Shown here: positions 1-40,641 of the stretch, in pieces
Layout of the letters: each line of letters starts with the position of its first letter
How positions within the stretch are numbered: position 1 is the stretch's first letter
Assembly (NCBI GenBank): GCA_003650815.1
Contig: QMSB01000006.1
Location: forward strand, 1 to 40,641
From: Thermoprotei archaeon
GTDB taxonomy: Archaea > Thermoproteota > Thermoprotei > Thermofilales > B15-G2
Length of the DNA stretch: 40,641 bases
Direction of reading: 5' to 3'
The notes under the pieces: generated by a model
Told to the model about the DNA's origin: nothing
The model's database searches: none
What the model saw: only the letters and a program-made list of their open reading frames with translations
Program-made: the position numbers and the translations under genes

Positions 1-123
1 CGCGGAGACCTCGCAAGTCATATATTTTCTCATTTTTTCATAGTCTCGTCCAGTAGAGCTTACATGATCTTTAGCTACAACGCCTGCTATACCCTCCATA
101 TCCGCAGAGATGTATATTTTCAC
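1..123 (-). CDS. dppA: M55 family D-aminopeptidase (DppA-like), N-terminal 41 residues
   Basis: Reading the minus strand from GTG at 123 gives 41 open codons to the window edge, starting MKIYISADMEGIAGVV. This is the typical start of peptidase family M55, zinc D-aminopeptidases that release N-terminal D-amino acids from peptides. Asp8 and Glu10 of the family metal site are present at exactly those positions. The remaining ligands lie outside the window. A TATA-like element sits about 26 nt upstream of the GTG, so the transcript is probably leaderless. The family is clear from the N-terminus, but substrate and completeness cannot be judged. Confidence 0.8.
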   Translation of the reverse strand, partial: MKIYISADMEGIAGVVAKDHVSSTGRDYEKMRKYMTCEVSA

Positions 124-140
124 GAGTTAGAGTCTGCATC

Positions 141-156
141 AAGGTATTAATACCTT
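141..156 (-). promoter_or_regulatory. Perfect 16-bp palindrome over the TATA position of the M55 peptidase gene
   Basis: aaggtattaatacctt is identical to its reverse complement. Its centre lies about 26 nt upstream of the GTG at 123, where the TATA box of a leaderless transcript should be. A symmetric site on top of a TATA box could be a repressor operator, which is inference. The core ATTAAT may simply be the TATA box itself. Confidence 0.5.
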
Positions 157-219
157 AAGTAGACTGAGTCTTCTCCACTATTTTCTGTACTGTTTATAAA
201 TTTCATTGAATTAGATAAA

Positions 220-227
220 TTTAAATA
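220..227 (+). promoter_or_regulatory. TATA box for the 78-residue protein
   Basis: TTTAAATA is centred 26 nt upstream of the ATG at 249, which fits a leaderless transcript. The flanks are very AT-rich. Confidence 0.55.
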
Positions 228-248
228 CTATTTATATAAAAATATCAT

Positions 249-485
249 ATGCTGCCTCTGAGGCTACTTAAATATAGGGACGAGTCGGTGAGATACTCTA
301 AGGAGATGAAACGCCAGTTTTCTCAAATGAAAAAGATCTACAATAAACTTGCCAAGGGTAAGATTGAGCCCAAAGGAAACTCTGATATCGAGCTGATTAG
401 AGCTATTAGAGAGCGACTTGAAGAAGGTAGAAGACTCATCAACGAGCTTAGGGAAGAGACCTTTCTTAGCGAGCAGACTGCATAG
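249..485 (+). CDS. Small charged helical protein, function unknown
   Basis: A 78-residue protein rich in Lys, Arg and Glu, with no Cys, no membrane segment and no motif I recognise. The C-terminal half (about residues 45-72, IELIRAIRERLEEGRRLINE) looks like an amphipathic helix and may form a coiled coil. The ATG start is supported by a TATA box centred 26 nt upstream. Codon use resembles that of neighbours. The gene ends 31 nt before the next start, and a separate TATA-like box lies in between, so it may be transcribed alone. It could be an antitoxin-like or structural protein, but nothing in the sequence shows this. Confidence 0.55.
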   Translation: MLPLRLLKYRDESVRYSKEMKRQFSQMKKIYNKLAKGKIEPKGNSDIELIRAIRERLEEGRRLINELREETFLSEQTA

Positions 486-493
486 TTTTATAA
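486..493 (+). promoter_or_regulatory. TATA box for the first TIM-barrel gene
   Basis: TTTTATAA is centred about 27 nt upstream of the GTG at 517. It lies just after the stop of the preceding small gene and helps decide the start of the next one. Confidence 0.45.
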
Positions 494-516
494 CTTCAAA
501 TGAAGAAACATATTAT

Positions 517-1404
517 GTGAGGAAATTTAAGCTATCAGTAATATCGGATGAAGTATCGCAGGATCTAGAAAAGGTAGCCGCGTTTGCTCATAAACATGAA
601 CTGGATGGTGTTGAAATAAGGACTGTGTGGAATACTCCGCCTCAAGACCTAGTCACTTGTGCCGATGAAATTAAGAGAATATTGTCTAAATATGGCTTAA
701 GCGTATGCTGTATAGCTTCACCTTTCTTTAAAGCAGACCTGGAAAGTGAAGAAGAGTATAGAAAACACTTGGGAATCCTAGAAAAATGTATTGACTTAGC
801 TAAAAAGCTGGACACAGACAAAATAAGGGGATTTGCATTCTGGCGCAAAGGCAGACTTGAAGATTATGAGGAAAAAATATTGGAGAAGTTCCAGAAACCA
901 CTGGAGATAATTGAGAGAGAAGGAGTATACTTGGCTTTAGAAAACGAGCCTGCAACATTTCTGGTAAATGCTAAGACAGTAGCCTACTTTATTGAAAAAC
1001 TTTCATCAAAGTACGTTAAAGCAGTATGGGACCCCGGCAACGACATATGGGATCCCGAGGGAGAAATACCGTACCCAGATGGATATACCGCGATAAAGAA
1101 GTATATGATACACATGCATGTTAAAGACGGTGTCAAGAAAGGACCTGAAGGAAAGCCAGAGCCTCGCCCTATAGGCGAAGGCGACGTAGACTACCTCAAC
1201 CAGTTTATAGCCCTAATTAAAGATGAGTATAGCGGCTATATTTCGCTAGAGACACACTGGAGACCTAAAAAGAAGCTCTCTGAAGAAGAATTAGTGAAAC
1301 CTGGTGGCGCAGCCTTCTCCGAAATGGGCGAAGAAGCCTCTGAAATATGCGTAAACAACCTTAAGAGAATAATCGAAGAAGCCTTAAAGAAAGCTAGGGA
1401 GTGA
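517..1404 (+). CDS. Sugar phosphate isomerase/epimerase-like TIM-barrel protein
   Basis: A 295-residue protein of the xylose isomerase-like / AP endonuclease 2 TIM-barrel family. Members bind a divalent metal and isomerise or epimerise sugars and sugar-like compounds. The strand-end metal-binding residues are visible: Glu in LALENEP, Asp and Asn in AVWDPGND, His in HMHVKD and Glu in ISLETHW. GTG 517 is chosen because the protein fold starts there (KLSVISDEVSQD) and a TATA-like box precedes it. An upstream ATG at 418 would add 33 residues that overlap the previous gene. The stop overlaps the next gene by 4 nt, so the two paralogues form an operon. The substrate cannot be read from sequence. 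Confidence 0.82.
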   Translation: MRKFKLSVISDEVSQDLEKVAAFAHKHELDGVEIRTVWNTPPQDLVTCADEIKRILSKYGLSVCCIASPFFKADLESEEEYRKHLGILEKCIDLAKKLDTDKIRGFAFWRKGRLEDYEEKILEKFQKPLEIIEREGVYLALENEPATFLVNAKTVAYFIEKLSSKYVKAVWDPGNDIWDPEGEIPYPDGYTAIKKYMIHMHVKDGVKKGPEGKPEPRPIGEGDVDYLNQFIALIKDEYSGYISLETHWRPKKKLSEEELVKPGGAAFSEMGEEASEICVNNLKRIIEEALKKARE

Positions 1405-2228
1405 AAATGAAGTACTCTGTATACACTTTACTCTTCAAAGACTATAGCCTAGAAGAAATTCCACCCATTCTAAGCGAACTAGGCTACAATGGGATAGAGA
1501 TAAGAATACATGATGATGGAATACACCTCCCAATAGATCCTAGCTCAGAGAAAATAGCACAAGCACGGAGGCTCGCACAAGACTACGGTCTAGAAATACC
1601 GATTATCTCATCTTACGCTAAATTCGGTTACTCTGAAGAGCTCTGGAAAATAGAAAAAGAAAAAATGATTAAAATAGCCTCAATAGCAGACAAACTTGAA
1701 GCAAAGTACTTCAGAGTACAGACAGCAGGCTACGACGACTCACTAGGCTACGAGAAGATCAGAAGCTTCATCCGAAAACAGATACTAGAACTACACGTAA
1801 CCTTAAAGGAAATGAATATTGAAGCTCTGCCAGTAATAGAGCAGCACGGAGGAGGCTGCATAGCTTCATCAGCTGGAATAATAATAGATTTAATAAGAGG
1901 CATAGAGCCAGAAAAAATAGGAGTATTATATGACCCAGGAAACGCAGTATGGGAAGGATGGGAGCCTCCAATAGTCCAAATAGATATCCTTAAAAACTAT
2001 ATTAAACACGTACACGTCAAAAACTACGATCGTGATAAAACAGATCCAAGAAAAGTAGTTCCAGCACCCTTAGACAAAGGAATACTCGACTGGCGCGAAG
2101 TAATAAAAATCTTAAAAAGCAAAGGCTACACCGGGTACCTGTCTCTTGAAGACTTCAGACCAATACCGCCAGAAGAAAAAGCCAGGCAGGCAATAGCATT
2201 CTTCAAGCAAGTAGAGTCAACAGCTTAA
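1401..2228 (+). CDS. Second sugar phosphate isomerase/epimerase-like TIM-barrel protein
   Basis: A 275-residue paralogue of the preceding gene in the same xylose isomerase-like TIM-barrel family. It keeps the equivalent metal positions: Glu in PVIEQHGG, Asp in VLYDPGNAVW, His in KHVHVKN and Glu in LSLEDF. The GTG start overlaps the upstream stop (GTGA), indicating translational coupling. Two diverged copies in one operon could catalyse consecutive steps or form a heteromer, which is inference. The neighbouring alpha-mannosidase hints at carbohydrate catabolism. Confidence 0.82.
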   Translation: MKMKYSVYTLLFKDYSLEEIPPILSELGYNGIEIRIHDDGIHLPIDPSSEKIAQARRLAQDYGLEIPIISSYAKFGYSEELWKIEKEKMIKIASIADKLEAKYFRVQTAGYDDSLGYEKIRSFIRKQILELHVTLKEMNIEALPVIEQHGGGCIASSAGIIIDLIRGIEPEKIGVLYDPGNAVWEGWEPPIVQIDILKNYIKHVHVKNYDRDKTDPRKVVPAPLDKGILDWREVIKILKSKGYTGYLSLEDFRPIPPEEKARQAIAFFKQVESTA

Positions 2229-2236
2229 ACCATACC

Positions 2237-2245
2237 TATTTATTA
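2237..2245 (+). promoter_or_regulatory. TATA box for the asparaginase-like gene
   Basis: TATTTATTA is centred 25 nt before the GTG at 2266, so this gene has its own leaderless promoter after the TIM-barrel pair. Confidence 0.5.
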
Positions 2246-2265
2246 TCCATTGTTTTCGAAACTAC

Positions 2266-3243
2266 GTGACACATAAGTACGGTATAATCTTACATGGAGG
2301 AGCAGGCAGATACAGGCTTTTCACTAAAGAATTTATTGAGAAAAGAAAACAGGAACTCAAAAAAGCAGCGCTCTACAGCTTTGATGAGCTAAAGAAAGGC
2401 AGCGCTTTAGACGCTGTTGAAGCAGCAGTCGAGTACATGGAAGACTCAGGGCTATTCAATGCAGGGAAAGGATCCTCACTGACCATCACTAAAGAAGTAG
2501 AAATGGACGCAGGCATAATGGACGGCAAAACTCTTAGATGCGGTGCAGTCGCCTGTGTGAAAAGCATAAAGAACCCAATTAAGCTAGCTCGACTAGTTCT
2601 AGAGAAAACAGACCATATTTTTCTAGCGGGTCCTGGAGCAGAGAAAGTAGCCGAAATACTTGGTATGAAAAGAGAGCCTATTGTAGTGACCTCAGAGAAA
2701 ATAAGGAAGTTTGAGAAAGCCTTCAGGCTTTGGCTTAAAGGAAAATGGGGTACACATCTCTTTAGGCTGAAGACTATTTACAGAGACTTCATTGAGGGAA
2801 CAGTAGGAGCTGTAGCAATCGATAAATACCGTAACATAGCCGCGGCCACGTCTACTGGAGGCTACTCACTTAAACTACCTGGCCGAATAGGAGACACACC
2901 GCTAGTAGGCTGCGGTTTCTACGCCGATAATTCTGCTGGTGGAGCCTCTGCAACAGGTATAGGCGAATACTTAACACTAATATTCGCTTGTAAAACAGCA
3001 TGCGACTTTATGAGACAGGGGGTCTCAGCAATGAAAGCTGCTGAAGCCACCATAGACATACTTACTAGGCGATTCGGCCTACATACTGGTGGCATAATTA
3101 CAGTGGATCCTATGGGCCGTTTAGGCTTCGCGTATAATACACAGGGAATGAGTAAAAGCATAATGACATCAGGTATGAGTGAGCCCGCTGTAGCAGTATT
3201 TCCTGAAGAAGACCATATTATGTTAAAGTTCATTAAAAAATAA
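2266..3243 (+). CDS. Isoaspartyl peptidase / L-asparaginase (Ntn hydrolase)
   Basis: A 325-residue protein of the plant-type asparaginase (T2) family, made as a precursor that cleaves itself to expose an N-terminal threonine nucleophile. The processing site is G178-T179 in EGTVGAVA, followed by AAATSTGG. Arg207 and Asp210 (GRIGD) and Thr230-Gly231 (ATGIG) match the substrate-binding residues of E. coli IaaA, even in number. The enzyme should split isoaspartyl dipeptides and perhaps asparagine. Glycosylasparaginases share the fold, so removal of glycans from Asn is a less likely alternative, worth noting beside an alpha-mannosidase. Its GTG start has a TATA box 25 nt upstream. The gene converges on the mannosidase with a 4-nt gap. 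Confidence 0.9.
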   Translation: MTHKYGIILHGGAGRYRLFTKEFIEKRKQELKKAALYSFDELKKGSALDAVEAAVEYMEDSGLFNAGKGSSLTITKEVEMDAGIMDGKTLRCGAVACVKSIKNPIKLARLVLEKTDHIFLAGPGAEKVAEILGMKREPIVVTSEKIRKFEKAFRLWLKGKWGTHLFRLKTIYRDFIEGTVGAVAIDKYRNIAAATSTGGYSLKLPGRIGDTPLVGCGFYADNSAGGASATGIGEYLTLIFACKTACDFMRQGVSAMKAAEATIDILTRRFGLHTGGIITVDPMGRLGFAYNTQGMSKSIMTSGMSEPAVAVFPEEDHIMLKFIKK

Positions 3244-3247
3244 TTAT

Positions 3248-5632
3248 TTACTCCTCTAGTAAATTGACTTCAGTTACTTTACCTCTCTTTAAGTCTATTT
3301 TGAGTGTTTTTATTTCGTAAGGATCTATCTTCACGCTATACTCTCTGTTAGACAGCTTTAAAGTAGCTTTAGTTTCTTTACCAGCTACTTCGTAGAACCT
3401 CACTACAAGCTCTCCGCTTTTCTCGCATTTCTTCAGCACTGTTGCTACCACATTTTCTGGAGATACTTTGAGAAATGAACCTACTTTGTCGAGTTCGCCT
3501 CTATGAGGTACTTCAACCACATAAATTGGCTCGAGTACTATTGCTTCACTTAAAGAGAATATTTTGCCGCAGTGCTCTTTCCACGATCCTCTGTGAGGGA
3601 AAATTAAGTACTTGAATTCATGTAGGCCTTGATCAAGGTACTTCTGGCCCGGCCTGACTTCATGAGGGGCACGGTGAGCATAAGCAGGACTTCTTAAAAC
3701 AGTTAGCCTTAATTCAGGTCCCTTTACACTGTAGCTATATTTAGAGTCATTTATTATCGTAACTCCGTAAGTTCTCTTCTCTACTAAAGATGCTACTTCA
3801 CCTGATACATCAATCCATCTCTGACCAGGCTCTTCCTCGCCGTTGGATTCTCTGACAATAGTTCCGTAAGATATCTCATATGTTACAACAGGGTTAAACA
3901 CATTAATCGGGAAAACTAAACGTAAGAGCCTATGTTTTTCTCTCCAGTCAACTTGCACCCTTACTTCAATGAAGTCTAAGTTTCTGTAAAGTATGAAATC
4001 TTGAATAAGTTTTGACTCACCGTAAGTATACATAGCTCTTATTCTGCTTCTTACAGGACCATTTTCAATAAGCTCTACTGAAGATAACGTGAAACAGCCT
4101 TCCTCCTCTGTATAGGCATCAACTTCATGACTCCAAGTATCGCTTTCATCCTTAACTACTACGGGAACAGCCGCCTGCTGGCTAAAAACTTGTACACCAT
4201 GCTTTTTATCATATAAATACTCTATGTAGCCTGTTTTCTCAGAAATCTTGAGTTTAAAGAACTCGTTCTCGATTTCAAGCTTCTTTGGAGCCTCCTCTGA
4301 CTTAACAGGAGACTCCCCTAGAACTACTCTATATACACGGTATCCGAGAGAAGGCAAGTCTGCAACAAATACTGCTCTAGTAGTTCCCGCCGCCGCTGAG
4401 GTTTCGACAAACTGGTAGTCTACAGCTTTATCTTCTAGTAAAAGCACTTTATCCGGAGTCCATGCAGGCTCCACTTCGACTGGATATTTTAAATTGAATG
4501 GCGTTAAGTTAAACACGACTAAGTAGACTTCACTGCCCTCTAGATTTATTTTACTAGAAATTTTCTGAGTATAAATATCGACTATTTCCCGGGCTTTGTT
4601 TAAAGCCTCATATATCACTGCCCTGATGTCTTCGTAAGCTTCAGGTATACAAGTTCCTGCAAGGGAATCATGAAACTGGCTGAACAAGAGCAGTTTCCAA
4701 GCTCTCCTAAGATCTTCCTCTGGATATTTTTCTCCGAAGAGAGAATAGCATATACTAGCTACTCGCTCTGCTGCGAGAAGCATGTGTTCTGTTTTCCTAT
4801 TTAAAGCTTTTATTTCGCTGTAGGCACTATAGCACCCCCTGGCGTGATGCTGAAGTTCTCCTTTGACTACAGGGAAGAATTTACGTGACTTAAGTAACTC
4901 TTTGAAGTACTCCTCAATAGTACTGTGAACAACTTCAACACCATAGTCTCTGCAGACTTCTTCAAGTATCTTTACATCCTCTAGACTCGGCCCACCACCA
5001 TGGTCTCCTCTACCGTACAAAAGAAGCATTAAGTCATGTTCTCTTCCATATTCCTTCAGCATTTTATCTAAGTGTCTTCTAAGCTCGTCACCAAATACAA
5101 CAGGGGAGTAGGGTACTCTGTAGGCGAGAATACGTGAGCCATCAGGCGACTCCCACCAGAAGACTAAAGGCAAATGCATTTCTTCTTCCTTCGGCCTCAT
5201 GAAGACATAGTACTTGAACCCTGACTTAGCAAGTATCTGTGGCAGCATAGCGTTGTGTCCAAAACTATCAATATTGTAAGCCACAACAGCTCTTCTACCC
5301 GTCAGCTTCTCTAAGATCATCTGTCCGTAGAGAGCATGCCTCACATAAGACTCACCGCACGGAAGATTACAGTCTGGCTCAACTATCCAGCCTCCTACTA
5401 TCTCCCATCTTCCTTCATTGACGACACTTAGTACTTCGTCGAAAAGCCTAGGCTCTATTTCTTTAAGCCACTCGTACATAATGGCTGATGACATTGCGAA
5501 AACAGCTTTACTCCTATTAACTACCTCGAGTACTTTTCGGACAGTATTGCGTACAACCCATATACCTTCGCGTAGACGCCATAGCCACACTGGATCTATA
5601 TGAGTATTACTTACAGCATATACCCTAGTCAC
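3248..5632 (-). CDS. GH38 alpha-mannosidase
   Basis: A 794-residue glycoside hydrolase family 38 enzyme that releases alpha-linked mannose by a retaining, zinc-dependent mechanism. Visible residues: the NTHIDPVW motif with zinc ligands His11 and Asp13, nucleophile and zinc ligand Asp122 in NIDSFGHN, the GRGDHGGGP loop (about 207-215) and zinc ligand His321 in SQFHDSLAGT. The C-terminal half is the usual beta-rich region. No signal peptide is seen, so it probably acts in the cytoplasm, on self-made N-glycans or storage sugars or on imported oligosaccharides. The GTG start has a TATA-like box at 5655-5662, 26 nt upstream. Length fits the family. Confidence 0.92.
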   Translation of the reverse strand: MTRVYAVSNTHIDPVWLWRLREGIWVVRNTVRKVLEVVNRSKAVFAMSSAIMYEWLKEIEPRLFDEVLSVVNEGRWEIVGGWIVEPDCNLPCGESYVRHALYGQMILEKLTGRRAVVAYNIDSFGHNAMLPQILAKSGFKYYVFMRPKEEEMHLPLVFWWESPDGSRILAYRVPYSPVVFGDELRRHLDKMLKEYGREHDLMLLLYGRGDHGGGPSLEDVKILEEVCRDYGVEVVHSTIEEYFKELLKSRKFFPVVKGELQHHARGCYSAYSEIKALNRKTEHMLLAAERVASICYSLFGEKYPEEDLRRAWKLLLFSQFHDSLAGTCIPEAYEDIRAVIYEALNKAREIVDIYTQKISSKINLEGSEVYLVVFNLTPFNLKYPVEVEPAWTPDKVLLLEDKAVDYQFVETSAAAGTTRAVFVADLPSLGYRVYRVVLGESPVKSEEAPKKLEIENEFFKLKISEKTGYIEYLYDKKHGVQVFSQQAAVPVVVKDESDTWSHEVDAYTEEEGCFTLSSVELIENGPVRSRIRAMYTYGESKLIQDFILYRNLDFIEVRVQVDWREKHRLLRLVFPINVFNPVVTYEISYGTIVRESNGEEEPGQRWIDVSGEVASLVEKRTYGVTIINDSKYSYSVKGPELRLTVLRSPAYAHRAPHEVRPGQKYLDQGLHEFKYLIFPHRGSWKEHCGKIFSLSEAIVLEPIYVVEVPHRGELDKVGSFLKVSPENVVATVLKKCEKSGELVVRFYEVAGKETKATLKLSNREYSVKIDPYEIKTLKIDLKRGKVTEVNLLEE

Positions 5633-5654
5633 GAGTATTTACTACAGACAGAAT

Positions 5655-5662
5655 CTAAATAA
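5655..5662 (-). promoter_or_regulatory. TATA box for the alpha-mannosidase gene
   Basis: On the minus strand this reads TTATTTAG, centred 26 nt before the GTG at 5632. Confidence 0.45.
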
Positions 5663-5704
5663 CTATGGTTAAAAACTTATTCTGCTCACTTACATGAATT
5701 AAGT

Positions 5705-6332
5705 GTGAAAGAATAATTGAGCTCTGCTCAGTACGTCTACTGCCCTGAAAGATATAAACTTGTGATTTCAATAGCTTTAGAGGCGCTCATTTTCATGGGG
5801 CTTTTCCCGAGCTGGGGTCTTACAATGCTATGAATATACGCTATAATTATTCCCCCGCCTATTGTCTAGGCGAGTAGCATAGCAGTGTTTATAGCTTCAT
5901 ACAAGCACTAACTCTAGAAAACTCGCACCTAACGTTATAAAAGACCCAGAGCTTAGAAAAGTAAGGCGCTTAGGGTGGATTGTCTGGACTCTCTCCTTTG
6001 CTATAGTAATTGCCTTGTACCTCATTATTCTTCAGTTAATGAAACTCTCGCTAAAGTAAATCATATTCCTCTCCTCCAGTAGCTGGTACTATGCTGTAAC
6101 ACTAGCCTTCATAGTTGAGGGTCTTACAATAGAGCGAAAAGAAGTCGAAATGAGGCACCTTGCTTTCTCATACATAGATATTCTAGCTAGAAAAGGCTAT
6201 ATTATGAAAAGAAAAGTAATTACCGATGAAGGTCCAGGAACTCTAATAGAGCTAATTGAGAAAGATCTCGTTAAGTACCGTGAAACAGTGAACTGTTTGA
6301 GAGAAATACTCAAAACAGTAGACTGTAAGTAA
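5705..6332 (+). pseudogene. Decayed membrane-protein gene
   Basis: Read from GTG at 5705, one frame gives protein-like sequence interrupted by in-frame stops at 5714 (TAA), 5831 (TGA) and 5867 (TAG). Reading then shifts by +1 around 5890-5908, with one more stop at 6057 (TAA), and runs openly to TAA at 6330. The conceptual product is about 208 residues. It has hydrophobic segments such as VISIALEALIFMGLFPSWG, WIVWTLSFAIVIALYLIIL and WYYAVTLAFIVEG, then a soluble tail ending at 6332. Only the last 60 codons (from ATG 6150) form an intact ORF. Four stops and a frameshift indicate a pseudogene, unless the assembly is wrong throughout. I do not recognise the family. Confidence 0.7.
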
Positions 6333-6337
6333 AATAC

Positions 6338-7306
6338 ATGAAATTGAGAAAGCTTTTCTACACAACATTAAGCACACCAGAGATACTTGATTTTAGAAAG
6401 ACTGCGATGATATACAGCTTTAGCTGGATTTTTGACGGAAAAAACCTTTACCTAGTAGTTAGCTATAATCCCGTTACTATTGCTAAAGTCTCTCAAATAG
6501 ACCACGAGTTGAAAGTAGAAGCATATTCTGAGCAAAAAACCATTACTAAAAGCGAGCTATCAGAAAAAATAGAAATAACTCTAGGTCTTAACGAAAAAAT
6601 AGAGGAGTTTTACGAGAAAATAAGAGAAGATCCTCTACTAAAATACGTTCCTACAGCGCTGAGAGGAGCTCGTCTCAGATCTGTTGACCTATGGACAGGA
6701 ATAGTTACAGCTATATGTCAGCAGAACGCGAGCTTTAAGCAGGGCTGGACTATGCTCTATAACCTTTATAGAAAAACAGGCAGAACCTTTAGAGTAGAGA
6801 ACCACGATGTACTAATCTTGCCTACCCCGAACCAAGTTCTCGAAATCAAACCAGATACGCTTAAAGAATGTAAACTAGGCTATAGGTCACAGACTCTGGT
6901 TGAAGTAGCTAAAGTACTAGAGTCAGGAGACTTGGAAGAAGACCCTCTTTATCAAGACCCCTATTCAGCCGAAAAAATATTAAAGAAAATTAAAGGCATT
7001 GGACAGTACTCAGCACGCTTGACCCTAGTCCTTTCTCTTAGAGAATACGCTTTACCGCCTATTGATAGGTGGACTACAAGACTTGTTCAAGAAGCATATG
7101 GCTTAGAGTCTCGTAGCTTTAAAACAGTAGAGAAGGCTATTAAGACGAGATGGGGGAAATGGGCGGGTCTAGGCGTGTTCTTTCTCACAGTAGTTCTTGA
7201 CGCGGTTCCTCTTTCAAAAGCTTTGCTGAGGTTAAGGAAAGGAGAACTAAAGCCTCGTGCAGATGCCAAGGAGCTGACTCCCTTAACTCTGTGGAAAAAA
7301 CTGTAA
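6338..7306 (+). CDS. AlkA-like DNA glycosylase (HhH-GPD family)
   Basis: A 322-residue base-excision repair protein. The C-terminal half holds the helix-hairpin-helix (about residues 214-226, KKIKGIGQYSARLTL) and the GPD-type catalytic Asp243 in LPPIDRW. The N-terminal 100 residues fit the extra AlkA/OGG-like domain. Family members remove alkylated or oxidised bases, acting in the DNA-containing cytoplasm. No C-terminal iron-sulfur cysteine cluster is present, which argues against EndoIII/MutY and for the AlkA type. The ATG lies 6 nt after the decayed membrane-protein gene. Exact lesion specificity cannot be inferred. Confidence 0.85.
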   Translation: MKLRKLFYTTLSTPEILDFRKTAMIYSFSWIFDGKNLYLVVSYNPVTIAKVSQIDHELKVEAYSEQKTITKSELSEKIEITLGLNEKIEEFYEKIREDPLLKYVPTALRGARLRSVDLWTGIVTAICQQNASFKQGWTMLYNLYRKTGRTFRVENHDVLILPTPNQVLEIKPDTLKECKLGYRSQTLVEVAKVLESGDLEEDPLYQDPYSAEKILKKIKGIGQYSARLTLVLSLREYALPPIDRWTTRLVQEAYGLESRSFKTVEKAIKTRWGKWAGLGVFFLTVVLDAVPLSKALLRLRKGELKPRADAKELTPLTLWKKL

Positions 7307-7320
7307 CTTATACGAAAGTA

Positions 7321-7328
7321 ATTTAATT
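7321..7328 (+). promoter_or_regulatory. TATA box for the AEC permease gene
   Basis: ATTTAATT is centred 26 nt upstream of the ATG at 7351. It favours that start over the TTG two codons earlier. Confidence 0.5.
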
Positions 7329-7350
7329 AGGCTGCATTTGTGAGTTGAGA

Positions 7351-8232
7351 ATGCAGAACTTAGTGTCAGCTCTACTTGGACTATATATTCCTCTAGCTGC
7401 CGGAATTATGCTCAGAAGACTAAACCTCACAAGCGATACTGCTAGCAGAGATCTGTCGAGAGTAGTGCTCTACTTCCTGTTTCCGCTACTAGTGTTTCTT
7501 GCAGTGTCCAAGAGAAAAATCACGGTAGAAATTTTACTGATGCCTGTTCTCTCTATGACTCTCATATTGATCTGCTTAACGGTATCGCTTTTAATTTTCG
7601 GTAAACAACATGAGTTAATTTTACCAGCTTCATTTCATAACGCCATTTATTTACCAATACCTATCGCATATGCTCTTTGGGGAGAGGAAGCAGTAGCGCT
7701 AATAAGCTACTATGCTTTAGGTAACATACTTCTATTTAACCTACTAGTACCTCTAATAGCAGCAGGCAGCCTTAAGAAAGGGCTCCATAACTTAGCTAGA
7801 TATCCTCCTTTCTACGCCCTAGTGTTAGGCATAATAGCCTCCGCTCTAAGCATAACTATTCCTACTGAAGTCGAAGAGGCTTTAAGAGGAATCGGCGGAG
7901 CTACTACTCCAATAGCCATCCTAGTACTAGGACTCGATTCTGCTAAAAATCTCGTATTTGAGAGAGACTCTCTTAAAGTAATGTTCATCAGATTTATTGT
8001 GGCACCTGTAGCAACACTTATTTTAGCATGCATGGTCTTTAAGCTCAGAGACCTACCGTTAGCCGTAGTTACCCTCGAGTCACTAATGCCTCCTGCAGTA
8101 AGTAATGTTATTATTTCAGGAGAATTTGGTCTTGATAGTGAAAAAATGGCTAGAATAGTTGTAGTCACTACTCTATTTGCTTCAATAGCATCTCCTCTTC
8201 TCACACTTCTCTTTCTGAAGAGCCTTTATTGA
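7351..8232 (+). CDS. AEC family permease (auxin efflux carrier-like)
   Basis: A 293-residue integral membrane protein made of hydrophobic segments throughout, with the AEC pattern: LSRVVLYFLFPLLVF near the N-terminus, a short charged centre, and PPAVSNVIISGEFG near the C-terminal helices (the family often has a P-x-A-N motif here). AEC proteins move small organic anions or amphipathic metabolites across the cell membrane. The substrate cannot be read from sequence. ATG 7351 is chosen because of the TATA box at 7321-7328. TTG 7345 is the alternative. It appears to be transcribed alone. Confidence 0.8.
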   Translation: MQNLVSALLGLYIPLAAGIMLRRLNLTSDTASRDLSRVVLYFLFPLLVFLAVSKRKITVEILLMPVLSMTLILICLTVSLLIFGKQHELILPASFHNAIYLPIPIAYALWGEEAVALISYYALGNILLFNLLVPLIAAGSLKKGLHNLARYPPFYALVLGIIASALSITIPTEVEEALRGIGGATTPIAILVLGLDSAKNLVFERDSLKVMFIRFIVAPVATLILACMVFKLRDLPLAVVTLESLMPPAVSNVIISGEFGLDSEKMARIVVVTTLFASIASPLLTLLFLKSLY

Positions 8233-8290
8233 TGAAAACAAGCTACAGTTTATACATTAATTTTAATCTGATATAATACTAAACTATAAA

Positions 8291-8298
8291 GAAATATA
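8291..8298 (+). promoter_or_regulatory. TATA box for the alpha/beta hydrolase gene
   Basis: GAAATATA is centred 26 nt before the GTG at 8320, as expected for a leaderless transcript. Confidence 0.4.
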
Positions 8299-8319
8299 CT
8301 TGTTTACTACTAGGAGTAT

Positions 8320-9117
8320 GTGAGAATTAGAGAGGAAGAAGGCGTTCTCGAAGGCTCTAAGTATGTGGTGAAGATTCCTTCAGCACACGAATTTAACTGC
8401 TGTGTGGTAGGGTGTAGAGGCTGGGCTTATAGAGGCGAGTACAGGGAGGGGCTTCATAGACATTTAGATCCTCTCGGAAACTATATTGTCGAGAATGGTT
8501 TCCTCTGGGCTGCAACTGACTACGGTGCTGGAGGATATCCCTTAAGAAAAGCTCTTAAAAGTATTAAAAGTTTAATAAACTATATTAGGAAAAAGTATGG
8601 TGTTGAGAAAATAGGTTTACTTGGAACAAGTATGGGAGGCCACTTTGCCTTAATGTATGCTATAGAGCATCCAGAAGATGTATCATGTGTAGTAGACATA
8701 TACGGTGTTGCTGATATTAGAGCTCAGGTTAAGCATGTAGTTAGAGCCCTACAGTTTCTACCAGCATCTCTTCTCATTATAAGAAAACCAAGCGAAATAA
8801 AATCAGCTATAAAGTTTCTACAGGACATAAAGAAAGAATTCGGCGGAAATCCATTTCTACTTAAATTCAATGAAAACTACAGCCGGTACAACCCTATAGA
8901 GAGAGTCTCAGAGTTAAAGGCTCCAGTACTTATAGTGCACGGCACTAAAGACTACGCAGTTCCCCTCAAAATCTCCCTTAAACTAGCAGAGGAACTAAAG
9001 AAACACGGAAAGTCTTTCGAACTTCACATAGTTGAGGGCACTGGTCACGACGAGGAGACTATTAAGAAAGCTCTACCAAAAATACTAGACTTCTTGAGTA
9101 AACACTTGAAGAAATAG
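8320..9117 (+). CDS. Alpha/beta hydrolase (dienelactone hydrolase / S9-like)
   Basis: A 265-residue alpha/beta hydrolase with the full triad: Ser104 in the nucleophile elbow GTSMGG, Asp211 in VHGTKDYAVP and His243 in GTGHDEE. The last two motifs resemble the C-terminal domain of prolyl oligopeptidase-family enzymes, so it may be a peptidase, esterase or acyl hydrolase. No signal peptide is seen. The GTG start fits the upstream TATA-like box. About 150 nt of spacer follows, which I read as non-coding. Confidence 0.82.
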   Translation: MRIREEEGVLEGSKYVVKIPSAHEFNCCVVGCRGWAYRGEYREGLHRHLDPLGNYIVENGFLWAATDYGAGGYPLRKALKSIKSLINYIRKKYGVEKIGLLGTSMGGHFALMYAIEHPEDVSCVVDIYGVADIRAQVKHVVRALQFLPASLLIIRKPSEIKSAIKFLQDIKKEFGGNPFLLKFNENYSRYNPIERVSELKAPVLIVHGTKDYAVPLKISLKLAEELKKHGKSFELHIVEGTGHDEETIKKALPKILDFLSKHLKK

Positions 9118-9265
9118 ATGGCTCAGAGAATTTACAACATACACTAATAAGCTGGAAGCTCATTAAAGCTGAATTTCTTAGACACTTTGGAAATACATGG
9201 ATACTCAGTTCTTCAGCTTTCGATCACTTTTCACTAGTCAACGCCTTCATCATCGAGAGGCATCT

Positions 9266-10096
9266 CTACTTGAAGTAGCTCACTACTTTTGAATACTTGT
9301 CTAGGAGTTCTAAGTTTTTCGGTTGAGGATGCATGTACAGGATAAAGTGCTTTACTCCTATCTCAGTGAAGCCTTCTATTTTCCTGATTATGTCTTCGGG
9401 AGTGTCTCTTTCTTCCCAGACATCTATTACGTTGCCCCACTGGAATTTCCCCGGCTTCTTCATGTACTGCGACATGTATTCCATTTTCTTCTTATAGTCT
9501 TCTGGCTTCCCTATCTGGGGAACCCATCCGTCACAGTATTTAGCCGTGGCTCTGAGCATTCGTGGTCCATGTCCTCCGCTGAATATAGGTGGATGGGGCT
9601 TCTGATAGGGACGTGGCACTAGTCTGCAGTTATTGATTTTCCAGTATTTTCCTTCGTAGTTTACCTCCTCTTGAGTCCACACCATTTTAATAATCTTTAT
9701 CGCCTCAATGGTCTTGTCTACTCTAATTCTGGGAGGTTCCCATGGGTAGCCGTATGCTTCAAATTCTTCTTGCCACCAGCCAGCTCCTATACCTAGAAAT
9801 ACTCGTCCTTTAGTTAGCTGATCTATTGTTGTAACTATTTTTGCTACTAGCACAGGGTTTCTAAATAGAGAACACATTACTAGGGGAGATACTTTAACTT
9901 CTGTGAGCACGGCTATGGCTGTCAGCATAACCCAGCACTCCGGTCTGCAGCCTCTTTCATCGCTTTTTACTAGAAAATGATCTTGGTGGGAAATTACATC
10001 GAAGCCTAGCTGAGCTGCTTTGAGAGCACAGTCACGTATGTAGTCTATGCTCTGTGTTACTGGTAAATGGTACCAAAAAACAATGTCTTTGTTCAT
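9266..10096 (-). CDS. Luciferase-like (LLM class) flavin/F420-dependent oxidoreductase
   Basis: A 276-residue TIM-barrel protein of the bacterial luciferase-like family, whose members use FMN or coenzyme F420. The family pattern is clear: VISHQDHF near residue 40, TTIDQLTKGRVFLGIGAGWWQEEFEAYG at about 89-116 (typical of F420-dependent members such as Mer and Fgd), then KPHPPIFSGGHGPRMLRATAKYCDGW. Substrate and cofactor cannot be fixed; F420 is a reasonable guess in an archaeon. The gene lies 34 nt downstream of phoU on the same strand but has its own TATA box (10121-10128), so it need not be cotranscribed. Confidence 0.85.
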   Translation of the reverse strand: MNKDIVFWYHLPVTQSIDYIRDCALKAAQLGFDVISHQDHFLVKSDERGCRPECWVMLTAIAVLTEVKVSPLVMCSLFRNPVLVAKIVTTIDQLTKGRVFLGIGAGWWQEEFEAYGYPWEPPRIRVDKTIEAIKIIKMVWTQEEVNYEGKYWKINNCRLVPRPYQKPHPPIFSGGHGPRMLRATAKYCDGWVPQIGKPEDYKKKMEYMSQYMKKPGKFQWGNVIDVWEERDTPEDIIRKIEGFTEIGVKHFILYMHPQPKNLELLDKYSKVVSYFK

Positions 10097-10120
10097 CGGT
10101 AGTATTTAAATGTCTTAGAG

Positions 10121-10128
10121 TTTAAATA
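10121..10128 (-). promoter_or_regulatory. TATA box for the luciferase-like oxidoreductase
   Basis: On the minus strand TATTTAAA is centred about 28 nt upstream of the ATG at 10096, in the gap after phoU. Confidence 0.5.
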
Positions 10129-10130
10129 AC

Positions 10131-11171
10131 TTAGCTACTGGTAGTCTTTTCTAGTGCTCCTTCTACAGAGAGGTTTACTGTTATTTCAGCTATGTCAGCA
10201 CAGTATTCTGCTATTCTCTTAAGGCTTTCTACTATTGTTCTAGCTACTAGCGCCTCTTCTACATCTACGCGCTTTTCCATAAGCTCTCTTATGATAGTGT
10301 CCTCTACCTGTCTTAGAGAACTGACCTCATCTACTACCTGGTGAGCAAGTACCTTATTGTACTTGGAGAGAGCTTGTGAGGTCTTCTCGTACACTCTGCA
10401 GACGCTGCCTCCTAGTTTCTCTATATCAGAAGCTATTTTTTCACCTACAGGTTTATGAGACTTATACAGAACTTCAGCTATTCTGCTGGCGTGATCACCT
10501 ATTCTCTCTATACTTTTAGCTATTAACCTAAAACCTAAGCACTCCCTAAGGTCAGTTAAACCTACCTCAGAAGGCAGCAACATTCCCATAGCAACTGACT
10601 TAAGCTGCCTTACTATAAATAAGTAGAATTTATCTATAGTGTCGTCTCTCTCGATTATTTCTTTAAGGAGAGTTTTCTCCGGATTTCTCATACATTTTAA
10701 AGCATCTTTTAACATGTAGTGAGAGACTTTTATCATACGATTTATAGCAGTACGTATCGGAAGTTCTGCAGGCTTAGCTAGACACTGAAAGAGAACTGTG
10801 TCTACAGTCTCCTCCACTATTTCTACTCCAATCATCTTCTTAACCATGACATTTCTTAAAGCTACTCTATGCTCATGTGTTTTCCCTTTAAACACTACCT
10901 TTATGACATCGTATCCCACTAAGTATCTCGTGATAAATTCTCTCACAGCTATGCTTGGCGAAGTAGACTCATCAATACATAGGACTGACTCATGTAGCTC
11001 CTTTCTTTTACGAGCAGGTATTATCTTCAGACTATTGTCTGGCTGAACCATGACTACTACGTAATCTCCTGGCTTTAGGTGTACGGATTTAACCCATTCT
11101 TTTGGTAGAGAAACTATGAGTGTGGAGCCTCCCGTGAGCTGTACTCTTCGCAACATGTGTTTCTCAGACAT
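10131..11171 (-). CDS. phoU: PhoU-family phosphate uptake regulator with AbrB-like N-terminus
   Basis: A 346-residue protein. Residues 1-55 (RRVQLTGGSTLIVSLPKEWV followed by LKPGDYVVV) form a SpoVT/AbrB swapped-hairpin domain that often binds DNA. Residues about 120-340 hold two PhoU three-helix repeats, with acidic and His positions suited to metal binding (RIGDHASRIAE, RIAEYCADIAE). This AbrB-PhoU layout is common in archaea and is thought to control phosphate transport. No pst genes are in the window. The start ATG is preceded by an AT-rich TATA region shared as a divergent intergenic stretch with the small membrane protein to the right. Confidence 0.88.
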   Translation of the reverse strand: MSEKHMLRRVQLTGGSTLIVSLPKEWVKSVHLKPGDYVVVMVQPDNSLKIIPARKRKELHESVLCIDESTSPSIAVREFITRYLVGYDVIKVVFKGKTHEHRVALRNVMVKKMIGVEIVEETVDTVLFQCLAKPAELPIRTAINRMIKVSHYMLKDALKCMRNPEKTLLKEIIERDDTIDKFYLFIVRQLKSVAMGMLLPSEVGLTDLRECLGFRLIAKSIERIGDHASRIAEVLYKSHKPVGEKIASDIEKLGGSVCRVYEKTSQALSKYNKVLAHQVVDEVSSLRQVEDTIIRELMEKRVDVEEALVARTIVESLKRIAEYCADIAEITVNLSVEGALEKTTSS

Positions 11172-11189
11172 AATAATCAGTATATAGTT

Positions 11190-11259
11190 TAGTTAGGTAT
11201 TATATATAGATATTTTCCTAATATAGAGCTTTATGAAATAGTTAGGTTAACAATATATA
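11190..11259. promoter_or_regulatory. Divergent promoter region of phoU and the 44-residue membrane protein
   Basis: A minus-strand TATA tract (TATATATA, 11201-11208) serves phoU, and a plus-strand TATATA (11254-11259) is centred 26 nt before ATG 11283. A 9-nt direct repeat, tagttaggt, occurs at 11190-11198 and 11239-11247, next to the two TATA boxes. It could bind a shared regulator, possibly the AbrB domain of PhoU itself, which is inference. Confidence 0.4.
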
Positions 11260-11282
11260 CCTGTAGGTAAACTCCTCTAGCG

Positions 11283-11417
11283 ATGAGCAGTAAGCGGGAG
11301 TATATTGTCGGTGTAGTTTCTCTACTAGCTTCTATAGTGCTGATACTTGTCTTCTTCGCGCTAATTGTCGCTAAAAATCATATTTTAACAAAAATGCTAT
11401 TAAGTACATTAGCATAA
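11283..11417 (+). CDS. 44-residue single-pass membrane microprotein
   Basis: ATG 11283 to TAA 11415 encodes 44 residues: a short charged N-terminus (MSSKREY), one hydrophobic helix of about 23 residues (IVGVVSLLASIVLILVFFAL) and a short basic tail. TATATA is centred 26 nt upstream of the ATG, and the next gene begins 12 nt downstream, so it probably leads a two-gene operon with the flavoprotein. The function is unknown. It could anchor or modulate the lipid-modifying flavoprotein at the membrane, which is inference. Confidence 0.55.
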   Translation: MSSKREYIVGVVSLLASIVLILVFFALIVAKNHILTKMLLSTLA

Positions 11418-11429
11418 GGAAACAATAGC

Positions 11430-12587
11430 GTGAAAATCGCTGTAGTCGGAGCCGGGCCAATTGGAAGTCTGCTCTCACTAAGGCTACTTCAGAAAAATAA
11501 AGAAGTAGTAGTTTTTGAAGAAGACGAGGAGCCAGGTATTCCCGCACATTGTGCTGGAGTAGTCAGTTTAAAGACTCTTAGGATTTACGATTTATCTTTC
11601 TCTCAGCGCTTTATTTTGAATAGATTTAGGGGAGCTTATATTTTCCTTCCCGGAGGACACGTACTTCATGTTGCTAGAAGAGAGTATGTTGCATGTGTTA
11701 TAGATAGGGTTTCATTTGACAGAGAGCTCTCTTTCTTAGCTGAAAAGAAAGGAGCTGCCTTAATGCTCGGTACAAGAGTAGAAGACCTGCTGTTAAACAG
11801 GAGTAAAGTTTTAGTCAAGACAGGTAAGAGGGATTTTTGCGTTGATAAGGTTTATTTATGCGAGGGATTATCTCGTACTCTTACTAAAAAACTTGCATCT
11901 CTGAAACATAGGCCTTTAGTTGGAGTAAATATAGATCTTGAAGCATCTACTAGTTTCCCCGAAGACCATGTCTGTGTTTTTATTTCAAAGAAAGTAAGCG
12001 ATAGACTTTTTGCTTGGCTTATACCTCTTAACGGCGGTCTAGTGAGACTAGGACTAGCTGCGTCGAGTAATGTCGCTAAAAGGCTCTCTTATGTAATTAA
12101 ATACGCTACAGCGAAGGGATTGATTGATAGTTTGAGAAAAATTTCTGAGTCTGCTGGACTAGTTAATGTAGATGGACCGTTACCGAGATTCTCTTTTCTT
12201 GGAGATAGAGTTATTGTAGTAGGAGACGCTGCTGGGCAAAATAAGCCTACTACTGGAGGAGGACTTTACTATGGGGGACTCGGCGCTCTACTTGCCTCTC
12301 AGACTACTAGTGGAAGAGACTACGAGAAAGCGTGGTGGAGTGTTTGTGGAAGAGATATTAAATTCATGTCTATTTTCAGACGTGTTCTAGACAATCTCAG
12401 CGATCGAGATCTAGAGGAGATGTTGAAGAGGATAGACTTGGAAGAGCTTTCTCAACTGTTTTCATTTAGAGCTGATTTTGATAGACAGTCTCTTGTAATG
12501 AGAAGCTTAATGGATTATTTGGCGAGGCAGCCTCTAGGATCGCTACTTCTTATCTTAAAGAGCTTGATAGTATCGTTGCTAGCTTAG
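11430..12587 (+). CDS. Geranylgeranyl reductase-family FAD-dependent oxidoreductase
   Basis: A 385-residue flavoprotein with the dinucleotide-binding motif GAGPIG (7-12), the PAHCAGVVS motif holding Cys41, and the C-terminal FAD site GDAAGQNKPTTGGGLYYG. This combination marks the geranylgeranyl reductase family, whose archaeal members saturate isoprenoid chains of ether lipids or quinones. Cys41 matches the conserved cysteine of the family. It follows the 44-residue membrane protein by 12 nt. Which lipid is reduced cannot be said; archaea usually have several paralogues. The 3' end overlaps the convergent Fe-S gene by 9 nt. Confidence 0.85.
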   Translation: MKIAVVGAGPIGSLLSLRLLQKNKEVVVFEEDEEPGIPAHCAGVVSLKTLRIYDLSFSQRFILNRFRGAYIFLPGGHVLHVARREYVACVIDRVSFDRELSFLAEKKGAALMLGTRVEDLLLNRSKVLVKTGKRDFCVDKVYLCEGLSRTLTKKLASLKHRPLVGVNIDLEASTSFPEDHVCVFISKKVSDRLFAWLIPLNGGLVRLGLAASSNVAKRLSYVIKYATAKGLIDSLRKISESAGLVNVDGPLPRFSFLGDRVIVVGDAAGQNKPTTGGGLYYGGLGALLASQTTSGRDYEKAWWSVCGRDIKFMSIFRRVLDNLSDRDLEEMLKRIDLEELSQLFSFRADFDRQSLVMRSLMDYLARQPLGSLLLILKSLIVSLLA

Positions 12588-13694
12588 GGCAGTGCTCAGC
12601 ACTTCTACTATGTCTAGTACGTCTACGAAAACGTTTTCCCTCATAGCTGCTTTGTCAAGAGCTATTTCACATATTTCACATCCTGAGACTATAGTTTCTG
12701 CTCCTGTACTAAGCAGCTCTCGTAGTCTCATAACGCCTATTTCTGACGCTAGGTCGGGATAGAATGAGAGTATTGATCCTCCACAGCACCTCGAGTAGTA
12801 CTTATTGTAGTGTGGTGCCTCTAGAACTGTTAAGCCCAGCCACTCTAGTACTGCTCTAGGCTCCTCTACTACTTTTCCGTGTCTTGTCAGATGGCAAGGA
12901 TCGTGATAAACTATCTCGCCGGAGAGCTTACGGTACTTTATTTTATTCTTGTTCATGAGCTCGTAAAGGTACTCTGATATGTGTAGCACTTCGTAGTCGA
13001 CGTCAAAGTACTCTGAGTACCTCTCTTTTAGAGCAATGTAGCAGCCGGGACAAATCGTGACTATTCTTTCTACACCACTCTCTTTAAATGATTTGATGTT
13101 TTTCTCAGCTTGCTCTAAGAACTCTTTCTCAAACCCTATTTCATAAAGCACTAGTCCACAGCAGTATTCATCTGGACCAAGATAGCCTAACGTTATCCCG
13201 CTCTTCTCCATGAATTTTTTAAGTGAAAGCAGTATCTGTCTCCTAGAGATAGGTATAGTGCATCCTAAGAAAATTATTGTCTTAGACTTTCTCGGGGGCA
13301 GTACCTGTACTGGAGTTTTCGCTCTGCGCTCTGCGCTGTAAGGATTGTCGCTGCTGACTATGGAGTCTCTTATCTCTCTGTGGATTCTCGGGACAGCGTT
13401 CTTTGACACAAGGAACTTCCTCACGTTTCTGAAAATTCTTGTGTTGTCTAGAGCACATACTGCTTCACAGTAGCCACATAAAGTGCACTTGAAGTATATG
13501 TCCACTAGCTTCTCTGTCAAACCTACGTTTCCCTCTACTATTCCTCGAGCTAAGTGCATTCTTCCTCTCGACGAGTATGTCTCAAAGCCTAGTACTCTTC
13601 TGACAGGACACTCGTATACGCAGAAACCGCACTGTGTTCTAGCACAAGTATAGAGATTGTCGACTAAATCCTTTAAATAATCTCTGAGATTCAT
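12579..13694 (-). CDS. Fe-S oxidoreductase with two CCG domains (GlpC/GlcF/HdrD-like)
   Basis: A 371-residue protein. Near the N-terminus lie two cysteine clusters for 4Fe-4S centres: C17-x4-C22-x2-C25-x3-C29-P and CTLCGYCEAVC. Two CCG cysteine-rich domains follow (YCCGLVLYEIG and RCCGGSILSF) with the accompanying CPGC and SGCEICE. Such subunits pass electrons from a flavin partner to quinones or heterodisulfide-like acceptors. The partner is the GlcD-like gene just upstream. ATG 13694 is chosen over GTG 13703 because it overlaps the upstream stop (ATGA) and has GAGGTG six nt upstream. The first cluster has x4 rather than x2 spacing between its first two cysteines, and the second lacks the usual proline. 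Confidence 0.87.
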   Translation of the reverse strand: MNLRDYLKDLVDNLYTCARTQCGFCVYECPVRRVLGFETYSSRGRMHLARGIVEGNVGLTEKLVDIYFKCTLCGYCEAVCALDNTRIFRNVRKFLVSKNAVPRIHREIRDSIVSSDNPYSAERRAKTPVQVLPPRKSKTIIFLGCTIPISRRQILLSLKKFMEKSGITLGYLGPDEYCCGLVLYEIGFEKEFLEQAEKNIKSFKESGVERIVTICPGCYIALKERYSEYFDVDYEVLHISEYLYELMNKNKIKYRKLSGEIVYHDPCHLTRHGKVVEEPRAVLEWLGLTVLEAPHYNKYYSRCCGGSILSFYPDLASEIGVMRLRELLSTGAETIVSGCEICEIALDKAAMRENVFVDVLDIVEVLSTALS

Positions 13695-15184
13695 TCGACC
13701 CACCTCGATTCACCGAACTTCTTGCCAGGATTCATTATTCCGGCAGGATCGAAAACCTCCTTTATTTTCAGCATATACTTGAGAGCGTTCCCATGCTCGT
13801 AGACATTTATTCCTGCTAGAACTTCTCCATCACCGTAGTACGCGCTCATAGAGCCTCCCAGATCTACCGCGGTTTTCGCCATTTCCTTTAGATATCTATA
13901 AAAGTTTCTTACTTCTTCTTCGCTGTCTCCTACCCATACGGCAAACGATATGCTTACGTGAGTGCTGTTAGGGTGCTGGAAGTACACATTCATTCCAAGA
14001 ACCTCTAAGCCATACTTAGAAGAGTACTCTAAGTACTTTCTGTACATTTCCTGGATCTTACCAACAGGGACGCTTACTCCAGCTGCACCGAATCTTCTTG
14101 TTCTTTGAGAATCGGGCCACTTTTGCTTAAAGGGTATGAAAGGTTTTTCCCACGGAAAGCGTAGCTCCTTAGGCTCTATTGCTACATGCTTGCTAGTCCA
14201 CCACATTTCGAGCACTTCTCTATCCTCTATGGGCTCTCCTCCGTGTTCTCGAACGATTTCCCGCGACTTCTTCATCATGAAGTCTACTACGTCTTTGTCT
14301 CCAGCAAAGCTTAGAAACAACACTGCTTCAGTCCACTCCGGCACCTTCGGCTCTACTCCATACTTAGCTCTATATGCGTGAGTATAAAACTTAAGCCTAT
14401 TTTTACACTGGAGGTTGGCTGACTCCGGTAAAACTCCTCTTTTCAGCATATCGACTAATGCTTTAACACCGTGACTAAAGCTGGGGAAAAAGAAGCCCAC
14501 GATATCTCTGTGCGGAGGCGCTGGAACTACTCGTAAGACTGCCTCAGTTACTATCCCCAGAGTTCCCTCTGATGATATAAACAGCCAGTGAAGGTGATAC
14601 CCTGAAGTAGATATAAGGGTCTTTCTATGTCCCAGCTCAACTACTTCGCCAGTTCCCGTGACTACCGTTATACTGCACAAATGGTTCTCTATTTTACCGT
14701 ACCTTATGTTGAATGTTCCATCAGATCTAAGCGCAATGACGCTGCCTACTGTGGCTACTGCCTTAGACTCTACATCATATGGAAACCAGAGACCATATTT
14801 TCTGAGCTCTTCATTAAGTCTGAGGATGGGAATCCCTGCCTGGACTCTAACAACATAGTTTTCTTTATCTACTTCAAGAACTCTATCCATGAGCTTCATG
14901 TCCACTAAAATACCTCCTCTAGCCAAAGATCCTCCGCTCATGGAGGTTCCTCCTCCTCTAGGAGTGACGGGAATCTTGTACTCGTATGCTACTTTGACTA
15001 CTTGGGAGACTTCTTCAGTAGACTTAGGTAAAACCACTATATCCGGTAATGCTCTAAAGTCCCGCGTACAGGGATTCCAGTTGCGGGAATACGGCAATCT
15101 ATCCTCTATAGCAACAGATACTCTTTCCTCTCCGAGCAGCTCTACCAATTTAGAGTAAACTCTTTTAAGTACTTCTTTATCCAC
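13691..15184 (-). CDS. FAD-linked oxidase, GlcD-like (glycolate/lactate dehydrogenase type)
   Basis: A 497-residue flavoprotein of the FAD-binding PCMH / FAD-oxidase C family. FAD-binding signatures are PRGGGTSMSGGSLARGGILVD (about 75-95) and ISSEGTLGIVTEAVLRV, and the C-terminal tail DPAGIMNPGKKF is typical. These enzymes oxidise 2-hydroxy acids such as D-lactate or glycolate and also alkyl-glycerone phosphates. The coupled downstream Fe-S/CCG subunit (ATGA overlap) favours a 2-hydroxy-acid dehydrogenase feeding electrons to the membrane. GTG 15184 has a TATA box at 15205-15212, so this gene starts the operon. Confidence 0.88.
   Translation of the reverse strand: MDKEVLKRVYSKLVELLGEERVSVAIEDRLPYSRNWNPCTRDFRALPDIVVLPKSTEEVSQVVKVAYEYKIPVTPRGGGTSMSGGSLARGGILVDMKLMDRVLEVDKENYVVRVQAGIPILRLNEELRKYGLWFPYDVESKAVATVGSVIALRSDGTFNIRYGKIENHLCSITVVTGTGEVVELGHRKTLISTSGYHLHWLFISSEGTLGIVTEAVLRVVPAPPHRDIVGFFFPSFSHGVKALVDMLKRGVLPESANLQCKNRLKFYTHAYRAKYGVEPKVPEWTEAVLFLSFAGDKDVVDFMMKKSREIVREHGGEPIEDREVLEMWWTSKHVAIEPKELRFPWEKPFIPFKQKWPDSQRTRRFGAAGVSVPVGKIQEMYRKYLEYSSKYGLEVLGMNVYFQHPNSTHVSISFAVWVGDSEEEVRNFYRYLKEMAKTAVDLGGSMSAYYGDGEVLAGINVYEHGNALKYMLKIKEVFDPAGIMNPGKKFGESRWVE
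13701..13706 (-). promoter_or_regulatory. Shine-Dalgarno site of the Fe-S subunit gene
   Basis: GAGGTG on the minus strand ends 6 nt before ATG 13694. It decides the start against the GTG at 13703, which overlaps the motif itself. Confidence 0.6.
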
Positions 15185-15204
15185 GTTTACTTTAATAGAC
15201 CTAG

Positions 15205-15212
15205 CTATAAAT
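15205..15212 (-). promoter_or_regulatory. TATA box of the GlcD-like operon
   Basis: ATTTATAG on the minus strand is centred about 26 nt upstream of GTG 15184. Confidence 0.5.
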
Positions 15213-15294
15213 GCTTATCAAGGCTCAATAAGAAGAACTTAAGTAATAAGAGTAGTGAAAAAAATAATTTATTTGAAGGATTTATCAGAATAAG

Positions 15295-16338
15295 TTACTG
15301 TAAAGGCATCCAAGTCTTTTCTTCAGCCTTAAAGTACTTATAAGGTATAGTCTTCTCGGCGAAAACAGGACCTAAGTAAGCTTCAGTCCACTCCCCTACA
15401 TCACTCATTATCTCTAAGAATACTCCCTTATACTCGTCTGGTACAGATGCTATTAAGAAGAGAGTATCTTTGCCTGCTATAGCTGTCTTAACAAACGGGA
15501 GCGAAGCGACTTTGACGAAAGATTCACTTGGGCCTTTAACGACGTAAGCGTAGGTGAATTTCTCTACTTCTTGCTTTGGTGGAAGATATGCCCTAAAGCC
15601 CTCTATTAAGAACTTTACTCTTCTTTTTATTCTATACTCTATAGTCTTCTTATTTCCTTTAAGTCTATTCGCTATTTTGCTTGGGTACAGCTGTAGCTCC
15701 TGCATTGCAGCAAGTATTCTCAAGTCTAAATCATCGAAGTCTATTCTTCTAAGTGGTGCCTGATATAGCTGTGCTTCAGTTAACGGTGTTTTAGTGTAGT
15801 AGAAATCGTAGTTTACCTCAGTTACAAAACATCTATCTAACTCATAGTGGTCTACTACTTGCCCGTATTTTTCCATATAGTCTACAGCCTTACTAGTATA
15901 TTCCTCTGGAATCGACGACACCACGAGGAATCCCTTGAAGCCTCTGTACGCCTGGTATACTCCTAAAGCATACGGAATCTCTTCCTTTACTAAGTTTCGA
16001 GTACTCTTTATGAAGAATACGTAGGGCTTAAGCCTTAGGTTAGGGAAGCAGGCTTCTAAGCGCAATTCTACTCCTTTCTTCTCAAAGCGTAAGTGGAAGA
16101 GCCTCCAAGCCGTAGCCACAGAGACCTTAGCGTCCCTAGCTATAGTGCTCAAATTGAGTATAGGAGTCTTGTTGAGATGCCGTACTAATAGTCTTAAGAA
16201 CTCTACGTATCTCTCATCGAAGGCAAGCACATGCAGCTCTTTTTCTTTCTCAATCTCTCTCTTTTTACCAGGCATTAGTGAGAGAAGCTCAGGGAGGCTA
16301 ATTAAGCTTTTCTTTCTGGATGCTTTAAATTTGTTCAT
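15295..16338 (-). CDS. Putative transcription regulator with two winged-helix-like regions
   Basis: A 347-residue protein that I cannot assign to a named family. Residues about 48-85 (EFLRLLVRHLNKTPILNLSTIARDAKVSVATAWRLF) look like a helix-turn-helix. A second one lies at about 200-240 (DDLDLRILAAMQELQLYPSKIANRLKGNKKTIEYRIKRRV), and each is followed by an alpha/beta segment resembling an Lrp-like ligand domain. The N-terminal 40 residues are basic. This duplicated HTH plus sensor layout is seen in archaeal Lrp/AsnC-like regulators. It lies 110 nt from the GlcD operon on the same strand, so it might control that operon; this is inference. Confidence 0.65.
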   Translation of the reverse strand: MNKFKASRKKSLISLPELLSLMPGKKREIEKEKELHVLAFDERYVEFLRLLVRHLNKTPILNLSTIARDAKVSVATAWRLFHLRFEKKGVELRLEACFPNLRLKPYVFFIKSTRNLVKEEIPYALGVYQAYRGFKGFLVVSSIPEEYTSKAVDYMEKYGQVVDHYELDRCFVTEVNYDFYYTKTPLTEAQLYQAPLRRIDFDDLDLRILAAMQELQLYPSKIANRLKGNKKTIEYRIKRRVKFLIEGFRAYLPPKQEVEKFTYAYVVKGPSESFVKVASLPFVKTAIAGKDTLFLIASVPDEYKGVFLEIMSDVGEWTEAYLGPVFAEKTIPYKYFKAEEKTWMPLQ

Positions 16339-16405
16339 CTAAACCTGAGAAAATAGATATCTTTCAAATTTTCACATAGGCCTTGAGCTGAGCTTAGATG
16401 AGAAT

Positions 16406-18046
16406 TTAGGACTCAGGTCTCAGAATCTGTTCTAAAGTTATGACAATAGCCACTAAGAGGGAAAAGTACAATATGAAGAAGAGAAAGGAAGAGATTTCTT
16501 TGCATAACATATATTCAGCAAAAAATACTAATGTACTTGAGGAAGTCTTAAACCCTAGAATACTAGCAGCTTCTAAAATGAAATAGGCTTCGGGAAGGAA
16601 TACGATTAATGGAAAAATAAGAGAAACTAAGAGCCTTATCTTCAAGTGCTTAATAGGCCTAGCAATAATAGAGACATATAGGAGAGGGGCTACTAGTAAT
16701 AGAGCTAACGAGTAGTTCTGAGCTAGTAGAGAGTAAGTAAAGATAGTTGACGTTACTGTAGCTAACTTAAGAGACCTCCAATCAGCTGAGAACTTGGGGG
16801 CCATGACCTTAACAAGGACTATAAGCAATATAAATGATATTATTAAAGATAGATAAGCATTCATTAAAAATATAGCTGATAATAAAGCAATTATCAGACA
16901 AATCAATGAGCATAAATAAAATAAAGTAAAGACAACGAATCCCGGAATTAACTTAGATCTCTCTCTACTATAAAGATATATTACCTCATATACAGCGGGC
17001 ACATATAGTGTGAAGAATATGTAGAGCAGTATATGCCATGTAACTACAACAGAGTTTATGAAATAATAGTGCTTACCCACGCTGGGCACGTGCCCGTTTA
17101 AATCTATTGTTAACACTATCCTCTCTAAGAGATCTCCTACTCTCTTTAAACTCTCTTTAGATACCTTATCTAAGCTATCTTCTACTGTATGCCAGTAAGG
17201 ATAAAGAGGATAATCAGATATTCCTACTGCTTGAATACCTTTAGATACAAATACCTGCGAGTCTGTACCGAAGAGGGTCATTAATCCGAGTCGCGCAGCT
17301 AGCACTGGCTCTGAGACCTTAATCAAGTACCCGAATTTCTCGTGAGCCTTCATCAAATACAATAAGCCTCCATCACACAGCTCCAAAGGATCTTCCGCGC
17401 TGTTGAAAGCATAGAGGGCATATCCTTCAGCCTCCTTCCACGCACACATATCGATACTAATTGCTGCTACCACACGATCAACGTAAGGAAATTCTTTTAC
17501 AAAAAATCTAGTACCCCATAGACCTGTCTCTTCAGCATCCGGCGAGAGAAAAATTACTCCAAGTCTAGTGTTTCTCTGAGAAAATACTCTTGCTAGCTCT
17601 AGTAGTACTGCTAGTCCCGCTGCGTTATCGTTTGCCCCCTCAACAGTCCACGGAACAACATCATGATGAGCTATCAAAACTATATATTTATCAACCTCAC
17701 CTCTCTTAATACCATAAACATTAAATGCTTTCACTATATTTCCATTAAAACTCCTAGTGTAAAAAACCTGAATATAAGATTCCAGCCCTATCTCCTTAAA
17801 ATAATCGTAGATCCATAAGGCAATTCTCCTGTCAGCCTCCGACCCTACTACACGCCTCCTGTATTCAGTAACTATCTTGCTCAATAGCGTGTAGGCTTCA
17901 TCTCCACTAAACCGTGTCTCACCCTCATAGAGAACTATACTGGGCTGAGTTAAAGGGACTACTATTAGTCCTAGAGCTGGCAGAACTATTAAAGCAAAGT
18001 AGAGCTTTCTGCTATCTACTCTACTTCTAAGGGACATGGACGCCAA
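16406..18046 (-). CDS. Membrane-anchored M28-family metallopeptidase
   Basis: A 546-residue protein: one N-terminal membrane helix (about 15-34), an extracytoplasmic M28 aminopeptidase domain (about 45-320), then a C-terminal block of several membrane helices (about 335-540). Zinc-site residues are complete: His127 (AHHD), bridging Asp140 (GANDNAAG), Glu172-Glu173 (DAEETG), Asp199 (SIDM) and His in YPYWHT. It should trim peptides outside the cell, as in Ape/Fxna-like membrane M28 proteins. The start is taken as TTG 18046, matching the A/T element at 18069-18079; ATG 18037 is an alternative. It is divergent from an inactive M1-like gene. Confidence 0.85.
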   Translation of the reverse strand: MASMSLRSRVDSRKLYFALIVLPALGLIVVPLTQPSIVLYEGETRFSGDEAYTLLSKIVTEYRRRVVGSEADRRIALWIYDYFKEIGLESYIQVFYTRSFNGNIVKAFNVYGIKRGEVDKYIVLIAHHDVVPWTVEGANDNAAGLAVLLELARVFSQRNTRLGVIFLSPDAEETGLWGTRFFVKEFPYVDRVVAAISIDMCAWKEAEGYALYAFNSAEDPLELCDGGLLYLMKAHEKFGYLIKVSEPVLAARLGLMTLFGTDSQVFVSKGIQAVGISDYPLYPYWHTVEDSLDKVSKESLKRVGDLLERIVLTIDLNGHVPSVGKHYYFINSVVVTWHILLYIFFTLYVPAVYEVIYLYSRERSKLIPGFVVFTLFYLCSLICLIIALLSAIFLMNAYLSLIISFILLIVLVKVMAPKFSADWRSLKLATVTSTIFTYSLLAQNYSLALLLVAPLLYVSIIARPIKHLKIRLLVSLIFPLIVFLPEAYFILEAASILGFKTSSSTLVFFAEYMLCKEISSFLFFILYFSLLVAIVITLEQILRPES

Positions 18047-18068
18047 ATTAATGTAAGGAACCTAGGTG

Positions 18069-18079
18069 AAAAATATTAC
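18069..18079. promoter_or_regulatory. A/T promoter element shared by divergent peptidase genes
   Basis: The tract aaaaatattac is the only TATA-like sequence in the gap. It is centred about 27 nt from TTG 18046 on the minus strand and about 27 nt from GTG 18101 on the plus strand, so one element may drive both genes. Confidence 0.45.
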
Positions 18080-18100
18080 TTAGATTCAGTGAATAGTCTC

Positions 18101-19636
18101 GTGGACTGGCTCGCTAAGAAACATTACTTAGAAGTGAAGCTAGACTTTGAGAAGCAGAAGCTTTCTGCTCACTCAATTATTAATATCGAAAACCGCTCTA
18201 ATTGGCATGTCCCCCTGCTTATAGCTCTTAACAAAAGGGCTAAAGTAAGTAGAGTTCTCTTCAACAAAGAAAAAGTAGACTTTACAGAGAAAGTGGAGAA
18301 ACTAGACTCCCGTGTTCTAGCTGACTACAAGGTAATAGATCCAAGAAAAAATCTAGCACCTAGAGAAGAATGCATACTAGAAGTAGAGTACACAGGACCT
18401 ATAGAAGACCTTGGAGAAAACATTCTCGATGAAACATACATCTTCAGACTAGAAAACCTTTGGTACCCAGTAAATGCAAAGACACCTCTACTAGATTATC
18501 AGGCTCCTCAGACCACTTACGAATTAAAGGTATGTACTTCGCCAGGCTATACGGCGCTTGCAGCAGGCGAGTTAGTCAAGAGGAAATCAACAGATGGTAT
18601 GGAAATGCATTACTTCAGTCTAGATAAGCCATCTCCACTAGTACTAGTCGTAGGAAAATACCACTTAATCTCATCAGATAGAATAGTCTGCGGTGTCTTC
18701 ACGAAGCACAGAGAATGCGCTACAGAAATTCTGAATAAAGCGCAAAGTGCATTAAATGAACTTGAAAAGCTTTTCCAGAGACTTCCCTACACAGCGATAT
18801 ATGTTGTCGAAGGACTAGAATACACGGTACATAATCTAATACTAATCGACTACGATATTCTCGACAAGTACTATAGAAAAGCACTCGACTCCTATATTCT
18901 CGAGAAAACACTGCTAAAACTCCTTGCTAAATGCTATTGGGGAGGACTAGTCCACGTAAATAAGTTTTCTCCAGGAGCCTTCTGGATAAATGACAGTCTC
19001 CCAGAATACATTGCATACACTATATTAAAGAAAAAGTATCCAGAGAGAACTTCTGCCCAGCTCAACAAAACTATTTCAGAGTACCTAGCGAAGACTACTG
19101 AAGAAGAAAAACCTCTAGCCGAGATCGCTTTAGAGAAAATAGACAGCAAAATTCCTCAAGTAGCTAAAGCTAGAGGCCTAGCCCTACACTACATGCTCAA
19201 TCGGTTTATGAGAGAAGATTACTTTAAAGCTCTCTCAGCTCTCTTAGAAAAATATTCCTGGAAAACCGTCAATATAGAGAAATTTACTAAATATTTCACA
19301 AAGCATTACCCTAGAACCAAGTGGTTCTTTGAAGACTGGCTCTACTCAAACGCCCTACCTCTCTACAAGCTTAAACTAGTAGACTTAGTCAATGTCGCTA
19401 ATGACTGGTATCTAGGCTTCAAGATAATAAACGAGCATTTAGGTAGAGCCCCGCTAGACGTAGTAGTTAAGACAGAAAAAGACATAGTCAGGAGAAGAGT
19501 ATGGGTAGGAAGCAAAGACTACAAGAAAGTAGTCTTTAGACTACGTAGTAAACCTATAGAAGTATTAATAGACCCTGAGCATAAAATAATTAAACATCCA
19601 CTAAGTGAAACAAAACTTCTTCTCAAGGAAAAATGA
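18101..19636 (+). CDS. M1 aminopeptidase-like protein lacking catalytic residues
   Basis: About 511 residues with the M1 (gluzincin) layout: an N-terminal beta domain (LEVKLDFEKQKLSAHSIINI, then FRLENLWYPVNA), a GAMEN-like strand region (VVEGLEYTVHN) and the helix that normally holds HExxH. In that helix the sequence is LLKLLAKCYWGGLV where active enzymes have HELAHQWWG, so both His and the Glu are replaced (K273, L274, K277). The third ligand position reads WINDSLPEY, with Asp298 for the Glu of NEG. It should not bind zinc or cleave peptides and may be a scaffold or regulator. GTG 18101 fits the shared promoter; GTG 18089 is the alternative. It is divergent from an active M28 peptidase. Confidence 0.75.
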   Translation: MDWLAKKHYLEVKLDFEKQKLSAHSIINIENRSNWHVPLLIALNKRAKVSRVLFNKEKVDFTEKVEKLDSRVLADYKVIDPRKNLAPREECILEVEYTGPIEDLGENILDETYIFRLENLWYPVNAKTPLLDYQAPQTTYELKVCTSPGYTALAAGELVKRKSTDGMEMHYFSLDKPSPLVLVVGKYHLISSDRIVCGVFTKHRECATEILNKAQSALNELEKLFQRLPYTAIYVVEGLEYTVHNLILIDYDILDKYYRKALDSYILEKTLLKLLAKCYWGGLVHVNKFSPGAFWINDSLPEYIAYTILKKKYPERTSAQLNKTISEYLAKTTEEEKPLAEIALEKIDSKIPQVAKARGLALHYMLNRFMREDYFKALSALLEKYSWKTVNIEKFTKYFTKHYPRTKWFFEDWLYSNALPLYKLKLVDLVNVANDWYLGFKIINEHLGRAPLDVVVKTEKDIVRRRVWVGSKDYKKVVFRLRSKPIEVLIDPEHKIIKHPLSETKLLLKEK

Positions 19637-19702
19637 TATTACACAATAAATCTAGAAAAACTATGTAGTAAATACATATAAGAGGGGAGATTATTCAGTA
19701 TC

Positions 19703-19785
19703 TTGCTTAATGCGATGATGTTAAGGCTCGGTTGGCTGAATATGATGAGTACTCCCGGCAATGAGCGTCTTAATCTTATGCAATA
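19703..19785 (+). ncRNA. Candidate C/D-box guide RNA
   Basis: A TATA-like box (ACATATAA, 19674-19681) predicts a transcript start near 19703. In order follow a near-consensus C box ATGATGt (19715-19721), a guide-like stretch, a D' box CTGA (19736-19739), a perfect C' box ATGATGA (19742-19748) and a second guide-like stretch. The expected terminal D box is degenerate (CTTA, 19769-19772). Flanks gcttaatgc and gcaataagc could pair imperfectly as a terminal stem. The region is richer in G and C than nearby spacers. The weak D box and the 2-nt D'-C' gap lower confidence. Confidence 0.42.
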
Positions 19786-19796
19786 AGCACATAGTC

Positions 19797-19804
19797 ATTT
19801 AAGT
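19797..19804 (+). promoter_or_regulatory. TATA box for the UroD-family gene
   Basis: ATTTAAGT is centred 25 nt before GTG 19825. It favours that start over TTG 19807, which would add six residues. Confidence 0.45.
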
Positions 19805-19824
19805 AATTGAAGTGTGAAATATCC

Positions 19825-20916
19825 GTGGACGCTAGAGAAAGAATATATTGTTTATTAAACTTAGAGGAAGCTGATAGAGTAGGTTACGTAGATTTCTTCT
19901 GGTCTGAGACTATCGATAGATGGAAGAAGGAAGGCTTACCTGAGCACGCCGACTTAAAGGAGTACTTCAAAATGGATATAGCTTTTATTGGAGCCGACAT
20001 CACACCTAAGTTCGACACGATTACAGTCGAGGAAACCGAAAAACACAAAATTTTCCGAGACGCGTTCGGAGTTAAGGTGAAGTCGTGGAAACATAGAAGC
20101 GGTGTTCCTTACGCACTTGAGCCAGCTGTATTTACACTTGAAGAATTCAAGGAGAGAATAGAGCCTCTCTTAGACCCAGAGTACCCGGCTAGAATCTCTA
20201 GCAGTAAGTATCCATTTAAAGCAGATGTAGAGAAGGCTGTGAAGAAGCTCCAGGAAAAGTATTTCGTGTTCTCCAGCATACTTGGACCATTTGAGTATGC
20301 TCGCCATATTCTCGGCGAGCGGGTAGACCGGATCTTAGTATTAATGCACAAGGACCCTAGACTAGTGGAATACGTGTTCGAAGTTCTCGGAAGGTTTCTA
20401 GGAACAGTAGCTAAAGCGTTTATAGACTATGGTGTAGACGGAGTCTGGGTATGGGACGATGTAGCTTACAGAAGTGGACCTTTCTTCTCGCCAAAGATGT
20501 ACGAGAAATACGTAATGAAAGCCCACGCTAAGATAACTCAGCCCTATAGAGCGAAAAACCTGCCTGCAGTACTCCACACAGACGGCAACGTAAACGTATT
20601 AATTCCCTACTTCCTTAAAGCAGGCTTTACCGCACTACAGCCTTTAGAAGCTAAAGCGGGAATGAATGTGGTGGAGCTTAAAGAAAAGTATGGTGACCGA
20701 ATGGCGTTTATAGGCAATATTGATGTTCGTGAGCTGTCTAAAACAAAGGAAGACATTAAGCGAGAAGTACTTTCCAAGATACCTAAAGCAATGGAGGGAG
20801 GAGGATACATTGCGTGTTCAGACCACTCAGTACCTCCTACAGTCTCGCTGGACAACTACACGTTCTTCTTAAACGTAGTTCGGAAATATGGGCGCTACGC
20901 TAAGACCGCTAAGTAA
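19825..20916 (+). CDS. Uroporphyrinogen decarboxylase-family methyltransferase-like protein
   Basis: A 363-residue TIM-barrel protein of the UroD superfamily, which includes true UroD and corrinoid methyltransferases such as MtaA/MtbA. The start VDARERIYCLLNLEEADRV matches the family N-terminus. Candidate metal or substrate residues are His in LHTDGNV, the Glu of QPLEAKAGM, and Cys-Ser-Asp-His in YIACSDHSVPP. The first motif is HxD rather than the HxC of zinc-binding MtaA/MtbA, so zinc thiol activation is uncertain. With a corrinoid protein gene 3.8 kb away, a cobalamin-dependent methyl transfer is plausible but unproven. No other haem-synthesis gene is nearby, which argues against true UroD. 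Confidence 0.78.
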   Translation: MDARERIYCLLNLEEADRVGYVDFFWSETIDRWKKEGLPEHADLKEYFKMDIAFIGADITPKFDTITVEETEKHKIFRDAFGVKVKSWKHRSGVPYALEPAVFTLEEFKERIEPLLDPEYPARISSSKYPFKADVEKAVKKLQEKYFVFSSILGPFEYARHILGERVDRILVLMHKDPRLVEYVFEVLGRFLGTVAKAFIDYGVDGVWVWDDVAYRSGPFFSPKMYEKYVMKAHAKITQPYRAKNLPAVLHTDGNVNVLIPYFLKAGFTALQPLEAKAGMNVVELKEKYGDRMAFIGNIDVRELSKTKEDIKREVLSKIPKAMEGGGYIACSDHSVPPTVSLDNYTFFLNVVRKYGRYAKTAK

Positions 20917-20947
20917 GCTTAAATAATAGAGCAGATTTAACTTTTGA

Positions 20948-21190
20948 ATGTCAAGGAGGATAGTCGGCACAGTAGTTCCGCTTATTAAAATAATGCTAAT
21001 CGTATGGCTACTACTACTAGCAGTACTATATACTATTGACAGACTACTTGATGTACTGCCTAAAGGACTTTTCGGACAAATACTAGGTTATAGTATAGCA
21101 TTAACATTATTGAGTTTCTGGCTAGCGACCTGGTACAAGCTAACCAAGATATATTTCTGGGAAAATATTAAAAAATACTACAAGAAGTAG
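20948..21190 (+). CDS. 80-residue protein with two membrane helices
   Basis: ATG 20948 has a TATA box CTTAAATA (20918-20925) centred 26 nt upstream, so it is a leaderless monocistronic gene. The protein has a short basic start, two hydrophobic helices (about 10-32 and 42-63) and a Lys-rich cytoplasmic tail (ENIKKYYKK). I recognise no family. The positive-inside rule suggests both ends are cytoplasmic. Confidence 0.55.
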   Translation: MSRRIVGTVVPLIKIMLIVWLLLLAVLYTIDRLLDVLPKGLFGQILGYSIALTLLSFWLATWYKLTKIYFWENIKKYYKK

Positions 21191-21303
21191 CTTAATTAGA
21201 TAAACCACTTGAAGTATCGAGAATTATTTAATTCTTATTATCATGTACCGAGATTATAAGTAAAAAACTACAGTAAATAGAAATTGTGTTACTGAGCGTC
21301 TGC

Positions 21304-21450
21304 TCAATCTTCTCGGTATTTACAGCGTTTACAGTCGTCTTCGCCGTTGGGTAGGAGCCTGCCTTCTTCGTCGTATGGTGGTCTGCGGCAGATGTGGTAG
21401 ATATTGCCCCAGTTTGTCTTCACTATCTCTAAGTACTTGCATCTACCCAT
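21304..21450 (-). CDS. 48-residue four-cysteine (zinc-ribbon-like) protein
   Basis: On the minus strand ATG 21450 to TGA 21304 encodes 48 residues with Cys4, Cys21, Cys40 and Cys43, the last two as CKRC. The protein is charged and soluble. Four cysteines with a terminal CxxC suggest a bound zinc or iron atom. A TATA-like box (ctataaatag, 21479-21488) lies about 34 nt upstream, giving a leader of roughly 8 nt. Codon use resembles that of neighbours, and the stretch is GC-richer than the flanking spacers, as coding DNA is here. The function is unknown. Confidence 0.55.
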   Translation of the reverse strand: MGRCKYLEIVKTNWGNIYHICRRPPYDEEGRLLPNGEDDCKRCKYRED

Positions 21451-21659
21451 ACTTAGTCTATTGGGGGTGGGAGAGGCGCTATTTATAGTTTTCGGCTATT
21501 TTTAAGAAAATATTCTTTCTCTTTAAAGCATTTACAAGAAGAATAAAGCTGCCTGTATTTGAATCAAGCATTTTCCGCGTCTTTTCGGATATACAAGCCT
21601 CCTAATAAATTCTTCGTTTCAAATAGTGCCTAAGTTATGTTAACTTTCAGAGTACTTTA

Positions 21660-22964
21660 ATGAGATATATATTCTCTAAGGGACTATTCTCCTATGTGCA
21701 TGTGAGCCCTATATACAGCCAGATCAGGGAACTTCACTCTGTTAGCCTTAAGGTCATTGAAGAAGAGCTCCGCGAGCTCGAGGCCATAGTTGAGGAGAAG
21801 ACTATAGTGAATTTTCCTTCTTTGAGCTCTTTTACTTGCTGCTGTATAGATGGTAGCTATGTTATTGACGAGAGGTTTGGATGCTATATTGCGGCATTTT
21901 CTGCTTTTCCCGTGATAGTCGGGGAAGGTTCTCTTAGGAGGAGTGAATATGTCTCTTCATCACCCGTAGTAGTCCCTATTTTGCCTAAGACTAGAGGAGA
22001 AAGTAGAGCCTCTACTCTCTGCCGCTGCTACGAAGAACTATCAGCGCTAAAGCACATCGAGTTCTGTGACTACGTCTTTCTCGACGGCTCCTATATTTCA
22101 GTCCTCCTCAGCTGTTCCTATGCGAGAGGAGATTATAGATTCCTTGAGAACATCGTGGGCAAAATGAACTTAAAGACTCTTCTCTTAAGTATAGAAGGCG
22201 ACTTAAACGACTTCTGTGCAAAAACTGAGAGTACAATAATGGGCAGTCGTGAGAAGACGTCTAAACTATTCAGGAATCTTTTAGCAATGGCGTGGCGGTA
22301 CGCCAGAAGCGTCTATGAGAAAACATCTAGTTCTCTCAAGAGAGAAGCTAGGAGACTGTGGTTAAGCTATGTCTACATAACCTTCGAAGAGACTCTCGCT
22401 CAAAACATTCTCCGAATACTCCTGGGCGCTGCTTTAGACAAAGGGACTTTTATCTACTGGATCTCAAAGGATACTGAAAGCGGATTTCTCGTACACGGGA
22501 GGAGAGCTCTATCGTCTTTCAACGACACTTCGGTACTAGAGTACTTATGGAAGGATCATAGGAGAGCATATATAAAGCTGTCTGATATAGGGATAAAGAT
22601 ACCTAAGGTCAAGGAGGACGCCGTAGACCACGTATATCCTAAAATGCTGCTTAAAGCTATCTATAACTATCACTGGAACTCAGCTGAAGTAGCTTATGCT
22701 AAGCTTAGGAAAAACGGCATAGTTTTCCAAGTAACGTATCCCGAGGTATTCTCAGATAAGCTGGAGGAAGCTCTAGGAGTATTGTCCTCATTAGCCGGAA
22801 CTCGAACAGGATACCCTAAGCCTCTAGCTGAAGCACACCACTGTACAGTTCTCGATCCGAGCCTACCCGCCTTAATAGGAGATGGACTATGGCTCAACCT
22901 GCCGAGAGAAGACTTTTTCAGAGTAGTTTTCGCTAGGTCTGGTAGAAGAAGAGTCTTAGGGTGA
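21660..22964 (+). CDS. nurA: NurA 5'-3' nuclease
   Basis: A 434-residue NurA-domain nuclease, which works with the HerA helicase to resect DNA ends for recombination together with Mre11-Rad50. Metal-binding motifs are visible: Asp64 in CCIDGSY, Asp142 in VFLDGSY, and the C-terminal GYPKPLAEAHH motif with its conserved His. Length fits the family. It lies 4 nt upstream of herA, the usual archaeal pairing. The ATG has a weak TATA-like box (TAAGTTAT, 21631-21638) at the leaderless distance. No mre11 or rad50 is in the window. Confidence 0.9.
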   Translation: MRYIFSKGLFSYVHVSPIYSQIRELHSVSLKVIEEELRELEAIVEEKTIVNFPSLSSFTCCCIDGSYVIDERFGCYIAAFSAFPVIVGEGSLRRSEYVSSSPVVVPILPKTRGESRASTLCRCYEELSALKHIEFCDYVFLDGSYISVLLSCSYARGDYRFLENIVGKMNLKTLLLSIEGDLNDFCAKTESTIMGSREKTSKLFRNLLAMAWRYARSVYEKTSSSLKREARRLWLSYVYITFEETLAQNILRILLGAALDKGTFIYWISKDTESGFLVHGRRALSSFNDTSVLEYLWKDHRRAYIKLSDIGIKIPKVKEDAVDHVYPKMLLKAIYNYHWNSAEVAYAKLRKNGIVFQVTYPEVFSDKLEEALGVLSSLAGTRTGYPKPLAEAHHCTVLDPSLPALIGDGLWLNLPREDFFRVVFARSGRRRVLG

Positions 22965-22968
22965 ACTA

Positions 22969-24666
22969 ATGGAGATAGGTAGAGTAGTAGGCGTTTATGG
23001 TAGAAATATAGTGAAGATTTCTGTACCAGACGCTCTCTTACCTCAAGTAGCTAGACCTGGAGTTTATGTAAAGATGTACGGTGCAGACAGATCTACAGTG
23101 CTCTACGGCATGGTAGTAGGCTTCAATATGCTAGACGAGCTCTACAGAAGAGCCAGGATAATCGAGGAGCTAGAGGGCTACGAAGAGTTCAGACCCGCTA
23201 GAAACGAGATGACTGTACACATAAGTGGATACTTGTCTGGAGAAAAAGTCTCGAAGGGAGTTCCTATACTCCCTAAGCCTGGAGAGAGAGTATACTTGGT
23301 CTCGAAAGAAGAGCTCCAAAAAATCTTCAACAGAGGAGATGTCGCAATAGGAGTTCTGTCTACGTGCCCTGAAGTAGAGATTAAAATAGACGTGAACGGC
23401 ATGTGCACTAGACATACAGCTATCTTAGCGATGACAGGAGCAGGAAAATCCAATACTGTCGCCGTAATAATAGCCTCGCTGTTAAAATACTTCAGGAGAC
23501 CACGGATAATAATTATTGATACTCACAGCGAGTACATCCCATTAGCCAGAATAAGCGACAATGTGAGAGTTCTCGCACCTAAGGGCAAGGTAGCTGACTT
23601 GATCAAAGCTCAGTATCAAGTAGACCCTATTCCGCTAGAAGTTCCTCTCTGGCTTCTAGGAGTAGAAGAGATATATAATATCTTGGGACTAGACCCGAGA
23701 GCTACGAAACAGAGACTGTATCTTCGCCAAGCTCTCAAGGCTCTCCGAGTAGAACGCTTCAAAGGAGAAGGATACGATCTCACAGCAGATGATCCAGTTC
23801 ACTTCACACTGGAGGAGCTGAGAACAGCTGTAATCGACGTCAGCGGGTCTAGCTCAAGTAGAATAAGAGACCGGTCCGCTGAAGACCTCTGTCTCAAGAT
23901 AGAAGACCTCAGCGAAGAGAGAGAACTATACTTCATGACTAGACCCGAGTACCTTGAACAGAGATTTAGCGAATACATTAAAGACGGCGACGAGGTCACT
24001 GCGAGCTTCCAAGTGTACGGCGATTTCGCCCGCTCTCTCTTAGACCCGGGACTTAACATTATGGGTTTAGGCGGACTCTCATCTGAAGTACAGGCAAGCA
24101 TAGTCTCCGCTCTCCTACGGGCTCTCTGGAGAATAGCCGTAGAACAGAGATTCCGCGGAGAGAGAATAGCGACGCTAGTAGTGCTCGAAGAAGCCCACAT
24201 ATATGCCCCAATGACTTGGTCACCGTCCAAACAGATAGTAGAAAAAATAGCTAAGGAAGGACGAAAATTCGGAGTCTCTCTTCTCGTAGTCTCACAGAGA
24301 CCAAGAGAACTGTCCCAGACTCTCCTAGCACAGTGCGGAAACCTGGTAGCACTGAGAACAGTAAATCCCAGCGACCAAGAACACATACTGAGAAGCATGG
24401 AAGATGTGACTCGAGACACCGTAGAATCGCTACCCGGGCTTCAGACAGGAGAAGCCCTAGTTTCAGGTCCAATGCTCCCTCTACCAGCACTAGTCAAGAT
24501 ATTCTCCTTCAGAGAAGTCTACAACGAAGAACTAGGAGGAAAAGACGTAAACTACAGAGAAGTATGGAGCAGTGAAGAACTAAAAGAACTAAGTATACCC
24601 ACTCCCCCGCGCCATGCTATAAAGGTAGAAGACACTAAGCAGAAATCACTACTCGACTTTAATTAA
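22969..24666 (+). CDS. herA: HerA DNA helicase/translocase
   Basis: A 565-residue hexameric ATPase of the FtsK/HerA class. An N-terminal HAS-barrel (about 1-135) precedes the RecA-like motor: Walker A MTGAGKSNT (155-163), Walker B LVVLEEAHIYAP (about 400), then sensor motifs in SLLVVSQRPRELSQTLLAQCGN and LRTVNPSDQ. It pumps double-stranded DNA into the NurA nuclease during end resection. GGGTGA, overlapping the nurA stop, lies 5 nt before the ATG, so translation is coupled to nurA. Confidence 0.94.
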   Translation: MEIGRVVGVYGRNIVKISVPDALLPQVARPGVYVKMYGADRSTVLYGMVVGFNMLDELYRRARIIEELEGYEEFRPARNEMTVHISGYLSGEKVSKGVPILPKPGERVYLVSKEELQKIFNRGDVAIGVLSTCPEVEIKIDVNGMCTRHTAILAMTGAGKSNTVAVIIASLLKYFRRPRIIIIDTHSEYIPLARISDNVRVLAPKGKVADLIKAQYQVDPIPLEVPLWLLGVEEIYNILGLDPRATKQRLYLRQALKALRVERFKGEGYDLTADDPVHFTLEELRTAVIDVSGSSSSRIRDRSAEDLCLKIEDLSEERELYFMTRPEYLEQRFSEYIKDGDEVTASFQVYGDFARSLLDPGLNIMGLGGLSSEVQASIVSALLRALWRIAVEQRFRGERIATLVVLEEAHIYAPMTWSPSKQIVEKIAKEGRKFGVSLLVVSQRPRELSQTLLAQCGNLVALRTVNPSDQEHILRSMEDVTRDTVESLPGLQTGEALVSGPMLPLPALVKIFSFREVYNEELGGKDVNYREVWSSEELKELSIPTPPRHAIKVEDTKQKSLLDFN

Positions 24667-24748
24667 CTAAACTCATTAATCACTGCTAGAAAACAGGTTA
24701 ATAAGAAAAAGAAACTCTTTAATATTTTAGAGAAGTTTTACTGAAAGT

Positions 24749-25405
24749 ATGAGTGATATATTTGAGGAGATCAGGAAAAGCCTCGTTGAACTCGAGTACG
24801 ATAAAGTCATAGAACTAGTTAAAAAGGCTTTAGACCAGAATATACATCCTCTAGACATAATTGATAAAGCACTATCCCCTGCAATGAGAGAAGTAGGAGA
24901 CCTCTTCGAGAAAGGAGAATACTTTCTAGCAGAACTAGTGACAGCCGCTGAAGCATTTAAAGAGTGTATGGAATTGATGAAACCTATTCTCCTGAAGGAG
25001 AAAGCTAGCCTCAAACCAATAGGAGTAGTCGTAATAGGAACTGTTGAAGGAGACTTACATGACATAGGCAAAAGCATAGTAGCAACAATGCTCGAAGCAG
25101 GAGGCTTCCAGGTACATGACCTAGGAGTAGACGTTCCCGCAGAAAAATTTGTTGAAAAAGCACTAGAAGTAAACGCAGATATCATAGCAATGTCAGCTCT
25201 CCTGACAACTACCATGCTGAATATGAAAAAAGTAATAGACTTGCTCAAAGAAAAAGGAATACGAGACAAATTCAAGGTACTTATCGGCGGCGCCCCCATA
25301 ACAGAAGAATTCGCTAAGGAAATAGGTGCCGACGGGTACGCTGAGGATGCTGTCAAAGCAGTAGAAGTAGCCAAAAAACTAGTGGAAGAATTAAGGAAAC
25401 AATAA
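24749..25405 (+). CDS. Corrinoid (B12-binding) methyltransferase protein
   Basis: A 218-residue protein with the two domains of methylamine/methanol-type corrinoid proteins: an N-terminal helical cap (1-88) and a Rossmann B12 domain. The lower cobalt ligand is His104 in GDLHDIGKS, and SALLTTTM and GGAPITEEFAKEIGADGY complete the site. It carries the methyl group between a substrate methyltransferase and an acceptor methyltransferase. Neither an MtmB/MttB-like gene nor a RamA-like activase is in the window; the only candidate partner is the UroD-family gene at 19825. TTTAATAT (24718-24725) is a TATA box at the leaderless distance. Confidence 0.9.
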   Translation: MSDIFEEIRKSLVELEYDKVIELVKKALDQNIHPLDIIDKALSPAMREVGDLFEKGEYFLAELVTAAEAFKECMELMKPILLKEKASLKPIGVVVIGTVEGDLHDIGKSIVATMLEAGGFQVHDLGVDVPAEKFVEKALEVNADIIAMSALLTTTMLNMKKVIDLLKEKGIRDKFKVLIGGAPITEEFAKEIGADGYAEDAVKAVEVAKKLVEELRKQ

Positions 25406-25430
25406 TAAGCTAGATCACTTAACACCAATA

Positions 25431-25486
25431 GCCGTGATGAGATGGCCGTGAACTCGGACCGGTGAAGAAAACCCCCTTGCTGACTT
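25431..25486 (+). ncRNA. Candidate C/D-box guide RNA
   Basis: Between two convergent genes: C box GTGATGA (25434-25440, perfect), a 14-nt guide-like stretch, a degenerate D' box CGGA (25455-25458), a 3-nt gap, C' box GTGAAGA (25462-25468, one mismatch), an 11-nt guide aaacccccttg, and D box CTGA (25480-25483, perfect). Length and spacing fit archaeal methylation guides. AATAATAA (25401-25408) predicts transcription from about 25430, three nt before the C box. The stretch is clearly GC-richer than other spacers. The end overlaps the stop of the convergent gene by 2 nt. Targets were not identified. Confidence 0.62.
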
Positions 25487-26231
25487 ACTGCTGGGTAAGG
25501 ACTAGTGCTACTGTTTCTTTGATGAAACTGACATACTTTTCTAGTTCTTCTTGTGTTAAGGGCTTTTTGTGTTTAGTTAAGTATCTTGACCATATTTTCT
25601 CTGCCAGCCTCTTGTAGCTGTAGTCGGGAACATACTTCATAAAGTTTCTGAAAACTAGTCTTTTGTCTATAGTAGCTTCACCGTAACATATTTGAGCTAG
25701 TCTAATAGCTTCTCCTGCGAGTATTTCTACCATATTATACTTCTTCTCCCGCGTAAATTTCTCAAGAAGCTCTAGGAGCCTCTTTGCTCTAGTTTTCACC
25801 ATCTTCTTGGGGTCAGGTACTTTAAGGTCTTTTCTAAAGTCTACTCCGAACAGTACTTTCGAGTACTTGACGAAATCGAATGCATATATGCTAAGGCACT
25901 TAAACGGGGAGACTACATCAGTGTTCTTGAGAGGAAGCCCGTCTTCATATATCCACAGTATGTCAACTATTTTCTCGAAGTGTGCTTCTCCACGGTAGTT
26001 TTCTGAACACTTCCATATAGCTTCCTGCAGACGATTTATGTACTCAATATCAGCTTCCCTTTTAAAGACTATGAGCAAATCTATGTCACTGATCCCTGGA
26101 ATGAAATCTCCTCGAAGTAAACTGCCGTAAACAACTGCCGAGAATATTTTCTTAGAATTCTTCCTTTTTAGGACATTTTCTATGCAGCTTACTATCTTCC
26201 AAGCATCATCTAAAGTGAGGCGGCGAACCAC
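25485..26231 (-). CDS. Nucleotidyltransferase-domain protein
   Basis: A 248-residue protein of the DNA polymerase beta-like nucleotidyltransferase superfamily. The core motif is Gly36-Ser37 followed by Asp49 and Asp51 (YGSLLRGDFIPGISDIDLL), with a third acidic residue at Asp90 (KIVDILW). The C-terminal half is helical, like the substrate or HEPN-type domains that often accompany these enzymes. It could modify a small molecule, protein or RNA with a nucleotide. Members of two-gene MNT/HEPN toxin systems share the motif, but no separate HEPN gene is adjacent. It lies 30 nt downstream of the sulfatase-fold gene. Confidence 0.75.
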   Translation of the reverse strand: MVRRLTLDDAWKIVSCIENVLKRKNSKKIFSAVVYGSLLRGDFIPGISDIDLLIVFKREADIEYINRLQEAIWKCSENYRGEAHFEKIVDILWIYEDGLPLKNTDVVSPFKCLSIYAFDFVKYSKVLFGVDFRKDLKVPDPKKMVKTRAKRLLELLEKFTREKKYNMVEILAGEAIRLAQICYGEATIDKRLVFRNFMKYVPDYSYKRLAEKIWSRYLTKHKKPLTQEELEKYVSFIKETVALVLTQQ

Positions 26232-26261
26232 AAAGGAGAAAAAGAGTATATGTACTAAAGT

Positions 26262-27692
26262 TTATAGTACTATCCAGGGCTTTATCAGCTCTTCTGGTAC
26301 TTTTAGTTTCTTTAGGAAGTCTATGTACTTGTAGAGGAGCTCACGTGCAATGTCCAGGTTTTCTCCAAGAATGTTATGTTCCTGCTTAGGATCTTTCTCT
26401 AAGTCGTATAGCTCTATCCTGACCTTTTCTTCAGTTTTAGCCTTTTTAGCTAAACTGTCTACGTCCCTGAGCTCTACTTCTTTCTTCAATGGTTTTCCGC
26501 TGAAAATTAGGCTCCACTTCTTAGTCGTAACTGTTGTGCAGGTGTTGGCTACAGGTCCCTTTTTGATTGTTGGAGAGGATACTGCGAACTCATGTACTTC
26601 GTCTACTTCTCCCTCCATTAATGGGATTAAAGACTTGCCTTCCATTGTTTCTGGTATTTCTACGCCGAGGAAATCGAGTACTGTGGGAGCTAGGTCTGGT
26701 AACTGTACTATAGCGTCTATTCTTTTGCCTCCCTTTATCTCAGGATGATATATTATCAAGGGTATGCGCGCTATTTCCTCGTAAAGTGGTATGAATGAGA
26801 ACTCTTTTTCTCTAATAAGAGACTTGCCTACAATATTGTGTTCACCTAGCAGGAAACCGTGGTCTGTAGTGAAAATTATCATAGTGTTGTTTAAGAGCCC
26901 CATGTCTTCTATCTTCTGATAGAGGTATCCAAACCACCTATCTACGAGAGTTACTTCTGCTGCATATAGTGCTCTTATATGCTCTAGCTCTTCTTTAGTA
27001 AGGAAGTCGCAGTAATCGTACCTCGGGTAGATTACCTCCTCGCCTGTATAGTCGGGATTATACATGTCTACATACCATCTGGGAGGATCCCAGGGCTCAT
27101 GTGGGTCGAATGTATCTATATAGAGGAAAAAGCCTTTACGCCCATAGTTTCTTTCAAGCCACTTGACAGCCTCCGTCATTGTCTGAGCTACGAAGAAGTC
27201 GCTTTCATAGCGCCTCAGCGAGATGTTTCTCAAGTACTGTACGACAGTAAAGTCAGGGTTTCTCAGCTTACTTGGATCACAGGGGAATTCTACTTGTTCT
27301 GGTGAAACTAAGTAGAGATCATTTTCTTGTCCTCTAATCCACATCCAGCCGTGAAATCCTCGCTGGAAGTTATAGCCGTCTCTAAGGAAGTGAGGGGTAT
27401 CTGCTATTAAGTATGTGAGTATACCTGCTTTCTTCAGTATCTCTGATATGACTACTTCGTCTGGCTTTAAAGGCTCCCAGCCAGCGTACACATAGCTGTA
27501 GCGTCCTGTGAATATGTCGCGGCGGGCAGGAACTGTAGGGAAAGACGCGCAGTAGGCTCTGTCGAAGATTATAGACTTTGATGCAAAATCTTCTAAGTAC
27601 TTTGTTTTAATCCAGTTATTGCCGTAGCATCTCAAGTGATCTCTTCTAAAAGTATCTGATACTATGAATATTACATTGTGTTTCTCGGTCAC
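26262..27692 (-). CDS. Sulfatase-fold hydrolase with Thr at the nucleophile position
   Basis: A 476-residue member of the alkaline phosphatase/sulfatase superfamily. Metal-site residues are Asp13 in VSDTFRRDHLRCYG and Asp-His in FTTDHGFLLGEH, plus the usual sulfatase C-terminal strand region. The nucleophile motif reads FPTVPARRDIFTGRY, where sulfatases have C/S-x-P-x-R. Thr53 therefore replaces the Cys or Ser that becomes formylglycine. The enzyme may use Thr directly, as phosphodiesterases of the superfamily do, and so act on a phosphate or phosphonate ester rather than a sulfate. No signal peptide is seen. GTATATTA at 27714-27721 (minus-strand TATA) supports GTG 27692. Confidence 0.82.
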   Translation of the reverse strand: MTEKHNVIFIVSDTFRRDHLRCYGNNWIKTKYLEDFASKSIIFDRAYCASFPTVPARRDIFTGRYSYVYAGWEPLKPDEVVISEILKKAGILTYLIADTPHFLRDGYNFQRGFHGWMWIRGQENDLYLVSPEQVEFPCDPSKLRNPDFTVVQYLRNISLRRYESDFFVAQTMTEAVKWLERNYGRKGFFLYIDTFDPHEPWDPPRWYVDMYNPDYTGEEVIYPRYDYCDFLTKEELEHIRALYAAEVTLVDRWFGYLYQKIEDMGLLNNTMIIFTTDHGFLLGEHNIVGKSLIREKEFSFIPLYEEIARIPLIIYHPEIKGGKRIDAIVQLPDLAPTVLDFLGVEIPETMEGKSLIPLMEGEVDEVHEFAVSSPTIKKGPVANTCTTVTTKKWSLIFSGKPLKKEVELRDVDSLAKKAKTEEKVRIELYDLEKDPKQEHNILGENLDIARELLYKYIDFLKKLKVPEELIKPWIVL

Positions 27693-27731
27693 AAAGAAAA
27701 GGCGAGGTAAAGAGTATATTACTTTCGGCTA

Positions 27732-28145
27732 CTATTTTAAAACCTCAATAGAATGCTCTAGCTCGACTCCAGCTCTCTCGAAGAGAAGCCCTACTGGACA
27801 GTTCTTTAAAGTGAGCTCAAGGACTTTCCTAGCCTTCTCTTCTGGGTCAGGTGTCTTTACTTTAACACGGATCTTCGCCTTGGTTATCGTTCCTATTTCT
27901 TCGCTTTTCTCTGCCTCGACTAGTACCTCTAAATGCTTTACATTTAGTTTCGCTTTCTCAGCTACTACAGCGTAAATAGTGGAGATACAGCCAGCTAAGC
28001 TCATTACACATAGCTCCAGGGCTGTAGGACCAGTATCTCCTCCGCCCTGTTCTCTAGGGAGATCGAGTACAATTGAGTGTACTCTGCCATTATCTACTAC
28101 GCTCCTAAAGCCTTCTATGAGCTTAGACTTTACTTTAACGCTCAC
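27732..28145 (-). CDS. OsmC family protein
   Basis: A 137-residue OsmC/Ohr-fold protein. The two redox cysteines are Cys53 (SLAGC) and Cys116 (NCPVG), with the expected GDTGPTALEL loop before the first helix. Family members reduce organic hydroperoxides with a thiol partner. The first Cys context (LAGC) fits OsmC/YhfA types better than Ohr. GTG 28145 has a minus-strand TATA box at 28168-28175, centred 26 nt upstream, which overlaps the 3' end of the SWIM gene. Confidence 0.85.
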   Translation of the reverse strand: MSVKVKSKLIEGFRSVVDNGRVHSIVLDLPREQGGGDTGPTALELCVMSLAGCISTIYAVVAEKAKLNVKHLEVLVEAEKSEEIGTITKAKIRVKVKTPDPEEKARKVLELTLKNCPVGLLFERAGVELEHSIEVLK

Positions 28146-28176
28146 AGCTACATTAGTTCACTTGGACTTATATCAT

Positions 28177-28500
28177 TTAACTAGAAGGTATTTCTCCCCT
28201 GCGTATAAGTTCTAAATTCTGCTTAATTCTCTTTCTAAGAGCTTCGCTCAGCTTCTCTTTATAGTCTTCTCTAAGCAGGTAGAGGAGGACTGCTGTCACG
28301 TGAGAGCAGACTCCTCTTCTCTGAAAACCCGCGCAGTTACACCTTATGTTTCCCTCAGTGACTGCAACAAAATATTTGCCATGGAAACCTATTACGTAGA
28401 ATAAGTATTCGCTGACTTGGCTTATCCTCCCTTCCTCGATCAATTTCTCGGCTTTAGCGAAAAGTCTTTCAGTAAACTGCTTATCAGCAATGCGGGGCAT
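28177..28500 (-). CDS. SWIM zinc-finger protein
   Basis: A 107-residue protein with the SWIM pattern C-x-C-x(8)-C-x-H (Cys54, Cys56, Cys65, His67) in NIRCNCAGFQRRGVCSHVTA. SWIM domains bind DNA or protein partners; small archaeal SWIM proteins occur with recombination factors such as Rad55-like paralogues. None is adjacent here. Helices flank the finger and the C-terminus is basic. ATG 28500 lies 74 nt from the divergent carboxypeptidase start, with its own TATA-like box near 28525-28532. Confidence 0.82.
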   Translation of the reverse strand: MPRIADKQFTERLFAKAEKLIEEGRISQVSEYLFYVIGFHGKYFVAVTEGNIRCNCAGFQRRGVCSHVTAVLLYLLREDYKEKLSEALRKRIKQNLELIRRGEIPSS

Positions 28501-28544
28501 TCGTGTAGATAGTCGTTCTGGACAGCAATAAAGGTTTAGTGAAC

Positions 28545-28552
28545 TTTTATTT
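28545..28552 (+). promoter_or_regulatory. TATA box for the M14 carboxypeptidase
   Basis: TTTTATTT is centred 26 nt upstream of GTG 28574. It supports this start although an out-of-frame ATG lies a few nt before it. Confidence 0.45.
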
Positions 28553-28573
28553 GCAGGGACAGTAGTATGAACT

Positions 28574-29839
28574 GTGCGGCAGCTGAAACAATATGTATTA
28601 CCAGTAATCCTGCTACTAGTTCTCTTCTCTCCGCTAATAGGAGCGATTCCTGACTTCTCTAAGTACTATCACTATGATGAATTTGAGAGAATGATCTTAG
28701 AGCTGAGATCATATGAGAATGTGAGAGTTGAGGCTATAGGGAAGAGCTGGATGAATAGAACAATATATGCTATTTTCATAGGCAATGTCTACGAGAAGCC
28801 AGTAGTACTGATAGTAGGCGGGCACCACGGCAGAGAGCATGTCTCAGCACAGTTTCCACTATACTACGCTTATCTACTGGTAACTAACGAGAGCCAGAGG
28901 AAGCTCCTAGATCACTATTCTTTCATAATAATTCCTCTCCTAAACCCTGACGGCTATGAAGAGGCTTTTAAAAACCCGTGGCACAGAAAGAACTGCAGGC
29001 CCTTAGACGACGACGGGGACGGCTTGCTGGACGAAGATCCGCCTCAGGATACTGATGGGGACGGCTATATAGCGTTCTTCACTAATGGTTCTTCTTACTG
29101 GTTCGAAGGCTTTGACGATGACAAAGACGGCAAACTCAATGAAGACTGGATTGGAGGCGTAGACTTAAACAGGAACTATCCTGTCGCATGGGATAAAGGG
29201 GATATCAACAAGTTTTCCTTGCAATACAAAGGGCCTGCTCCCCTAAGCGAGCCTGAGACAAAAGCACTAGATTCTCTTGTAAAGAGATATAGGTTCTGTA
29301 TAGTTTTGGCTATAAGCTACCACAGTGGAGCACGACTAGTCCTTTATCCGTGGAGCCATACCAGAGAGAAGCCTCCTAGAGAAAAGGTTTTCAGAGAAGT
29401 CTGTACTGCGTATTCTAATGTAACGAAGTATCCTGTCCTTCAGTCGAGCAGACTTTATTTGAGCTTCGGGGAGTTCATGGACTATATGCTCTATGAGTAC
29501 AATATAACGTCTATTACAGTAGAGATCTTCGGGAGATTCATGGATATAAAGTGGCATAGGGAGCATACTTATCGCGTAGACTCTACTATAGTGTTTAAGC
29601 ATGTTTACGAGTACTTCAATCCCTACCCAAGAGAAGAGCTGAAGAAAGTTCTAAAAATTAATGCTATTGCCCTAAAATCTATGCTGCTCTATTACACAAA
29701 GTATCTTCCTGCCAGAAGTCCGGGCATCACTAAAGAGACCGTTAGACGCATAGTTCTCGTGAACATAGTTTTCTTAGCAATCGCCTTAGCCGTAATCATC
29801 AGCGACTACAAGCGATATACTCATAGACTCTTTAAGTAG
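28574..29839 (+). CDS. Secreted, membrane-tethered M14 zinc carboxypeptidase
   Basis: A 421-residue protein: signal peptide (1-24), an M14 catalytic domain, and a C-terminal membrane helix (about 393-411) with a basic cytoplasmic tail. Zinc ligands are His85 and Glu88 (GGHHGREH) and His250 (ISYHSG). DLNRNYP (about 197-203) holds substrate-binding Arg, and Glu317 (TVEIFG) is catalytic. Between residues 144 and 191 are three Asp-rich loops (DDDGDGLLDED, DTDGDGY, DDDKDGKLNED) that look like calcium sites and may stabilise the fold. It should trim C-terminal residues from peptides at the cell surface. It overlaps the convergent SpoIIM-like gene by 19 nt. Confidence 0.9.
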   Translation: MRQLKQYVLPVILLLVLFSPLIGAIPDFSKYYHYDEFERMILELRSYENVRVEAIGKSWMNRTIYAIFIGNVYEKPVVLIVGGHHGREHVSAQFPLYYAYLLVTNESQRKLLDHYSFIIIPLLNPDGYEEAFKNPWHRKNCRPLDDDGDGLLDEDPPQDTDGDGYIAFFTNGSSYWFEGFDDDKDGKLNEDWIGGVDLNRNYPVAWDKGDINKFSLQYKGPAPLSEPETKALDSLVKRYRFCIVLAISYHSGARLVLYPWSHTREKPPREKVFREVCTAYSNVTKYPVLQSSRLYLSFGEFMDYMLYEYNITSITVEIFGRFMDIKWHREHTYRVDSTIVFKHVYEYFNPYPREELKKVLKINAIALKSMLLYYTKYLPARSPGITKETVRRIVLVNIVFLAIALAVIISDYKRYTHRLFK

Positions 29840-31491
29840 AGCTTGATGAAGAAGGGAGTGATGAAAGTTTCTATGAAAGCAGCTACTGCGAAAAATGGAG
29901 CTAGTCCTAAAGCTATGTATGCCGCTCTCTTAATGTAAGATGCTTTCTCTTTTCTCGCTAAGAGCTGATAAGCTAAGCGCATACCTGCAGCCGCCGCTAA
30001 AATGAAGCCAGGGATCTCTACTATACCGTGAGGCATTATTGCTACATAAAAGTCCGTGAAAGGAAGAACTGCGGCGACTGCTCCTAATATAATGCCGTTT
30101 ACCAAGACTATTGTTGCTGGGGCAGCAATAGAGTAGACGCCCGAGACTGAGGTGAAAGCAGCTATCCTCCAGTTGTGGAAAAATATATCAGCGAAGATGG
30201 AGACAGGGAGGTATCTCTCAAATACTATGCCGCCTTTCTCTAGACCCACAAACTGAGAGATTATCTTAGATAGCCCCTGTGTAGTTATCCAGTATCCTCC
30301 AGCAAAGCCTGCAATAAACACTAGAGACGCTGCTGTAATCCACTTAATATCTCTCGCTAAGTTGCAGATCTCTCTGAACCCATTTACTAGGAGCCTTACA
30401 GCAGTATGTGATAATCTAGGTTCAGGCAAAGTACGGACATCAAATATCCTATTAGTGTGAGCCATGTACATTCCAGCTAGACATAAGGAGAACACTGGAC
30501 GCACTACTAGGAGTATAGCTAGAGTGGCTGCTTCCGAGAAAAGCACATTGAGTAGGTTAAGTGCGGCTGTTATGAGAGATACCGCGGTCACCACAGCTAC
30601 TTGTATTATAAAATATGCTAGTATTTTTAACGCTGTTTTCTTGAATAGAGAAAAGCTTTCTAAAAAAGCATTAGCTATTCTCTTAGAGCCTATGACTATC
30701 GAGGGAGTTACATATATCAAGGCTAGCTGTAGCAGAAATATGTAGACAATTGCGATTAAAAGTAGAGTCAGAATACCTAAAATTAATATAGTTGGGCTGT
30801 CTTTAGTGTATAAAATAAACGCTACTAGACCTACTACCGGAACGCCGTATATTGCTAGTCCCTTAGCTATATTCGTGAGAAACATTCTCGGCAGCACTTT
30901 AACAGCTTTACCCCATACATTTTCGAAAACACATGACCCTCTTTTCAGAGCTTCTTCGGAGAGCGTGTATAGGAAAGAATCGCACATGGAAATACCTAGA
31001 GCGTAAAGGAGTAAACTAGATACCGCTACTGTAGTTATCGCAGCAATAATAAGCTCAAAAACTCCCGGAGACCCTAGTATCTCGTATTTTCCTTCAACCA
31101 GGCTCTCTACTATCTTAGAGTAGATACCAATGCTCTGGAACCACTGTATTAACGCGAAAAGGACTATTAAGATGATAAGTGTAGTAAGGGCTGGAGCTGC
31201 CTCACTTAGCAGAATAGGTACTGCAAGTGCTGGATTCCTTTTAAACCTATTCCATGATATTTTAAATAGCTCTCCTATGCTAAGTGATGGTAAGTAAAAG
31301 TATGCGTAAGCTCTCTTGTAAAGCTCGTGAAGAGCTTCTTCGAAAGAGTATCCCCTATTCATTAGATCTAAGAGGTGTTTCTCAAGCACTTTCTCCGGCT
31401 CTTTAAATAAACGACCATACATTTGGAGTATCTGCTGATAAAGCTGGCTTAACTCCACAAATACTACTACTGGGAAATCTTTCAAAAACAT
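29821..31491 (-). CDS. Polytopic membrane protein with C-terminal SpoIIM (DUF95) domain
   Basis: About 556 residues. After a soluble N-terminus (about 70 residues) come five or six membrane helices, then a SpoIIM/DUF95 domain in the last 190 residues with the signature FYVAIMPHGIVEIPGFILAAAAGMRL. Bacterial SpoIIM takes part in forespore engulfment; the archaeal homologues have no assigned role. ATG 31491 is chosen because a longer frame would run into the divergent gene. TTG 31485 fits the shared promoter even better. The fusion of an extra membrane block to SpoIIM is worth noting. Confidence 0.78.
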   Translation of the reverse strand: MFLKDFPVVVFVELSQLYQQILQMYGRLFKEPEKVLEKHLLDLMNRGYSFEEALHELYKRAYAYFYLPSLSIGELFKISWNRFKRNPALAVPILLSEAAPALTTLIILIVLFALIQWFQSIGIYSKIVESLVEGKYEILGSPGVFELIIAAITTVAVSSLLLYALGISMCDSFLYTLSEEALKRGSCVFENVWGKAVKVLPRMFLTNIAKGLAIYGVPVVGLVAFILYTKDSPTILILGILTLLLIAIVYIFLLQLALIYVTPSIVIGSKRIANAFLESFSLFKKTALKILAYFIIQVAVVTAVSLITAALNLLNVLFSEAATLAILLVVRPVFSLCLAGMYMAHTNRIFDVRTLPEPRLSHTAVRLLVNGFREICNLARDIKWITAASLVFIAGFAGGYWITTQGLSKIISQFVGLEKGGIVFERYLPVSIFADIFFHNWRIAAFTSVSGVYSIAAPATIVLVNGIILGAVAAVLPFTDFYVAIMPHGIVEIPGFILAAAAGMRLAYQLLARKEKASYIKRAAYIALGLAPFFAVAAFIETFITPFFIKLYLKSL

Positions 31492-31508
31492 ATTGTTTTG
31501 CATAAAAT

Positions 31509-31516
31509 ATTTATTA
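31509..31516. promoter_or_regulatory. A/T promoter element shared by the SpoIIM-like and C39-like genes
   Basis: TATTTATT is the only TATA-like core between the genes. It is centred 26 nt before GTG 31538 on the plus strand and about 27 nt from TTG 31485 on the minus strand. Confidence 0.45.
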
Positions 31517-31537
31517 GGCAACGAGGTACGGCATTGT

Positions 31538-32470
31538 GTGAAAAGAGAGTTAATAATCACACTTTTCTTAGTACTAAGCATAGCCTTCTCTAGTGTCTCT
31601 CCTAATGAGGGTAAGTCTGTTGTCTTAGAAGTACCTTACGTAAATCAGAGATACGATGTCCCAGAGTGGTTTGATGGAAGATATTCCTGTGGACCTACCT
31701 CAGTAGTAATGGTTTTAGCTTACTACGGTGTCCTTCCTCTATGGCCTATTAACTGCACTAAACCATTCCTTCATACCAGCCTCTATAGACAATACATAGT
31801 CTGTAAGTTCAAGGTAAGAGACTTTATATTTGATGAAAAGAAGCCGGATGCTTCTCGCGAACACTTCGGTTACGGTGTATATGGATATGTATATACTCCG
31901 GAAGTAGGAGCTGTATGGAGTAAAATGGTCAAGGTTTTTGAAATATTTGGGTTTAAAGCATACGTCGACACTACACCTACATGGGAGGAGCTAGTAGCTG
32001 AGATAAATGCGGGACGACCTGTAATTCTAAGCACACAGCTGACGAGTAGCGGACACATCGTTGTCGCAGTAGGCTACACTAGTGACAGAGGTGTCATAGT
32101 TAACGACCCTGCTGGAGACAAGAGAATGAGCTACTTCAACTACAATGGAGCAAAAGTAGTCTACGACTGGCCTAGCGTAAACAACGGAAGAGTAAACTTA
32201 GTTAAAGTTAAGGCGTTTATAATAGTTCGCCCTACAGAAAAATTGAAGAAGGCAGAGCCTTTTAACCCCTGTAAACCAGAGGAAGTAATATCTCTCGAAG
32301 CAAAGATAATCTACTCTCTACTATTCTTCGCGCTTATAGTCGCATTGATCGCTACCGCGATAATTTACAAAAAGGTGTTTCTAAAGAAAAAGCTAATTAA
32401 TGTATTGCTGGTACTGGCGGGAGTCTTCTCTTGTGCTCGCTTTTCTGATGGAGCTCGAGGACTCTATTGA
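31538..32470 (+). CDS. Secreted C39-like cysteine peptidase, membrane tethered
   Basis: A 310-residue protein: signal peptide (1-20), a papain-fold C39-like domain and a membrane helix near 257-277. The catalytic residues are visible: Cys51 in YSCGPTSVVMVLAYYG, His173 in SSGHIVVAVGY and Asp190 in IVNDPAG. It should act outside the cell, like the M14 and M28 peptidases nearby. GTG 31538 starts directly at the signal peptide and has a TATA box 26 nt upstream; the frame is open 15 codons further up. The last 25 residues are read antisense to the conserved C-terminus of NadE (74-nt overlap), so the original stop may have been lost. Confidence 0.83.
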   Translation: MKRELIITLFLVLSIAFSSVSPNEGKSVVLEVPYVNQRYDVPEWFDGRYSCGPTSVVMVLAYYGVLPLWPINCTKPFLHTSLYRQYIVCKFKVRDFIFDEKKPDASREHFGYGVYGYVYTPEVGAVWSKMVKVFEIFGFKAYVDTTPTWEELVAEINAGRPVILSTQLTSSGHIVVAVGYTSDRGVIVNDPAGDKRMSYFNYNGAKVVYDWPSVNNGRVNLVKVKAFIIVRPTEKLKKAEPFNPCKPEEVISLEAKIIYSLLFFALIVALIATAIIYKKVFLKKKLINVLLVLAGVFSCARFSDGARGLY

Positions 32471-33215
32471 CGAGTTCTAGACTTACTCCGAGTTCTTTGA
32501 CTACTTTTTCAGGACTATAGTTTAGCTCGAAGAGAGCGTGGAGCACAGGGTCTATTTCCCTGTAAGTGAAGCCTAATTCTCCTTCGGCTGTCTGACCTGG
32601 CCATAGTCTGGGACTGCTCGGCTTAAATGCTATTTTATCAGGTATGCCTAGGTACTTCGCCACTAAGCGTACTTGAGTCTTGTATAGGCATCCTATAGGC
32701 AGAATATCTACTCCTCCGTCTCCATACTTTGTGAAGTATCCTAGAAGTATTTCGCTCTTGTCGCCTGTTCCCACAACAATTCCATTAAACTGGTTTGCTA
32801 TAGCATATAGCAGGATCATTCTGGTTCTAGCTAAGATATTTCCATAAGTCTTTCTGGTGAGCTCAACTCTCTTCTCCTTAAACATTTCTGAGTATACTTT
32901 AGCTATACGTGAAACTTCAAATTCATAGTACTCTACTCCAGCGCTTTTAATGATCATCTTAGCGTCCTCTATGTCGTCCTCCGGAGTTATGCCTTTATGG
33001 GGCATAATAAGTGCAATAACTCTCTTGGGACCTAGAGCTCTTACTGATAGCATTAATGTAGTAGAAGAGTCTACTCCTCCACTAACACCTACGACAGCCT
33101 TCTCAGCTCCAGCTTTCTCAAAGTATTTCTTAATAAATACTATTATCTCTCTAACTACTTTAGAGCAATTGATAGACAGTAAATACTTTTCAGAGAAGTT
33201 TTTTAACTTACTCAC
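32397..33215 (-). CDS. nadE: NH3-dependent NAD+ synthetase
   Basis: A 272-residue enzyme that amidates nicotinic acid adenine dinucleotide, the last step of NAD synthesis. The ATP pyrophosphatase loop SGGVDSS (45-51) is present, as are GTGDKSEILLGYFTKYGDG and the C-terminal KRRLPPVP motif. There is no glutaminase domain, so free ammonia is the nitrogen donor. GTG 33215 has a minus-strand TATA box (33237-33244) at 26 nt. Its 3' end overlaps the convergent C39-like gene by 74 nt; NadE is the conserved partner in that overlap. Confidence 0.93.
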   Translation of the reverse strand: MSKLKNFSEKYLLSINCSKVVREIIVFIKKYFEKAGAEKAVVGVSGGVDSSTTLMLSVRALGPKRVIALIMPHKGITPEDDIEDAKMIIKSAGVEYYEFEVSRIAKVYSEMFKEKRVELTRKTYGNILARTRMILLYAIANQFNGIVVGTGDKSEILLGYFTKYGDGGVDILPIGCLYKTQVRLVAKYLGIPDKIAFKPSSPRLWPGQTAEGELGFTYREIDPVLHALFELNYSPEKVVKELGVSLELVNRVLELHQKSEHKRRLPPVPAIH

Positions 33216-33313
33216 ATCAAAACTATTATTCAGGAGAATTTAAGATTACCTCTACTGGTCTTCAGCAGTGCTAAAAAACTGTTTTATAGACATTAGAGTA
33301 TAATTGCTTAATT

Positions 33314-33646
33314 TTAGTTAAGGGATTTATTACTTTCCACAGCCTTTTTAAATAATTGAAATAATAAAAATGCATTTTCTTTCTCAGCTACTAGTATTAT
33401 TTGGCGATTATTCGAGTCTTTTGAGCCTATCACTACTATCTCTCCCTTTTCTACAATTACTCTAGTGACGGACTTCTTTTCAAGAATTTTACGTACCTCA
33501 GCAGTAATCCTAAAGCCATTAGTATTGCCGTACCAAAAGACAGGCTCTCCTCTCTCTACTATCAAAAAATACAATATGCTGTCTTCACTCACCCAACCTA
33601 ATATCTTGCTAAGCAAAACTACGGTGTCTCTTCTACTGTCTGACAT
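33314..33646 (-). CDS. Small protein downstream of a roadblock-like gene, possibly related
   Basis: A 110-residue alpha/beta protein (MSDSRRDTVVLLSKILGWVS start). Its strand-helix pattern and length (about 110 residues) resemble the roadblock/LC7 or profilin-like folds, but no diagnostic motif is visible. ATG 33646 lies 5 nt after the stop of the upstream gene. ATG 33676 would overlap it by 25 nt and adds ten residues. No Shine-Dalgarno motif is obvious before either. It is presumably cotranscribed with the roadblock gene. Confidence 0.55.
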   Translation of the reverse strand: MSDSRRDTVVLLSKILGWVSEDSILYFLIVERGEPVFWYGNTNGFRITAEVRKILEKKSVTRVIVEKGEIVVIGSKDSNNRQIILVAEKENAFLLFQLFKKAVESNKSLN

Positions 33647-33651
33647 AGTGT

Positions 33652-34047
33652 TTAATCTAGTATAGTACTTATACATCTATCTAAGGTCCTTTTCACAAGA
33701 CTTAGAATTAGCCCTATGTTCGGCTCTACAGACGATATTAGTAGCCCGTAGTCTCCTTTCGCTACTAACACAATGTTGTAGCGACTACCACTTATCACTA
33801 AGTATTTTACACTACTTAAGCCAAGTCCTTCAGCTAGCTTTAAGACTACGTTAATAATACTTGACGCTTGAGCAGAGGCCTCAAGAGGATCAATTATGTT
33901 CTCGGGATGAACTATTACCGGGAGTCCTTCTCTCGTAAAAAGTACTGCTATATGCCCATTAACTCTGCTTAAGAGCTCCTGGAGAGTTTCTCTTAGATCG
34001 TCGACAATAGATCTCTTATATTTTTTCAATTTAAAGATACTTTTCAT
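33652..34047 (-). CDS. Roadblock/LC7-like protein
   Basis: A 131-residue protein with the roadblock/LC7 layout: an N-terminal helix (about 12-30), strand GHIAVLFTREGLPV, a helix starting EASAQASSIINVVLKLAEGLG, strands SVKYLVISG and NIVLVAKGDYGLLISS, and a C-terminal helix. In bacteria and archaea such proteins are regulators (GAP-like MglB) or scaffolds for small Ras-like GTPases. No MglA-like GTPase is next to it; the nearest GTPases are the FtsZ-like genes 2 kb away. ATG 34047 is chosen because GAGGTGA lies 4 nt upstream; a TTG 21 nt earlier is open but precedes that motif. Confidence 0.68.
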   Translation of the reverse strand: MKSIFKLKKYKRSIVDDLRETLQELLSRVNGHIAVLFTREGLPVIVHPENIIDPLEASAQASSIINVVLKLAEGLGLSSVKYLVISGSRYNIVLVAKGDYGLLISSVEPNIGLILSLVKRTLDRCISTILD

Positions 34048-34051
34048 TAAC

Positions 34052-34058
34052 TCACCTC
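34052..34058 (-). promoter_or_regulatory. Strong Shine-Dalgarno site of the roadblock-like gene
   Basis: GAGGTGA on the minus strand ends 4 nt before ATG 34047, an unusually full match. It decides the start. A TATA box (TATAAATA, minus strand 34076-34083) lies about 20 nt further up. Confidence 0.6.
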
Positions 34059-34268
34059 TGTAATGCAAATGTTTTTATTTATAGTTCACATACTATTGTT
34101 CGATAAGAATATTAAGAATAACATTCGCCATTTATCTAAAGTCCTGTGTTCTTAATAATACTCAATGTTTCTAGTGTTTTCAAAGGATTTAAAAGCAAAT
34201 TAAATAGTTTCTTTTATTTGTTTAAATGATAGCTAAGGTTTAACTTAATTAGGTGAGTAGCGGTGAAA

Positions 34269-34276
34269 GATATATA
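34269..34276 (+). promoter_or_regulatory. TATA box for pyruvate kinase
   Basis: GATATATA is centred 26 nt upstream of GTG 34298. The other 190 nt of this spacer are AT-rich and show no gene. Confidence 0.5.
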
Positions 34277-34297
34277 CTTAATGAGTAATAATTCATT

Positions 34298-35683
34298 GTG
34301 CCTAGGACTAAGATTATTGCCTCTATAGGTCCTTCATCTTCTACACAGGATATTTTGCTAAGGATGATTAGAGAGGGAGTAAACTTAATTAGGATAAATT
34401 ATGCTCATGCTGTAAGAGAGCAGAGAGAGAAGTTTATTCGGCTTATAAGAAGTATTGAAGAGAAGTATGAACTAGTACTGCCGATAATAGGAGATCTTCA
34501 GGGGCCTTCTATACGGACAGGAGAACATAAAGCTTTTCAAATACTCAAGGGGGAGCTTATAAAGATAGTAAATGCTGACAAGACGTCTGAATGTAAGACT
34601 ATTCCGCTACCTAACTCTAAAGTCTACTCCATATTAGAGGAAGAAGACTTAATAATAATCGGAGCTGGTGTTCTAAGACTGAGAGTAGTTGATGTCAAAA
34701 GCGACCGTGTCGAATGTACCGCTTTAAATGATGCTTTTCTTTCCCCCAGAAAGACCTTCATATTACCATATAAAGACCTGCCGCTGCCTGTAATAACTGA
34801 CAAAGACTTAGATGACATAGAGTTTAGTATCAAAAATAAAATCGATTACCTTGCTCTCTCCTTCGTGAGGACAAGGGAGGACGTCAAAACGCTGAAGGAT
34901 ATTCTGAGAGATAAGGGAGGAGAAGAGATAGGAGTTATAGCTAAAGTAGAAACCAGAAAAGCTGTAGAAAATATAGACTACATACTTAATGAAGCCGACG
35001 CTATAATAGTAGCTAGAGGAGATCTTGGAATGTACTTCAGTCTTGAAGAAATACCGCGCCTTCAAGAATACTTAGTCAGAAAAGCGAGAATGAAGGCTAG
35101 GCCAGCAATTGTAGCAACACAGCTACTAGAATCCATGATAAATTCACCGTATCCTACGAGGTCAGAAGTTGTGGACATAATGGTTGCAGTTCACCAGGGA
35201 GTAGACGCTCTACTGCTTGCGGGAGAAACAGCAGCTGGAAAATATCCTATAGAAGCTGTTAAGTGGCTTAAGAGAATAGTCGCAGAAGCCGAAAAAGTAA
35301 CGTCTATCATGAAGAGCGAAGAGGTTCTGGGAGAAGATATATACATGAAGTTTGCTAGAGGCGTAGTACTGCTTGCAGATGCACTCAACGCTAAAATACT
35401 AGTATACACTAAAAGAGGAAATACTGCAAGAAGAATAAGCCGCTTTAGACCTCGGGCACCAGTATACGTGATCACTAACAATCCCCGTGTCATGAGGAAA
35501 CTCAAGCTACTGTGGGGAGTGCGCTCTTTTCTCGCATCTACGAGTGATATATGGAAGGCGCTCGACGAGCTAGCTAGGATGTTGAAAAATGAAGGAGAGT
35601 TATCCTATGGAGATATAGTAGTTTCTACAGGAGGGTTAAGGGAAGGGGCAACCGACCTTATAAGAGTTCACGTTTACGAATAA
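34298..35683 (+). CDS. pyk: Pyruvate kinase
   Basis: A 461-residue pyruvate kinase, transferring phosphate from PEP to ADP at the end of glycolysis. The A domain begins TKIIASIGPSS. The active-site Lys is in IAKVETRKAVENID, ARGDLGMYF and the TQLLESM..PTRSEV helix are present, and a C-terminal regulatory domain follows from about 340. Two canonical motifs are altered: NFSHG reads NYAHA (34-38) and DTKGPEIRTG reads DLQGPSIRTG (66-75). These remove the Ser, Thr and Glu linked to potassium binding, so the enzyme may be potassium independent. GTG 34298 fits a leaderless transcript. Confidence 0.92.
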   Translation: MPRTKIIASIGPSSSTQDILLRMIREGVNLIRINYAHAVREQREKFIRLIRSIEEKYELVLPIIGDLQGPSIRTGEHKAFQILKGELIKIVNADKTSECKTIPLPNSKVYSILEEEDLIIIGAGVLRLRVVDVKSDRVECTALNDAFLSPRKTFILPYKDLPLPVITDKDLDDIEFSIKNKIDYLALSFVRTREDVKTLKDILRDKGGEEIGVIAKVETRKAVENIDYILNEADAIIVARGDLGMYFSLEEIPRLQEYLVRKARMKARPAIVATQLLESMINSPYPTRSEVVDIMVAVHQGVDALLLAGETAAGKYPIEAVKWLKRIVAEAEKVTSIMKSEEVLGEDIYMKFARGVVLLADALNAKILVYTKRGNTARRISRFRPRAPVYVITNNPRVMRKLKLLWGVRSFLASTSDIWKALDELARMLKNEGELSYGDIVVSTGGLREGATDLIRVHVYE

Positions 35684-35880
35684 GTTGTTAATAATCACGC
35701 CTTCGTTTTCAAGGAGTACCTGTTATAAGCTTAACGACAGAGTATTCGAACCTCAGAGAAGTAAGTTTTGTAGTAATGTCAAGACTATTGCTCACCTAAT
35801 ATAATATATAAACAAATTTATATTAAACAGTATTCTAAAAGCCTAAAGACTCTATTTTAACAATTGAACCCATAGCGAAA

Positions 35881-35895
35881 CATATATATAATTTA
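35881..35895 (+). promoter_or_regulatory. TATA-rich promoter of the FtsZ-like array
   Basis: catatatataattta lies 25-39 nt upstream of ATG 35920, so transcription should begin at or just before the start codon. The 236-nt spacer from 35684 holds further AT tracts (35800-35830) but no gene that I can support. Confidence 0.45.
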
Positions 35896-35919
35896 CGCGT
35901 GAATAAATAGCGAGTATAT

Positions 35920-36906
35920 ATGATGAGACCCTTACGTGGTGATTTAGAAGAAGTAGTGACTAAAATCGTTGTCATCGGTATAGGTGACTGCGGATGCAAT
36001 ACCATAACAAATTTGTTCGAAAGAAACGTTGAGGCGAAGCTTATCGCTGTTAATACTGATGTAAATTCTCTCAATGTAACTAAAGCTCACCAGCTGATAC
36101 AGATAGGCGAGACCACGACAAGAGGCAGAGGCACTGGAGGCGACCTTTCTAAAGGAAGAAGAGCAGCTGAAGAAGATATAGATAAAGTTCTTGAAGCCAT
36201 AGGAAAGCCTGATTTTCTTCTAATAACATGCGGCTTTGGCGGGGGCACAGGTTCTGGAGCTACACCCTATATTCTAGCGCAGATGAGAGACGAGTATCCA
36301 GATCTACTCATGGGCGCAGTAGTATCTCTTCCGTTTAGATACGAGGGAATAGAGAGACTTAAGAACACGCAAATGGGTTTAAGAGATACATTAGATGTAG
36401 CTGACTTTGTTATAGTTAATCTAAATGACATTCTGTTAGAGCGCTATGGTACACTACCTCTTCAGGAGAGCTTTAAAATGATGGATGCAATACTAGCAAA
36501 CACTATTGAAAGCATAGTAGACATGCTTCAGCCTAAAGGAGCTCAGCTCAGAGTAGATTTCGCAGACTTAGTTACACTGCTCAGAAGAGCTGGAGTAAGC
36601 TTTGTTGGACACGGGCGCCACAGGTCGGTAAGAAAGGCTGTAGAGAAAGCCATTGAGTCTAAGCTATTAGACGCGGACTTAAGTTCAGCTAAAGGAGCAC
36701 TAGTCTATGTAAGCGCTCCGCCAGGAGTCAGTCTAAGACAAGCCGCAGAGGCTCCAAGAATAGTCAGCGACAAGTATGGCGTAGAGAGAGTTATCTGGGG
36801 CCTTAAAGTTAACCCGAAGCTGAGAGAGAGCCATGTAATGATTATTGCTAGTGGTGTTAAGTCGAGGATAGTATCAGATATTACTGGTATTGGGGAGGCT
36901 GGGTGA
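35920..36906 (+). CDS. FtsZ/tubulin-superfamily GTPase, paralogue 1 (catalytic loop intact)
   Basis: A 328-residue FtsZ-like protein, first in the array. Motifs in order: GIGDCGCNTITNL (nucleotide loop T1), AVNTD (T2, 43-47), TRGRGTGG (T3), the signature GFGGGTGSG (105-113, T4), SLPFRYEG (T5), VNLND (T6) and the T7 loop VDFAD with Asp213 and Asp216. Both catalytic Asp residues of FtsZ are kept, so it should support GTP hydrolysis in the next subunit of a filament. Canonical FtsZ has Asn two residues before the first Asp; here it is Arg211. The protein stops right after the core, with no linker or C-terminal peptide for FtsA/SepF. The next gene starts 6 nt downstream. Confidence 0.9.
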   Translation: MMRPLRGDLEEVVTKIVVIGIGDCGCNTITNLFERNVEAKLIAVNTDVNSLNVTKAHQLIQIGETTTRGRGTGGDLSKGRRAAEEDIDKVLEAIGKPDFLLITCGFGGGTGSGATPYILAQMRDEYPDLLMGAVVSLPFRYEGIERLKNTQMGLRDTLDVADFVIVNLNDILLERYGTLPLQESFKMMDAILANTIESIVDMLQPKGAQLRVDFADLVTLLRRAGVSFVGHGRHRSVRKAVEKAIESKLLDADLSSAKGALVYVSAPPGVSLRQAAEAPRIVSDKYGVERVIWGLKVNPKLRESHVMIIASGVKSRIVSDITGIGEAG

Positions 36907-36912
36907 TAGGTT

Positions 36913-37935
36913 ATGGGTTATCGAGTTAGATTACGTGAGCAGCTGAAATATTTAGCTCAGAAAGAGCGAGAAGCTGCTGTTAAAATCAATATTGTTGGAG
37001 TAGGAGGTTGCGGAAACAACGCTATTAACAACTTAGCTAGGCTACGACTTCCAGCCAAACTAATAGCTATGAACACGGATTCAGCTGTACTGAGGAGAAC
37101 GAGATGCGATGTTAGGGTTCTCCTTGGAGGACTCTCAGCTGAGGCGAGGGGGGCTCGAGGAGTACCAGAGCTCGGAGCACAGGCGATGGAGGAAAGCATA
37201 GAGGAAGCTATAGGAGCTATTGATGAAAACGTAGACGTAGTGATAGGGATTGCTGGACTGGGAGGAGGAACTGGTACGGGGGGTCTACCTGTATTATTCA
37301 GAGAGCTAAGGACTAAGAGACCTAATGCTCTCAGGATAGCAGTAGTAACTCTACCATTCAAAGAGGAGGGAGAGGAGAGAATAAAGAATGCTCAAATAGG
37401 TCTCAGGGAACTAATGGACGTCTCCGACGCCATTATAGTCAATGCAAACGACCTTCTCGCAGAGAGGCTGAGAGGAGTAAGCATGGCTTATGCTTTCAAG
37501 GAAATGGACAAGCGTATCGCACGTATAGTAGAAGCTCTAGTTAGAATGCAGTCTCCTGTAATAGGACCAGGAGTAATCAACGTAGACTTCTCCAATGTCC
37601 AGAGACTGATGCAGAATTCCGGTTTCTGCTTCGTGGGCGTCGGAGAAGGCCCGAGAATATATGACGCGTATATTAAAGCCATAGCAGACGACTATGCTAG
37701 ATCTAGACTAGAGCAGGCGAGAGGAGCAATACTCATGTTTGAAGGCAGAGAGACACTACTAGACATGACTCAGATAAGAACTACGACTAGACAGTTTTCA
37801 GAAAAATACGCTATACCAACAGTTTTCCTAGGTCTAAGACCTACATGGGATATAACCGACGTAAGAGTATCTGTTTTCGTAACATCTATTAAATGTGAGT
37901 ATGTAGAAGAATTTATGTCTGGTTTTATGGGGTGA
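36913..37935 (+). CDS. FtsZ/tubulin-superfamily protein, paralogue 2 (T7 loop DFSN)
   Basis: A 340-residue FtsZ-like protein with an N-terminal helix of about 22 charged residues. Nucleotide motifs are classical: GVGGCGNNAINNL, AMNTD, AGLGGGTGTGG (114-124), VVTLPFKEEG and VNANDLL. T7 reads NVDFSN, keeping Asn223 and Asp225 but with Asn228 for the second catalytic Asp. It should bind GTP, but as the upper partner of an interface it may hydrolyse poorly. No C-terminal tail is present; it ends VEEFMSGFMG. GGGTGA overlapping the previous stop acts as ribosome site. Confidence 0.9.
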   Translation: MGYRVRLREQLKYLAQKEREAAVKINIVGVGGCGNNAINNLARLRLPAKLIAMNTDSAVLRRTRCDVRVLLGGLSAEARGARGVPELGAQAMEESIEEAIGAIDENVDVVIGIAGLGGGTGTGGLPVLFRELRTKRPNALRIAVVTLPFKEEGEERIKNAQIGLRELMDVSDAIIVNANDLLAERLRGVSMAYAFKEMDKRIARIVEALVRMQSPVIGPGVINVDFSNVQRLMQNSGFCFVGVGEGPRIYDAYIKAIADDYARSRLEQARGAILMFEGRETLLDMTQIRTTTRQFSEKYAIPTVFLGLRPTWDITDVRVSVFVTSIKCEYVEEFMSGFMG

Positions 37936-37941
37936 TAAAGT

Positions 37942-38232
37942 ATGATATTTCGTAGAAAGAAAAAGGAAGAGAAAGTAGAGAAAGCTCCATCGACTCCGCC
38001 AGCTCCTAGTCCACTCGATTTAGCTTTAAAATTCTTAGAGGAGGAAAGCGGTGAAGTAGATATAGCATGGTACTGTGAGCTAGAGAAGATGCCTTTTGAG
38101 CCGCCGATAGTGAAGTTTATCGAGTGGGTAGAAGCTAAGGGGCATGGGGGACTATACTCGAGAGAACAGCTGTTAGACGCGCTTACAAGAGCGTTTAGAA
38201 TGAAGCTAGATGAGAGGCGGGGCAGAAGGTGA
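37942..38232 (+). CDS. 96-residue protein encoded inside the FtsZ-like array, family unknown
   Basis: Starts with a basic, Lys-rich segment (FRRKKKEEKVEK) and a Pro/Ala linker (residues 17-25, APSTPPAPSP region), followed by a folded helical part (27-96, with FLEEESGEVDIAWYCELEKM and LYSREQLLDALTRAF). The basic N-terminus could touch membrane lipid or an acidic filament surface. I recognise no family. It lies 6 nt after paralogue 2 and 4 nt before paralogue 3, with GGGGTGA upstream, so it is made with them and is a candidate adaptor. This role is inferred from position only. Confidence 0.7.
   Translation: MIFRRKKKEEKVEKAPSTPPAPSPLDLALKFLEEESGEVDIAWYCELEKMPFEPPIVKFIEWVEAKGHGGLYSREQLLDALTRAFRMKLDERRGRR
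38227..38232 (+). promoter_or_regulatory. Shine-Dalgarno site of FtsZ-like paralogue 3
   Basis: AGGTGA ends 4 nt before ATG 38237 and includes the stop of the upstream gene. It decides this start against ATG 38210, which would overlap that gene. Confidence 0.6.
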
Positions 38233-38236
38233 GAGA

Positions 38237-39244
38237 ATGTCTCGTAAAATTCTCGAGGCACAGAGACTTGCAGAGGTAGTCTCTAAGAGAGCAGTACTTA
38301 AAATAGCGGTCTGCGGTATTGGGGGTTGTGGTTGTAATACTATAACTAATCTTGAAAGAGCCGGTATAGATGTTCCTACAGTCGCGGTTAACACTGATGC
38401 AGCTGTCCTCTATAAGACGAAAGCTAAGTATAGAATACTTATTGGTGAAACAGTAACTAGAGGAAGAGGAAGTGCTGGAAGCCCCGCTCTCGGCAGAGAA
38501 ATAATGAGCAAAGAAGCTGATAAAGTAATAGCACCTGTGAGAGACGCTGAGCTATTTATTCTAACAGCCGGACTTGGAGGTGGGACTGGTACAGGGGGCA
38601 TTATAGCGCTAACAGAATATATCAAAGAGAACATGCCAGATAAACTAGTGTGGACTGTAGTGACAACACCCTTTTCCTCAGAAGGTGTTGAAAGAGTAAG
38701 AAATGCACAGGTAGCACTAGCGGAGCTCCTCGACTTAGCTGATGTCGTTTTAGTGAACTTCAACGACATACTGAAACAGAAAATGGGTTCAAGAAGTTTA
38801 CACCAAGCTTTCAGGGACATGGATAAGCACTTAGTAACTGTAATTACTGCTCTCACAAGTCTCCAATATACAGAGCCTACACCTGGACTAGTAAACATAG
38901 ACTTCTCAAACGTCGAAAGACTCACTAGAAGAAGCGGCCTAGGTTTTGTAGGAGTAGGTGAGGGATCAAGACTTCTCACAGCATTCGAAAATGCTCTCGA
39001 ACAGAACTTCTGTGAAGCAGATCTTACTGAAGCTAAAGGCGCAGTAATATACATGGAGGGTACTCAAGCAATGCTCAAGACAAGCGAAGTCGAGGAAATG
39101 ACAAGCATACTAGACTCCAAGTACGGCATATCAACAATCTTCTGGGGAGTACGCTACAACTGGAGGCTCTATAATCCTAGAGTAATGCTACTTGCAGCAG
39201 GAGTAAGGTCTCCTCTAGTAGACAAGTACCTTGAGGTGAAGTAG
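38237..39244 (+). CDS. FtsZ/tubulin-superfamily protein, paralogue 3 (T7 loop DFSN)
   Basis: A 335-residue FtsZ-like protein. Motifs: GIGGCGCNTITNL, AVNTD (50-54), TRGRGSAGS, AGLGGGTGTGG (111-121), VVTTPFSSEG, VNFND and T7 NIDFSN (Asn220, Asp222, Asn225). As in paralogue 2, the second catalytic Asp is Asn. It shares TRGRG with paralogue 1 and DFSN with paralogue 2, so the array arose by repeated duplication and divergence. It ends VDKYLEVK just after the core, with no adaptor-binding tail. The PRC-barrel gene follows after 4 nt. Confidence 0.9.
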   Translation: MSRKILEAQRLAEVVSKRAVLKIAVCGIGGCGCNTITNLERAGIDVPTVAVNTDAAVLYKTKAKYRILIGETVTRGRGSAGSPALGREIMSKEADKVIAPVRDAELFILTAGLGGGTGTGGIIALTEYIKENMPDKLVWTVVTTPFSSEGVERVRNAQVALAELLDLADVVLVNFNDILKQKMGSRSLHQAFRDMDKHLVTVITALTSLQYTEPTPGLVNIDFSNVERLTRRSGLGFVGVGEGSRLLTAFENALEQNFCEADLTEAKGAVIYMEGTQAMLKTSEVEEMTSILDSKYGISTIFWGVRYNWRLYNPRVMLLAAGVRSPLVDKYLEVK

Positions 39245-39248
39245 GATA

Positions 39249-39488
39249 ATGTCCAGAAAGATCTCGGACAAAGAAATTATAGGTAAGCAGGTAATAGATA
39301 CAAGCGGTAAAGTAGTCGGAGTAGTTGAGAGTATAGTTATAACAGAGAAAGCAGCCCAGGGAGTAGAATTAGTGATAAAAAAGATAGTTAAAATAGGTCC
39401 AAGGACTAAAGAAACAAAAATTAATATACCTTTTTCATATGTATTACAGGTAGGTGACGTAATTCTACTAAACAGATCAGTAGATTGA
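39249..39488 (+). CDS. PRC-barrel protein within the FtsZ-like array
   Basis: A 79-residue single PRC-barrel domain: IIGKQVIDTSGKVVGVVESI is the typical first hairpin, and NIPFSYVLQVGDVILLN closes the barrel. Haloarchaeal CdpB1/CdpB2 are small PRC-barrel proteins that join the FtsZ-SepF division complex, and CdvA of ESCRT-dividing archaea also begins with a PRC-like barrel. An adaptor role for these FtsZ-like filaments is therefore a reasonable inference. RNA-processing PRC-barrel proteins are the alternative. The ATG is preceded by GAGGTGA that lies in the end of paralogue 3. Confidence 0.85.
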   Translation: MSRKISDKEIIGKQVIDTSGKVVGVVESIVITEKAAQGVELVIKKIVKIGPRTKETKINIPFSYVLQVGDVILLNRSVD

Positions 39489-39489
39489 T

Positions 39490-39495
39490 AGGTGA
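39490..39495 (+). promoter_or_regulatory. Shine-Dalgarno site of FtsZ-like paralogue 4
   Basis: AGGTGA ends 5 nt before ATG 39501. The in-frame GTG at 39492 is part of this motif and so is unlikely to be the start. Confidence 0.55.
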
Positions 39496-39500
39496 AGAAA

Positions 39501-40457
39501 ATGGCTGCTGAACTGAAAATATATGTTGTAGGTATAGGGGGCAGGGGTCTTAATGCTCTTACTGCTATTAAGAGGAGAGGAATCCCTGTTAAAACTATTG
39601 GAATAGACACTGATTCTTCTGCTCTCTCTGTAGCTAAGTGTGATGAAAAGCTTCTTATAGGAGAGGACTTGACTAAAGGAAGATCTACTGCAGGTGTAAT
39701 GGAGATCGGAAGAAAAGCCATGGAAGCGCTTGCATATAAGATCGTAGAGAAAGTGGCAGACGGCGAAGTAGTTGTTTTAATATCAGGTTTAGGTGGAGGT
39801 GCTGGAAGTGGAGGACACACTGTATTAGTAGAGAGTATCAAAGAGAGATTTCCAGAAAAACTAGTCATATCGTTCGTGACAATACCATTCAAAACAGAAA
39901 GCGGAAATAGGATAAATAACGCTAAAATGGCTCTCTCCACAATAATAGACATATCCGATGTAACAGTAGTACACTTTAATGACTTACTTAAAGAAAAATA
40001 TCCCTCTCTTCCTCTCGTTAGAGCCTACAGGATTCTTGACAATAAAATAGAAGAGAGCTTACGGGCAATACTCGGACTTCAGAACATTAAACCTATACCC
40101 GGTGTGGTGAATGTAGACTTTAATTCATTTAAAGCAATAGCGATGAGGTCAGGGCTAGGCTTAATAAATGTCAAGGAAGCAGCCTCTGTGCTTTCAGCAT
40201 TTAAGGAAGCCTTAAAAGAAGAGTTCTGTGATATTGATGTAACAGGGTGCAAAGGAGCAGTAGTCTACATAGAGGGTAGCGAGACAGCCTTACAGACATC
40301 AGACATATATGACATATCCGGTACGCTGACTTCAACCTATGGAATACAAGTAGTATACTTTGGATTTAAGCCCAGCTGGGAGCTTACGCAGCCGAAGGTA
40401 GCTTTCATCGCAACAGGAGTTAAGTCCGAGTCTGTGAGAAAATTCCTAGAGGAGTGA
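39501..40457 (+). CDS. FtsZ/tubulin-superfamily protein, paralogue 4 (most divergent motifs)
   Basis: A 318-residue FtsZ-like protein. T1 is GIGGRGLNAL, T2 is IDTD in place of NTD, the signature is SGLGGGAGSGG (96-105, with Ala for the first Thr), T5 is VTIPFKTES (the final Gly is changed) and T7 is NVDFNS (Asn204, Asp206, Ser209). The second catalytic Asp is Ser. GTP binding is likely weakened but not excluded, since the glycine loop is intact. The C-terminus is VRKFLEE, with no tail. It follows the PRC-barrel gene by 12 nt and precedes paralogue 5 by 1 nt. Confidence 0.88.
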   Translation: MAAELKIYVVGIGGRGLNALTAIKRRGIPVKTIGIDTDSSALSVAKCDEKLLIGEDLTKGRSTAGVMEIGRKAMEALAYKIVEKVADGEVVVLISGLGGGAGSGGHTVLVESIKERFPEKLVISFVTIPFKTESGNRINNAKMALSTIIDISDVTVVHFNDLLKEKYPSLPLVRAYRILDNKIEESLRAILGLQNIKPIPGVVNVDFNSFKAIAMRSGLGLINVKEAASVLSAFKEALKEEFCDIDVTGCKGAVVYIEGSETALQTSDIYDISGTLTSTYGIQVVYFGFKPSWELTQPKVAFIATGVKSESVRKFLEE

Positions 40458-40458
40458 G

Positions 40459-40641
40459 ATGATGGCAGAGATAGCTAGACCGAGCATTGTTGTTATTGGT
40501 GTTGGTGGTTGCGGTGTTAATACTTTGAATAGGTTGTATGAGGTTGGTGCTACTGAGGATGTTTTAGCTGTTGCTGTTCATACTGAAGCAGTACACTTAC
40601 AGTCAGTTAAAATACCAAATAAAATACTAATAGGACAAACA
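40459..40641 (+). CDS. FtsZ/tubulin-superfamily protein, paralogue 5 (cut by the window end)
   Basis: ATG 40459 opens 61 codons to the edge. T1 GVGGCGVNTLNRL is clear, and T2 reads AVHTEAVHL where FtsZ has NTD, so Asn and Asp are replaced by His and Glu. The start is one nt after the previous stop, with GGAG just upstream; a second ATG follows directly. The signature and T7 loops lie outside the window. The array therefore has at least five members and continues to the right. Confidence 0.85.
   Translation, partial: MMAEIARPSIVVIGVGGCGVNTLNRLYEVGATEDVLAVAVHTEAVHLQSVKIPNKILIGQT

Follow-up and report, generated by a model that had tools for sequence, protein, structure and literature searches.

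A conserved archaeal operon of FtsZ-family paralogues with type-specific T7 loops, a candidate for a mixed GTP-binding polymer

Subunits of the FtsZ/tubulin family share their catalytic sites, each GTPase pocket being completed by the T7 loop of the adjoining subunit. Eukaryotic alpha/beta-tubulin, with which BtubA/B is grouped as the same comparison case, consists of paralogues split at the second acidic position of this loop (Glu in alpha, Lys in beta). In E. coli, FtsZ D212N is GTPase-defective and retains polymerisation (PMC3573117), and its polymers have been called stable (PMC12754632). Plant chloroplast FtsZ1 and FtsZ2 form a heteropolymer, most likely by co-assembly, with one paralogue tuning turnover (PMC8142252). 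In Haloferax, PRC-barrel proteins complexed with SepF recruit FtsZ (PMC10936438). "Non-canonical FtsZ-like sequences" have been described in Korarchaeia and noted as being of undetermined role (PMC9723716). Here we describe a conserved operon that, at a probability of roughly 0.55, encodes a mixed GTP-binding FtsZ-family polymer separate from division FtsZ.

The window, a stretch of 40,641 nucleotides, is the entire contig C6 of genome G000. At its 3' end, on the plus strand, lies an array in the order A-B-s-C1-PRC-C2-D, with five FtsZ-family genes head to tail and two small genes. The ORFs and Pfam matches agree with the original reading of five tubulin/FtsZ-superfamily genes around two small ones. 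Four of the FtsZ-family ORFs are complete (Pfam Tubulin E-values 6e-36, 2e-33, 1e-32 and 3e-30); the window ends inside the fifth, D, and the T7 loop of D lies beyond its end. The features of the array are listed below.

35863..35919, plus strand: probable operon promoter region, TATA-like tatatataat just 5' of A, read directly
35920..36906, plus strand: A, FtsZ-family, 328 aa; PF00091 6.2e-36, FtsZ_C 5.6e-12, TIGR00065 236 bits; clade A 100/99
36550..36567, plus strand: A T7 loop RVDFAD; both Asp present, Arg at the Asn207 position
36913..37935, plus strand: B, FtsZ-family, 340 aa, helical N-terminal extension; PF00091 1.9e-33; model pLDDT 87
37579..37596, plus strand: B T7 loop NVDFSN; Asn at the second Asp
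37942..38232, plus strand: s, 96 aa; orthologues at the same place in 10/10 genomes; no Pfam match
38210..39244, plus strand: C1, FtsZ-family; start 38210 or, likelier, 38237; PF00091 9.7e-33; clade C1
38894..38911, plus strand: C1 T7 loop NIDFSN; Asn at the second Asp
39249..39488, plus strand: PRC-barrel protein, 79 aa; PF05239 1.8e-9; same position in Korarchaeia
39492..40457, plus strand: C2, FtsZ-family, 321 aa, GTG start; PF00091 2.9e-30; clade C2 100/97
40110..40127, plus strand: C2 T7 loop NVDFNS; Ser at the second Asp
40459..40641, plus strand: D, FtsZ-family, initial 61 codons, cut by the contig end; orthologous to D of other genomes

The promoter call is weak because a consensus scan of the region upstream of A gave a chance-level result. 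Intergenic gaps measure 1-6 nt, so that the 1-12 nt first given was about right, or C1 and s overlap by 23 nt if C1 starts at its first ATG; the alternative ATG at 38237 lies 4 nt downstream of s. Through a 61-bp end overlap, D continues on contig C29 of the same genome (minus strand, 17488-16645), where its T7 loop SISYAD (C29:16978-16995) has lost the first Asp and kept the second. Contig C50 also joins this end of C29, and C29 may continue either of two D copies. Including a second partial array (C1'-C2'-D') on C50, the genome holds eight array-type genes, whose products are 309-345 aa long with PF00091/FtsZ_C as their only Pfam domains. One further, unrelated Tubulin_2 protein of the FtsZl1 type is encoded elsewhere in the genome, outside the array.

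Ten genomes were found to carry the ordered module A-B-s-C-D, in two cases truncated at the end of a contig. Six of the hosts are Korarchaeia, two are MAGs titled Bathyarchaeota and the others represent two crenarchaeal lineages. Each cluster contains four or five distinct FtsZ-like genes with one or two small partner genes. The tight array is real, as originally described, and it is not confined to the window organism. It is not a product of chance, because other genomes show an identical gene order, supported by reciprocal best hits. An assembly artefact was rejected, as the single-contig korarchaeal genome G417 (1,590,757 bp) and two other contigs carry the full module unbroken. Contamination of the MAG was likewise rejected: the adjoining pyruvate kinase best matches the same class and order, and tetranucleotide composition is near-identical among C6, C50 and C29. 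A viral origin was dismissed after no relative of B was found in viral contigs. Among 26 genomes of one class, the array types are co-inherited all-or-none (6 with the full set, 20 with division-type FtsZ only), and no lone array-type gene appeared among the matches listed in the phylum survey. The korarchaeal sequences of PMC9723716 very probably include array genes; the operon, the type split and the T7 pattern are absent from the available part of that account.

Phylogenetic analysis placed the array proteins in a single clade distinct from division FtsZ, with support of 95/86 when a long CetZ-like row was included and 100/100 when it was left out; they were not scattered among unrelated FtsZ groups. 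Within it, A groups with D (98/94) and B with C (100/99). When the T7 columns were removed, the array clade and B+C stayed the same and A+D dropped to 93/88; an influence of the T7 letters on the tree was rejected for the first two and leaves A+D slightly weaker. One Thermococcus CetZ-like row falls outside the array clade in a tree without haloarchaeal CetZ. The dN/dS values of all five genes, obtained from two Korarchaeia, are 0.02-0.06, indicating that no array gene is decaying.

The array proteins share GTP-binding motifs and fold with division FtsZ1/FtsZ2, and the B model finds its best PDB matches in Methanocaldococcus jannaschii FtsZ, with a TM-score of 0.82-0.84. They differ in lying outside the FtsZ1/FtsZ2 clade (100/100), in not matching the T7 hydrolysis motif and in having no C-terminal tail. 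The four complete array proteins score 236 (A), 183, 187 and 153 bits against TIGR00065, all below the equivalog cut-off of 295.2. PDB matches of B begin with FtsZ at about 1e-45, followed by CetZ-type entries at about 1e-12, with no eukaryotic tubulin at 1e-3. CetZ, artubulin and FtsZl1/FtsZl2 are comparable as archaeal superfamily members outside division; FtsZl1, however, is a long Tubulin_2 protein, whereas the array proteins of G000 lack PF13809 and the long C-terminal extension.

The T7 loops of the four complete copies are RVDFAD, NVDFSN, NIDFSN and NVDFNS, as originally read. In the array alignment of ten genomes, both Asp are present in A (10/10), and B has Asp/Asn in 9/10. None of the 18 C proteins has the second Asp; their states are D/N in C1 (8/8), D/(V,I,S) in C2 (7/7) and D/(N,H,T) where C is single (3/3). 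In D the second Asp is retained and the first is replaced (S/D in 7/7). The consensus loops are [RH]xDxxD for A, NxDxSN for B, NxDxx[NVIS] with variants for C, and [SG]xSxxD for D. By comparison, 125/133 other FtsZ-family sequences have both Asp, and the hydrolysis motif NxDxx[D/E], a T7 signature taken from PMC12583498, occurs in 121/133 of them versus 0/45 array proteins. The catalytic-loop loss is not graded, in contrast to the first proposal; the T7 changes are fixed by type over deep divergence. The type split is not absolute, because one relative, G140, has both Asp in its B (SIDFSD) and a divergent, truncated C of 264 aa. The first Asp, originally described as always kept, is present in the four complete copies and lost in D, and loss of the second Asp in all but the first copy fails for D and for the G140 B. 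Given these two loops, A need not be the only donor of hydrolysing interfaces, as had been suggested. GTP-binding motifs are present in most array proteins; altered GTP-loop or contact residues in some types (e.g., L072_A, C2) make unequal GTP binding possible among types.

The analogy with alpha/beta-tubulin is exact at the sequence level, the PDB chains reading NVDLTE in alpha and NADLRK in beta. In contrast to tubulin, the array proteins are FtsZ-like and comprise four to five types, and their T7 split appears to have arisen separately. Chloroplast FtsZ1/FtsZ2 differs in having two types only and a role in plastid division.

The stretch from T7 to the C-terminus spans 109-115 residues in array proteins (60 in the truncated G140 C) and mostly 120-150+ in other FtsZ-family sequences, and no C-terminal linker or tail for SepF/FtsA was found in the array alignment. 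The accessory genes s and PRC, taken originally as the array's own, are conserved in other genomes. The s protein has a basic, flexible N-terminus and a helical domain of four helices (residues 24-94, modelled with a pLDDT of about 95), for which a Foldseek search with the AlphaFold model gave no PDB match. The haloarchaeal PRC-barrel/SepF complex likewise ties a PRC-barrel protein to an FtsZ-family polymer (PMC10936438); the array differs in having its 79-aa PRC gene inside the FtsZ operon, and SepF was not found in several hosts. As the array subunits lack a SepF-binding tail, s and, where present, the PRC protein are likely membrane or partner links.

These features suggest how a mixed polymer might work. 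By duplication, an ancestral gene may have given rise to A/D and B/C lineages and these in turn to the four types, C2 being an additional copy that arrived with the PRC-barrel gene. Every type would bind GTP and join its neighbours head to tail. The full T7 of A would drive hydrolysis at its joints, and GTP should persist at the B and C joints, whose T7 lacks the second Asp, as in beta-tubulin (Lys254). With the second Asp but neither the first nor the Asn, D may form slow joints. Catalysis would thus be confined to some interfaces (A, perhaps D), the subunit mix would set the ratio of stable to labile joints, and s and PRC, where present, would link the polymer to the membrane or a partner. 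In its fullest form, this reading describes an obligate multi-type polymer with catalysis split between A/D and B/C, an alpha/beta-tubulin-like re-invention with its own adaptors and a non-division role; we hold it tentatively, at slightly under even odds.

Co-conserved operons can also hold genes whose products work one after another or in polymers of their own. Four separate polymers with their own roles, comparable to Haloferax FtsZ1, FtsZ2 and CetZs, would accord with the separate use of multiple archaeal FtsZs, such as OdinFtsZ1 and FtsZ2, which differ in filament and tether (PMC12583498). We consider this quite unlikely, since the array is all-or-none in a single operon and homopolymers of C2 (second Asp to Val/Ile) or D (first Asp to Ser) should not turn over. 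It is unlikely that A (and D) form active homopolymers regulated by B/C as GTP-bound pseudo-GTPase caps or stabilisers and not as lattice partners. The B and C genes, two or three in each array, keep GTP-binding motifs and nearly always lack the catalytic Asp, which would fit regulatory pseudo-enzymes; against this, the types are conserved as a set, in one order and under equal constraint, and the B/C1 loop is almost strictly N-x-D-x-S-N, whereas a cap usually has one degenerate face. Tandem duplication with decaying copies, to which the short, divergent G140 C might point, is largely refuted by the low dN/dS, the open frames in ten genomes and the type-fixed T7 letters, and has a negligible probability.

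The array could also be a division machine replacing FtsZ/SepF. No division-type FtsZ or SepF match was found in G000 and G030, nor a CdvA match in G000, and in Haloferax the divisome includes PRC-barrel proteins. However, G000 is only 85% complete, and the Snf7 ESCRT probe missed expected positives (it scored Sulfolobus only below the cut-off), so that probe is not taken to show that Cdv is absent. CdvA is present in G030 (98% complete) and G402, in the latter beside two Snf7-like genes. The Korarchaeia and G140 hold one or two division-type FtsZ alongside the module, with SepF in three such genomes, and most class relatives lack the array. A division role is accordingly doubtful. Occurring both with and without division FtsZ/SepF, the module is probably a separate cytoskeleton, and the proposed mixed polymer probably serves to shape the cell or to scaffold its membrane.

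The route from a self-assembling GTPase to the two-part tubulin of microtubules is a long-standing question. The module is a natural, repeated case in a sister family, in which paralogues share out the catalytic loop and remain in one operon. Crenarchaea have long been said to be without FtsZ; the module would give some of them an FtsZ-family cytoskeleton.

The FtsZ-family array occupies the final 4.7 kb of the window, which spans all of contig C6 from an archaeal MAG that is 85% complete. Pfam places A, B, C1 and C2 in the Tubulin/FtsZ family and also identifies the PRC-barrel gene.

35920-36906, A, FtsZ-family gene
36913-37935, B, FtsZ-family gene
37942-38232, s, gene for a 96-aa protein
ending at 39244, C1, FtsZ-family gene
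39249-39488, gene for a 79-aa PRC-barrel protein
39492-40457, C2, FtsZ-family gene
40459-40641, D, initial 61 codons only

The T7 loops RVDFAD (A), NVDFSN (B), NIDFSN (C1) and NVDFNS (C2) agree with the original prediction. That of D, SISYAD, was beyond its view, on contig C29, which is joined via a 61-bp overlap. Contig C50 of the same genome terminates in a second set of genes, C1'-C2'-D', and its final 123 bp are common to the window. Both C6 and C50 lead into C29, and this genome therefore has two arrays, or one array and a partial copy. The C50 set (G000:C50:10108-12224; L017) is without A, B, s or PRC, and C1' and C2' share 72% and 54% identity with the window copies. The D gene (window 40459-40641, continuing into its first part on G000:C29, read on the minus strand from 17488) contains synonymous codon blocks, T/G-ending alternating with A/C-ending (z = 11 relative to codon shuffles within the gene; of 65 ORFs, the next highest reaches 3.3). 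This pattern is absent from most D orthologues and falls at the assembly break, at which D and D' have 123 identical bases in common.

T7 loops were surveyed in 45 array proteins and 133 other family members, using E. coli FtsZ residue numbers. In the array counts, six korarchaeal genomes are related and independent lineages number approximately five. D209 and D212 are both kept in all ten A proteins, with Arg or His at position 207. Position 212 is N in B (9/10) and C1 (8/8), V, I or S in C2 (7/7), and N, H or T in single C copies. D proteins (7/7) combine S at position 209 with D at 212. Among the other family members, 125 of 133 have D at both positions. The equivalent loops in alpha- and beta-tubulin are NVDLTE and NADLRK, respectively. 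The D212N variant of E. coli FtsZ is defective in GTPase activity, and its polymers are stable (PMC3573117, PMC12754632). Most array copies keep the GTP-binding loops, and dN/dS between G417 and G421, two carrier genomes, is about 0.04 (A), 0.05 (B), 0.05 (C1), 0.06 (C2) and 0.02 (D). The array copies are under constraint, not decaying. The 'graded loss' originally proposed is better described as a fixed division by type.

A tree had been proposed as a check. An IQ-TREE mixture-model phylogeny recovered the array proteins as one clade apart from FtsZ1, FtsZ2 and others, with support of 95/86 with a long CetZ-like row and 100/100 without it. This clade splits into A+D (98/94) and B+C (100/99). 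The A, B and D clades are each supported at 100, and C1 and C2 each form tight groups; a single clade for all C copies depends on which long rows the tree includes. With the T7 columns removed, the array clade (100/100) and B+C (100/99) are retained and A+D falls to 93/88. Either the duplications are therefore older than the split of the carrier lineages, or the module was transferred as a unit.

A Pfam search of relatives identified a four-gene array in Thermoprotei B12_G16 (G030), from a different family of the window's class, and a phylum survey identified one in Bathyarchaeota ex4484_205 (G140). Both share the gene order A-B-s-C-D, and A, B and D are reciprocal best hits. Scanning a named collection with D added L069 (Bathyarchaeota B24_G1, by title), L071 (Thermoproteota B8_G17) and L072. 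The L071 order, A-B-s-C1-PRC-C2-D, is that of the window. The array occurs in 6 of 26 genomes of the L071 class, including G417, a single 1,590,757-bp contig; this class includes the korarchaeon Ca. Methanodesulfokora. Within the window's class, G030 alone matched among the 80 genomes scanned, all of them other than the window's own. In total, ten genomes carry the array, with a patchy distribution. Earlier work noted 'non-canonical FtsZ-like sequences' in Korarchaeia, with an undetermined role (PMC9723716), and a 2010 paper mentioned FtsZ paralogues that lack known motifs (PMC2875224). In the papers searched, we found no account of the module's gene order, its type split or its T7 code.

The s gene was found at the same position in all ten carriers. 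In its AlphaFold model a disordered start is followed by a domain of four helices, confidently predicted (pLDDT about 95), and a Foldseek search against the PDB found no relative. The start has a conserved pattern, hydrophobic then RKK, and as a guess may bind membrane. The PRC-barrel gene always accompanies C2 (window, L071 and Korarchaeia); L072 is cut after PRC. In Haloferax, PRC-barrel proteins and SepF form a complex recruiting FtsZ (PMC10936438). The FtsZ C-terminal tail is in none of the 45 array proteins compared. In G140, a clear Roadblock gene lies directly upstream of A. Two small genes lie 2 kb upstream of the window array on the opposite strand (33314-34068, minus), one weakly Roadblock-superfamily-like (MAPKK1_Int, 2e-4, below cut-off). 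Downstream of D, L018 encodes a coiled-coil and winged-helix protein (14594-15349, minus) with a weak ZapB-like match (0.001), and Korarchaeia loci L215 (10265-11173), L216 and L217 encode a ~300-aa protein without a Pfam match.

The most economical reading is that the array proteins would form a mixed polymer with joints partly stable and partly labile. The genes, their order and orthology, the T7 letters, selection and the missing tail are observed, and what we infer is co-assembly, the identity of the hydrolysing joints, a membrane link and the cellular role.

Division-type FtsZ is also encoded by the Korarchaeia carriers and G140, and a SepF search, which left out G417, G418, G421 and G431, gave matches in G140, G403 and G404. 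Neither was found in G030 (98% complete), the window's genome or G402 (partial). CdvA is present in G030 and G402, and actin matches were found in five of six carriers tested. The window's genome also encodes a 977-aa FtsZl1-like Tubulin_2 protein (PF13809; G000:C32:198-3128; L019), and two genomes from its order, G009 and G012, have weaker long-frame matches. Since carriers variously have or lack division FtsZ and SepF, and some have CdvA, the array is not bound to any single division system. In the window's genome, an 85% complete MAG where neither division-type FtsZ nor CdvA was found, the array may have a division role. The occurrence of the array across different division systems is taken as evidence for a separate cytoskeleton.
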